Shown here: positions 1-44,729 of the stretch, in pieces
Layout: each line of letters begins with the position of its first letter
Position numbering within the stretch: the stretch's first letter is position 1
Origin: Virgibacillus sp. AGTR
GTDB taxonomy: Bacteria; Bacillota; Bacilli; Bacillales; Amphibacillaceae
Direction: 5' to 3'
Length of the DNA stretch: 44,729 nucleotides
Assembly (NCBI RefSeq): GCF_016919725.2
Contig: NZ_JAJERH010000036.1
Location: 1 to 44,729 of the forward strand
The notes under the pieces: model-generated
Databases searched by the model: none
Told to the model about the DNA's origin: nothing
Seen by the model: only the letters and a program-made list of their open reading frames with translations
Made by a program: the position numbers and the translations under genes

Positions 1-3
1 GCA

Positions 4-28
4 GTAGCTATTATTCCATAATAGCTAC
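4..28. repeat. Perfect hairpin at window start
   Basis: Perfect 11-base inverted repeat, GTAGCTATTAT at 4-14 and ATAATAGCTAC at 18-28, with a 3-base loop. It lacks a following T-run, so it is not a canonical intrinsic terminator. It lies between whatever gene precedes the window and the terminator at 66-89. Confidence 0.5.
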
Positions 29-65
29 TAGAGGAAGCGTAAATCTGAGCATTTAGTGATACGGA

Positions 66-89
66 CTGAGCGAATTTTGCTCAGTTTTT
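66..89 (+). terminator. Rho-independent terminator of the upstream gene
   Basis: Stem CTGAGC (66-71) and GCTCAG (79-84), a 7-base loop, then a T-run. It ends a transcript from left of the window and insulates yqfC. In B. subtilis the preceding genes are the floA group; they are not visible here. Confidence 0.75.
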
Positions 90-205
90 CTAGTGTGTTG
101 CGATCTTTTATCATGACAACCTGATATAAACGGAGGATTTTATGATGTAGTTGTTCTTAACTAATGATTATTTTCATAAATATGTATGAGAGAGGGGGCT
201 GCATT

Positions 206-490
206 GTGAAGAAATGGCATCAAGGTATCCTACCGTGGTTAACAAAATATTTTGCACTTCCTTCAGATGTAGTACTTGAACTACCTAGGATTACAGTTAT
301 TGGTCAACTACATGTATACATTGAGAACCATAAAGGATTGGCAACATATTCTGATACGGAACTTAAATTAAAGGCAAACAAAGGATATATTCAAATTACG
401 GGATCATCATTCGTACTAAAAATGATGCTACCCGAGGAAATATTGCTAGAAGGAACTATTCGAGATATTAAATTCATTTCAGATCATTAA
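206..490 (+). CDS. yqfC: Sporulation protein YqfC
   Basis: About 94 residues, matching the usual size of the YqfC sporulation family, which in B. subtilis is made in the mother cell together with YqfD; its molecular role is not known. The start is taken as GTG 206, because AGAGAGGGGG (189-198) lies seven bases upstream and the resulting Lys-Lys-Trp beginning resembles family members. An in-frame ATG at 164 has no ribosome binding site and would add 14 poorly conserved residues. No membrane segment is evident. The neighbour yqfD starts 11 bases after the stop, with its ribosome site beginning at the stop codon, so the pair is almost certainly co-transcribed. The product name rests on family resemblance plus the yqfC-yqfD-phoH order. 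Confidence 0.85.
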   Translation: MKKWHQGILPWLTKYFALPSDVVLELPRITVIGQLHVYIENHKGLATYSDTELKLKANKGYIQITGSSFVLKMMLPEEILLEGTIRDIKFISDH

Positions 491-501
491 AGGAGGAGGA
501 C

Positions 502-1722
502 ATGAAGCATATACAAGAATCCGTAGTAACTGGTTATGTTACCATCTCAGTTATTGGTAAAAGGCCTGAACTTTTCTTTCAACAATGTACAAGTTCTGGA
601 ATACGTGTCTGGAATGTAAGAAAGACTGAAAGTGATGTATGTGAGGGCAATATAAAGTTAAGCGATATTAAACAAGTAAAACAATTAAGAAGCAGAACAG
701 TTTATAAAATTAGATTTACGAATAGAAAAGGTTACCCATTCTTCATTCGACGTTTCTTACGTAAAAAAGAATTATTACTAGGATTTATATGTAGTGTGTT
801 ACTTATTCTATTTCTCTCCAATATTCTCTGGGAGGTTAAGATAACTGGTGTTCCAAAAGATATTGAGGAAAAGATCAGTAAGCAATTAGAACAATATGGA
901 ATACATGCTGGTACGTGGATATTTTCATTGGATTCGCCAAAAGAAATACAACAACAATTATTAGATGACGTACCTGAGTTATTATGGGTAGGTATAAACC
1001 AAAAAGGGACAACCTTTTTCTTAGAAGGTGTCGAAAAAGTAGTAGTGAAAGAAGAAGAAAACCCAGGTCCTCGAAATCTAGTTGCTTCGAAAAAAGGAAT
1101 TATAAAGAAAATGTATGTGTCAAGTGGTGTACCAAAAGTGCAGGTGAATGACTATGTCCATCCGGGGGATATTCTTGTTTCTGGGAAGATGAGTGACAAA
1201 AGTACAGAAGAGGATGATGCAAAGAAGGAAGAGAAAAAGGTCGATTATGTCGCAGCTGATGGAGAAATCACAGCAACTACTTGGTATGAAGTAAAAGTGA
1301 CAGTTCCATTAAACGCAAGTTCAGAGCAGCTTACTGGAAATAAAGAAAAGAAGTTTTATTTAGGTTTTGGCAACTTTCAATTACCAATCTGGGGTTTTAA
1401 AACACCTGAATACACGTATGATCAACGTGAAATAACAGAAAATCCGATTCGTTTTTTAAAATGGGAGTTACCTGTTAAAATGATTGAAACTTTAATCAGC
1501 GAAAAAACGTATAAAAAAGAGGAAAGGACGAAAAACCAAGCCATTAAAACAGGGATTAAACAAGCTAAAGAAGAGTTAAGATTACAGTTGGGACCAGAGG
1601 CACAAATACTGTCAGAAAAAGTTTTGCATGAATCTGTAGAGCGTGGTAAAGTTAAACTAAACTTATATATGAGTGTAGAAGAGAATATTGTCGAAACACA
1701 ACCTTTACGTCAAGGAGATTAA
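502..1722 (+). CDS. yqfD: Sporulation protein YqfD
   Basis: A 406-residue membrane-anchored protein of the YqfD family, needed for efficient sporulation in B. subtilis and expressed in the mother cell. The first ~85 residues are basic and presumably cytoplasmic. One strong membrane segment lies at about residues 91-110, and the long C-terminal part is expected outside that membrane. A charged, Lys/Glu-rich stretch occurs near residues 230-250. The start ATG follows AAAGGAGGAGG (489-499) at ideal spacing. It sits between yqfC and phoH, with the phoH ribosome site (AAGGAG) inside its last codons, indicating translational coupling. Biochemical function is unknown; the identification comes from length, topology and neighbours. 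Confidence 0.88.
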   Translation: MKHIQESVVTGYVTISVIGKRPELFFQQCTSSGIRVWNVRKTESDVCEGNIKLSDIKQVKQLRSRTVYKIRFTNRKGYPFFIRRFLRKKELLLGFICSVLLILFLSNILWEVKITGVPKDIEEKISKQLEQYGIHAGTWIFSLDSPKEIQQQLLDDVPELLWVGINQKGTTFFLEGVEKVVVKEEENPGPRNLVASKKGIIKKMYVSSGVPKVQVNDYVHPGDILVSGKMSDKSTEEDDAKKEEKKVDYVAADGEITATTWYEVKVTVPLNASSEQLTGNKEKKFYLGFGNFQLPIWGFKTPEYTYDQREITENPIRFLKWELPVKMIETLISEKTYKKEERTKNQAIKTGIKQAKEELRLQLGPEAQILSEKVLHESVERGKVKLNLYMSVEENIVETQPLRQGD

Positions 1723-1724
1723 GT

Positions 1725-2684
1725 ATGCCAGAAAACCTTACAGAAATTGATTTACAACTAACAAGTCCAAATGAAGCTTTAGGATTATTTGGCACTAACG
1801 ATAAATTTCTTATTCAGTTGGAGGAACTTCTTAATATTTCTATCGTAACAAGGGGAGAGCAGGTTCTTGTTTCTGGAGATCAACAATCTGTTTCCCTTGC
1901 TCAAGACATTTTATTAACCATGTTATCGGTTATACGTAAAGGCTTAAAAATAGCCGAAAGAGATGTAGTCTATGCTGTAGATCTAGCACAAAAAGGGAAG
2001 TTGAACCAATTCGAAACGCTCTTTGAAGATGAGATTACTAAAAATGCGAAGGGCAAGGCTATTCGCGTGAAAACTTTGGGACAGAGAAGTTACATTTCAG
2101 CCATTAAAGCAAATGATCTTGTTTTCGGCATTGGGCCAGCAGGGACAGGAAAAACCTATTTAGCAGTAGTTATGGCAGTTCATGCTTTAAAAAATGGATT
2201 GGTGAAAAAGATTATTCTTACTAGACCTGCTGTTGAAGCAGGAGAGAGCTTAGGCTTCTTACCAGGTGATTTAAAAGAGAAGGTAGATCCATATTTAAGA
2301 CCTTTATATGATGCCTTGCATGATGTATTGGGGGCTGAGCATACAATTAGACTGATTGAGCGCGAGACTATTGAAATAGCTCCATTAGCCTATATGAGGG
2401 GAAGAACATTGGATGATGCTTTTGTTATTTTAGACGAGGCTCAAAATACGACGCCTGAACAAATGAAAATGTTTTTAACCCGCTTAGGATTTGGTTCAAA
2501 AATGGTAATCACTGGAGATATTACACAAATTGACTTGCCCAAAGGTGTTCAATCTGGATTATTTACAGCTAGTAAGCTGCTAAATGGTGTAAAAGGAATA
2601 GGGTTTGTATATTTAGAACAGACAGATGTAGTAAGACACCCATTAGTTCAGCGAATTATCAATGCGTACGAAAAAGATAAGTGA
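1725..2684 (+). CDS. phoH: PhoH family ATPase
   Basis: A 319-residue PhoH/YbeZ-type cytoplasmic ATPase. The Walker A motif GPAGTGKT lies at about residues 137-144 and the Walker B segment VILDEAQN at about 234-241. The N-terminal ~110 residues form the KH-like region typical of this branch. Members are usually linked to RNA metabolism and sit beside the rRNA maturation factor YbeY, as here (separated by pgpH). The ATG is three bases after the yqfD stop, so the gene is read on the same transcript. It is followed by an inverted repeat at 2698-2720 that may end or attenuate the transcript before pgpH. The name phoH is historical; no phosphate role is implied by the sequence. Confidence 0.93.
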   Translation: MPENLTEIDLQLTSPNEALGLFGTNDKFLIQLEELLNISIVTRGEQVLVSGDQQSVSLAQDILLTMLSVIRKGLKIAERDVVYAVDLAQKGKLNQFETLFEDEITKNAKGKAIRVKTLGQRSYISAIKANDLVFGIGPAGTGKTYLAVVMAVHALKNGLVKKIILTRPAVEAGESLGFLPGDLKEKVDPYLRPLYDALHDVLGAEHTIRLIERETIEIAPLAYMRGRTLDDAFVILDEAQNTTPEQMKMFLTRLGFGSKMVITGDITQIDLPKGVQSGLFTASKLLNGVKGIGFVYLEQTDVVRHPLVQRIINAYEKDK

Positions 2685-2697
2685 ATGATTGGATAGG

Positions 2698-2720
2698 TAA
2701 GACCCCTTTACTGGGTCTTA
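2698..2720 (+). terminator. Hairpin between phoH and pgpH (weak terminator)
   Basis: Perfect 8-base stem TAAGACCC (2698-2705) and GGGTCTTA (2713-2720) with a 7-base loop. The following T-tract is interrupted (TTTCTGTATTTT), so it probably terminates only part of the transcripts. Confidence 0.5.
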
Positions 2721-2757
2721 TTTCTGTATTTTCCTAGTTAAAGGGGGGGGAAAGCAC

Positions 2758-4899
2758 TTGTTTAAGAATCGTTTTAAGTTCGATGATAACTGGTTAATTA
2801 AACGATACAATAAATGGTTCATGATTATAATAGCAGCTATTTTATTAGGTTTATTTATTTTTGCGTTAACGATTAAAAACGTACATACAGAAACATATGA
2901 TATTGAAAGATTTAGTAGAGCTAAAGAAACAATTCGTTCACCCGTAACTATTGAAAATGAACAAGAGACAGAACGTAAAACAAGAGAGACTGTTCAAGCG
3001 GTAGAAGATAGATATAATATTAATCAAGAAATTACGAAAGAGCGCATTGCTTATACAAATGAGATATTTGATGCAATTTCTAAGATTGAGGAAGAATCAA
3101 AAAAGGAAGATAGTAAAGATGATAGTCATAAGCAGCCACTGTCGAATCAGGAGAAAGTTCAACGCTTGAAACAGATATTATCTCCTGAAATTACAGAGCG
3201 AGTAAGTGATAATTCGCTTTCTCAATTAGTAGAAATTCCTAAGGAAGAACGTAATAAGGGAAGAAAGTTATTTGTTGAGTCATTAACAAAGGTAATGAAT
3301 AACGGAGTTCGGACGGAGAATACGCAAAGCGCGATCACATCCATAAAACAGAATATAAAGTATACGGAGTTAGACGCGGATCTTAAAGACGTTTTAACAA
3401 AATTAAGTGAGTTCGCTGTTGTTGAGAACTCATTCTTTGATGTAGATAAAACATCTACTGCTAGAAAGGAAGCGGCAAGTAGCGTAGAGCCAGTAGTTAT
3501 TAGGGCAGGGGAAATTATTGTTCGAGAGGAACAAATTATAACAAATGAAATATATGAGAAGTTAAAACTTGTTGGTGTGCTTGATAAAGAGAGGAATTTA
3601 TTCCCTGGCATTGGATTGGCGTTATTAATTTTGTTACTTTGTACGATTGTCGTACATGAAATGAATTGGGTTGCGAAAAACTATCGTTTAGATCGAGGTA
3701 AAATCATCTCGATACTATTAATAAGTGTAATCGTCATCGCTTTAATGAAAATTGTTAGCATGTTTACGACGCAAGTGAACCAGCTGTTTTATGTAATGCC
3801 AATTGCAACAGGTTCATTACTACTCAAACAATTGATTCATGAACGTACTGCCATTGTTTTTAGTGGATTGTATGCGATATTAGGTAGTGTTATTTTTAAT
3901 AGCCAAATACCTGGATCCTTAAATGTAGAGGCTGGTATATATTTCTTTCTATCTCAATTAGCAGCAGTTTTTTTTCTTATGAATGTCAAGGATCGTCTAG
4001 CTATATTAAAAGCTGGTATTGGGATGGGTATTGTAAATATAATGATTGTAGTACTATTTATATTTCTATCATTTGAAAAATATGTCTTAACAGATATATT
4101 TATTCAATCGTCTTTTGCTGCGGCATCTGCCTTTTTATCGGCAGTTCTTACGATGGGCTTATTACCATTTTTTGAGACATCATTGGGAATATTATCAGAC
4201 ATAAAGCTATTACAGCTTTCAAGTCCCAATCATCCGCTTTTGAAGAAGCTTTTAACGGAAGCACCGGGAACATATCATCATTCCATCATGGTTGCTAATC
4301 TAAGTGAAACAGCGTGCGAGGCAATTGGCGCTAATGGGTTACTAGCTAGAGTTGGAGCATATTATCATGATCTTGGGAAGACAGTACGCCCGCATTATTT
4401 TATTGAAAATCAATTGGCAATAAAAAATCCTCATGATGTTATCGCACCGGAGGAGAGCGCGGAGATCATCATTAGTCATCCATACGATGGTGCACAGATG
4501 TTAAAACAACATCGTTTACCAAAGGAGATTATAGATATAGCGAAACAACATCACGGTACATCCCTGTTAACATACTTTTATTATAAAGCAAAAGATGCAG
4601 GGAAGCAGGTAACAGAAGAGCAGTTTCGTTATCCAGGTCCAAAACCACAGACAAAAGAAGCTGCAATTATTAGTATTTGTGATTCAGTAGAAGCAGCAGT
4701 TCGCTCATTAAAAGAGCCAACAGAAGAAAAAATAGAAGAAATAGTAGCGTCTATAATAAATAATAAAATGACAGATGGTCAGCTTGATGAATGTCCACTT
4801 ACGTTAAAGGAACTTCATACAATCCAACGTATAACGTGCAATACCTTGAAAGGAATTTTTCACTCTCGTATTCAATATCCGGTAAAGGAGGAAAAATAG
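2758..4899 (+). CDS. pgpH: Cyclic-di-AMP phosphodiesterase PgpH (7TM-HD)
   Basis: A 713-residue membrane protein of the 7TMR-HD family. In Listeria and Bacillus this enzyme hydrolyses cyclic di-AMP. Order of domains: one N-terminal membrane segment (about residues 20-40), a large extracytoplasmic helical domain rich in Lys/Glu (40-270), a cluster of membrane segments (about 280-480), then a cytoplasmic HD domain. The HD domain shows paired His near residues 506-508 and the YHDLGK motif near 536-541. The start is TTG 2758, preceded by AAAGGGGGGGG at 2740-2750; the length equals the B. subtilis protein (711). ybeY begins at the base after the stop codon, so the two are translated together. The hairpin at 2698-2720 may modulate expression relative to phoH. 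Confidence 0.93.
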   Translation: MFKNRFKFDDNWLIKRYNKWFMIIIAAILLGLFIFALTIKNVHTETYDIERFSRAKETIRSPVTIENEQETERKTRETVQAVEDRYNINQEITKERIAYTNEIFDAISKIEEESKKEDSKDDSHKQPLSNQEKVQRLKQILSPEITERVSDNSLSQLVEIPKEERNKGRKLFVESLTKVMNNGVRTENTQSAITSIKQNIKYTELDADLKDVLTKLSEFAVVENSFFDVDKTSTARKEAASSVEPVVIRAGEIIVREEQIITNEIYEKLKLVGVLDKERNLFPGIGLALLILLLCTIVVHEMNWVAKNYRLDRGKIISILLISVIVIALMKIVSMFTTQVNQLFYVMPIATGSLLLKQLIHERTAIVFSGLYAILGSVIFNSQIPGSLNVEAGIYFFLSQLAAVFFLMNVKDRLAILKAGIGMGIVNIMIVVLFIFLSFEKYVLTDIFIQSSFAAASAFLSAVLTMGLLPFFETSLGILSDIKLLQLSSPNHPLLKKLLTEAPGTYHHSIMVANLSETACEAIGANGLLARVGAYYHDLGKTVRPHYFIENQLAIKNPHDVIAPEESAEIIISHPYDGAQMLKQHRLPKEIIDIAKQHHGTSLLTYFYYKAKDAGKQVTEEQFRYPGPKPQTKEAAIISICDSVEAAVRSLKEPTEEKIEEIVASIINNKMTDGQLDECPLTLKELHTIQRITCNTLKGIFHSRIQYPVKEEK

Positions 4900-5364
4900 A
4901 TGTATATTGATTTTCATGATCAGACAAATTCTGTTCCAAGTGATTATATTGATATGATACAGCGGTTAATTACCTACGCAGCTAAAAAAGAAGGCGTTAG
5001 TCAAGAAGCGGAGCTTTCCATTAATTTTGTAAGTAATAAAGAAATTCAAGAAATAAATCGTAATTACCGGCAAAAAAATGTACCAACAGATGTAATATCT
5101 TTTGCCATGCAGGAGGCTGGAGAAGGCGAAATAGATATTATCGATGAGGACCTTCCGTTATTACTTGGTGATATTGTTATTTCGATCGACAAAGCAAGAG
5201 AGCAAGCTGATGAGTATAACCATTCCCTTGAAAGAGAATTAGGCTTCTTGTCCGTTCATGGCTTTCTTCACCTGTTAGGCTATGATCATATGACTAAACA
5301 GGATGAAAAAAACATGTTTGCCAAACAAGATCTCATACTAGGTGAGTTTGGAATTGAAAGATAA
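4900..5364 (+). CDS. ybeY: Endoribonuclease / rRNA maturation factor YbeY
   Basis: A 154-residue metalloprotein of the UPF0054 family, involved in 16S rRNA 3' end maturation and ribosome quality control. The metal-binding signature HGFLHLLGYDH occupies about residues 120-130, giving His120, His124 and His130 as the zinc ligands. The conserved RxxxxPTDVISF segment is near residues 57-68. The ATG directly abuts the pgpH stop, with the ribosome site (GGAGG) inside the pgpH coding end. The 3' end overlaps the start of dgkA. The phoH-pgpH-ybeY-dgkA-era order is standard in Bacillaceae. Confidence 0.95.
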   Translation: MYIDFHDQTNSVPSDYIDMIQRLITYAAKKEGVSQEAELSINFVSNKEIQEINRNYRQKNVPTDVISFAMQEAGEGEIDIIDEDLPLLLGDIVISIDKAREQADEYNHSLERELGFLSVHGFLHLLGYDHMTKQDEKNMFAKQDLILGEFGIER

Positions 5365-5713
5365 TAAGAAATCGATAGGCTTCTCTTATGCCTGGAACGG
5401 AATAATGCATGTTATTAAGCATGAACGCAATTTTCGACTGCATCTCGTTTCTGCATCTCTTGTTATAGTAGCAGGCTTTATTTGTCGGCTTTCTTCGTTC
5501 GAATGGATGTTCATACTTTTAGCTATAGGCTTGGTGTTAACTGCTGAATTGATAAATAGTGCAATGGAAAGTATGATGGATTATCTGAAACCCGATATCC
5601 ATCCAATTGCTAAGCAAATAAAGGATATGGCTGCTGGTGCCGTTCTTATTTCTGCTATTACAGCTGCAGGAATAGGATTGATTATTTTTGCACCAAAATT
5701 AGGATTATTTTAG
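5354..5713 (+). CDS. dgkA: Undecaprenol kinase (diacylglycerol kinase family)
   Basis: A small integral membrane kinase of about 119 residues. In Gram-positives it phosphorylates undecaprenol, recycling the wall-synthesis lipid carrier. The catalytic signature AELINSAMESMMD sits in the middle, flanked by three hydrophobic segments. The start is uncertain: AGGTGAG at 5340-5346 is well placed for TTG 5354, giving an 11-base overlap with ybeY, whereas GTG 5342 (123 residues) would have no upstream ribosome site. In B. subtilis cdd lies between dgkA and era; here a strong terminator follows at once and cdd is absent. Confidence 0.9.
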   Translation: MKDNKKSIGFSYAWNGIMHVIKHERNFRLHLVSASLVIVAGFICRLSSFEWMFILLAIGLVLTAELINSAMESMMDYLKPDIHPIAKQIKDMAAGAVLISAITAAGIGLIIFAPKLGLF

Positions 5714-5738
5714 AGAGTCGCGTGGCTCTCTTTTTTTT
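5712..5738 (+). terminator. Terminator after dgkA
   Basis: Stem AGAGAGTC (5712-5719) and GGCTCTCT (5724-5731) with one G-T pair and a 4-base loop, then a run of eight T. It overlaps the dgkA stop codon and ends the pgpH-ybeY-dgkA transcript. Confidence 0.88.
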
Positions 5739-5925
5739 ATTTGTTTCCATTCTCATAGCTCATCCAGACTTCCGTTTCTGTTAAGGTAAAAATTTTGTCT
5801 GGAGATATGCAGGATTATATAGAACAACCAAAAGTTTTTAAAGCTTTTGTCGATTACATGAAACTAGAGCCAATTTGTAGTATGATATGAATAAAACATA
5901 TTGAATACGTCGCGGAGGCAACAGC

Positions 5926-6828
5926 ATGGAGAATAAATTTAAATCTGGATTTATAGCAATTATTGGTAGACCAAATGTAGGGAAATCCACATTTATGAAT
6001 AGGGTAATAGGCCAAAAAATCGCCATTATGAGTGATAAACCACAAACTACTAGAAACAAGATCCAAGGAGTTTTAACACAACAAGACGCACAAATGATAT
6101 TTATTGATACACCAGGTATTCATAAACCAAAACATCGATTAGGAGATTTTATGGTTCAAACGGCAGAGAATACGTTAAATGAAGTGGATGCTGTCTTATT
6201 TATGATTAATGCGAGTGAAGGCTATGGAAAAGGTGATCAATACATCCTAGATCGTTTACAGAAAATAAAAAGGCCAGTATATTTGATCATAAATAAGATT
6301 GATCTTGTTCATCCAGATGACCTGTTTCCTTTAATTGATCAATATAAGGAGAAGCTTGATTTTTCTGAAATTATTCCGATCTCAGCATTGCAAGGAAACA
6401 ATGTTGATCATATGCTAAACGTATTGAAAGAGCATTTACCTGAAGGTCCACAGTATTATCCAGAAGATCAAGTTACAGATCATCCTGAACGGTTTATCAT
6501 TGGCGAATTAATTAGAGAGAAAGTATTACAATTGACCAGAGAAGAGGTTCCACATTCCATCGCCGTTATGTTAGAAAATATAGAGAAAAGAGATTCTGAC
6601 TCCATATTTATACAGGCTACAATTGTGACTGAAAGAAAGACACAAAAGGGTATATTAATTGGCAAGCAAGGGAATATGTTAAAAAATATCGGAAAATCGG
6701 CTCGACAAGATATAGAAGCGTTATTAGGATCTAAGGTGTATTTAGAGCTGTGGGTAAAGGTTAAAAAAGATTGGCGAAACAAACAAAGTCAGCTTCATGA
6801 ATACGGTTTTCGAAGTGATGAATATTAA
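5926..6828 (+). CDS. era: GTPase Era
   Basis: A 300-residue GTPase that binds 16S rRNA and assists 30S subunit assembly. The G-domain motifs are visible: GRPNVGKS at residues 14-21, a switch region with QTTRNKI, DTPG near 62, and NKID near 122. The C-terminal KH RNA-binding domain carries the [15 protein letters not shown] loop near residue 245. Length is typical. The ATG follows GGAGG with normal spacing. The gene stands alone after the dgkA terminator and therefore needs its own promoter within 5739-5925. A TATGAT element near 5881 is a candidate, but no convincing -35 was found. Confidence 0.97.
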
Positions 6829-6922
6829 ACATGGTAAATTTTTATACTAATTGTTTTGAGTTTAGTGGTCATTCTAATTAATAAGTTACATTTTCAAACA
6901 TTAAAGAAAGGTGGGGTTTCTT

Positions 6923-7069
6923 GTGATCGAATTTACGTGGAAAGTATTCAGTCAAACGGGAAACATTGAAACCTATTTATTAATGAAAGAGATGGAAAAT
7001 GAACAGTATCCAGATGATCGAGCTCAGCATGATGAACAAACGGTTACTCCATTAGATACCAATTTATAA
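6923..7069 (+). CDS. yqzL: YqzL family small protein
   Basis: A 48-residue protein from GTG 6923, preceded by AAAGGTGGGG. The N-terminal part (Phe-Thr-Trp-x-Val-Phe-Ser-Gln-Thr-Gly-Asn, then Thr-Tyr-Leu-Leu) matches the small YqzL family known from B. subtilis, where the gene lies between era and recO exactly as here. The rest is acidic and probably cytoplasmic. No function is established. It is easily missed because of its size and GTG start. Confidence 0.85.
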   Translation: MIEFTWKVFSQTGNIETYLLMKEMENEQYPDDRAQHDEQTVTPLDTNL

Positions 7070-7136
7070 AGTAATTTTATGAAGAAAATCGTAGGGTCAA
7101 GCTATTCCCTTTGTTAGGTAAGAAAGGTGAAGCTAC

Positions 7137-7880
7137 GTGTTGGAAAAAATAAAAGGACTTGTTTTAAAAACACAGGATTATGGGGAAACACATAAAATAG
7201 TTACGATATATAGTAAAAAGATAGGGAAGTTTTCTGCAATTGCGAGAGGTGCAAAGAAAACCAAAAGTAGAATGGCTGCAGTTACGCAGCCATTCATTTA
7301 TGCGGAGTTTTTTGTTTATATTCAAACTGGGTTGAGCACGATTCAACAAGGAGAAATCATACACTCTTTTCGATCGATACGTGAGGATATTATAAAAACA
7401 GCATATGCTGCGTATATTGTGGAATTAACAGACAAATTATCAGACGACAAGGATCCTGATACATTTATCTTTGAACAGCTTTTTGAGACAATGAAATGGA
7501 TAGAAAAGAATGATGATGTAAATATACCAACAATGATGTATGAATTAAAGCTTTACGGTAAAGGTGGTTTTGCGCCTACATTAGATCGTTGCAGTAATTG
7601 TGGTGGTAACACACCACCTTTTGTATTTTCGATTGCGGAGGGCGGGATATTATGTCACCATTGTAGAAGTATGGACCGCGAGGCAATTCAATTATCGGAA
7701 TTGTTAGCAAAGCTATTACGTATATTCGCAACGGTTAATTTACAGCGAGTTGGAAATATTTCTGTAAAAAAGGAAAATCAACAATTATTGCGCCAACTAT
7801 TAGATGCATATTATGATTATTATGGAGGGTATTATATCAAATCAAAGAAATTTTTGAAGCAGATTGATTTATTAAAATAA
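7137..7880 (+). CDS. recO: DNA repair protein RecO
   Basis: A 247-residue recombination mediator that loads RecA onto SSB-coated DNA in the RecFOR pathway. The N-terminal OB-fold carries the family pattern GxVLKTQDYGET and ARGAKK. A zinc-finger-like Cys quartet follows: CSNC near residues 153-156 and CHHC near 173-176. The start is GTG 7137, which gives the family's usual Met-Leu beginning; AGAAAGGTGAAG lies just upstream. Downstream, the glyQS promoter begins two bases after the recO stop codon, so glyQS is transcribed independently. Confidence 0.95.
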   Translation: MLEKIKGLVLKTQDYGETHKIVTIYSKKIGKFSAIARGAKKTKSRMAAVTQPFIYAEFFVYIQTGLSTIQQGEIIHSFRSIREDIIKTAYAAYIVELTDKLSDDKDPDTFIFEQLFETMKWIEKNDDVNIPTMMYELKLYGKGGFAPTLDRCSNCGGNTPPFVFSIAEGGILCHHCRSMDREAIQLSELLAKLLRIFATVNLQRVGNISVKKENQQLLRQLLDAYYDYYGGYYIKSKKFLKQIDLLK

Positions 7881-7881
7881 G

Positions 7882-7911
7882 TTGACATGAACCAGTAATG
7901 TAGCGTATTAT
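7882..7911 (+). promoter_or_regulatory. SigA promoter of the glyQS leader
   Basis: Consensus -35 TTGACA (7882-7887), 18-base spacer, -10 TATTAT (7906-7911). Initiation near 7918 would produce the T-box leader. Confidence 0.7.
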
Positions 7912-7918
7912 TTGTACA

Positions 7919-8142
7919 TAAATTATAATAAGTATTGCTGTGATGAAGAGGAGTACTTTTTGTATTTATGTAAAGCGAATCCAGAATAGTGAAAGCTGGA
8001 TCATAAAGCAAATTGGAAGGGCGCTTCTGAGCGATTATAATAAAGTGGCTCATTTTCGTGATGAGCAAATAGGGTGGAACCGCGGCCTATCCCCGTCCCT
8101 ATGTCTAATAAAAAAGACATAGGGACGGGGATTTTGTCTTTT
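7919..8142 (+). promoter_or_regulatory. Glycine T-box riboswitch controlling glyQS
   Basis: Transcribed leader that senses uncharged tRNA-Gly. The T-box sequence AGGGTGGAACCGCG is at 8071-8084. The competing terminator has an 18-base stem (8089-8106 with 8115-8132) followed by a T-rich run to 8142. Stem I shows a box C/D-like kink-turn (TGATGA near 7942; CTGA near 8027), the AGTA loop-E strand, the AGCGA bulge, and an ATAGTGAA apical loop inside an ATCCAG/CTGGAT stem. By comparison with the O. iheyensis glyQ leader as I remember it (GAAGGC then ACTTC), the specifier codon is GGC at 8020-8022, matching tRNA-Gly(GCC). Low charged tRNA would stabilise the antiterminator and switch on glyQ-glyS. 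Confidence 0.93.
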
Positions 8143-8176
8143 ACTTAACTAATATCAAGATGGAGGATATGTGAAG

Positions 8177-9055
8177 ATGAATATTCAGGAAATGATATTA
8201 ACATTACAAAAGCATTGGTCTGAACAAAACTGTATTATTATGCAAGCTTATGATGTTGAAAAAGGTGCAGGTACCATGTCGCCAATGACACTGCTGCGTA
8301 GTCTCGGTCCTGAACCATGGAATGTTGCTTATGTAGAACCGTCAAGAAGACCTGCGGACGGTCGTTATGGGGATAACCCAAATCGACTTTATCAGCATCA
8401 TCAATTTCAAGTAATCATGAAGCCTTCTCCAAACAATGTTCAAGAGCTATATCTTGAATCTTTAAAGAAACTAGGAATTAATCCTCTAGAACATGATATT
8501 CGTTTCGTGGAGGATAATTGGGAGAATCCAACACTTGGAGCAGCTGGATTGGGTTGGGAAGTTTGGTTAGATGGCATGGAAATTACTCAATTCACTTATT
8601 TTCAACAGATCGGTGGTTTAGAAGCAAACCCAGTGGCTGTTGAGCTTACCTATGGTATAGAGCGGTTAGCATCCTATATTCAAGATGAAGAAAATGTGTT
8701 CGATTTAGAATGGACATCTGGTGTTACTGTAAGGGATATCTTTTATCAACCAGAATATGAGCATTCTAAATATACTTTTGAGGCATCTAATACGGAAATG
8801 TTATTTGATCTATTTACTAAGTATGAAAAGGAAGCAAAGGAGACAATGGAAAAAGGCTTAGTTTTTCCAGCATATGATTATGTATTAAAATGCTCGCATA
8901 CATTTAATTTATTGGATGCAAAAGGTGTTATCTCTGTAACAGAGCGAACTGGCTATATAGGTAGAATCCGTAATCTAGCTAGAAATATTGCAAAAGCATA
9001 TGTAGAAGAAAGAGAAAGACTTGGTTTTCCTATGCTGAAAAAGGAGGAACAGTAA
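8177..9055 (+). CDS. glyQ: Glycyl-tRNA synthetase alpha subunit
   Basis: A 292-residue catalytic subunit of the bacterial alpha2-beta2 glycyl-tRNA synthetase, a class II enzyme. Signatures include the [14 protein letters not shown] motif near the N-terminus, [12 protein letters not shown], and [10 protein letters not shown]. The start is taken as ATG 8177, giving Met-Asn-Ile-Gln as in relatives, although GTG 8171 in the same frame is closer to GGAGG (8162-8166). The ATG of glyS directly follows the stop codon. Expression is governed by the T-box leader. Confidence 0.96.
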
Positions 9056-11128
9056 ATGGCAAAAAATGCTTTATTCGAAATAGGTGTGGAGGAACTTCCG
9101 GCTCGGTTTGTTGACGATGCAGAGTTACAGCTTAAAGAAAAAACCGAATCCTGGCTACAAGAATTACGCATTACATTTGAAAGTGTTGTTTCCTATTCTA
9201 CTCCTAGACGTCTTGCTGTACTAATTAAAGGCATAGCGGAAGAGCAAACAACAATAGAAGAGGAAGTAAAAGGACCAGCTGAAAAGATTGCAAAAGCTGC
9301 AGACGGTAATTGGTCAAAAGCTGCAATTGGCTTTACAAAAGGTCAGGGGAAAACTGTAGACGACATTTATAGTAAAGAAATTAACGGTACAAACTATATT
9401 TTTGTAGAAAAGCATATTGAAGGTAAGCAAACCATTACACTATTACCTGAATTTCACAAAATTGTTGAATCCATTACATTCGGGAAAAACATGCGTTGGG
9501 GTACACAATCTATGAGATATGCGCGTCCCATTCGTTGGCTTGTGGCTTTACTTGGCGGCACGGTGATCCCTTTTGAGGTTGCTGGTGTGAAAAGTGGTAA
9601 AACAACTTACGGGCATCGGTTTCTTGGTGATAAAATTGATTTGAATAATCCTTTGAACTATGAGGATACGTTATTGGATCAATTTGTAATTGTTAATCCA
9701 AAACGGCGTGAAGATTTAATTTTAGAGGGGATTCATACGTTAGAGAAAAGTCATAGTATTCAAATACCGGTGGATAAACAATTACTTGATGAGGTGCGTA
9801 ATTTAGTTGAATACCCACAAGCTTTTCTGGGCGCTTATGAAAAACAATTTTTGAAACTCCCAGAAGAAGTATTAATTACTTCCATGAAAGAGCATCAGCG
9901 TTATTTTCCAGTAAAATCAAATACAGGTGAGCTACTTCCTTACTTTGTCGGGATTAGAAATGGAAATGACGATGCATTAAATACCGTAATAAAAGGAAAT
10001 GAGAAGGTACTACGTGCTCGTTTGTCCGATGCCGAGTTCTTCTATAATGAGGATTTAAAGCATTCTATAGATTTTTATAATGAAAAATTAAATCGAGTTG
10101 TCTTTCAGGAAAAACTAGGAACAATTACAGACAAAGTGAAACGTGTTGTCGTAATAGCAAACCATATTTCAGATCTACTGCACATAGAAGAAAAGGAAAA
10201 TATTCTGCGAGCTGCATCGATCTGTAAATTTGACCTTTCAACAAATATGGTAAATGAGTTTACAGAATTACAAGGGGTAATTGGTGAAAAGTACGCTCAA
10301 TATTTTGGTGAAACTAGGACTGTAGCACAAGCGGTGCGTGAACACTACTTACCTAAGCAGGCAAATGGTGAATTACCGAATACTATAGAGGGTTCGATTA
10401 TTAGCATTGCCGATAAATTAGATACGGTGGCTGGTTGTATTGGTGTTGGACTAATTCCTTCTGGTTCACAGGATCCATATGGCTTACGTCGTCAAGCAAC
10501 GGGCATTTTACGTATTATAGAAGCTAATAAGTGGAATATTCCTATGGAAACATTAATAAATCTTGCACTGGAAGTGATGGAACAATCACACATACAAATA
10601 TTGGATAAGGATAAAGCATTTAGTAACCTTCATGATTTCTTGACGAATCGAGCAGCATATTTATTTAAAGAAGAATCTATTGAACAAGATATAATTCAAG
10701 CGATACTTCACAAAGAAATAGGTGTGTATACGTATGCATTAGCAAAGGCACATAACTTATCAAATAAAAGGTTAGACGCTTCGTTTAAGACGATTCAAGA
10801 AGCACTTGTACGCGTATTAAACTTAGCTCAAAAAGCTAATTCTAATCATATAGATACAAATTTATTTGATACGGAATCGGAAAAGGCATTGTATAAAGAA
10901 TTTTGCTCGATAGAGCAGTCTTACCAACAATCAGAACGTGATGCAGAACGGGATTTATTGTTATTAGGTCAACTAGCAGAACCAATTCACAATTTCTTTG
11001 ATCATAATATGGTAATGGATGATAATGAAAGGATTCGTAATAATCGCTTAGCACTATTAGCAAGTATCGCTTCACTTATACAGAAATATGCGGACTTAAC
11101 TAAAGTAGAATGGAAACAAAGCTTTTAA
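9056..11128 (+). CDS. glyS: Glycyl-tRNA synthetase beta subunit
   Basis: A 690-residue beta subunit responsible mainly for tRNA-Gly binding. The N-terminal FEIGVEELPARF motif and central segments FGKNMRWG, ARPIRWLVAL and MKEHQRYFP are diagnostic; the C-terminal region corresponds to the anticodon-binding/HD-like part. It abuts glyQ, with AAGGAGGAA in the glyQ end serving as ribosome site, so the two subunits are made together. No clear intrinsic terminator separates it from ccpN, but a promoter-like sequence lies upstream of ccpN. Confidence 0.96.
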   Translation: MAKNALFEIGVEELPARFVDDAELQLKEKTESWLQELRITFESVVSYSTPRRLAVLIKGIAEEQTTIEEEVKGPAEKIAKAADGNWSKAAIGFTKGQGKTVDDIYSKEINGTNYIFVEKHIEGKQTITLLPEFHKIVESITFGKNMRWGTQSMRYARPIRWLVALLGGTVIPFEVAGVKSGKTTYGHRFLGDKIDLNNPLNYEDTLLDQFVIVNPKRREDLILEGIHTLEKSHSIQIPVDKQLLDEVRNLVEYPQAFLGAYEKQFLKLPEEVLITSMKEHQRYFPVKSNTGELLPYFVGIRNGNDDALNTVIKGNEKVLRARLSDAEFFYNEDLKHSIDFYNEKLNRVVFQEKLGTITDKVKRVVVIANHISDLLHIEEKENILRAASICKFDLSTNMVNEFTELQGVIGEKYAQYFGETRTVAQAVREHYLPKQANGELPNTIEGSIISIADKLDTVAGCIGVGLIPSGSQDPYGLRRQATGILRIIEANKWNIPMETLINLALEVMEQSHIQILDKDKAFSNLHDFLTNRAAYLFKEESIEQDIIQAILHKEIGVYTYALAKAHNLSNKRLDASFKTIQEALVRVLNLAQKANSNHIDTNLFDTESEKALYKEFCSIEQSYQQSERDAERDLLLLGQLAEPIHNFFDHNMVMDDNERIRNNRLALLASIASLIQKYADLTKVEWKQSF

Positions 11129-11150
11129 TCCATAAACGCGTGCGAGACAA

Positions 11151-11179
11151 TTCTCTTTTCTCTATTTTTAGTCTATAAT
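11151..11179 (+). promoter_or_regulatory. Candidate promoter of ccpN
   Basis: Perfect -10 TATAAT (11174-11179) 17 bases downstream of a poor -35 TTCTCT (11151-11156). Plausible for constitutive transcription of ccpN-yqfL. Confidence 0.4.
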
Positions 11180-11223
11180 ATGAAGAAATAGTATAAGTCA
11201 CATGGTTTTTAGGTGGTGAAGGG

Positions 11224-11853
11224 ATGGAATTATCGAGTAGGCAGGAAGAAATTATTGAAATTGTCAAGGAGAATGGTCCAATAACGGGTGAAAATATAGC
11301 TGAACGATTAAATTTAACTAGAGCAACGCTACGCCCAGACTTGGCCATTTTGACCATGGCAGGATTTCTTGATGCGCGTCCTCGTGTTGGGTACTTTTTC
11401 ACAGGAAAGACCGGAAGTGAACTACTTACGGAACAAATTAAAAAATTTAAAGTATATGAGTATCAACATGTTCCGATTGTTGTGAAAGAAAGTGTATCGG
11501 TATACGATGCCATATCTACTATGTTTCTAGAGGATGTTGGAACACTCTTTGTAGTTGATGATAAAGCTTGCTTAACGGGAGTATTATCGCGAAAAGATTT
11601 ATTACGTGCAAGTATTGGCAAACAGGATTTAAACGCCGTACCGGTTCATATAATTATGACAAGAATGCCAAACATTACGGTGTGCAGAAAAGAAGATTTA
11701 CTTTTAGATGTAGCCCAAAATTTGATTAATAAGCAAATAGATGGTATTCCGGTTGTAAAAGATACGGCTTCCGGTTTAGAGGTGGTAGGAAGAATAACAA
11801 AGACGACTATTACGAAGGCTTTCGTAGAATTAATTACAGATGAACATATTTAG
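11224..11853 (+). CDS. ccpN: Transcriptional repressor CcpN (HTH plus CBS pair)
   Basis: A 209-residue regulator. Residues 5-60 form a winged helix-turn-helix of the DeoR/LexA-like type (QEEIIEIVKENGPITGENIAERL), and residues 75-205 carry two CBS domains expected to bind adenine nucleotides. In B. subtilis CcpN represses the gluconeogenic genes gapB and pckA and the small RNA gene sr1 during growth on glucose. The downstream yqfL partner is conserved in order. The ATG follows AGGTGGTGAAGGG. Target genes are not in this window. Confidence 0.88.
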   Translation: MELSSRQEEIIEIVKENGPITGENIAERLNLTRATLRPDLAILTMAGFLDARPRVGYFFTGKTGSELLTEQIKKFKVYEYQHVPIVVKESVSVYDAISTMFLEDVGTLFVVDDKACLTGVLSRKDLLRASIGKQDLNAVPVHIIMTRMPNITVCRKEDLLLDVAQNLINKQIDGIPVVKDTASGLEVVGRITKTTITKAFVELITDEHI

Positions 11854-11879
11854 CTACGTTTGTGGGAAGGAGTAGATGA

Positions 11880-12683
11880 ATGAGCATGCAGCCTATTGTC
11901 TATGTTCTATCTGATTCGGTTGGTGAAACAGCTGAGTTAGTTATTAAAGCAGGTTTAAGTCAGTTTAATAATGGGGATTATAAGATACAACGGATTCCAT
12001 ATGTGGAAGATAAGGATACAATTGATGAAGTACTTCAAATTGCTAAAGAAAATAATGGGCTAATTGGCTTCACCCTTGTCGATCCAATTCTAAGAAACTA
12101 TGTAAATGAACGATCAAAGCAACTAAATTTAGAAGCAATCGATATTATGGGACCGATGTTAAAAGCAATGGAAAGAGTATTTGAACGAACACCCCGGTTT
12201 GAAGCTGGATTAGTCCATAAATTAGATGAAGACTACTTTAAACGTGTAGAAGCCATTGAATTTGCTGTGAAATATGATGATGGTCGTGACACCAGGGGAA
12301 TATCACGTGCAGATATCATACTAATCGGTGTTTCTCGGACATCGAAAACGCCACTTTCTCAATTTCTAGCCCACAAACGCTTGAAAGTGGCTAATGTTCC
12401 CATTGTTCCTGAGGTGGATCCGCCTGAAGAGTTGTTTGATGTCGATCCTGCTAAGTGTATTGGTTTGCGTATTAGTCCTGAGAAACTTAATGAAATCCGG
12501 AAAGAAAGATTAAAGGCATTAGGCCTTGGCGATCAAGCTACTTACGCAAATATGGAACGGATTTATAAAGAATTAGACTATTTTGATAAAGTGGTTAATA
12601 AGATTGGATGTAATGTAATTGATGTTTCTAACAAGGCCGTAGAAGAAACGGCTAATAGTATCATGCAGATTATTCAAAACTAG
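11880..12683 (+). CDS. yqfL: Pyruvate,phosphate dikinase regulatory protein (YqfL/DUF299)
   Basis: A 267-residue member of the bifunctional kinase/pyrophosphorylase family that inactivates and reactivates PPDK or PEP synthase. The P-loop-like motif GVSRTSKT spans residues 150-157, and the N-terminal SDSVGETAE segment is typical. ccpN lies 26 bases upstream, so both are probably on one transcript, linking control of the PEP-pyruvate node. The start ATG 11880 follows GGAAGGAG; a second in-frame Met occurs two codons later. The B. subtilis equivalent modulates CcpN activity; whether this one also modifies PPDK cannot be told from sequence. Confidence 0.9.
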
Positions 12684-12707
12684 TAAGTGGCCAATCTAAT
12701 CGAATAG

Positions 12708-12742
12708 AAAAACATTCTATATGAATATGTAGAATGTTTTTT
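12708..12742 (+). terminator. Terminator after yqfL
   Basis: Stem AAAAACATTCTA (12708-12719) and TAGAATGTTTTT (12730-12741), a 10-base loop and a T-run. The A/T ends of the stem would also work weakly on the other strand. Confidence 0.75.
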
Positions 12743-12791
12743 CACGGTTAGGAAGAAAAACTACTGGGAATAATATAAAACTAGAGACGAT

Positions 12792-12824
12792 TTGATAGCA
12801 TTTTTTGTGAAAGTATATTATAAT
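12792..12824 (+). promoter_or_regulatory. Candidate SigA promoter upstream of dnaG
   Basis: TTGATA (12792-12797), then TATATT (12814-12819) at a 16-base spacing; an overlapping perfect TATAAT (12819-12824) would be 21 bases away. If used, the leader is about 310 bases long. Confidence 0.4.
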
Positions 12825-13095
12825 GTCTCTTTGTGTAATGATATAGCATACAGAAGATATATTTCTATCATTGTTATTTAATAAACCTTACATTTTAAGA
12901 AGGAATTTAAGTGACAAATGTAGAAGTATGTATACTGTGAGCTTGTGTTATTGAATGAATGTCTTTGCTTTTTGAATTTTTGTGACCTGCTTTTTATATA
13001 AATGAAGTAAATCAGCTTTTAGATATCCTTCACAGATTATTTTTATAAAAAGAAGGAATTTTTTTCGGTATTTCAAAAAAATATTGTCGAAAAAT

Positions 13096-13124
13096 GAAGG
13101 ATTTTTTTAATGAAAGACGAATAT
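13096..13124 (+). promoter_or_regulatory. SigH-type promoter for dnaG-sigA
   Basis: GAAGGATTT (13096-13104), an 11-base spacer, then GACGAATAT (13116-13124). This fits the SigH consensus RnAGGAwww / RnnGAATww at every fixed position. Transcription would start near 13130, leaving a short leader containing GGTGA before ATG 13145. In B. subtilis the sigA operon also has a SigH promoter active at the onset of sporulation. Confidence 0.6.
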
Positions 13125-13144
13125 TAACTTAGCATGGTGATTTT

Positions 13145-14959
13145 ATGTCCAATCAAATTCCTGAACATGTAATTGAAGAAATTCGTAAAGCAAATGATAT
13201 TGTAGACATTATCGGGGAATATATTCAATTAAAAAAACAAGGTAGAAACTATTTTGGTCTTTGTCCGTTTCATGGAGAGAAAACACCTTCCTTTTCTGTT
13301 ACACAGGAAAAGCAAATTTTCCACTGTTTTGGATGTGGAAAAGGTGGCAATGTGATAACATTTCTAATGGAAATGGAAAACTATTCATTTTATGAAGCAT
13401 TACAATTTTTGGCGGATAGAAGTGGAATTCAATTACCAGAAACAAACAAATCAGTAAGCACTTTGTCACAAGAGACCCAAGATATACTATCTGCACACGA
13501 ATGGTTAACTAAGCTTTATCATCATTTGTTGCGATTTACAAAAGATGGTAAGGAAGGCTATAGCTATTTAAAGAATCGGGGTGTCAATGATGAGGCTATT
13601 GATGAATTTCAACTTGGATTTGCTCCTAATGTAAAGAATTTTACAGCTGAATTCCTTCATAAAAAAGGATATCATCAGCAGTTACTGGTCAAAGCTGGTT
13701 TAATTACCCAACAGGATGACAATCAAGTAAGTGACCGTTTTAGAGGAAGAGTTATTTTTCCAATCCGGAATCATTTAGGGAAGACGGTTGCTTTTGGTGG
13801 TCGAGCTCTTGGAGATCAGAAGCCTAAGTATATGAATAGCCCTGAAAGTGAATTATTTCATAAAGGGAAGATTCTTTATAATTTTGACTTAGCCAAAAAG
13901 CATATTCGAAAAAAAAATGCAGCCATTTTATTTGAAGGGCAAATGGACATAATTGCTGCATATCAGGCGGGTATCAAAAATGTAATAGCTACACTTGGTA
14001 CAGCATTGACGGAGTATCAAGCAAAACTTTTGAACCGCTATGTAGATACAGTTGTTATTTGTTATGATGGGGATCGTGCAGGGTTAGATGCTGCTTATAA
14101 AGCAGCCGTTTTATTACGCGATGTCGGTTGTGAAGTAAAAATAGCACATCTACAACATAATATGGACCCTGACAATTTTATTGAGAAGTATGGTGGAGAA
14201 AAATTTGAAAATGAGGTTATTAAAGCAAGTGATACCTTTATAAGCTTTTATATGCGGTATTTAATGAAAGATTATAATATGAATAATGAAGGAGATCGAC
14301 TTCATTATATAGAAGAAGTATTAAAACAACTTGCTATGATTGATAGCTCAATTGAACGGGAATATTATCTAAAAGAGTTAAGTAATGAATATAATATATC
14401 GATGGATACCCTGTCAAATGAAATTTCAGGCTACCGAGAAAAGTTTGGGTCAAATAAGGATAATCGTCAGAAGAACAGATATACTACTAGTAGTAGAGAA
14501 TGGAATGTTCGGAAATCCAAATTATTACCAGCTTTCCATAATGCAGAAAGACAGCTTCTATCATATATGCTCCAAGATGTCGTCATAACTGATAAGGTTC
14601 AAACAGAAATAGGAGCAGGCTTTAATATAGATTCCCATAAGATTATCGCTACTTATTTATATGCTTTTTACGAAGAAGGAAATGACCCAGATGTTAGCTT
14701 GTTTTTAGAGAAAATCACTGAACCAAAGCTTCAGCAAGAGATTACTGAAATAGCTATGATCCCGTTACAGGATGATATTAGTGATAAGGAAATAAATGAT
14801 TACATTCGAATAATACAAACAAAAAAAAGTGATATGGATGCGATAAAAACGCTTAAAGATCAACAAAAGCGAGCAGAACAACAACAGGATCCAATAAAAG
14901 CTGCACAAATAGCAATGCAGATTATTGAAATAAATAAGCAGTCAAAAAATATGAATTGA
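13145..14959 (+). CDS. dnaG: DNA primase DnaG
   Basis: A 604-residue primase making RNA primers at the replication fork. The N-terminal CHC2 zinc domain shows Cys40, His43, Cys61 and Cys64. The TOPRIM catalytic core follows, with the FEGQMD segment near residues 263-268 and the downstream acidic YDGDRAG motif. The C-terminal region is the variable helicase-binding domain, here Gln/Lys-rich at the very end. Length matches B. subtilis (603). The start ATG has only a modest ribosome site (GGTGA four bases away), suggesting low translation. sigA follows 29 bases later in the same operon. Confidence 0.96.
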
Positions 14960-14988
14960 ATTTACGTAGTCTGGAAGGAGGGGGACTC

Positions 14989-16110
14989 ATGGCCGATAAC
15001 AAGCCTTCACAAACAAAAGAAAATGAACCTGAACTAACATTAGAACAAGCTAAAGATCAGCTGTTAGAAATGGGTAAAAAGCGCGGTGTACTTGCTTACG
15101 AAGAGATAGCTGATCGTCTATCTAATTTTGTTATAGAATCAGACCAAATGGATGAATTTTATGAGTACCTAGGAGAACAAGGTGTCGAGGTAATTGGAGA
15201 ATCGGAAGAAGATCCTAATATGCAACAAATTGCAAAAGAAGAAGAATTTAATTTAAATGATCTAAGTGTCCCGCTTGGTATCAAAATAAATGACCCTGTT
15301 CGTATGTACCTTAAAGAAATAGGTCGAGTTGATTTATTATCTGCAGCAGAAGAAATCGATCTTGCTACTCGTATTGAGAAAGGTGATGAGGAGGCTAAGC
15401 GAAGACTTGCTGAAGCAAACCTTCGACTAGTCGTAAGTATTGCGAAACGGTATGTAGGAAGAGGAATGCTATTTCTCGATCTAATCCAAGAAGGTAACAT
15501 GGGATTAATTAAAGCAGTCGAAAAATTTGATTACCGAAAAGGTTTTAAATTTAGTACGTATGCTACTTGGTGGATTCGTCAAGCAATAACTCGTGCAATT
15601 GCGGATCAAGCAAGAACAATTCGAATACCAGTTCATATGGTAGAGACAATTAATAAATTGATTCGCGTACAAAGACAATTGCTTCAAGATTTAGGTAGAG
15701 AGCCCACACCAGAAGAAATTGGAGAAGAAATGGAGCTTTCTCCTGACAAGGTACGTGATATATTAAAAATCGCGCAAGAGCCTGTTTCGTTGGAAACACC
15801 TATAGGTGAAGAAGATGATTCCCATTTAGGGGATTTCATTGAAGACCAAGAGGCTGTCTCTCCTTCAGATCATGCTGCATATGAACTTTTAAAGGAACAA
15901 TTAGAGGATGTTTTAGATACACTGACAGATCGTGAAGAAAATGTGCTACGTTTGCGCTTCGGTCTAGATGATGGGCGAACAAGAACCTTAGAAGAAGTTG
16001 GAAAAGTGTTTGGTGTGACACGGGAAAGAATTCGTCAAATAGAAGCTAAGGCACTTCGTAAGTTAAGACATCCGAGTAGAAGCAAACGATTAAAGGACTT
16101 TCTTGATTAA
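14989..16110 (+). CDS. sigA: Primary sigma factor SigA (RpoD)
   Basis: A 373-residue housekeeping sigma-70 factor. Region 1.2 begins [12 protein letters not shown], region 2 contains the -10 recognition helix around [16 protein letters not shown], and region 4.2 ends with [20 protein letters not shown]. The start is ATG 14989, preceded by GGAAGGAGGGGG; an in-frame TTG at 14956 would only read through that ribosome site. It is the last gene of the dnaG-sigA operon and is followed by a perfect 13-base terminator. The strong ribosome site contrasts with the weak one of dnaG, consistent with many more SigA than DnaG molecules per cell. Confidence 0.98.
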
Positions 16111-16120
16111 TAAATGTTTT

Positions 16121-16154
16121 GTCATTGGACAACAATGTTGTCCAATGACTTTTC
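16121..16154 (+). terminator. Terminator after sigA
   Basis: Perfect 13-base stem (16121-16133 with 16137-16149), a 3-base loop AAT, then TTTT. Confidence 0.88.
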
Positions 16155-16208
16155 CTATTCAAGTACTACAAGACTAATATAGTGATGTCGATATCGGAGT
16201 GACCGATT

Positions 16209-16733
16209 TTGGAAGAACGAAAACAAATTATTATGGATGAAATTCATTATTGGAAGCAGCATAAAATGCTGCCAGTCGTTTATTGCGACTTTCTGTTAGC
16301 ACTATATTCAAATGGTGACGAGCAAATAGAGCCTTCAGTTATAGGCCAAAATCGATTTATCGATACCATTCAAACATTACTTCTGTCGATGATGATACCG
16401 TTTTCATTGCTTGTTATTTATTTTACGCAATTTCAAATTATTTTGCAACTGAGTATGTTAATTCTTTTTTTGGGTTATTCTATTTGGATGTACGTTTACT
16501 TGAAACCTAAATGGACGTTAAAGTATCATTTAGCCTTAATGAATAGTCTCTTGATAGCATTATTTATATCTGTTTTAGTTAGTAAAGCTTACCTGCATGA
16601 TTTCGGATTGATAATTATCGTTTTTATAAATTTCCTGTTTTGGGTTGTAATAGGTTTCTATAAAAAGATAAATTATTTACTTATTACTGGTATTTTAGCT
16701 CTAGTATTTACATGTATTTATATAGTTTTATAA
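16209..16733 (+). CDS. Conserved hypothetical membrane protein
   Basis: A 174-residue protein I do not recognise with confidence. It begins with a ~50-residue hydrophilic segment (Glu-Glu-Arg-Lys..., then HYWKQHKMLPVVYCDFLLALY), which recalls N-terminal segments of Bacillaceae membrane proteins of unknown function. About four to five hydrophobic segments follow between residues 55 and 174. The TTG start at 16209 is supported by GGAGTGA (16197-16203). It lies between the sigA terminator and cccA, is co-oriented, and has no clear terminator before cccA, but 105 bases separate them. No catalytic motif is visible. Confidence 0.7.
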   Translation: MEERKQIIMDEIHYWKQHKMLPVVYCDFLLALYSNGDEQIEPSVIGQNRFIDTIQTLLLSMMIPFSLLVIYFTQFQIILQLSMLILFLGYSIWMYVYLKPKWTLKYHLALMNSLLIALFISVLVSKAYLHDFGLIIIVFINFLFWVVIGFYKKINYLLITGILALVFTCIYIVL

Positions 16734-16838
16734 AATTTTCACACCTAAACTCTTTAAAGAAATCGCTTTTTCAAGTAAAATAAATATAGTCTTTTACAGC
16801 GAATAAGAATTATGGGGATTACATAAGGAGGAAACGCA

Positions 16839-17216
16839 ATGAAAAGAAACCCGGTTATCCCATATGCACTAATTGCTCTTGTCGGGATACTTGCCGTAAT
16901 AGTTATTGCATTTATTGGATTAGATCAACGTAAAGACATTCAACAAGCCGAAGAAGGCGGCGGAGAACAAGCTGAAGAGGCACAAGAGGGCGAAACTACT
17001 GATGATCCTGAAGCTATTTTTGAAACAAACTGTGCTAGCTGTCACGGTGCCGATTTATCAGGTGGAATGGGGCCTGATCTGACTAAAGTTGGAAGTGAAT
17101 TGTCACAAGAGGAAATACAAAATGTGATAAAAAATGGTCAGGGACAAATGCCTCCTGGAATGGCTACAGATGCTGAAGCAGAGGTTTTAGCAAAGTGGCT
17201 GGCTGAGAAAAAGTAA
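16839..17216 (+). CDS. cccA: Cytochrome c550 (CccA), membrane-anchored
   Basis: A 125-residue c-type cytochrome. An N-terminal membrane anchor spans about residues 8-28 and is followed by an acidic Glu/Gln-rich linker (33-57). The haem attachment motif CASCH is at residues 65-69, and the axial Met is in the GQMPPGM segment (Met104 or Met108). In B. subtilis cytochrome c550 shuttles electrons between the bc complex and oxidase. The ATG follows AAGGAGG. It is a single-gene unit closed by a terminator. Acidic linkers of this kind are common in halotolerant relatives. Confidence 0.93.
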   Translation: MKRNPVIPYALIALVGILAVIVIAFIGLDQRKDIQQAEEGGGEQAEEAQEGETTDDPEAIFETNCASCHGADLSGGMGPDLTKVGSELSQEEIQNVIKNGQGQMPPGMATDAEAEVLAKWLAEKK

Positions 17217-17245
17217 TAGAAAAACAATGATATACGTAAAAAGCG

Positions 17246-17282
17246 AAGCTTTCTGCTGTTAAACAGAAAGCTTTTCTTTTTA
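17246..17282 (+). terminator. Terminator after cccA
   Basis: Perfect 10-base stem AAGCTTTCTG (17246-17255) and CAGAAAGCTT (17264-17273), then a T-rich run. Confidence 0.88.
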
Positions 17283-17312
17283 ACCGATAAAACGAATGAA
17301 AGTGGCGATACG

Positions 17313-18041
17313 ATGACGCAGTTTAATATATCGAAACGATTAAAACGAGTAGCCTCGTTTCTTCCAAAGCGTGCATACTTTGCAGATATCGGTTCAGATC
17401 ACGCTTATTTACCGTGCTTTGTATGTCAAAAAGATAAAACAGCCAAAGCAATAGCTGGCGAGGTAAACGAAGGCCCCTTTCAAAGTGCGAAAGATACGGT
17501 TAGACACTTTGAACTTGGTGATAGGGTGGATGTACGTCTAGGCAATGGCTTGGAAGTATTAGAAGCAAAAGAAGCAAAGCAGATTGTAATAGCTGGGATG
17601 GGTGGAACATTAATAACAACTATTTTAAATGAAGGAAAAGCAAAACTTGAATATACTGAGCAAATCATTGCACAACCAAATGTGGATGCACGCTCAGTTA
17701 GAAAATGGCTAATAAACAATGGTTATGGTATAGCCGATGAGGATTTAATCGAGGAAAATGATCATTTCTATGAAATTATATCTGCTACCCGATCATCGAA
17801 TGATACTTCGATACATGATAAACTGGATACAAAGCAGCTTTTATTTGGACCAATTCTTTTGCAGAAGAAACCGGAAGCATTTTATCGAAAATGGAGGTTT
17901 GAGGCAAATAAGCTAGAACGGATTATTAAACAAATGAAGTTAGCTAAAGATAGTAATAATCGTAAAAAAATTAGTTTGTTTGAAAAAGAAAAAGACTGGA
18001 TGGAGGAGGTCACTAATGAAACAACAGATCATGATGAATGA
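17313..18041 (+). CDS. trmK: tRNA (adenine-22-N1)-methyltransferase TrmK
   Basis: A 242-residue SAM-dependent methyltransferase that makes m1A22 in tRNA. The SAM-binding loop ADIGSDHAYLP lies near residues 24-34, and AGMGGTLI near 93-100 is the family's conserved segment. The C-terminal ~60 residues form the Lys/Glu-rich helical extension. It starts the trmK-yqfO-cshB-nfo run just after the cccA terminator. The ribosome site is weak (GTGGCG). Its 3' end overlaps the yqfO start by 26 bases, so the two are translationally coupled. Confidence 0.94.
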   Translation: MTQFNISKRLKRVASFLPKRAYFADIGSDHAYLPCFVCQKDKTAKAIAGEVNEGPFQSAKDTVRHFELGDRVDVRLGNGLEVLEAKEAKQIVIAGMGGTLITTILNEGKAKLEYTEQIIAQPNVDARSVRKWLINNGYGIADEDLIEENDHFYEIISATRSSNDTSIHDKLDTKQLLFGPILLQKKPEAFYRKWRFEANKLERIIKQMKLAKDSNNRKKISLFEKEKDWMEEVTNETTDHDE

Positions 18042-19125
18042 TGTTTTTAAAATAATAGAAGATCTAGCACCTAAGTCTTTAGCTTATGAGTGGGATAATG
18101 TTGGCCTACAGATAGGATCTGCGAATAAACCAGTAAAAAAAATAATGATAACATTAGACGTGCTAGAGCGCGTTGTAGATGAAGCGATAGAAAAGGATGT
18201 CAATTTAATTATTGCGCATCATCCTTTATTATTTAAGCCGTTAAAACAAGTTAACTACGATTCCCCTTCTGGACGTATCTTACAAAAACTAATTAAATAT
18301 GATATTACCGTTTACGCTGCACATACAAATTTAGACGTTGCCAGCGGTGGAGTTAATGATATGTTATGCAGTGTGCTTGATTTACAATCGCGTAGGGTAC
18401 TACTTGATGAAAAAGCCAAAAAATTACTTAAACTCGCTATTTATGTACCCAATACACATGAAGAACAAGTTAGAGAAGCTATTTCAGAAGCTGGTGCTGG
18501 ACATATCGGCGAGTATAGCCACTGTACATTTAAAACACAAGGACAAGGAACGTTCAAGCCTTTAGACGGAACAAATCCATTCATTGGTACAAAAGGGAAA
18601 CTAGAATATGTTGACGAAGTAAAACTAGAAACGATTGTTCCAGAAGGGATATTGTCAGCTGTTTTAAAAGAAATGGAAAAGGCACATCCTTATGAAGAAG
18701 TAGCCTATGATATTTTTCCATTAGAAAATGAGGGTGACAGGATTGGTATTGGTCGTATTGGGGAATTAGATCGTACGATGACGTTAGAGGAATTTTGTAA
18801 GATGATAAAAGTAAAATTAGAGGTATCTCAGCTCCGAGTAACTGGAGATTTATCAAAACCAGTAAAGACAGTGGCAGTGCTTGGAGGTAGTGGTGAAAAA
18901 TACATTCATCAAGCCAAGAAAAAAGGAGCTGATGTTTATATCACTGGTGATATGACTTTTCATACTGCGCAGGATGCATGGCAAATGGGCTTAGCAGTGA
19001 TTGATCCAGGACATTATATGGAAAAAGTCATGAAGCAATCTGTAAAAGCGTACCTAGAGGAAAAACTGCATGACGTTAATATTATTCTATCCAACACGAA
19101 TACAGACCCATTTCAGTTTATCTAA
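18016..19125 (+). CDS. yqfO: Nif3-like dinuclear metal center protein YqfO
   Basis: A 369-residue NIF3/DUF34 family protein with a central inserted PII-like domain, which is why it is longer than the ~250-residue basic form. The metal-binding segments are visible: IAHHPLLFKP near residues 64-73, AAHTNLD near 101-107, and the C-terminal GDMTFHTAQDA and GHYMEK stretches. The start chosen is ATG 18016, five bases after GGAGGAGGT inside trmK; an in-frame codon at 17980 is unsupported. Reported roles are disputed. The trmK-yqfO pairing is strongly conserved in Firmicutes. Confidence 0.93.
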   Translation: MKQQIMMNDVFKIIEDLAPKSLAYEWDNVGLQIGSANKPVKKIMITLDVLERVVDEAIEKDVNLIIAHHPLLFKPLKQVNYDSPSGRILQKLIKYDITVYAAHTNLDVASGGVNDMLCSVLDLQSRRVLLDEKAKKLLKLAIYVPNTHEEQVREAISEAGAGHIGEYSHCTFKTQGQGTFKPLDGTNPFIGTKGKLEYVDEVKLETIVPEGILSAVLKEMEKAHPYEEVAYDIFPLENEGDRIGIGRIGELDRTMTLEEFCKMIKVKLEVSQLRVTGDLSKPVKTVAVLGGSGEKYIHQAKKKGADVYITGDMTFHTAQDAWQMGLAVIDPGHYMEKVMKQSVKAYLEEKLHDVNIILSNTNTDPFQFI

Positions 19126-19155
19126 ATTTGGAATGGTTAAAGGAGTACGTTAGAA

Positions 19156-20463
19156 ATGAGCAAACAATTTCAAGAATTTAAATTTAGTCCAATTATGGAA
19201 CAGGTTATTAATAAATTAAAGTTTAAAGTCCCTACGGAAATTCAACAACAGGTTATTCCTAAAGTGCTTCAAGGAAATAGTGTGGTTGGACAATCGCGTA
19301 CTGGCTCAGGAAAGTCGCACGCTTTTTTACTTCCATTACTAAATGGGTTGCAGGAAGAGAAAAAGGAGGTGCAGATGGTAATTACTGCGCCTACTAGAGA
19401 ATTGGCTACACAGCTTTATGAAGAAGTAAGGAAGATAATTCATTATGCAGAGAAGGAAAATGTATGGACAGCTAAGCTGCTTGTAGGTGGTACGGATAAG
19501 CAAAAAATGATGGAAAAATTGAAAGAACCACCTCATATTGTAGTCGGGACACCTGGCCGAATTCTTGATCTGGTAAAAGAAGAGGCTCTTTCCATCTATT
19601 CAGCAACATCCTTTGTTATTGATGAAGCAGATCTGATGCTTGATTTAGGATTTATTCATGAAGTAGACCAGCTATTAATCCGATGCCATCCAAGGATCCA
19701 GTTACTGGTCTTTTCTGCGACTATTCCTCAACGATTACAGCATTTTTTCAAAAAGTATTTGGATAATCCAGTGTATGTGAAAATTGAGGATGATTTTTCC
19801 CCAGAAACCATGGAGCATCGATTAATTTATTTGAAGCATCGGGACGAAGCATCGATTATCCATGAAATTTCTAAAACCATCCATCCGTATTTGGCAATTA
19901 TATTTACGAATGGAAAAGAAAAAGCAAATGACTTAGCTGCGGCACTACAAGAAAAAGGCTTGGCTGTCGGGCTTATTCATGGTGGTCTACCTCCAAGGGA
20001 GAGAAAGCGTGTATTAAAGGAAATTCAAAATCTAAGATATCAGTATATTGTCGCTACGGATCTGGCTTCAAGAGGGATTGACATAAAAGGAGTTAGTCAT
20101 GTTATCAATGCACAGCTACCTAAAGAAGAAGAATTTTATGTTCATCGGGTTGGAAGAACAGCAAGAGCAGGATTGGAAGGAACTGCAATCAGTATTTATA
20201 CAGAAGAAGATCTCAAACTTATCGATAAATTAGAACAGAAGGGCCTACCCTTTACGTACATGGATGTTCGAGATGGTGAATGGCATGAAGCGAAGTCTTG
20301 GAATCAACGTTCGTTACGAACCAAAAGTTCAACGGAAGTAGATAAGCAAGCATGGAGAAGAGTTAAAAAGTCGAAGAAAGTCAAACCGGGCTATAAGAAA
20401 AAAATGAAAAAGCAACAAGAAACCATTAAAAAACAATTGACTAAGAAGAAATATAAAAAGTAG
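19156..20463 (+). CDS. cshB: DEAD-box RNA helicase CshB
   Basis: A 435-residue ATP-dependent RNA helicase. Motifs in order: Q motif region (IQQQVIP), motif I RTGSGKS near residue 47, PTRELA, DEAD at about 156-159, SAT near 187, and HRVGRTARAG near 327. The C-terminal ~60 residues are strongly basic (Lys-rich), as expected for RNA binding. In B. subtilis CshB is linked to cold adaptation and ribosome or mRNA metabolism. It follows yqfO by 30 bases and precedes nfo by 23, pointing to one operon. Confidence 0.93.
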   Translation: MSKQFQEFKFSPIMEQVINKLKFKVPTEIQQQVIPKVLQGNSVVGQSRTGSGKSHAFLLPLLNGLQEEKKEVQMVITAPTRELATQLYEEVRKIIHYAEKENVWTAKLLVGGTDKQKMMEKLKEPPHIVVGTPGRILDLVKEEALSIYSATSFVIDEADLMLDLGFIHEVDQLLIRCHPRIQLLVFSATIPQRLQHFFKKYLDNPVYVKIEDDFSPETMEHRLIYLKHRDEASIIHEISKTIHPYLAIIFTNGKEKANDLAAALQEKGLAVGLIHGGLPPRERKRVLKEIQNLRYQYIVATDLASRGIDIKGVSHVINAQLPKEEEFYVHRVGRTARAGLEGTAISIYTEEDLKLIDKLEQKGLPFTYMDVRDGEWHEAKSWNQRSLRTKSSTEVDKQAWRRVKKSKKVKPGYKKKMKKQQETIKKQLTKKKYKK

Positions 20464-20486
20464 GATTTTGTAAAGAGGTGTAAGGG

Positions 20487-21380
20487 ATGTTGAAAATAGG
20501 ATCACACGTATCGATGAGTGGTAAGAAAATGTTATTAGGCTCTTCTGAAGAAGCTGCCTCCTATGGTGCTAATACGTTTATGATTTATACCGGTGCTCCT
20601 CAAAATACGCGAAGGAAACCAATTGAGGAATTAAATATTGCTGCGGGTAAAGACCATATGGATCATCATGGTATGAAAGATATTGTAGTACATGCTCCAT
20701 ACATCATCAATATTGGAAATTCTGTCAAGAATGAAACGTTTGATTTAGGCGTGAATTTCCTTAGGAATGAAATGGAGCGAACAGAAGCGTTAGGAGCCAA
20801 ACAGATAGTATTACATCCAGGTGCACATGTTGGTGCAGGTGCAGAGGTGGGAATTAAACAAATCATTAAAGGGTTGAACGAAGTACTTAACAACAATCAA
20901 GAGGTACAAATAGCTTTGGAAACTATGGCAGGAAAAGGTTCGGAAGTTGGGAGAACATTTGATGAATTAGCCAAAATAATTGATGGTGTTACCCATAATG
21001 AGAAGCTTTCAATATGCATGGATACATGTCATATTCATGATGGTGGTTACGATGTTGTTCATGATTTTGATGGTGTTCTAAACGAGTTTGATAAGATTAT
21101 TGGAATTGACCGAATAAAGGTAGTACATGTAAATGACAGTAAAAATCCAGTAGGAGCTCATAAAGACCGTCATGAAAACATTGGCTTCGGACATATCGGT
21201 TTCGATGCATTGTTGCATGTCATTAAACACCCCCAATTAGAACAATTACCAAAAATTTTAGAGACTCCATATGTGGGTGAAGATAAAAAGAATAAGAAAG
21301 CACCATACAAATTTGAAATTGACATGATAAGAGCGGGTAAATTTGATGAAGGATTAAAAGACAAGCTCCTCCAATCTTGA
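20487..21380 (+). CDS. nfo: Endonuclease IV (AP endonuclease) Nfo
   Basis: A 297-residue zinc-dependent AP endonuclease of the TIM-barrel family, acting in base-excision repair. Metal-ligand segments are visible: [61 protein letters not shown], and the final LETP. The ATG follows AGAGGTG. It ends the trmK-yqfO-cshB-nfo run. No T-tailed terminator on this strand is visible; the hairpin at 21430-21465 may serve both directions. Confidence 0.96.
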
Positions 21381-21429
21381 AGTTGTTGTTATAAATGAAG
21401 CCATTAGCGTGTTTGCAGAAAAAGTAAAA

Positions 21430-21465
21430 GAGTAAGGAATAGTACGAAAGTATTATTCCTTACTC
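21430..21465 (-). terminator. Long hairpin between nfo and yqfT
   Basis: Stem of 16 pairs with one G-T (21430-21445 with 21450-21465), closed by a GAAA tetraloop. Read on the minus strand it is followed by TTTTACTTTTTC, so it mainly terminates yqfT, whose stop codon (21460-21462) lies inside the hairpin. It probably also stops nfo transcripts. Confidence 0.75.
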
Positions 21466-21744
21466 AAATAAATGACCGAGCCCGTAAGATTTAATTAATT
21501 CATTAAATAACTTTTGGGCTTTTTTTGCAGTTGCTTGATCCGTAATAAGAGCTAGATCTCGAAGCATCTTTTCTCTTCCATGTGAAGAAAATGGATCTAC
21601 ATTATTTTTCTTCAAATACGTAATAATTTGCTGAGCTTCATTATTTGATAATGAAAAACCATATTGATTACTATAATGAAGTAATTCCGGAGCTGTTAAT
21701 TGTGCTAACTTCCTACGAATCATTTCTTTTATAAAATTGGACAT
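21460..21744 (-). CDS. yqfT: DUF2624 family protein YqfT
   Basis: A 94-residue, mostly helical cytoplasmic protein resembling the DUF2624 family, represented by B. subtilis yqfT, which also lies next to nfo. No catalytic motif or membrane segment is seen. It is read opposite to its neighbours, with AAGGGGAG upstream of the ATG. In B. subtilis yqfU and zur come next; here they are absent. Function is unknown. Confidence 0.75.
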   Translation of the reverse strand: MSNFIKEMIRRKLAQLTAPELLHYSNQYGFSLSNNEAQQIITYLKKNNVDPFSSHGREKMLRDLALITDQATAKKAQKLFNELIKSYGLGHLFE

Positions 21745-21912
21745 TTTAAAAATACTCCCCTTTTTATATACTCTTTTACTGTATGCGCAAAAATAAAAAA
21801 ATCAACTTGTCTCCCATAAATTCTCCCTTCCATTAAATAACACCATTAATTTATGTGAAATTCCATATCCTAAAGATGCACCTCATTATTTAGAAAAAGG
21901 AGGTCTCGGACT

Positions 21913-22287
21913 ATGGATCAGTATCCAAATAATGGAATGAAGGATGTAGAAAGAGCTCCGAATTATGGTGAGCAGAGAAAAAATGAAGATTTCGTTGGAA
22001 TTGAACCTGACAGTTCTAGAGACGAAGAATTTGCTGCAGAAATGACTGCAGATGATTACGATCCAGATGTTACAGATAATGATACGGATATAAATTCAAC
22101 ATTCGGTTGGGTTGGGATCGCATTATCCGTTATTTCGTTCTTTATTTGGCCGGTAATTTTTGGCGCTGCCGGTATCATTCTCGGGTTCATGTCGAGAAGT
22201 CGTGGAGCGGATACATTAGGGAATATTGCCATTGCAGGTGGGGCAATCTCTATCTTAATTACCCTTTTTGTATTACCGTTTGTGTAG
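21913..22287 (+). CDS. DUF4190-like small membrane protein (YqfX-like)
   Basis: A 124-residue protein. The first ~65 residues are hydrophilic and acidic. Two hydrophobic segments follow (about 68-92 and 102-124), joined by a short SRSRGADTLGN loop, as in the DUF4190 family. Position in the conserved order suggests the B. subtilis yqfX equivalent, but I am not certain of that name. The ATG is preceded by AAAAAGGAGG. A hairpin follows at 22313. Function is unknown. Confidence 0.7.
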   Translation: MDQYPNNGMKDVERAPNYGEQRKNEDFVGIEPDSSRDEEFAAEMTADDYDPDVTDNDTDINSTFGWVGIALSVISFFIWPVIFGAAGIILGFMSRSRGADTLGNIAIAGGAISILITLFVLPFV

Positions 22288-22312
22288 ACAAAGGGCTATC
22301 TCAGCCCTTTCA

Positions 22313-22350
22313 GGCTGTCGAGAAAGTATCTCGGCAGCCCATCTTTATTT
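22313..22350 (+). terminator. Probable terminator after the DUF4190 gene
   Basis: 11-base stem GGCTGTCGAGA (22313-22323) and TCTCGGCAGCC (22329-22339) with one G-T pair, then a weak ATCTTTATTT tail. Confidence 0.6.
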
Positions 22351-22557
22351 AGAATATAGCTCTTCTTATCCGCTGTATTTTATAGTAGGAGATTGGAGTA
22401 AATTGTTCGAAACGCAAGCAAGGGTGAGTTATTGTCGCTTATTCAGAAAAACGTACTAGTTGCATTCGTAATATTGACAGGAAAGACTTGCAAAAAAGCA
22501 CAGGAGATTCTCTAGAAGAGAAAAGCGTTATTTCGGCTCCTTGACTTTTATTATGTT

Positions 22558-22875
22558 TTAATCGTAAATGGGAAAGTAATAAAAATTCCCAATTTCAAGT
22601 TGATATGGATCTGTCTTTGGATTAATAACTTGAAAATCAATTAAAACTTTTTCAATATTCAACCTATTTAACTGATGTTTATTTATTTCTTCAACTATAC
22701 TTAGAACAGTATCCCCTGTTTGGACTTTTATCGGTGTGACATGGTAATCTGTATGTAACACTTCAGATTCTTTTTCTTGGAACGGTGTTGTCTGTACATT
22801 TGAAATATCCTTATAAACGCTTGAAAGAAACAAGAAAATAATAAACCAAATGGCTGCTTTTTTTAGGAAATTCAT
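22558..22875 (-). CDS. LysM-like membrane-anchored protein (YqfZ-like)
   Basis: A 105-residue protein with an N-terminal membrane anchor or signal (about residues 4-22). A C-terminal LysM-like domain follows (VQTGDTVLSIVEEIN ... IEKVLIDFQVINP ... LEIGNFYYFPIY). Size, layout and location match B. subtilis YqfZ, a sporulation-associated LysM protein. It is read against its neighbours; GGAG lies upstream of the ATG. In B. subtilis ispG lies beside yqfZ; it is missing here. Peptidoglycan or spore-coat association is an inference from LysM. Confidence 0.65.
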   Translation of the reverse strand: MNFLKKAAIWFIIFLFLSSVYKDISNVQTTPFQEKESEVLHTDYHVTPIKVQTGDTVLSIVEEINKHQLNRLNIEKVLIDFQVINPKTDPYQLEIGNFYYFPIYD

Positions 22876-22893
22876 CAGATCTACTCCTTATTA

Positions 22894-22920
22894 TGAAACA
22901 AATCATTGCTGTTTTACGTA
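22894..22920 (+). promoter_or_regulatory. SigW-type (ECF) promoter for the NfeD gene
   Basis: TGAAAC (22894-22899) and CGTA (22917-22920) are separated by 17 bases, very close to the SigW consensus (TGAAAC, about 16 bases, CGTA). The -10 lies in a perfect 14-base palindrome TACGTATATACGTA (22915-22928). The ribosome site and TTG start follow at the right distance. Confidence 0.6.
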
Positions 22921-22952
22921 TATACGTACTATAGGAGAGAGGGGGAGTTTTT

Positions 22953-23585
22953 TTGAGTGTTTTTGATTTGGAATGGATTGGAATCATTATTACTGGTTTT
23001 GCTACCTTGTTTTTAATTGGCGAAGTGCTTGTTAATATGCGTGGAATTTTTGCGTTATTAGGTATAGGTTTTATTACGGTATATTTTGGTGCCTATGTTG
23101 AAACAGGCTCGTTCATTATTATGCTTATTATTTATTTTGTAGGATTATTACTTATCATTATTGATGGAAAATTATTAAATGATGGAACACTTGCTACGAT
23201 TGGATTAGCTTGTATGTTAACAGCAGTAGCGTTGCCTGCGCCTAATTTAGCTTCTGGTTTATATGCTGTGCTTGGTGTACTGCTAGGTGGCGGAGCTTCA
23301 TTCTTTTTCTTAAAGGTATTTAAAAGAAGAGATATGTGGAATAAATTAACCTTAACAGATCAACTTACGCAGGAAGCAGGCTATAATTCCATGAATCAAA
23401 GCTATGAACAACTTTTAAATAAAGTGGGAGTAACACTAAACGATTTACGACCGGTAGGAACGATTCGCATTGAACAAAAGGACTATAGTGCTGTGTCAAA
23501 TGGTCAGTGGATTAGTAAAGATACAAAAGTAAAAGTAGTTCAAGTCGACGGAACGAAAATTTTAGTTGAAATAATAAATGGTTAG
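22953..23585 (+). CDS. NfeD-domain membrane protein
   Basis: A 210-residue membrane protein. Hydrophobic segments fill residues 8-125. A soluble C-terminal beta-barrel (about residues 150-210, LRPVGTIRIEQKDYSAVSNGQWISKDTKVKVVQVDGTKILVEI) is the OB-fold typical of NfeD proteins. NfeD proteins usually partner a flotillin or SPFH protein; none is next to this gene. The TTG start at 22953 follows AGGAGAGAGGGGGAG. The SigW-type promoter agrees with the B. subtilis nfeD genes (yuaF, yqeZ), which are in the SigW envelope-stress regulon. A terminator follows. Confidence 0.8.
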   Translation: MSVFDLEWIGIIITGFATLFLIGEVLVNMRGIFALLGIGFITVYFGAYVETGSFIIMLIIYFVGLLLIIIDGKLLNDGTLATIGLACMLTAVALPAPNLASGLYAVLGVLLGGGASFFFLKVFKRRDMWNKLTLTDQLTQEAGYNSMNQSYEQLLNKVGVTLNDLRPVGTIRIEQKDYSAVSNGQWISKDTKVKVVQVDGTKILVEIING

Positions 23586-23617
23586 TTGCTGAACGTGAAG
23601 ATAATCGACAAGATTTT

Positions 23618-23646
23618 AGATAATCTTAGAAAGATTATCTTTTTTA
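23618..23646 (+). terminator. Terminator after the NfeD gene (intron target)
   Basis: Perfect 10-base stem AGATAATCTT (23618-23627) and AAGATTATCT (23631-23640), a 3-base loop, then TTTTTATTT. The group II intron fragment begins directly after this T-run. Confidence 0.88.
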
Positions 23647-23649
23647 TTT

Positions 23650-23870
23650 GTGCGCCAGGCATGGCGACTATCTAGGTGGTGAAAGTCCGCTGTGAGGGTA
23701 CACATCAACCAACCACTAGAGAACCGCAAAGGTGTTTATCGTGAGGTGAAGGCTGAAGGAAGCGTGTATCAAAATCTTGGCTCGACGAACAGAAATCTGA
23801 TACCAAGGCTCTGTAGACGGACAAGGCTCCCAAACAAGCCAAAGTCCAAAAGATGTGCGTGATGAGCCGC
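23650..23870 (+). mobile_element. Truncated group IIC intron (domain I remnant)
   Basis: Begins with GTGCGCC, the typical group II 5' end, followed by GGCATGG, GGTGAAAGTCC, CTGTGAGG, ACCGCAAAGGTGT, CTGAAGGAAGCG, CGACGAACAGAA and AAAGTCC (ending 23847). These blocks occur in the same order as in domain I of the O. iheyensis group IIC intron, as I remember it. There is no reverse transcriptase and no full domain V or VI. A GATGAGCCG piece at 23861-23869 resembles a domain V 5' strand and may mark an internal deletion. The fragment sits exactly behind a terminator hairpin, the known insertion preference of class C introns. It cannot splice. Confidence 0.8.
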
Positions 23871-24016
23871 GTCGAGCTCCAGCGCCCAGAAACGAGGCGA
23901 ATTCACGAATCGCCCTAAGCTAAGTCATCATCGACTCGCAAGCTCACCGTGATTTCTTTATCTCCATTAACTCGCTCCAGTCGCTACGTTTCTAATCGGG
24001 CGCTAGCGCTTGTGTT
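23871..24016 (+). repeat. Dispersed intergenic repeat, copy A
   Basis: About 145 bases shared with 31483-31635 and 38306-38456. Shared blocks are AGCTCCAGCGCC, TTCACGAAT, AAGTCATCATC, AAGCTCACCGTGATTTC, TATCTCC and CTACGTTTCTAATCGGG. Its ends are complementary (AGCGCCC at 23881-23887; GGGCGCT at 23998-24004), so it can fold back. Unlike copies B and C it lacks the 5' TCTAGGAAATTAG segment; the intron remnant occupies that place. Confidence 0.8.
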
Positions 24017-24091
24017 CTTTTTGTTTATTTGTTCATCGCATGGAAAGCATGAAGTAGTAAATACTAAAAAGATCTATTAAATGTAGCTGAA

Positions 24092-24147
24092 TGTAAATTT
24101 AATGTTAAATATACCTTTTAAACCTTTACAAAAAGTTTATATATAAT
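24092..24147 (+). promoter_or_regulatory. PhoP-box-like repeats and promoter of the phosphate cotransporter
   Basis: Hexamers in the TT(A/T)ACA style occur at 11-base periods. On the minus strand they read at 24092-24097 and 24103-24108 (TGTAAA, TGTTAA); on the plus strand TTTACA is at 24125-24130 and TTTATA at 24136-24141. A perfect -10 TATAAT (24142-24147) follows immediately. The arrangement suggests activation by PhoP under phosphate limitation. Confidence 0.5.
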
Positions 24148-24202
24148 TAATATTGGTATGGTGTGACAAGATTCAACATGAATGGAAGGGTAGGTATAAA
24201 TT

Positions 24203-25828
24203 TTGGAAATTGATGTTCAAAAACTGATATTTGAATTTATCGGCGGACTGGGTATTTTCCTTCTTGGTATAAAGTTTATGGGAGAAGGGTTACAAAAGTC
24301 AGCAGGGGATCGTCTTAGAGATATACTGGATCGCTTTACAAGTAACCCATTTATGGGGGTATTAGCTGGTATTATCGTTACGGTTTTAATTCAAAGTAGC
24401 TCTGGTACTACTGTCTTAACAGTCGGTCTAGTAAACGCAGGCTTTATGACGTTAAGACAAGCAATTGGTGTAATTATGGGTGCTAATATAGGTACAACAG
24501 TTACTGCATTTATAATAGGTATTGATATTGGTGCTTATGCGCTACCGATCATTGCTGTAGGGTGTTTTCTATTATTTTTCTTTAAAAGTCAGAAAGTTAA
24601 TGCAGTTGGACAAGCAATCTTTGGATTTGGTGCATTATTCTTTGGATTAGAATTAATGAGTAGTGGTATGAAGCCATTGCGTACACTAGAAGCATTTCAT
24701 GAATTAACCGTTAATATGAGTGAAAACCCAGTTCTTGGTGTAGTTATCGGTACTGTCTTTACCGTTGTTGTACAGAGTTCAAGTGCCACAATAGGTATTT
24801 TACAAGGTCTATTTGCTGAAGGAGCAATAGAACTAAAGGCAGCCATACCCGTTCTTTTTGGAGATAACTTAGGAACGACAATAACTGCAGTGCTAGCATC
24901 TCTAGGTGCAACTGTTGCTGCAAAACGAGCAGCGTATACTCATGTAATCTTTAATTTAGTTGGAGCTACCATCTTTTTACTCCTACTTGGAGTTTTTACG
25001 CAAATTGTTACGTTTTTACAAGGACAGTTTAACTTGAACCCGGAGATGACAATTGCGTTTGCTCATGGGACCTTTAATATTACAAATACGATCATTCAAT
25101 TTCCATTTATAGGCGCTTTAGCTTGGTTAGTTACTAGGATTATTCCAGGTGAAGATACAATTGTAGAGTATAAACCACAACACTTAGATCCGATATTTAT
25201 TCAGCAATCATCGACCTTGGCATTAGATCAGGCGAAAGCAGAAGTGATTCGCATGGGTGAATATGCTTATAAAGGCTTAGAAGAAACAAATAAATATTTA
25301 AATACACAACTTTCTAAGCATTCCGAAATGGCTATGCAAATAGAAGGGGCTTTAAATAATCTGGACCGAAAAATAACAGATTATCTTGTAGAACTATCGG
25401 CAGAATCACTTACGGAAATAGAAAGTGCGAAACATTCCGCACTCCTTGACTCCGTTCGAGATATCGAAAGAATAGGCGATCATTTTGAAAATATTGTCGA
25501 ATTAATTGATTATAAAATGTCTAATAAAGTTCAATTAACCAATCATGCTCAGGAAGATCTAAATGAAATGTTTGAATTAACAACGTCAACAGTAAAACAA
25601 GCCGTTGAATCTCTCCAAAGTATGGACAGAGAAGAGGCACTAGCTGTGATTCAAAAAGAAGATAAAATTGATAAAATGGAAAGGAATTTCCGAAAGAAAC
25701 ATATCATTCGTATGAATGAAGGTAAATGTACTGGATCAGCTGGAATTGTTTTTGTTGATATCATTAGCAATTTAGAGCGAATTGGAGACCATGCGGTTAA
25801 CATTGCTGAAGAAGTATTAGGTGAATAA
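24203..25828 (+). CDS. Na+/phosphate cotransporter family protein (NptA-like)
   Basis: A 541-residue transporter of the Na/Pi cotransporter (NptA/YjbB, PF02690-type) family. The two inverted halves each carry the QSSS signature (IQSSSGTTVLTVG near residue 63 and VQSSSATIGILQG near 190). The C-terminal ~190 residues form a cytoplasmic PhoU-like helical domain (SVRDIERIGDHFENIVEL and ISNLERIGDHAVNIAEE). The likely role is sodium-driven phosphate uptake. The start is TTG 24203, with GGAAGGGTAGG upstream. PhoP-like boxes overlap the promoter. A terminator follows. It lies apart from phoU (31921), and no pst genes occur in the window. Confidence 0.88.
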   Translation: MEIDVQKLIFEFIGGLGIFLLGIKFMGEGLQKSAGDRLRDILDRFTSNPFMGVLAGIIVTVLIQSSSGTTVLTVGLVNAGFMTLRQAIGVIMGANIGTTVTAFIIGIDIGAYALPIIAVGCFLLFFFKSQKVNAVGQAIFGFGALFFGLELMSSGMKPLRTLEAFHELTVNMSENPVLGVVIGTVFTVVVQSSSATIGILQGLFAEGAIELKAAIPVLFGDNLGTTITAVLASLGATVAAKRAAYTHVIFNLVGATIFLLLLGVFTQIVTFLQGQFNLNPEMTIAFAHGTFNITNTIIQFPFIGALAWLVTRIIPGEDTIVEYKPQHLDPIFIQQSSTLALDQAKAEVIRMGEYAYKGLEETNKYLNTQLSKHSEMAMQIEGALNNLDRKITDYLVELSAESLTEIESAKHSALLDSVRDIERIGDHFENIVELIDYKMSNKVQLTNHAQEDLNEMFELTTSTVKQAVESLQSMDREEALAVIQKEDKIDKMERNFRKKHIIRMNEGKCTGSAGIVFVDIISNLERIGDHAVNIAEEVLGE

Positions 25829-25848
25829 TAATAACGTATGTTTAGTTT

Positions 25849-25886
25849 AACAACTGTCGGAAATGCTTTCTGACAGTTGTTTTTTA
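25849..25886 (+). terminator. Terminator after the phosphate cotransporter
   Basis: 15-pair stem (25849-25863 with 25867-25881), including one G-T pair, a 3-base loop and a T-run. Confidence 0.88.
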
Positions 25887-26330
25887 TACTAAGTAGAAGT
25901 TAGCTATCTCAAATTCAAATGAACTGCAAGAGCTACGTCATTGTCGTTTGCGGAAAAGAAAATCTGTGTGAACAAGCATTATTCAACCGGAACTTGAAGA
26001 AAGCCGTTCACTTATCCATGGTGAGTTAAGTGAAGGGGAGTTATTTCGTGAAGTTCTGTTAGGAAAATTCTGTAGAAAAACGGGTGACTTCCGGCCCCTG
26101 TAGTATGGTTTTCAAGAGGTGACTCAGCGTTACGTCTGCTCACACAAACACAGGAGTTACTTTACAAGTTATAAGGTAGTATTTACTAATTAATAAAGGA
26201 ATTAAAATTAAAATTTTCTAACTTTAAATTTTGTATTGAAAAACCTTTGATAAGATGCTATAGTAAATATTGTCGTTTTAACAGCGATACATACATAAGA
26301 AATTGCGATTATGATTTTTTGAAAAAAATA
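25887..26330. other. Non-coding stretch with imperfect inverted repeats
   Basis: No reading frame resembling a protein is seen. There are nested imperfect inverted repeats: GTGTGA (25966-25971) against TCACAC (26140-26145), and TTCACTTA (26007-26014) against TAAGTGAA (26027-26034). It is probably a decayed dispersed element. The last ~150 bases are very AT-rich and lead into the tRNA promoter. Confidence 0.4.
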
Positions 26331-26359
26331 TTGACAGATGTTGTTGAACATGGTAAATT
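26331..26359 (+). promoter_or_regulatory. Promoter of the tRNA operon
   Basis: Consensus TTGACA (26331-26336), an exact 17-base spacer, then TAAATT (26354-26359), 43 bases before the first tRNA. Confidence 0.7.
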
Positions 26360-26402
26360 ATATCTTGTCGCTATAATTCGTTGAAAGTAGTCACGATAAC
26401 AT

Positions 26403-26477
26403 TCCACAGTAGCTCAGTGGTAGAGCTATCGGCTGTTAACCGATCGGTCGTAGGTTCGAATCCTACCTGTGGAGCCA
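26403..26477 (+). tRNA. tRNA-Asn (GTT)
   Basis: Full cloverleaf with acceptor TCCACAG/CTGTGGA, anticodon loop CTGTTAA (GTT), a TTCGAAT T-loop and encoded CCA. First gene of the six-tRNA operon. Confidence 0.95.
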
Positions 26478-26481
26478 ATTT

Positions 26482-26558
26482 GGCGGTGTAGCTCAGCTGG
26501 CGAGAGCGTACGGTTCATACCCGTGAGGTCGGGGGTTCGATCCCCTCCGCCGCCACCA
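26482..26558 (+). tRNA. tRNA-Met (CAT), elongator type
   Basis: Full cloverleaf with acceptor GGCGGTG/CGCCGCC, anticodon CAT in loop TTCATAC, and encoded CCA. The paired first base and overall sequence fit elongator, not initiator, tRNA-Met. Confidence 0.9.
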
Positions 26559-26583
26559 TAATATAACAATTAATCTGAAGCAT

Positions 26584-26660
26584 GGCGGTCGTGGCGAAGT
26601 GGTTAACGCACCGGATTGTGGCTCCGGCATTCGTGGGTTCGATCCCCACCGGTCGCCCCA
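26584..26660 (+). tRNA. tRNA-His (GTG)
   Basis: Full cloverleaf, anticodon GTG in loop TTGTGGC, encoded CCA. The extra 5' G (26584) opposite C73 (26657) is the tRNA-His identity element. Confidence 0.95.
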
Positions 26661-26691
26661 TAAACAATTTTAAAATGAGAAGGACCCTTAG

Positions 26692-26758
26692 CTCAGTTGG
26701 TCAGAGCTATCGGCTCATAACCGATCGGTCGCAGGTTCGAGTCCTGCAGGGTCCACCA
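26692..26758 (+). tRNA. tRNA-Ile2 (CAT, lysidine type)
   Basis: Full cloverleaf with acceptor GGACCCT, encoded CCA and anticodon CAT in loop CTCATAA. The start GGACCCTTAGCTCAGTTGG and loop resemble the Ile2 type of B. subtilis and E. coli ileX, in which C34 becomes lysidine through TilS, so it reads AUA. A gene finder may label it Met. The end is read at CCA 26756-26758. Confidence 0.75.
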
Positions 26759-26769
26759 TAAAATTATTT

Positions 26770-26862
26770 GGAGGTATACCCAAGTCTGGCTGAAGGGAGC
26801 GGTCTTGAAAACCGCCAGGGGTGTAACAGCCCGCGGGGGTTCGAATCCCTCTACCTCCTCCA
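26770..26862 (+). tRNA. tRNA-Ser (TGA)
   Basis: A long-variable-arm tRNA with acceptor GGAGGTA/TACCTCC, anticodon TGA in loop CTTGAAA, and encoded CCA. The discriminator base reads T (26859), whereas Bacillus serine tRNAs normally carry G73. Confidence 0.92.
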
Positions 26863-26883
26863 TACATATTTAGAGTAGATTTA

Positions 26884-26959
26884 GGCTCGGTAGCTCAGTC
26901 GGTAGAGCAAGGGACTGAAAATCCCTGTGTCGGCGGTTCGATTCCGTCCCGAGCCACCA
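26884..26959 (+). tRNA. tRNA-Phe (GAA)
   Basis: Full cloverleaf with acceptor GGCTCGG/CCGAGCC, anticodon GAA in loop CTGAAAA, and encoded CCA. Last gene of the operon, followed by a terminator. Confidence 0.95.
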
Positions 26960-26962
26960 TTC

Positions 26963-26986
26963 AAACAAGCGGTGGCTTGTTTTTTT
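26963..26986 (+). terminator. Terminator of the tRNA operon
   Basis: Perfect 8-base stem AAACAAGC (26963-26970) and GCTTGTTT (26975-26982), a 4-base loop, then further T. Confidence 0.88.
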
Positions 26987-27135
26987 ATTTTCTCAAGAAA
27001 ATAACGCTTTTTATAATTTGGTAAAAAAATGCATGCATATAATTTGCATCAGTATAGTAGCTTTGATAATCTTGCTTTAAAAGGGTGAATATTCGATCCT
27101 TTTTAATAAAATAATTTTATTAGGAGGAAGTTATA

Positions 27136-27747
27136 ATGGCAAAATTTGAATTACCTGAACTACCTTATGCTTACGATGCACTAGAACCTACTATTGATAA
27201 AGAAACCATGAACATTCACCATACAAAGCATCATAATACGTATGTAACGAAACTAAACGGTGCTTTAGAAGGACATGCTGATCTTCAGAATAAATCTGTT
27301 GAAGAGCTAATAAGTAATCTAGATGCTGTTCCGGAAAGCGCGCGGACCGCCGTACGTAATAATGGTGGCGGCCATGCAAACCATAGTCTATTCTGGAAAG
27401 TATTATCACCTAATGGTGGTGGCGAGCCAACTGGTGAGCTTGCTGATAAAATTAATGAAAAGTTTGGCAGCTTTGACAAATTCAAAGAAGAATTTGCTAA
27501 TGCTGCAGCAGGACGCTTCGGATCAGGTTGGGCATGGTTAGTTTTAAATAATGAAGAATTAGAAATAATGAGTACACCTAATCAAGACTCGCCGATAATG
27601 GAAGGAAAAAAACCTTTATTAGGTCTTGATGTTTGGGAGCATGCTTACTATCTTAAATATCAAAATAAACGCCCAGATTACATTTCAGCTTTCTGGAATG
27701 TTGTTAATTGGGATCAAGTAACGAAAAACTATAATGAAGCGAAATAA
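27136..27747 (+). CDS. sodA: Manganese superoxide dismutase SodA
   Basis: A 203-residue Fe/Mn-type superoxide dismutase. Metal ligands are visible: His28 in the MNIHHTKHH segment, the second His in the [10 protein letters not shown] segment, and Asp plus His in [19 protein letters not shown]. The Gly-Gly and Gln/His context fits the Mn form. The ATG follows TTAGGAGGAAG. It is a single-gene unit between the tRNA operon terminator and its own terminator. The yqgE-pbpA neighbours downstream match the B. subtilis order. Confidence 0.97.
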
Positions 27748-27764
27748 CAAAAATAATTGAATAG

Positions 27765-27808
27765 AAAAGGCATGTGGGGGGATTCGATTCCTTCATATGC
27801 CTTTTTTT
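27765..27808 (+). terminator. Terminator after sodA
   Basis: 12-base stem AAAAGGCATGTG (27765-27776) and CATATGCCTTTT (27794-27805) with one G-T pair, a 17-base loop and a T-run. Confidence 0.82.
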
Positions 27809-27943
27809 ATCTATAATTGTCAAGAAATGATGAATGTAAGCTTAATGAATAGATTGTTATATCCTTATCTTTAATTAAGGCTTCTTTGCATATCTGTTAC
27901 TCATTTGTTCAAACTATTAATGACTTGAAAAGGAGTATGGAAT

Positions 27944-29215
27944 ATGCGAAAAAGCCTATCACTTTATCAGGGGAAATTAGACATTGATAAGGATTTATTG
28001 TTTTTACTTGTTATTGGTGGACTATATTCTTTAGGGATATTTTTATCCAATACATTTGTAAATATATACTTGTGGAAGCAATCAGGGGATTATATAACCA
28101 TTGCTGTATATAATTTAGCCATTTATATTTTTCAACCATTGACGTTTATTGTGGCTGGAAAATTAGCTAAGAAAGTGGATCGAGTTATTGTATTACGTTT
28201 AGGGGTAATTTTTTTATCTCTCTTTTTTTTGAGTGTATTAATTATTGCTGAAAAAGCATCGTACTATAATTTTATGCTAGGTAGTCTTCTTGGTATTGGT
28301 TATGGTTTCTATTGGCTAGCATTTAATGTACTTACATTCGAGATTACTGAGCCAGAGACTAGGGACTTTTTTAATGGATTTTTAGGAGTGCTTCAATCCT
28401 TTGGTGGAATGATTGGACCGTTATTAGCTGGGACTATTATTGCTAATTTGGAAGCAAATATCGGATATACAACAATTTTTACGATTTCTTTTATTTTGTT
28501 CATTTGCGCAGTTATCTGTAGTTTCTTTTTGGCAAGGAGAAAGGCAGAAGGAAGCTTTTATTTTCGACGGGTATTAGCTGAACGATCACATAACAAAAAT
28601 TGGAATCGTATATTAAATGCACATATTTTTCAAGGATTAAGAGAAGGGATATTTGCCTTTGTTATCTCCATATGGGTGTTTTTGATTACACAAAGTGAAT
28701 TTTCATTAGGGATGTTCAATCTAGTGTTCTCTGGTTTATCCTTTGTTTTTTATTTTATTGGGACGAAAGTTATCAAGCCTTCCATGAGAAAAAAAGCTAT
28801 CCTTATCGGGAGTCTTATCCTGTATTTCTCTATTACAATTATTATTTTTGAGATTAGCTATGCACAGCTAATTATATATGCAATTTGCATTGGGATCGCT
28901 TACCCAATCATTACTATACCATATGTCTCTTTAACCTATGATGTAATAGGAAAAGCATGGAAGGCAAAAGAGTTACGTGTGGAGTATATCGTTGTCAGAG
29001 AAATGTTTGTCAATATCGGAAGAATTACTTCCATTTCTGTTTTTTTAATTGCTGTTTCTATTTTTCCAGCTGAAAAGGCAATCCCATATATATTAGCCGT
29101 TTTTGGTGCTGGGCATATTTTTATCTATTTATTCGTCAAGAACATCTACTTAGGAAGTAAGCCAAAAAAAGAAGTATTAATTAAAGAGCAATTAACAGAC
29201 GAAAAAAATAGATAA
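27944..29215 (+). CDS. yqgE: Major facilitator superfamily transporter YqgE
   Basis: A 423-residue membrane protein with about 12 predicted segments and the MFS loop-2 pattern GKLAKKVDRVIVLRLG. It resembles B. subtilis YqgE, which also lies between sodA and pbpA; the substrate is unknown. The ATG follows AAAAGGAG. pbpA starts 78 bases later behind an extended -10 element, so the two may be transcribed together or separately. No binding protein or enzyme gene nearby hints at a cargo. Confidence 0.85.
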   Translation: MRKSLSLYQGKLDIDKDLLFLLVIGGLYSLGIFLSNTFVNIYLWKQSGDYITIAVYNLAIYIFQPLTFIVAGKLAKKVDRVIVLRLGVIFLSLFFLSVLIIAEKASYYNFMLGSLLGIGYGFYWLAFNVLTFEITEPETRDFFNGFLGVLQSFGGMIGPLLAGTIIANLEANIGYTTIFTISFILFICAVICSFFLARRKAEGSFYFRRVLAERSHNKNWNRILNAHIFQGLREGIFAFVISIWVFLITQSEFSLGMFNLVFSGLSFVFYFIGTKVIKPSMRKKAILIGSLILYFSITIIIFEISYAQLIIYAICIGIAYPIITIPYVSLTYDVIGKAWKAKELRVEYIVVREMFVNIGRITSISVFLIAVSIFPAEKAIPYILAVFGAGHIFIYLFVKNIYLGSKPKKEVLIKEQLTDEKNR

Positions 29216-29240
29216 ATGGATGAAAATAAAGAGGGATAAA

Positions 29241-29249
29241 TGGTATAAT
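29241..29249 (+). promoter_or_regulatory. Extended -10 element before pbpA
   Basis: TGGTATAAT has the TGn extension and a perfect TATAAT, 45 bases before the pbpA start. No clear -35 is seen. Confidence 0.4.
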
Positions 29250-29293
29250 GAATAAGGTTTAAAATAAATCTAATTTCGTATGGGGGAGAGATA

Positions 29294-31378
29294 ATGGGGA
29301 ATAAGAAAAAAAAGAAAAAAACGCAACTTCCCTTCCGAATTAACATATTATTTTTTGTTGTGTTTCTAATGTTTACAGTGCTTATTTTACAATTAGGAGT
29401 TGTACAGATTTTAAACGGTGAAGCATTTCAGGAAGAAATTGATCGAACGGTAAAGGATACAACAAAGATACCCGTTCCTAGAGGTAAAATATATGATAGT
29501 AACCATAATGTTATTGTAGATAATAAACCATTGTATTCGATCACGTATACACCTGCAAAAGGAACGCAGGCAGAAGATCGATTAGAAGTTGCTGAAAAAT
29601 TGTCGAAGTATATTTCTATGGATGATGAAAAAAAATACCTTGATAAATTAACAGAGCGCAATAAAAAAGAGTATTGGTACTTAAAAAATAAGGAAGAAGC
29701 TGACAATCGCTTATCTGAAAAAGAAGTAGCAGATTTAGATAATGCTGAACAGTATAATACCATTCTAGATCGAATTACAAAAGATGAAATCTCCGGTTTT
29801 TCGAAACAGGAGCTTGAAGTAATTGCAATTAAAAAAGAATTAGATAAAGCATATTCGCTTACGCCGCAAATAGTTAAAAATGACGATGTCACCGCAGAGG
29901 AATATGCTAAAGTTTCTGAGCACTTGGATGTTCTACCTGGAGTTAATGCAACGACTGACTGGAATAGGGACTACCCTTTCGGTGAGACGATCAACAGCTT
30001 ACTAGGTACTATTACAACACAAGAGCAAGGGATCTTGGCGGAAAAAGAGCAATATTACCTAACAAGAGGTTATAGCCGTAATGATCGGGTTGGAAAGAGC
30101 GGACTTGAGGAATATTATGAGGACGTATTACGAGGAACAAAGGAACAAATTCAGTACACGACCACTAAATCAGGTGAAGTTGTTGGAACAGAAACGGTCG
30201 TTGAGGGTAGCCGAGGTAAGGATTTAGTTTTATCTATCGACATGGAATTTCAGGAAGAAGTGGATAAAATAGTACGAGAGGAATTAAAAGCAGCCGTTCA
30301 GAGCCATCCCTATGACAATAAATATTTAAAGGATGCACTTGCCGTTGTTATGAATCCACAAACAGGTGAATTATTAGCGGTTAGTGGACAAACCAGAGAT
30401 GGAAATGAATACAGTAACGCTGCATACAAGACGTTGTATGATGCCCATCGCCCTGGTTCTATTGTAAAGGGTGCAACTGTACTTGCAGGCTTAGAATCAG
30501 GCGTGATCTCACCTGGACAAAGATTTAATGACAGTCCGATAAAAATTTCAGGTACCCCGAAAAAAGGTTCCCACAGCAACTATATTGGGGTAGTCGATGA
30601 TCAGGATGCGTTGAAACGCTCGTCCAACGTCTACATGTTTTATATCGCATTAAAAATGGGGGGAGAGAATCGCTATCCCTTCCCAAATGGAAGTAAAGCG
30701 TCGTTTAATACGGAAGCTTGGCAGAAAATGCGTAACTATTTCCAGCAATTTGGTTTAGGTGTGAAGACTGGTATTGATTTTCCTTATGAAAGTGTTGGCT
30801 TTGAAGGGGATTCGATGAATCGAGCAGGACTTTTGATGGACTTTGCTATTGGGCAGTATGATACGTATACCACGATGCAATTAGCTCAATATGTATCGAC
30901 GATTGCCAATGATGGCTATCGAGTTCGTCCGCATTTTCTAAAGGAAATTCGTGAACCAAGTAAATCAGGTAAGGATCTTGGATCCATCTATCGTAGTGAG
31001 AACACGGATATCTTGAACCGTGTTCAAATGGATCAATCCTATATAGATCGTGTGCAGGAAGGTTTTCGGAGAGTGTTTCAGGAGCCAGGAGGAACTGGTT
31101 ATGGGTATTACCATAAAGATTATAATGCTGTAGGAAAGACTGGTACGGCGCAAAATGAAGTGTATAAAGATGGCAAAAAGTTAGCGGAGACAGAAAATCT
31201 ATCTCTTGTCGGTTATGCACCATATGACGAGCCAGAGATCGCATTTGCAATTATAGCTCCAGATACAGGCAAGGGTAACTCCTATAAGATTAATCATATG
31301 ATTGGAACCCGGATTTTAGATGCATATTTTGATTTGAAGGAAGAGCGAGACAAAGAAAAGAATGAAGAAAAAGAATAA
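29294..31378 (+). CDS. pbpA: Penicillin-binding protein 2A-type transpeptidase (class B)
   Basis: A 694-residue high-molecular-weight class B PBP that crosslinks peptidoglycan, probably for cylindrical wall growth. A Lys-rich N-terminus is followed by one membrane anchor (about residues 16-37). The non-catalytic domain includes a charged Lys/Glu-rich part (100-200). The transpeptidase domain has the active Ser389 in SIVK (389-392), an SSN triad near 439-441, and KTGTA beginning at Lys615. Size matches B. subtilis PbpA (716). The ATG follows GGGGGAGAG. A strong terminator closes the unit. Confidence 0.93.
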
Positions 31379-31388
31379 AGTATTACGT

Positions 31389-31421
31389 AAAGTACAAGTC
31401 TACGAAGACTTGTACTTTTTT
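31389..31421 (+). terminator. Terminator after pbpA
   Basis: Perfect 12-base stem (31389-31400 with 31407-31418), a 6-base loop and a T-run. Repeat copy B starts five bases after it. Confidence 0.9.
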
Positions 31422-31425
31422 ATAC

Positions 31426-31635
31426 TCTAGGAAATTAGAGGAAATTAACAGTCCATATGTATAAATGTGGGCATGTTGTGCGGTGTCCAGCTCCAGCGCT
31501 GAGAAACGGTGGCGACTTCACGAATCGCCTTACGATATAAAGTCATCATCTGTTCGTAAGCTTACTGTGATTCCTTTATCTCCGTTGAATCGCTCCATTC
31601 GCTACGTTTTTAAATGGGCGCTTGCGTTTTGTTCT
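31426..31635 (+). repeat. Dispersed intergenic repeat, copy B
   Basis: Starts with TCTAGGAAATTAG directly after the pbpA terminator. It shares with copy C the stretch leading through GTTG to TCCAGCTCCAGC, and with copies A and C the body TTCACGAAT, AAGTCATCATC, CTGTGATT, TATCTCCGTTGA, CGCTACGTTT and GGGCGCTTGCG. Ends AGCGCT (31495-31500) and GGGCGCT (31616-31622) can pair. Confidence 0.8.
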
Positions 31636-31707
31636 CCCGCATATAACTGTCAGTAAGCCCCTAGTTTAAGCAATAAAGTAAACCCAATATGGATAAGTCG
31701 TGGATCT

Positions 31708-31817
31708 ATTGCTAGTACATGTCCGATTGGTTCAAAGGCCATTAGGTCAGACCCTTGTGGTACTAGCAATCAGTGGGGGATAAAACAAAAATCCCAAACT
31801 GATTGAAGTTTCACTTT
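31708..31817. repeat. Inverted repeats and decayed copy of the TTGAAGTTTCAC hairpin
   Basis: ATTGCTAGTA and TACTAGCAAT form an inverted repeat around about 31708-31770. Then AATCAGTGGGGGAT, AAAACAAAAATCCC, and a tail TTGAAGTTTCACTTTATA are seen. The tail and AAAACAAAA loop match the intact hairpin at 42059-42112, but the left arm is eroded here. Confidence 0.5.
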
Positions 31818-31852
31818 ATAAAATTTTACATGTAATTAACATTAAATCAATA
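31815..31852 (+). promoter_or_regulatory. PhoP-box-like repeats before phoU
   Basis: TTTATA (31815-31820), TTTACA (31825-31830) and TTAACA (31836-31841) occur with spacers of 4 and 5 bases, then a weaker TCAATA (31847-31852). This fits the PhoP binding pattern of TTAACA-type hexamers with about 11-base spacing. A TATAGA -10 candidate lies at 31878-31883, before phoU. Confidence 0.6.
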
Positions 31853-31920
31853 GCCATTTCATACCTGTCTGTTAAAGTATAGATAAGCAATAGCTAGATT
31901 AGATAGGAGGGAAAAGCCAG

Positions 31921-32577
31921 ATGAATACACGTGGACAATTTCATCATGAAATAGAGGAGATTAATCAAGATATCATACAAGTGGCTAAATTAACAGAAAA
32001 AGCGTTGAATAATGCCCTGAATTCCTTATATGAACAAGATATAACCTTAGCAAACCAAGTAATTGAAGATGATAAAGAAATAGATAAAAAGGAAATAGAT
32101 ATTAATGATAAAGTTATCTTACTTATCGCCAAACAACAGCCAGTAGCAACGGATCTTAGAAGATTAATTACCGCATTAAAAATTGTGACGGATTTAGAAC
32201 GAATGGCTGATAACGCGAAAAATATTGCCCGTTCAGCAATTCGTTTAGGAGAAAACGGGGAGACATTATTACCACACGGTTTAGCAAACATGCAAACATA
32301 TATCATAGAAATGTTGCAGATAGCAATGGAGTCATTTTCCAATGAAGATATCATCTTAGCGGCACAATTATCAGAAATGGATGATAGGGTAGATAAACAG
32401 AACAAATTAATCATTAGTGAGCTTCTAGGAGAAACTGCTACAAAACCAGATAAAATTCAATATATTATGCAAGTTGCCTTTTGTGCACGATATTTAGAAA
32501 GGTATGCTGATCATATTACCAACATTGGTGAAAGCATTTTATATTTAGTTAAAGGAGAGAATTTTAATTTAAATTAA
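31921..32577 (+). CDS. phoU: Phosphate-signalling protein PhoU
   Basis: A 218-residue all-helical protein with two three-helix repeats. Each shows the metal-binding E/DxxxD pattern: DLERMADNAKNIARSA near residues 84-99 and YLERYADHITNIGESI near 190-205. PhoU normally damps Pho signalling at the Pst transporter. Here no pst genes are adjacent, and the only phosphate transporter in the window is the nptA-like gene 6 kb upstream. The ATG follows ATAGGAGGG. PhoP-like boxes upstream suggest phosphate-dependent expression. B. subtilis lacks a classical phoU, so this differs from that model. Confidence 0.92.
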   Translation: MNTRGQFHHEIEEINQDIIQVAKLTEKALNNALNSLYEQDITLANQVIEDDKEIDKKEIDINDKVILLIAKQQPVATDLRRLITALKIVTDLERMADNAKNIARSAIRLGENGETLLPHGLANMQTYIIEMLQIAMESFSNEDIILAAQLSEMDDRVDKQNKLIISELLGETATKPDKIQYIMQVAFCARYLERYADHITNIGESILYLVKGENFNLN

Positions 32578-32876
32578 AAGAGGCTGGTACAAAACATAAC
32601 TTCTTTACTCAAAATACGAATAATCATATTATCAATAGGAGTATCATCGCCGCACCGTGAAACTATACTCGTTTTCCGCGGGCACGGCCTCAGCTAACTT
32701 GGTAAAGAAAAACACGTTACCAAGTGGATCTTCGGACTCGTGCTGTTCTCGCCGGAGTCTCGCTGATTTCAGGTGCTAAATGAATGATTCTGATCAATAA
32801 ACGAACGATAATTAGTTTCCAACCAATCATCGTTCGTTTTTAATTGCTTCTTCATTCTTTTGTCTCAGCCTCTTTT
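32576..32876. repeat. 300-base folded dispersed repeat element
   Basis: Terminal inverted repeats AAAAGAGGCTG...CAAAA (32576-32594) and TTTTG...CAGCCTCTTTT (32857-32875) match except for a few central bases. Inside are CTTGGTAA/TTACCAAG (32698-32705, 32717-32724) and AAACGAACGAT/ATCGTTCGTTT (32799-32809, 32828-32838). A GC-rich core reads GTTTTCCGCGGGCACGGCCT. It starts at the phoU stop and can act as terminator for both phoU and the opposing genes. No reading frame is seen. Confidence 0.7.
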
Positions 32877-32941
32877 TAAATACGTTAGTGGCTAATCGAG
32901 AATGTTAGTTAGCCACTTATTTAATCGTGCATTCCTTACTA

Positions 32942-33553
32942 TTATTTAGTGATTGCCTCAGCTATTTGATGTTGATCCATATCTGTATTTAATTTAAACT
33001 TACCGATTTGCACGCGTTGACTATAGTCATTTTTTTCTAAGTAATCGCTAAATTTTGAAGCATCTTTAATTAATTTGTTCTCTTCTAATAAGGAACTTAT
33101 TTCAGATGAGGCCATCCCTTCTTTTATATGTAAGGTATACGTTTTGGGACCTTCCTCTTTTTCCGGTGATTCCTTTGCTTGTTCTTTCTTCTGTTCTTGA
33201 TTTTCTTCTTTGGTGTTTTCTTTTTCAGCTTTCTCCGTATTATTGGAATCTTGTTTTTTAGCTGCATCTTCTTGCTCTGTAGTCTTAGCAGATTGATCAT
33301 TTTGTGTAGTAGTAGAAGTATTTTCATTCGGTGGAGTTTTCGCAGCTTTTTCTGGATTATCATTGACAGATAAAGCAACGTACTCTGAATTGGATAAGAC
33401 ATGATATCCTTTATCTTTGACTAGAGAAATCAATTCTTTCTCAGAAATACCTTCAACAGTCTTTGTATCGCCCTTAAATAATAGATAAGTGGCTAACATA
33501 ATAATCCCTGCTGTAAGAAGACCAATTGCAAATACTCGTACAGGTTGTTTCAT
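32942..33553 (-). CDS. YceG/MltG-domain membrane-anchored protein
   Basis: A 203-residue protein with one N-terminal membrane segment (about residues 8-26) and a short domain (30-65). A long low-complexity Glu/Lys/Gln/Asn/Thr linker follows (about 66-135). The C-terminal ~65-residue module (YTLHIKEGMASSEISSLLEENKLIKDASKF...) resembles the LysM-like N-terminal part of YceG/MltG, but there is no lytic transglycosylase catalytic domain. B. subtilis has a comparable short gene (yqzC) after the pst cluster, which fits the position. The small coiled-coil gene at 33574-33786 lies just upstream on the same strand. Confidence 0.7.
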   Translation of the reverse strand: MKQPVRVFAIGLLTAGIIMLATYLLFKGDTKTVEGISEKELISLVKDKGYHVLSNSEYVALSVNDNPEKAAKTPPNENTSTTTQNDQSAKTTEQEDAAKKQDSNNTEKAEKENTKEENQEQKKEQAKESPEKEEGPKTYTLHIKEGMASSEISSLLEENKLIKDASKFSDYLEKNDYSQRVQIGKFKLNTDMDQHQIAEAITK

Positions 33554-33573
33554 TGTTTTCTCCTTTAATCCCT

Positions 33574-33786
33574 TTATTTATTTTCCAAATCTTGTGCGAA
33601 CTCTTCTGTAAGCAATTCCTCTTCCAGGATTTTTATTTTCTTTTTCATTTGATATGTATCCTGCAACGTAGTAATGGAGAACTGCTCTAATTGACTCTCT
33701 ACTTCTTCCATACGATCATTTAAGAAATAGGACAATGTTAGTAGAACTAGTCCAATCACAATGATGGTAATGATTGCATAGACCAT
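33574..33786 (-). CDS. Small membrane protein with coiled coil
   Basis: A 70-residue protein with a hydrophobic N-terminal segment (residues 2-22) and a Glu/Leu/Gln-rich amphipathic helix (25-70) likely to form a coiled coil. GGAGG precedes the ATG. It lies 20 bases upstream of the YceG-domain gene on the same strand, so the two form a small operon, as with B. subtilis yqzC-yqzD, but a true match to yqzD is unproven. Function is unknown. Confidence 0.65.
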
Positions 33787-34037
33787 GTAAATACCTCCTT
33801 CTTATTCATTATTAGTTATAACATAAATGAGTAGCTAAAAGCCATTACCAATTAAATTTTTTCGACAAAATTAATAGAATAGTCCCGATTTTTGCTGAAT
33901 TAAAGCAGATTAACAGGTCCTAAGAAATGAAAATAGAAATGGAAATGTGAGTAAAACGACCTGGTGTATAATTTGCTGTTTAAACGATTACACTACTTAT
34001 TACGTGATAATAAAGAATTTTGGAAGGAGTTACAGCA

Positions 34038-34214
34038 ATGGGTGAATTCAGTCATTTTCGATTTGGCCAAAAAGCACCAAATAATGGTGTATATATCGAA
34101 ATCGGTGAAACGGGGAGCAGTGTCACCGATCCCAAAATAATAAAATTAAAAGCGGGAGAAAAATTCCCGCAAACAACAAATCATAATCGAGTTTGGACAT
34201 ATGATAAAAACTAG
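34038..34214 (+). CDS. yjzC: YjzC family small protein
   Basis: A 58-residue protein from ATG 34038, preceded by GGAAGGAG at ideal spacing; an in-frame TTG at 34020 would overrun that site. The pattern FGQKAPNNGVYIEIGETGS...KLKAGEKFPQTTNHNRVWTY matches the small YjzC family of Bacillus, of unknown function. It is a single-gene unit with its own terminator. Confidence 0.85.
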   Translation: MGEFSHFRFGQKAPNNGVYIEIGETGSSVTDPKIIKLKAGEKFPQTTNHNRVWTYDKN

Positions 34215-34228
34215 AAGAAATAAGTGAG

Positions 34229-34264
34229 ATACCTCCTGATTTTGGATTTCGGGAGGTATTTTTA
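34229..34264 (+). terminator. Terminator after yjzC
   Basis: 11-pair stem ATACCTCCTGA (34229-34239) and TCGGGAGGTAT (34249-34259) with one G-T pair, then TTTTT. Confidence 0.88.
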
Positions 34265-34601
34265 CATGAATAAAAGCATTTCATTAAGTGCATCTATGAA
34301 AAAAGAAGAAAGAAATGAATTTTTAATATAAAGAAAATCCGAATATATAAAGTAATATTCGGGAAGTCATTCGAAATTTCTTCGTTCACTTTTTGGAGAA
34401 ATAGAATGGGACGGATTGCTCGTTTATCTTTGCAGTAAAGCCTGCGGAAACAGCTCAATTCGAAAATCTTCGCTTCTAAGCGTATTGTGGTTAGCAGCAT
34501 TCGTTGAGGCTGTGTCCGCAGTAAGAGTCCATATGGAAAGATGAACTTATTATTAGTTGATTTTAGATATACTACGTTTAATAATCCAGTCGATAGCTAG
34601 A
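34265..34601. other. Non-coding stretch with a 13-base inverted repeat
   Basis: No gene is seen. CTGCGGAAACAGC (34442-34454) and GCTGTGTCCGCAG (34509-34521) pair at 12 of 13 positions around a 54-base centre that contains CGCTTCTAAGCG. It looks like an eroded folded element lying downstream of two convergent genes. Confidence 0.5.
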
Positions 34602-35288
34602 TTAGCTTGCCATATTAAATAGCTCTAGCAATTGATTCGATGCCTCTGAGTAAGCTGAGTCCATAATGTTTTCTTTAATTCCTTCAATTAGCTCTACAGC
34701 TCCTGGTTGTGTAACGGTAAGAATTTTTACATCACCATTGAACATCTCATTCATCTTATTTTTGGCTTGCTGCAAGTTATCATTAGGATTCTTTTCATTA
34801 TTATTTTCTACTTCTTCGGTTTCTCCTTTTGAGGATAAGCCTTCTGTACCACTTAAAAGGTCTTTTTGCATATCATCATATTGATGACTAGTCGTTTGTT
34901 CGTTATTTCTAGCTAGGATAACTGAATCATCAACAACAAATACCTTAATTCCAGTTATTCCTTCGCTCTTTAAAATAGATTCAAAAAATGAAGAAACACC
35001 ACCTTCATGAATACCAGAGCTTCCGATCGAACTATATAAATTTTGCCCCATGCCGCTATAGGTAGTTCCTTTTTTATTCGTGGTCCGTGTTTTATCACTT
35101 GTCTCACTAGGTATTATATTTGGATTATTTAAGTTTTCCTGATTGGCATGATCGGATACGTTGGCCATATTCATGTCATTCGTATGTTCATCTTCCATCG
35201 CACTGTTATCGTTTGCAGTACAAGCAGTAAGTAATGCTGTGATTAGAACTGTGATCAGCAATATTGATAGTTTCCATTTTCTTAACAT
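34602..35288 (-). CDS. Spore lipoprotein of the YhcN/YlaJ type
   Basis: A 228-residue predicted lipoprotein with a signal peptide ending in the lipobox LLTAC (Cys23). A long Asn/Asp/Ser/Thr-rich low-complexity region follows (25-90). A domain around GITGIKVFVVDDSVILARN (about 115-135) and VKILTVTQPGAVELIEGI near the end resembles the YhcN/YlaJ sporulation lipoprotein family, associated with the inner spore membrane and germination. The SigG-like promoter upstream supports forespore expression. GGAGGGAAG precedes the ATG. Family assignment is from pattern only. Confidence 0.72.
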   Translation of the reverse strand: MLRKWKLSILLITVLITALLTACTANDNSAMEDEHTNDMNMANVSDHANQENLNNPNIIPSETSDKTRTTNKKGTTYSGMGQNLYSSIGSSGIHEGGVSSFFESILKSEGITGIKVFVVDDSVILARNNEQTTSHQYDDMQKDLLSGTEGLSSKGETEEVENNNEKNPNDNLQQAKNKMNEMFNGDVKILTVTQPGAVELIEGIKENIMDSAYSEASNQLLELFNMAS

Positions 35289-35321
35289 AAAAGCTTCCCT
35301 CCATAATAAATGATTTATAAG

Positions 35322-35351
35322 TATTATGTCCTGAAATTTTTTATGTATGAG
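35322..35351 (-). promoter_or_regulatory. SigG-like promoter of the spore lipoprotein gene
   Basis: On the minus strand, a perfect CATAATA -10 (35328-35322) lies 17 bases downstream of CTCATA (35351-35346), which keeps only part of the TG(A/C)ATA -35. Confidence 0.4.
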
Positions 35352-35401
35352 TGGTTATTTTTGGTGACATAATAAGGTCAACTTATAAGGAGGTGAGTCT
35401 T

Positions 35402-36151
35402 TTGGCAGAAGATAATAATAAGGAAAAGATTGATCAAGAGAGTTTATCTCGTAGAAAGTTTCTTAGAAACTCAGGTTTTGCCGTCGGGGGTCTAGCTGTT
35501 GGTGGTGTATTAGGCAGTGTTATCCCATGGGGAACCGATGAAAAAGAGCCACAACAGGCTGCTAATGAAACAAAAAATTACAATCATGCGTTAATGAATT
35601 TTAATCAAGTAGAATTTCAAACTGTTGAAGCGGCAACAGAACGCATTTTTCCAGAAGATGAAAATGGCCCAGGAGCTCAAGCGTTAGGAGTGGCATTTTA
35701 TATTGATCATCAATTGGCAGGCTCTTATGGCTTCAACGCAAGGGATTATATGAATCCTCCTTTCTTTCATGGTGAAAAAACCCAAGGTTATCAAGGTAGA
35801 TTGAAAAGAAGAGAAATTTTCAAGATTGGTATTCGTGAAATGCAAAACTATAGTCATTCGAAATATAAAAAGGGCTTCACGGATTTAACTGCTGATGAAC
35901 AGGATACGGTGCTAGCAGATTTTGCCGATGATAAGGTGAATATTACGACTGTTTCAGCAAGTGGGTTCTTCAATCTTCTAAGGAGTATGACGTTAGAAGG
36001 AGTGTATAGTGATCCTTTATATGGTGGAAATAAAGATATGCAAGGTTGGAAATTAAGAGATTATCCTGGCGATCAAATGAACTATACCCAGGTAATCGAG
36101 AGTGAAGAATTTCAGCAAATTGAACCTAGGAGTCTTCGAGACCATATGTAG
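35402..36151 (+). CDS. Gluconate 2-dehydrogenase-type subunit 3 (Tat substrate)
   Basis: A 249-residue small subunit of a membrane-associated FAD dehydrogenase (PF13618-type gluconate 2-dehydrogenase subunit 3). A twin-arginine signal (SRRKFLRNSGF, then a hydrophobic stretch) begins about 16 residues from the start. The chosen start is TTG 35402, because AAGGAGGTGA (35387-35396) lies five bases before it; an in-frame GTG at 35351 would read through this site. The gene precedes the FAD subunit by 23 bases and is in one operon with tatA. The small subunit probably carries the catalytic subunit across the membrane. Confidence 0.88.
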   Translation: MAEDNNKEKIDQESLSRRKFLRNSGFAVGGLAVGGVLGSVIPWGTDEKEPQQAANETKNYNHALMNFNQVEFQTVEAATERIFPEDENGPGAQALGVAFYIDHQLAGSYGFNARDYMNPPFFHGEKTQGYQGRLKRREIFKIGIREMQNYSHSKYKKGFTDLTADEQDTVLADFADDKVNITTVSASGFFNLLRSMTLEGVYSDPLYGGNKDMQGWKLRDYPGDQMNYTQVIESEEFQQIEPRSLRDHM

Positions 36152-36174
36152 TAATTAAAATGGTATGAGGTGAT

Positions 36175-37896
36175 ATGATGGCTAAAAAACTACCAAAGAC
36201 AGATGTAGTAATTGTTGGTGTCGGTTGGGGTGGAGGTATTATTGCTTCAGAACTGACAAAACAAGGATTGAAAGTGGTTGGGTTGGAGAAAGGACAGGAA
36301 AGAGAAACCGAAGACTATTATATGGCTCATGATGAATTGCGCTATGCAGTTCGTTATGAGTTGATGCAGGATCTTTCTAAAGAAACGATAACATTTAGAG
36401 GTAATGAGAAAATGCGAGCATTACCAATGCGTCAGTATGGCTCATTTTTATTCGGAGATGGTGTTGGTGGTGCTGGTGTTCATTGGAATGGACAAACTTT
36501 TCGATTTTTGCCGTATGACTTCGAAATACGAAGTAAAACAATTGAACGATATGGGAAAGGTAAGATACCAGCTGATATGACGATTCAGGATTGGGGAATT
36601 ACCTATGATGAAATCGAGCCATACTATGACAAGTTTGAAAAAATGGCTGGTATTTCAGGAGAGGAAAATCCGTTAGGGGGTAAACGCTCGGATAAGTATC
36701 CTACCGGGCCAATGCTACATTCTCCGCAAATGAAAATGTTTAAAGAAGCAACAGAAAAGCTAAAATATCATCCGTATACGATCCCTTCTGCCAATTTATC
36801 AGAACCGTATAAAAATCCAGATGGTATAAGTAGAGCCGCTTGTCAGTATTGCGCATTTTGTGAACGCTTTGGTTGTGAATATGGAGCAAAAGCTGATCCG
36901 GTTGTTACGGTTATACCGGTAGCTAAAAATACGGGTAAATTTGACTTAAGAACCCATTCTTGGGTGAGAAGAGTTTTACATAAGGATGGGAAGGCAACTG
37001 GTGTACTATATACAGATTTAACTACCGGTGAAGAAATAGAACAACCAGCTGATATGGTAGTATTAACAAGCTACGTATTTAATAATGTAAAACTCTTACT
37101 GAATTCAAAAATTGGTCGCCCGTATGATCCTGCTAGTGGTAAAGGAGTTATCGGAAAAAATTATGCTTATCAGATCATTAAAGGTGCAGCAACAGGGTTT
37201 TTCGAAAACAAGAAATTTAATAATTTCGCTGGAGCAGGCGCCTTAGGAATGGTTATCGACGACTTTAATGGGGATAATTTCGACCATTCAAATGTGAATT
37301 TTTTACATGGTGGTTATTTGTCTCTAACACAGACTGGAAAAAGACCGATTCAGACCAATCCAATTCCTTCTGATTCAGCAACATGGGGTAAGGAATTTAA
37401 GCAAAACTCATTAAAATATATTAATAGGACGTTGTCCATTGGTGCCATGGGTGCCAGCTTACCATATAAACAGCATTATTTGGACTTAGATCCAATGTAT
37501 AAAGATGCTTTTGGTGACCCCTTAATTCGCATGACTTATGGATTTAGAGACCAAGATAAAGAACTTGCTAAGTTTACCGCAACAAAAGCAAAGGAAATTC
37601 TGCAAGAGATGGGTGCTGATAAAATCGATGCGATGGATGAATTGGGACCCTATGATATTACTACCTATCAGTCAACGCATAATACCGGAGGTGCAATTAT
37701 GGGAGCAGATCCGGAAACATCAGCGGTTAATAATTATTCGCAGATGTGGGATATGGAGAATCTGTTCGTTGTAGGAGCTTCCTCTTTTCCACATAATAGC
37801 GGTTATAATCCTACTGATACCGTTGGTGCGTTAGCATATCGTGCTGCAGAAGGAGTGGTTAAATACAGTAAGGATGGTGGACTTCTTACATCTTAA
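36175..37896 (+). CDS. GMC-family oxidoreductase, gluconate dehydrogenase-type catalytic subunit
   Basis: A 573-residue FAD-dependent dehydrogenase. The Rossmann motif GVGWGGGIIASEL starts near residue 15, with LEKG near 37-40. The GMC signature region is GDGVGGAGVHWNGQT (94-108). The catalytic His/Asn pair is likely in THNTGG and HNSGYNPTDT near the end. Cysteines C223, C226, C229 and C234 form a compact cluster, reminiscent of the 3Fe-4S site reported in bacterial FAD-glucose dehydrogenases. No signal peptide is present, so export would rely on the Tat signal of subunit 3. Substrate could be gluconate, glucose or another sugar; no cytochrome c subunit gene is adjacent. Confidence 0.9.
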   Translation: MMAKKLPKTDVVIVGVGWGGGIIASELTKQGLKVVGLEKGQERETEDYYMAHDELRYAVRYELMQDLSKETITFRGNEKMRALPMRQYGSFLFGDGVGGAGVHWNGQTFRFLPYDFEIRSKTIERYGKGKIPADMTIQDWGITYDEIEPYYDKFEKMAGISGEENPLGGKRSDKYPTGPMLHSPQMKMFKEATEKLKYHPYTIPSANLSEPYKNPDGISRAACQYCAFCERFGCEYGAKADPVVTVIPVAKNTGKFDLRTHSWVRRVLHKDGKATGVLYTDLTTGEEIEQPADMVVLTSYVFNNVKLLLNSKIGRPYDPASGKGVIGKNYAYQIIKGAATGFFENKKFNNFAGAGALGMVIDDFNGDNFDHSNVNFLHGGYLSLTQTGKRPIQTNPIPSDSATWGKEFKQNSLKYINRTLSIGAMGASLPYKQHYLDLDPMYKDAFGDPLIRMTYGFRDQDKELAKFTATKAKEILQEMGADKIDAMDELGPYDITTYQSTHNTGGAIMGADPETSAVNNYSQMWDMENLFVVGASSFPHNSGYNPTDTVGALAYRAAEGVVKYSKDGGLLTS

Positions 37897-37930
37897 TGGG
37901 TTGGTTTGATTAGGAAAGAAGGTGCTGTAA

Positions 37931-38146
37931 TTGCTTACAAATATAGGTATACCAGGTTTGATTATTATTCTAATCATTACATTAATTATATTTGGTCCAA
38001 GAAAGTTACCTGAGATTGGATCGGCATTAGGAAAGACGTTATCGGAATTTAAAAAGACTACCAGTGACATTATGAGTGATGATGAACAAGCTGAAACCAC
38101 AAGGCCAAAAGATGTGACAGCAGCAAAAATGAAGAGATCTGACTAA
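37931..38146 (+). CDS. tatA: Twin-arginine translocase subunit TatA
   Basis: A 71-residue TatA/TatE-type protein. It has an N-terminal membrane helix (about residues 5-21), the [22 protein letters not shown] hinge and amphipathic helix, and a charged tail. The start is TTG 37931, with GAAGGTG upstream. It follows the oxidoreductase gene by 34 bases. No tatC is adjacent, so a TatC elsewhere must be used. The linkage suggests a dedicated Tat pore component for the dehydrogenase. A terminator follows. Confidence 0.9.
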
Positions 38147-38214
38147 ATTGCAAAACGCCCAATAAACAACTATCTTGCTTGCATTTGAAAAAGGATATGA
38201 AATTTTTCAATAAG

Positions 38215-38254
38215 AAAAGGTTGACTATTCAGAGTAATGGACAACCTTTTTCTT
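38215..38254 (+). terminator. Terminator after tatA
   Basis: 9-base stem AAAAGGTTG (38215-38223) and CAACCTTTT (38242-38250), then a T-rich tail. Repeat copy C begins five bases later. Confidence 0.75.
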
Positions 38255-38258
38255 GTTG

Positions 38259-38456
38259 TCTAGGAAATTAGCCCATGTGATTAAATATGGGAGTGTTGAG
38301 CTAGCATCCAGCTCCAGCACCAAGAAGTTCCACTTCACGAATAGTCCTAATCTAAGTCATCATCGGCTCATAAGCTCACCGTGATTTCTATATCTCCGTT
38401 GACTCGCCCTAGGCAACGTTTCTAATCGGGGGCTTGCGCTCTTGTTTTATATATAA
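38259..38456 (+). repeat. Dispersed intergenic repeat, copy C
   Basis: Begins TCTAGGAAATTAG just behind the tatA terminator, as in copy B. The body matches A and B (TCCAGCTCCAGC, TTCACGAAT, AAGTCATCATC, AAGCTCACCGTGATTTC, TATCTCCGTTGACTCG, AACGTTTCTAATCGGG, GGCTTGCGCT). It is slightly shortened near 38320-38335 and 38405-38415. Confidence 0.8.
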
Positions 38457-38561
38457 TACCTCTTGTTATACTTCGTCTAGTTGTGGTCTATTATAGCTAT
38501 TAGAATAGGCGAATTGATTTTCCAAAACTGATCAAATTCTTAAGGATTTCTAGCTTACTTC

Positions 38562-38590
38562 TTGATAGTTTCATCAACATCTGATATTAT
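38562..38590 (+). promoter_or_regulatory. Promoter of rpmG
   Basis: TTGATA (38562-38567), exact 17-base spacer, TATTAT (38585-38590), 65 bases before the rpmG start. Confidence 0.65.
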
Positions 38591-38655
38591 GAATAAGTCT
38601 GAAATGAATTAATCGCTCGTTTTGAAGCAATTAGGTAAAGTTTGGAGGGAAAATC

Positions 38656-38805
38656 ATGCGCGTTAACATTACTTTAGCTTGTACTGAAACAGGAGATCGT
38701 AATTATATTACTACGAAAAACAAACGTACTAATCCTGAACGTATTGAGCTTATGAAATATTGTCCACGTCTTAAAAAACACACTCTACATCGTGAAACAA
38801 AATAA
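38656..38805 (+). CDS. rpmG: 50S ribosomal protein L33, zinc-free type
   Basis: A 49-residue ribosomal protein starting [20 protein letters not shown] and ending KHTLHRETK, the standard L33 pattern. It lacks the CxxC pairs of the zinc-binding form: Cys9 is followed by Thr12 and only one Cys (36) occurs later. The ATG follows TTTGGAGGG. In B. subtilis rpmGA precedes yqgN (fthC), as here. Flanked by its own promoter and a long palindromic terminator. Confidence 0.95.
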
Positions 38806-38807
38806 AT

Positions 38808-38855
38808 GATTAAAAATAAAACCTTTATCAGCTGATAAGGGTTTTATTTTTAATC
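38808..38855. terminator. 48-base palindromic terminator after rpmG
   Basis: Two 24-base arms (38808-38831 and 38832-38855) are complementary except for one G-T. The core is TTATCAG/CTGATAA, with A- and T-rich ends, so it can terminate in both directions. fthC must be reached by read-through or a promoter hidden here. Confidence 0.85.
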
Positions 38856-38893
38856 ATTTGCTGTACTTATTAACTCAAACGGGGGTAATTGAT

Positions 38894-39478
38894 TTGAATA
38901 AAGCTCACATTCGGTCAGCAAAGCTTCAGATGCTTAAAGAAATAAATCCAGTAAAGAAACGCGAAATTGAGAATAGCTTATATGCACGACTTATAGCTTC
39001 ATCGCTTTGGAAAAACGCCAGGGTAATTGGAATAACGGTATCGCAAGCGTTTGAATGGGATACGAGAAACATTATTGAAACAGCCTGGAGGCAGCAGAAA
39101 CAAGTTTGTGTACCGAAGTGTTCTTCTGTTGATAAAACGTTAACTTTTTATCAAATTAGTTCCTTTGATCAGTTAGAGGTTGTCTATTATGGATTGTTTG
39201 AACCTAAGCCAGATGAAACGAAACAAATAGATATAACTGCAATTGAATTGCTATTTGTACCAGGGCTTGTCTTTGATAGGAAAGGTTACCGAATTGGTTT
39301 TGGCGGAGGTTACTATGATCGATTTTTAATGAACTATTCCAATCATACGGTTGCACTGTTACATAGTAGTCAATTAGTAGACGCTATACCTAAGGAATCA
39401 TTTGATATTCCGGTAGACCACTTAATTACAGAAGATACATGGATAAGCAGTTATGACAGAAGAAGGATCGATGAATGA
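38894..39478 (+). CDS. fthC: 5-formyltetrahydrofolate cyclo-ligase
   Basis: A 194-residue enzyme converting 5-formyl-THF to 5,10-methenyl-THF with ATP; the B. subtilis equivalent is yqgN. The signature GFGGGYYDRFL lies near residues 136-146, preceded by FVPGLVFD. The start is TTG 38894, with GGGGG (38880-38884) nine bases upstream; an in-frame TTG at 38858 lacks a ribosome site. Its stop overlaps the ATG of the thiF/moeB pseudogene. The rpmG-fthC-yqgO-gluP order is conserved apart from that insertion. Confidence 0.93.
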   Translation: MNKAHIRSAKLQMLKEINPVKKREIENSLYARLIASSLWKNARVIGITVSQAFEWDTRNIIETAWRQQKQVCVPKCSSVDKTLTFYQISSFDQLEVVYYGLFEPKPDETKQIDITAIELLFVPGLVFDRKGYRIGFGGGYYDRFLMNYSNHTVALLHSSQLVDAIPKESFDIPVDHLITEDTWISSYDRRRIDE

Positions 39479-40072
39479 GAGCAGATACATTTGTCAACAA
39501 TTATTTCGTCCAATACATGAAAATGGACAGAGGTGAATAGAGAATTATACCGTACTTGTTGCTGGGTTAGGGGTGCTTGGTAGTAAACTTTGCAATCATT
39601 TGATAGGGTAGGTGCTATCTCATCTGCAGTAGAACAAGTAGCCGCTTTTCAACTTGTTGGTCTATGAAGCATGTTACTGGTAATCACAACTCATTACGAA
39701 AAATATCTGGGATAATCTACAACATGATGTGAAATTAGCTTTCAGATCAAATTGTCCAACCTGTCAAAAAAGATTATCCAGCTCTAAAATCAGAAGCGAT
39801 TGTAAATGAAACGGTTCTCTGCGGTATAAATATGATTCAAATTAGCTTCATGATTTCATACTGGAAGCTTTAGAAAAAAAGCTAGATCATTTTAATGTTA
39901 CAAGAACGCCCTTTTTTTACGCGTAGCTATACAGGATGATATTCTTTTCACTATTTTCCCAGATGCCCGTATTCTGATAAAAGGGAGTTGCAACAAGCGT
40001 CAGGAACATACGTGGTTTGAACAATATATAGTATCGTACATGCATAAAAATAATCAGGTAGATGAAAACTAG
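39471..40072 (+). pseudogene. Decayed ThiF/MoeB-family adenylyltransferase
   Basis: No intact frame, but successive fragments match a ThiF/MoeB-type E1-like enzyme. From ATG 39471: MNESRYICQQLFRPIHENGQ, a stop at 39534, then in the same frame ENYTVLVAGLGVLGSKL (nucleotide-binding start), and a stop at 39609. In another frame from 39608: ISSAVEQVAAFQLV. Near 39710-39770: WDNLQHDVKLAF, then the zinc motif CPTC. After a frameshift, KDYPALKSEA and VLCGINMIQI. Near 39868-40072: EALEKKLDHFNVTRTPFF, then a frameshift, FPDARILIKG, and the end at TAG 40070. The ATP-binding core is deleted. Its start overlaps the fthC stop. Confidence 0.82.
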
Positions 40073-40100
40073 AAGTACCATGATAAAAAGAGGTGTATTT

Positions 40101-40295
40101 ATGCGTATTCTGTTTTTATTTGCCGGAATGATAACTGCGGCGAGCTTGCTTTATAAATGGCGCTATCGGATTATGAATACATTATTGGCTATTGGATTTT
40201 TAAGAAAAGTTGTGGTAAGTTTATCCATGAACGTGCCAGCAGTTCGTTCGAAAATTATACCGACAATGTTCCAGAAAAATACATCAAATTCTTAA
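40101..40295 (+). CDS. yqgO: YqgO-like small protein
   Basis: A 64-residue protein from ATG 40101, preceded by AAGAGGTG. The N-terminal half is hydrophobic (residues 2-20); the rest is basic (KWRYRIMN ... VRKVV-type pattern, ending MFQKNTSNS). Size and position between fthC and gluP match B. subtilis yqgO, whose function is unknown. An in-frame ATG at 40062 lies inside the end of the pseudogene and has no ribosome site. Confidence 0.7.
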   Translation: MRILFLFAGMITAASLLYKWRYRIMNTLLAIGFLRKVVVSLSMNVPAVRSKIIPTMFQKNTSNS

Positions 40296-40323
40296 TCGGT
40301 GAAGAAGTTGTGAATTTTGCAGC

Positions 40324-40345
40324 TTCTTTTATCATGATAAAAGAA
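40324..40345. repeat. 22-base perfect palindrome between yqgO and gluP
   Basis: Perfect palindrome centred on CTTTTATCATGATAAAAG (40326-40343). It has no loop and no T-run, so it may be an operator or a weak terminator. It lies 19 bases upstream of TGGTATGAT (40361-40369), an extended -10 that could serve gluP. Confidence 0.5.
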
Positions 40346-40392
40346 AAATGATGAGGGATTTGGTATGATGGAAGTCTAAGGGGAGGTCGAGG

Positions 40393-41940
40393 ATGTACAT
40401 AGATAACCAATATAATATATATCAAATCGCTTATCATTACGTAAAGACTTATCAATATGACGTGCTATTTGTAAGTGATCAGGAAGATGAAATATGGCTA
40501 GAGAAAAAAGAAGGGAAAAAATCTACAGTCATTCGCTTCCTAGGTCGTGGGTTTGATTGGAAGAACTATTTAAAAAAGGATATTGCAGTTGTTTTTCAAA
40601 AAGTTAAAGCAATGAAACGATTGTTGCGAGGTAAAGTTATTCAAATTTATAATGTTTACATATCCGAGCACGAGCCTGTCGATGATTGGGAAATGCTAAA
40701 GAAGCCAATGCAGCTAAATGAGAAGCACCCTATTTCCATGAATGTTTATTATTTGTCAGATGAACAGTTTGTGGAAGAGAAAATACGTTTGGAAAAAGAT
40801 ACAGATATAACAATAAATACCGCTGATTCTCAAGAACCTATAGATAAGGAAAGTCAGCTACACAATTATAAAAAGTATTTAAAGAAAAATGTTTTGGATC
40901 AAAAAGAGCAAACTCAGGCGGTATTCTCCTTTGGTAAGCCGCTATTTACCTATCTTATTCTTGCAATTTGCATTGGGATGTTTGTATTAGTAGAACTGAA
41001 CGGTGGAAGTAGTTCCATGCAGCCGTTAATTGATTTTGGTGCAAAGTACAATCCTGCTATCATAGAACAAGGAGAATGGTGGCGCATCATTAGCTCTATG
41101 TTTCTTCATATTGGGTTCCTTCATTTACTCATGAATATGCTTGCTGTTTATTATTTAGGAACTTTAGTTGAACGTATATATGGCTCATTTCGATTTTTAT
41201 GTATCTACTTTCTTGCCGGTATTGGTGGTGGGATAGCGAGTTTTGCCTTTTCTCCAAGTATTGCGGCTGGTGCCTCAGGTGCATTGTTTGGATTGTTCGG
41301 AGCATTATTATTCTTTGGATTACATAATCGGAAAATTTTCTTTCAAACAATGGGAACGAATGTTTTAGTTTTAATCGGAATTAATATCGTATTTGGTCTC
41401 TTCGTACCGCAAATTGATAATGGGGCGCATTTGGGAGGTTTAGTAGCTGGATTTATTGCATCTGGAATAGTCCATTTACCAAAGCGTAAAGAAACGTTTA
41501 AACAAATGATAGCAATTGTGCTATATTGCATTATTGCATATGGTCTTATTCAATTCGGTTATTACAATAATATGAATAATCAAGTGTATCATGTAATGCA
41601 AATAGAAGAATTGCTAAAACAAGAAAAGTACGAGGCTATCATTTCCCAAGCTAATCAGGCCTTAGAAAGTGAAGGGAATCTAGAAGCTGCCATCCTGTTT
41701 CATAGGTCTTATGCGTATATTGAATTAAATCAAGATCAAAAAGCGATTGAAGATTTAGAGCGAAGTATAGAAATTGATCATAGTTTTCCGGAGGCATATT
41801 ATAATTTAGCAATTTTATATAAGAATAACGGGAAAGTAGAAAAAGCTAAATCAGCTATTGAAAGCGCGTATCAATTAAACCCTGACAATGATGATTTTAT
41901 AAGGTTATATGAACAACTTACTGGTAAATCAGCTAACTAA
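40393..41940 (+). CDS. gluP: Rhomboid intramembrane serine protease GluP with TPR tail
   Basis: A 515-residue protein in three parts: a cytoplasmic N-terminal domain (1-180), a six-to-seven-segment rhomboid domain (about 185-385), and a C-terminal tail with TPR repeats (about 400-510). The catalytic Ser295 lies in GASGALFG, and His346 in GAHLGG; the HLLMNM loop near residue 240 is also conserved. In B. subtilis GluP (YqgP) cleaves the magnesium transporter MgtE with FtsH and was linked to glucose export and cell division. The ATG follows AAGGGGAGG. B. subtilis has yqgQ and glcK next; here they are missing. Confidence 0.95.
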   Translation: MYIDNQYNIYQIAYHYVKTYQYDVLFVSDQEDEIWLEKKEGKKSTVIRFLGRGFDWKNYLKKDIAVVFQKVKAMKRLLRGKVIQIYNVYISEHEPVDDWEMLKKPMQLNEKHPISMNVYYLSDEQFVEEKIRLEKDTDITINTADSQEPIDKESQLHNYKKYLKKNVLDQKEQTQAVFSFGKPLFTYLILAICIGMFVLVELNGGSSSMQPLIDFGAKYNPAIIEQGEWWRIISSMFLHIGFLHLLMNMLAVYYLGTLVERIYGSFRFLCIYFLAGIGGGIASFAFSPSIAAGASGALFGLFGALLFFGLHNRKIFFQTMGTNVLVLIGINIVFGLFVPQIDNGAHLGGLVAGFIASGIVHLPKRKETFKQMIAIVLYCIIAYGLIQFGYYNNMNNQVYHVMQIEELLKQEKYEAIISQANQALESEGNLEAAILFHRSYAYIELNQDQKAIEDLERSIEIDHSFPEAYYNLAILYKNNGKVEKAKSAIESAYQLNPDNDDFIRLYEQLTGKSAN

Positions 41941-42058
41941 TAGTGTATGGGTGCTTTCGAGTAGAGGATTCCTTTTTTCAAGAGGGTCATTAACGAGTAT
42001 CTAAAACTACATAAAGCCTACTCTCACCTCGTTTCTTACATTAGATAATAGGACCTTT

Positions 42059-42112
42059 GTGAAACTTCAATTCGTGGGGGGAAAACAAAACCCCCACGAA
42101 TTGAAGTTTCAC
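42059..42112. terminator. Bidirectional hairpin between gluP and the opposing gene
   Basis: Perfect 22-base arms (42059-42080 and 42091-42112) around the loop GAAAACAAAA, followed by TTTATTTT. It lies between convergent genes. A decayed relative is at about 31775-31817. Confidence 0.85.
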
Positions 42113-42126
42113 TTTATTTTCATATT

Positions 42127-42987
42127 TTATTGAAAAGAATAGTTTTGTATCAGTTTTTCTTTTTTTCCGTTGATTTCATATAGTACAAGTAGATGCTTTT
42201 GTTCTTTATCAAATAAAATAATTGGTATATAGCTATTCAGCTCTTCATTGGTGGTATTTACTACGGGTATAACATAATTTTTATACAGTCCCTCCCAAAG
42301 TTGTCCAATAATTTTATTCGTTTGCGCTTGTGTCAATGATGGTAATGGCTTTGTGTTGTAATGGACTAAATCCGTAAGCGGTACGCTAAGATAGTTATCT
42401 GGATCAATATGGAAATAATGAAATAATTGATGCCAATGATAAAGAAGCTGTTGCTTCGTTGTTCGATCAAGTAAATCTTTCCATTCTTTTTCATAATTGT
42501 TATGAGGCTTTTTAAATGAATCAAGTGCTGTTGTCGGTGAATCTATGACATATAAGTAATCGCTAGACATGCGATGAATGCTTTTTATATCATTACTTGA
42601 GCGATGTATCTCACCATGATGAAATGAGATAGATTGAAATAAACTGCTATCTTCATGAAATAGTTTTTCCCGTAACTGAATGGTATCTGTATCCTGCGTC
42701 CATTTTGTCTTTGCCCCCTTTAATCTTCCGTTATCATATAGCAATGATACATCTTGTCGTAAATAGATCGGCATATTTGTGATAGAATCAGACTCCCATG
42801 TAATTTCATAATTATCCTTGCCTTTTTCCGAGAATAGTTGGAGCTGTGTCTCCGATTTAGAGAAGGTTGTATTATTATCAATTGGAAAGTATGTAATGGC
42901 AGGAGTAGAGTTCAGTCTGATTAGATATACAACTGCTATTACACATGCTGCTGTGATAATCATAATAACTAAATGCCATTTGTTCAT
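42127..42987 (-). CDS. Unrecognised membrane-anchored protein
   Basis: A 286-residue protein I do not recognise. It has an N-terminal membrane anchor or uncleaved signal (about residues 5-24) and then a hydrophilic extracytoplasmic domain. No Cys-based lipobox is present, and no catalytic motif is evident. Features are a YLRQDVSLLYDNGRLKGAKTKW segment (about 76-97), an aromatic/His-rich stretch (WHQLFHYFHIDPDNY) and a C-terminal beta-rich part (IPIILFDKEQKHLLVLYEI). It is read toward gluP. The neighbouring spoVAF-type gene is divergent, so a sporulation link is possible but unproven. Confidence 0.65.
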   Translation of the reverse strand: MNKWHLVIMIITAACVIAVVYLIRLNSTPAITYFPIDNNTTFSKSETQLQLFSEKGKDNYEITWESDSITNMPIYLRQDVSLLYDNGRLKGAKTKWTQDTDTIQLREKLFHEDSSLFQSISFHHGEIHRSSNDIKSIHRMSSDYLYVIDSPTTALDSFKKPHNNYEKEWKDLLDRTTKQQLLYHWHQLFHYFHIDPDNYLSVPLTDLVHYNTKPLPSLTQAQTNKIIGQLWEGLYKNYVIPVVNTTNEELNSYIPIILFDKEQKHLLVLYEINGKKEKLIQNYSFQ

Positions 42988-43079
42988 ATGCTTCCCGCCT
43001 TTAAACTGCTTGTCTTAGTCCAATATATGAGTATAAGTTTTAATATATGATGGAATTGATGAACTCTTTAACTGGTTTA

Positions 43080-43109
43080 TGCATAGTTATCCTTCCAGTG
43101 CTCAAACTA
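43080..43109 (+). promoter_or_regulatory. SigG-type promoter of the spoVAF-like gene
   Basis: TGCATA (43080-43085), a 17-base spacer, then CAAACTA (43103-43109). This matches the SigG pattern TG(A/C)ATA / CATnnTA at all but one position. The start near 43116 precedes the AGGTGAG ribosome site. Confidence 0.5.
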
Positions 43110-43141
43110 TTAGTAATCTAACATGTTGGATAGGTGAGTTT

Positions 43142-44599
43142 ATGGAGAAAGAAAAACAGCCATTATTTAAAGAGTTTAAAAAAAATCGAGCGTATTTAAA
43201 CGAACGATTAGCGGTTGATAAAAGTTTTGATATGATTCAACGAGATTTAGAATATGTTGGCGTTGAAATGTCACTATTTTTAATTGATGGATTTGCTAAA
43301 GACGACATTTTACTATACATCATGAAGTTATTTGCTAAGTTAAGTCCTGAAGATTTGCAACCTGATACGCTTACAAAATTAATAAAAACGTATATCCCCT
43401 ATGTGGAAGTTGACGAGGTACTTGATTTAAACGAAGCTGCGGATTTGGTTTTAGGTGGGCCAGCGGCGCTAATTGTTGAAGGAATCAATAAAGTAATCAT
43501 GATTGACGCTAGAACCTATCCAGCACGCTCCCCGCAAGAACCAGATTTGGAGCGAGTTGTAAGAGGATCTAGAGATGGGTATGTTGAAACGATTGTCTTT
43601 AACACTGCTCTGACTCGTAGAAGAGTTCGTGATAGATCGCTACGGATGGAATATTTACAATTAGGAAGAAGATCAAAAACAGATATTTGTATTTGTTATC
43701 TGGAGGATATTGCTGATAATCGTCGTGTAGAAAATCTAAAGAAAAAGCTAATGAAGATTGATACGGATGGCTTGCCTATGGCTGAAAAGACGATTGAAGA
43801 ATATATTAGTGGAAGGCATTGGAATCCATATCCTACGATTCGTTATACAGAGCGACCAGATACAGCAGCAGCACATCTATATGAAGGTCATGTCATGGTC
43901 ATTATAGATGGATCGCCAAGTGTAATGATTACTCCCGCTACGTATTGGCATCATCTACAGCATGCAGAAGAATATAGACAAAAACCTTTAGTGGGCGCAT
44001 ATTTACGATTAGTTCGTTTTATTGCGGTCATAGCATCGATATTCATCTTACCATTATATTATTTGTTTGCGAAGAACTCTGAATTTCTACCAGAGACTCT
44101 CCAATATATTGGCCCTGATGAGATAGGCGTTGTACCATTATTAGTACAATTTCTGATAGCTGAGATCGGGATTGATATTTTAAGGATGGCAGCAATCCAT
44201 ACTCCATCCTCCTTAGCAACGGCACTTGGCTTAGTAGCTGCTATTATGATCGGAGAGGTTTCTGTAGAGGTTGGTTGGTTTTCGCACGAAGTCGTACTAT
44301 ATCTAGCTGTAGCTGCGATTGGAACATATGCCACTCCAAGCTATGAATTAAGCTTAGCTAATCGGTTGGTACGCATATTCCTGCTACTATCTTCTGCTTT
44401 ATTAGGAGGTATTGGATATATTTTAGGAGTTACGTTATGGCTATTATATCTAACAAGGATGAAGGCTTTCCATGTGGCTTATTTTTGGCCATTTATCCCT
44501 TTCTCTTACCGTCCATTTCGTGATATATTTCTACGATCACCCATTCCGCTTAAAAATAGGCGACCTGCATTTTTACACCCCAAAGATCCAGATCGTTAA
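43142..44599 (+). CDS. SpoVAF-type spore germination protein (GerA family)
   Basis: A 485-residue GerA/SpoVAF-family membrane protein. The N-terminal half is soluble (VDKSFDMIQRD, ARSPQEPDLERVVRGSRDGYVET, RTKTDICICYLEDI-like). The C-terminal half has about five membrane segments, including ATPSYELSLANRLVR and the WPFIPFSYRPFRD tail. SpoVAF proteins are inner-spore-membrane proteins that work with the SpoVA channel and germinant receptors. The start is ATG 43142, because AGGTGAG (43132-43138) and a SigG-type promoter lie upstream; ATG 43079 would overlap the promoter. The rest of a spoVA operon is not present here. A terminator follows. Confidence 0.88.
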   Translation: MEKEKQPLFKEFKKNRAYLNERLAVDKSFDMIQRDLEYVGVEMSLFLIDGFAKDDILLYIMKLFAKLSPEDLQPDTLTKLIKTYIPYVEVDEVLDLNEAADLVLGGPAALIVEGINKVIMIDARTYPARSPQEPDLERVVRGSRDGYVETIVFNTALTRRRVRDRSLRMEYLQLGRRSKTDICICYLEDIADNRRVENLKKKLMKIDTDGLPMAEKTIEEYISGRHWNPYPTIRYTERPDTAAAHLYEGHVMVIIDGSPSVMITPATYWHHLQHAEEYRQKPLVGAYLRLVRFIAVIASIFILPLYYLFAKNSEFLPETLQYIGPDEIGVVPLLVQFLIAEIGIDILRMAAIHTPSSLATALGLVAAIMIGEVSVEVGWFSHEVVLYLAVAAIGTYATPSYELSLANRLVRIFLLLSSALLGGIGYILGVTLWLLYLTRMKAFHVAYFWPFIPFSYRPFRDIFLRSPIPLKNRRPAFLHPKDPDR

Positions 44600-44617
44600 A
44601 CGTCTGGATCTTTTTTT
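44582..44617 (+). terminator. Terminator after the spoVAF-like gene
   Basis: Perfect 11-base stem AAAGATCCAGA (44582-44592) and TCTGGATCTTT (44603-44613), a 10-base loop and a T-run. It overlaps the stop codon. Confidence 0.9.
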
Positions 44618-44699
44618 ATAAGTTAAGAAAGTATAAAATCAGTGCAATGACTGCGTTAAGCCAAGTAGTTATTTTGAAATGTTTGATGTATATTGGGCA

Positions 44700-44729
44700 A
44701 TGCTCCGACTAATTACTTCGCTTTCCGCG
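44700..44729. repeat. Edge of a dispersed repeat cut by the window end
   Basis: The terminal CTTCGCTTTCCGCG resembles the CTCGTTTTCCGCG in the core of the folded element at 32576-32876. It is probably the left part of another such repeat. Confidence 0.4.

Follow-up and report, generated by a model that had tools for sequence, protein, structure and literature searches.

Probable dead composite of a group IIC intron remnant and an unrelated dispersed repeat behind the nfeD terminator of Virgibacillus sp. AGTR

Introns of group IIC, or class C, reportedly insert behind intrinsic terminators in Bacilli, a behavior attributed to the work of Robart, Seo and Zimmerly in 2007. PMC4424553 likewise gives class IIC introns a preference for sites behind such terminators. 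Two kinds of dispersed repeat are also close to the elements described here. The mobility of bcr repeats is linked to TTTAT motifs in PMC6542083. The REP/REPIN elements, which are palindromic, structured, and multicopy, are moved by RAYT (Y1) transposases. The intron fragment at the present locus agreed with the known group IIC introns of Bacilli in the sequence and order of domain I, in its 5' end GTGCGCC, in having close relatives that bear a reverse transcriptase (RT), and in standing likewise behind a hairpin and T-run, and it differed from them in keeping domain I alone. It is one of several relics of a single intron lineage, distinguished by a fusion at a microhomology to a repeat, termed REP1 in this study, that shares its landing preference. 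The 3' part of the intron and its RT would have been lost in a deletion that reached into this neighboring repeat and removed part of it as well.

The window, a 44,729-nt stretch of Virgibacillus sp. AGTR DNA, is located on contig C146 of a draft genome (G000) of 4,708,499 bases in 215 contigs. The features of the locus are collected in Table 1. Positions 23650-24018 very probably represent two elements that share a single terminator and now form one dead composite.

Table 1. Features at the intron-repeat locus of the window
Feature	Position	Strand	Basis
Upstream gene, 210 aa, NfeD C-terminal domain	22953..23585	+	ORF list; Pfam PF01957, E 2.9e-14
Intrinsic-terminator-like hairpin and T-run, intron landing site (5' exon)	23597..23649	+	Fold; hairpin plus T-run test
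5' 211 nt of group IIC intron (domain I)	23650..23860	+	RF02001; 97% identity to C37; alignment with four intact relatives
Junction GCGT, common to intron (GATGTGCGTAAC) and REP1 (ATGGGCGTG)	23857..23860	+	Alignments
Dispersed repeat REP1, remainder, 5' part missing	23861..24018	+	nhmmer; other genome matches; fold
Terminator-like 3' end of REP1 (hairpin plus T-run)	23997..24022	+	Pattern scan: 2 overlapping sites versus shuffle mean of 0.3
Downstream gene, 541 aa, Na/Pi cotransporter with PhoU domain	24203..25828	+	ORF list; PF02690 and PF01895

The domain I blocks of a group IIC intron, which an earlier note had read from the letters alone, were all found in the correct order from GTGCGCC at 23650. 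The Rfam covariance search and the search for a parent copy that it had proposed both returned matches. RF02001 (group-II-D1D4-3) matched positions 23735-23897 at 72.5 bits, against a gathering threshold of 32 and with an E value of 1.1e-12, and it was the sole group II family to reach its gathering threshold in the whole window. The posterior of this match drops past approximately 23850. Domain I of the intact relatives scored 90.2 to 140.4 bits with the same model, the highest value being that of an intron on contig C37 of the same genome, which is 97% identical to the window over exactly 23650-23860. The C37 intron is 650 nt long, with both ends present and no RT. The intron stretch of the window therefore measures 211 nt, somewhat more than the approximately 198 nt first assumed. 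When the window, C37, two relatives, and a plasmid intron were aligned, all five reached ..GATGTGCGT, and the window alone departed after it.

The fossil state of the fragment was also borne out, with domains II to VI and the RT missing. A search of 23550-24150 against Rfam at E values up to 5 returned RF02001 only, the domain V model RF00029 being absent, and the ORF list contained no reverse transcriptase ORF at the locus. Lacking domain V and RT, the remnant cannot splice or move by itself. As a group IIC intron fossil the stretch is ordinary and of a kind already known, and in itself it adds one more dated relic of a terminator-seeking retroelement.

The fragment was found directly behind the terminator of the NfeD gene, as proposed, with the hairpin and T-run adjoining the intron start. 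Positions 23594-23649 fold at -13.2 kcal/mol, with 2/200 shuffles as good, and the T-run TTTTTTATTT closes the pre-intron sequence. In the hairpin plus T-run test, in which a hairpin of -6 kcal/mol or better and a T-run ending at the element start count as a pass, the intron start of the window gave -11.4 kcal/mol. The hairpin at 23597..23649 was not listed by the built-in terminator scan, which requires three G-C pairs. Using one script for introns of this genome, its relatives, and the plasmid, 14 of 15 intron 5' ends, the window included, were located behind a hairpin and T-run. The failing one (L028 in G005, -3.2) comes after the 3' end of a second repeat, REP2, as judged by eye. Five exact strings from the intron blocks gave zero matches in the region downstream of nfeD in seven relatives of the same genus, indicating an insertion limited to this species or its lineage.

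A 521-nt query containing intron and repeat matched 28/61 genomes by one part or both, and domain I was matched at 83 to 92% in G010, G043, G009, G006, G013, G033, G005, G031, and G003; several of the introns in these nine genomes continue into RT reading frames, as judged by eye. Among plasmids, 333 records matched the 211 nt, 24 of them at a coverage of at least 80%, with the best matches in Lysinibacillus capsici (87.7%) and Peribacillus frigoritolerans (85.8%). The intron on the L. capsici plasmid pFN9D has an annotated ltrA with RVT_1 and GIIM domains, together with Rfam matches for domain I, RF01998, and RF00029. An Rfam match to the ncr1575 sRNA was observed upstream of the plasmid intron (L129, 1924-2135, minus strand).

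Other relics of the lineage were detected in the same genome. On C177, intron nucleotides 1-95 are joined to 321-650, and the deletion edges carry GTTTATCGTGAG, which by eye is repeated in the intact intron. Behind a strong terminator, C152 carries a mini-intron of approximately 70 nt (L142, 642-710), which retains 35 nt from the 5' end and 48 nt from the 3' end. Shorter relics were aligned on C15 (47 nt, 5' end) and C150 (81 nt, 3' end). No GIIM maturase match was obtained in the 215-contig draft. The one RVT_1 ORF of the genome (626 aa, C150:110197-110937, minus strand) had no GIIM match and only subthreshold HNH matches, and it is therefore not the partner found in the relatives; it is possibly a member of another group II class. 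An RT-bearing copy of the intron could be missing from the 215-contig assembly, in which C37 starts 2 bases before the intron.

From 23849 to 24018 the window follows REP1, a repeat matched in at least 39 other places in the genome among the best 40 of 222 candidates; these 39 made up all but two of 41 matches, the others being the window itself and C37. None of the REP1 matches listed extends into the intron part beyond query position 198, corresponding to 23837 of the window. With nhmmer, the copy was matched at 23849-24017 (E 4.7e-56; profile positions 36-204 of 205), where 23849-23860 is an overlap by similarity and the sequence belonging to REP1 itself begins at 23861. The first ~48 nt of the repeat are lacking, among them the 5' box that other copies have directly behind a terminator. 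The GCGT microhomology lies within a longer imperfect similarity of intron and REP1. Homology of the two around the junction (AGCCAAAGTCCAAAAGATGTGCGT versus AGCCCAAGTGGATAAAGATGGGCGTG) was considered, but chance is likelier, as this part of REP1 varies from copy to copy in other genera.

These alignments bear directly on the piece GATGAGCCG near 23861, which had been taken for a possible relic of domain V left by an internal deletion of the intron. Its GAGCCG resembles the starts of many domain V sequences, which speaks for that reading, as does the existence of internally deleted copies of the same intron on C177 and C152. The repeat alignment nevertheless refutes it: the piece belongs to REP1, other copies of which read GTGTTGAGCCGCGTCC or GTGTTGAGCCG at this spot, no intron 3' end is present downstream, and RF00029 gave no match on 23550-24150 up to an E value of 5. 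A leftover domain V in an internally deleted intron is thus highly improbable, and the deletion would instead start where domain I ends, pass the 3' end of the intron, and extend into REP1. What looks like a scrap of domain V at the edge of a deletion can belong to a different element.

Positions 23872-24018 fold at -45.9 kcal/mol (z -3.73), with 0/200 shuffles as good. The whole 377-nt composite folds no better than its shuffles (z 0.06), which fits a dead composite yet gives no support to it. Searched as a pattern, the fusion had 0 occurrences in a genome-contig collection from which the genome of the window was possibly left out, as expected for a single local event. The fold of the REP1 part and the good preservation of domain I, at 97% to C37, would be compatible with retention of the fragment as a functional RNA, for instance in regulating read-through or as a domain I acting in trans. 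Such a role is hardly credible given that GIIM maturase matches are absent from the genome, that domain I is placed behind a terminator, that the composite folds at shuffle level, and that it was not found elsewhere, the siblings included.

REP1 was characterized further as a family. The full unit of approximately 205 nt extends from about TAGTCTAGGAAATTATAAAATT to GCGCTTTTGTTCT, with a conserved 5' box of about TAGNNTAGGAAATTATAAAATTTG, often followed by TGTGGATAA. A census with a profile built from 16 copies, some of which were also among the census copies, gave 22 matches in 425,631 bases of this genome; scaled up proportionally, this would correspond to approximately 240 copies genome-wide. 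In the class as a whole, REP1 was found by covariance model in 15 of 299 genomes (E 1e-5), and its distribution is therefore patchy; carriers named by pattern were Calidifontibacillus oryziterrae, Virgibacillus litoralis, and Aquibacillus koreensis. The plasmid collection gave no REP1 match, and no Rfam family matched the REP1 part of 23550-24150 at E values up to 5. Among the titles and abstract openings searched, also with REP1 letter strings, no description of the repeat was recognized, which does not establish its absence from print.

When 20 copies were aligned, taken from this genome and from others, 94.7% of the cells of the REP1 structure paired. Two-sided changes were counted in 51 cells, a number reached by 0/500 shuffles, compared to a shuffle mean of 19.0 and to at most 7 in slid controls. 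Other measures were weaker, with 10 pairs showing two-sided change (reached by 10/500 shuffles), 25 further pair types (112/500), and a small RNAalifold covariation term of -1.75. REP1 is accordingly a structured, covarying element, the folded form being RNA or single-stranded DNA. REP1 bodies were also observed in close tandem, the extra units being without the 5' box, at G202 C6:266112-266468, G198 C1:2824925-2825225, and G096 C1:354425-354855.

The 5' starts of REP1 were located behind a hairpin and T-run in 12 of 20 census copies and failed the test in 8, after two of the 22 matches without a 5' end (the window copy and C161:12695) had been dropped. The controls were far lower, at 0/20 for the 3' side on the opposite strand, 39/2000 for random positions, and 7/321 for positions 20 to 200 nt behind long ORFs. 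In other Bacilli, the test was passed by 22 of the 31 copies that retain a 5' end (21/30 without the duplicate, L043 and L125 being one copy, and with seven rows lacking the 5' part dropped), compared to 3/31 on the 3' side. The link between REP1 and terminators is strong but not absolute. Two further REP1 copies of the window, on the plus strand at 31425-31633 and 38261-38446, also start downstream of a hairpin and T-run, at -15.8 and -9.0 kcal/mol. In two same-genus relatives, L061 (G007) and L065 (G005), the intergenic region behind nfeD likewise holds a REP1 copy, on the opposite strand and preceded by a terminator of its own.

Like the bcr1-type repeats of Bacillus described in PMC6542083, PMC3733652, and PMC2267715, REP1 is short, multicopy, structured, and intergenic where seen, with no coding capacity noticed. 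It is set apart from bcr1, by the description in PMC6542083, in being tied to intrinsic terminators and in its conserved 5' box. REP1 also shares the palindromic, structured, and multicopy nature of the RAYT-linked REP/REPIN elements, but is approximately 205 nt long, and G021 carries it without any Y1 match. A Y1/RAYT transposase is not supported as the mover of REP1. Y1 was found in 52/61 genomes. Seven Y1 matches were obtained in the own genome, all five of those listed containing stops, and 12 Y1 loci had no REP1 inside. G004, which has neither Y1 nor a match to the 521-nt query, would fit the Y1 idea. No mover of REP1 was identified among these comparisons.

It may tentatively be proposed, at slightly less than even confidence, that REP1 represents a family, so far without a name, of mobile elements of Bacilli that are structured and non-coding and that insert directly behind intrinsic terminators as group IIC introns do, yet have no intron features. 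The 5' box would mark the insertion side, and further elements could land at the terminator-like 3' end, with introns and repeats accumulating behind one gene; the junction in the window would then be a by-product of two elements competing for one pad. More interesting than the fossil is the use of the same terminator sites in one genome by a group IIC intron and an unrelated structured repeat. If REP1 truly targets terminators, these would be a general safe harbor open to mobile DNA of several kinds, and the mechanism of REP1, whose copies are estimated in the hundreds, would become directly testable.

Arrangements elsewhere in the genome bear on the history of the composite. On C177 the order is terminator, internally deleted intron, intron end CTACTCGAT, REP1-like 5' box TTAGGAAGGTATATAATTTG, and REP1 body, the REP1 itself being incomplete and the box match judged by eye. 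On C152 the mini-intron is located between the terminator and a REP1-like box TAAGTTAAGAAAGTATAAAATC that fronts another repeat body, and on C37 the intron is followed by REP2. Introns therefore do sit between terminators and REP1-like elements in this genome. The bases before (TTTTTTATAA) and after (TTAGGAAGG) the C177 intron jointly resemble, by eye, one REP1 start, which favors REP1 having come first. Both parents, the junction, and the terminator were directly observed, as was, at another place in the genome, the intact order of terminator, intron, and REP1.

The simplest and likeliest history for the window is REP1 first, then intron insertion into the T-run, then deletion. REP1 would already have stood, or come to stand, directly behind the nfeD terminator, and the group IIC intron would have entered the T-run by reverse splicing and reverse transcription, as suggested by its class. 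Slipped pairing or illegitimate recombination would afterwards have joined GATGTGCGT, where domain I ends, to ATGGGCGTG in REP1, deleting domains II to VI and any RT together with the 3' end of the intron and the first ~48 nt of the repeat. The order of insertion we infer, as we do the deletion itself, which is deduced from its two parents since an undeleted ancestor of the locus was not found. In an assembly of 215 contigs, a misjoin at 23860 is conceivable.

Conversely, the intron may have come first, REP1 having inserted into or recombined with an already truncated copy, with the junction as the insertion point. The position of the junction at a short shared motif is compatible with this, and the locus keeps no record of the order of events. 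The copy in the window is without the 5' box, whereas 20/22 census matches retain the 5' end; census copies are found behind terminators and not within introns; and C177 has an intron directly ahead of a REP1-like box. An intron-first origin is accordingly considered unlikely, and insertion of the intron ahead of REP1 is preferred.

REP2 starts with TTTATCCCGCATATAA and ends with CACTTTAT, with TTTAT at both the beginning and the end. It was located at 31632-31818 of the window (plus strand), C139:39667-40499, C145:6717-7391, and L002 650-835, sometimes in tandem with a spacing of approximately 153 to 154 bp, and at 31632 directly after REP1. It is not supported as another terminator-bound element, with 3/27 copies passing the test after 6 of 33 BLAST rows with a missing 5' end had been dropped. 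By its TTTAT ends it resembles the bcr elements as PMC6542083 describes them. The body of a third element (TAAGTTAAGAAAGTATAAAATCAGTGCAATG...) with a REP1-like 5' box was observed behind the C152 mini-intron (L142) and downstream of REP1 in L008, L013, and L017. Elsewhere in the window, six consecutive tRNA matches (26403-26956) and a T-box leader (7931-8103) were detected, both ordinary.
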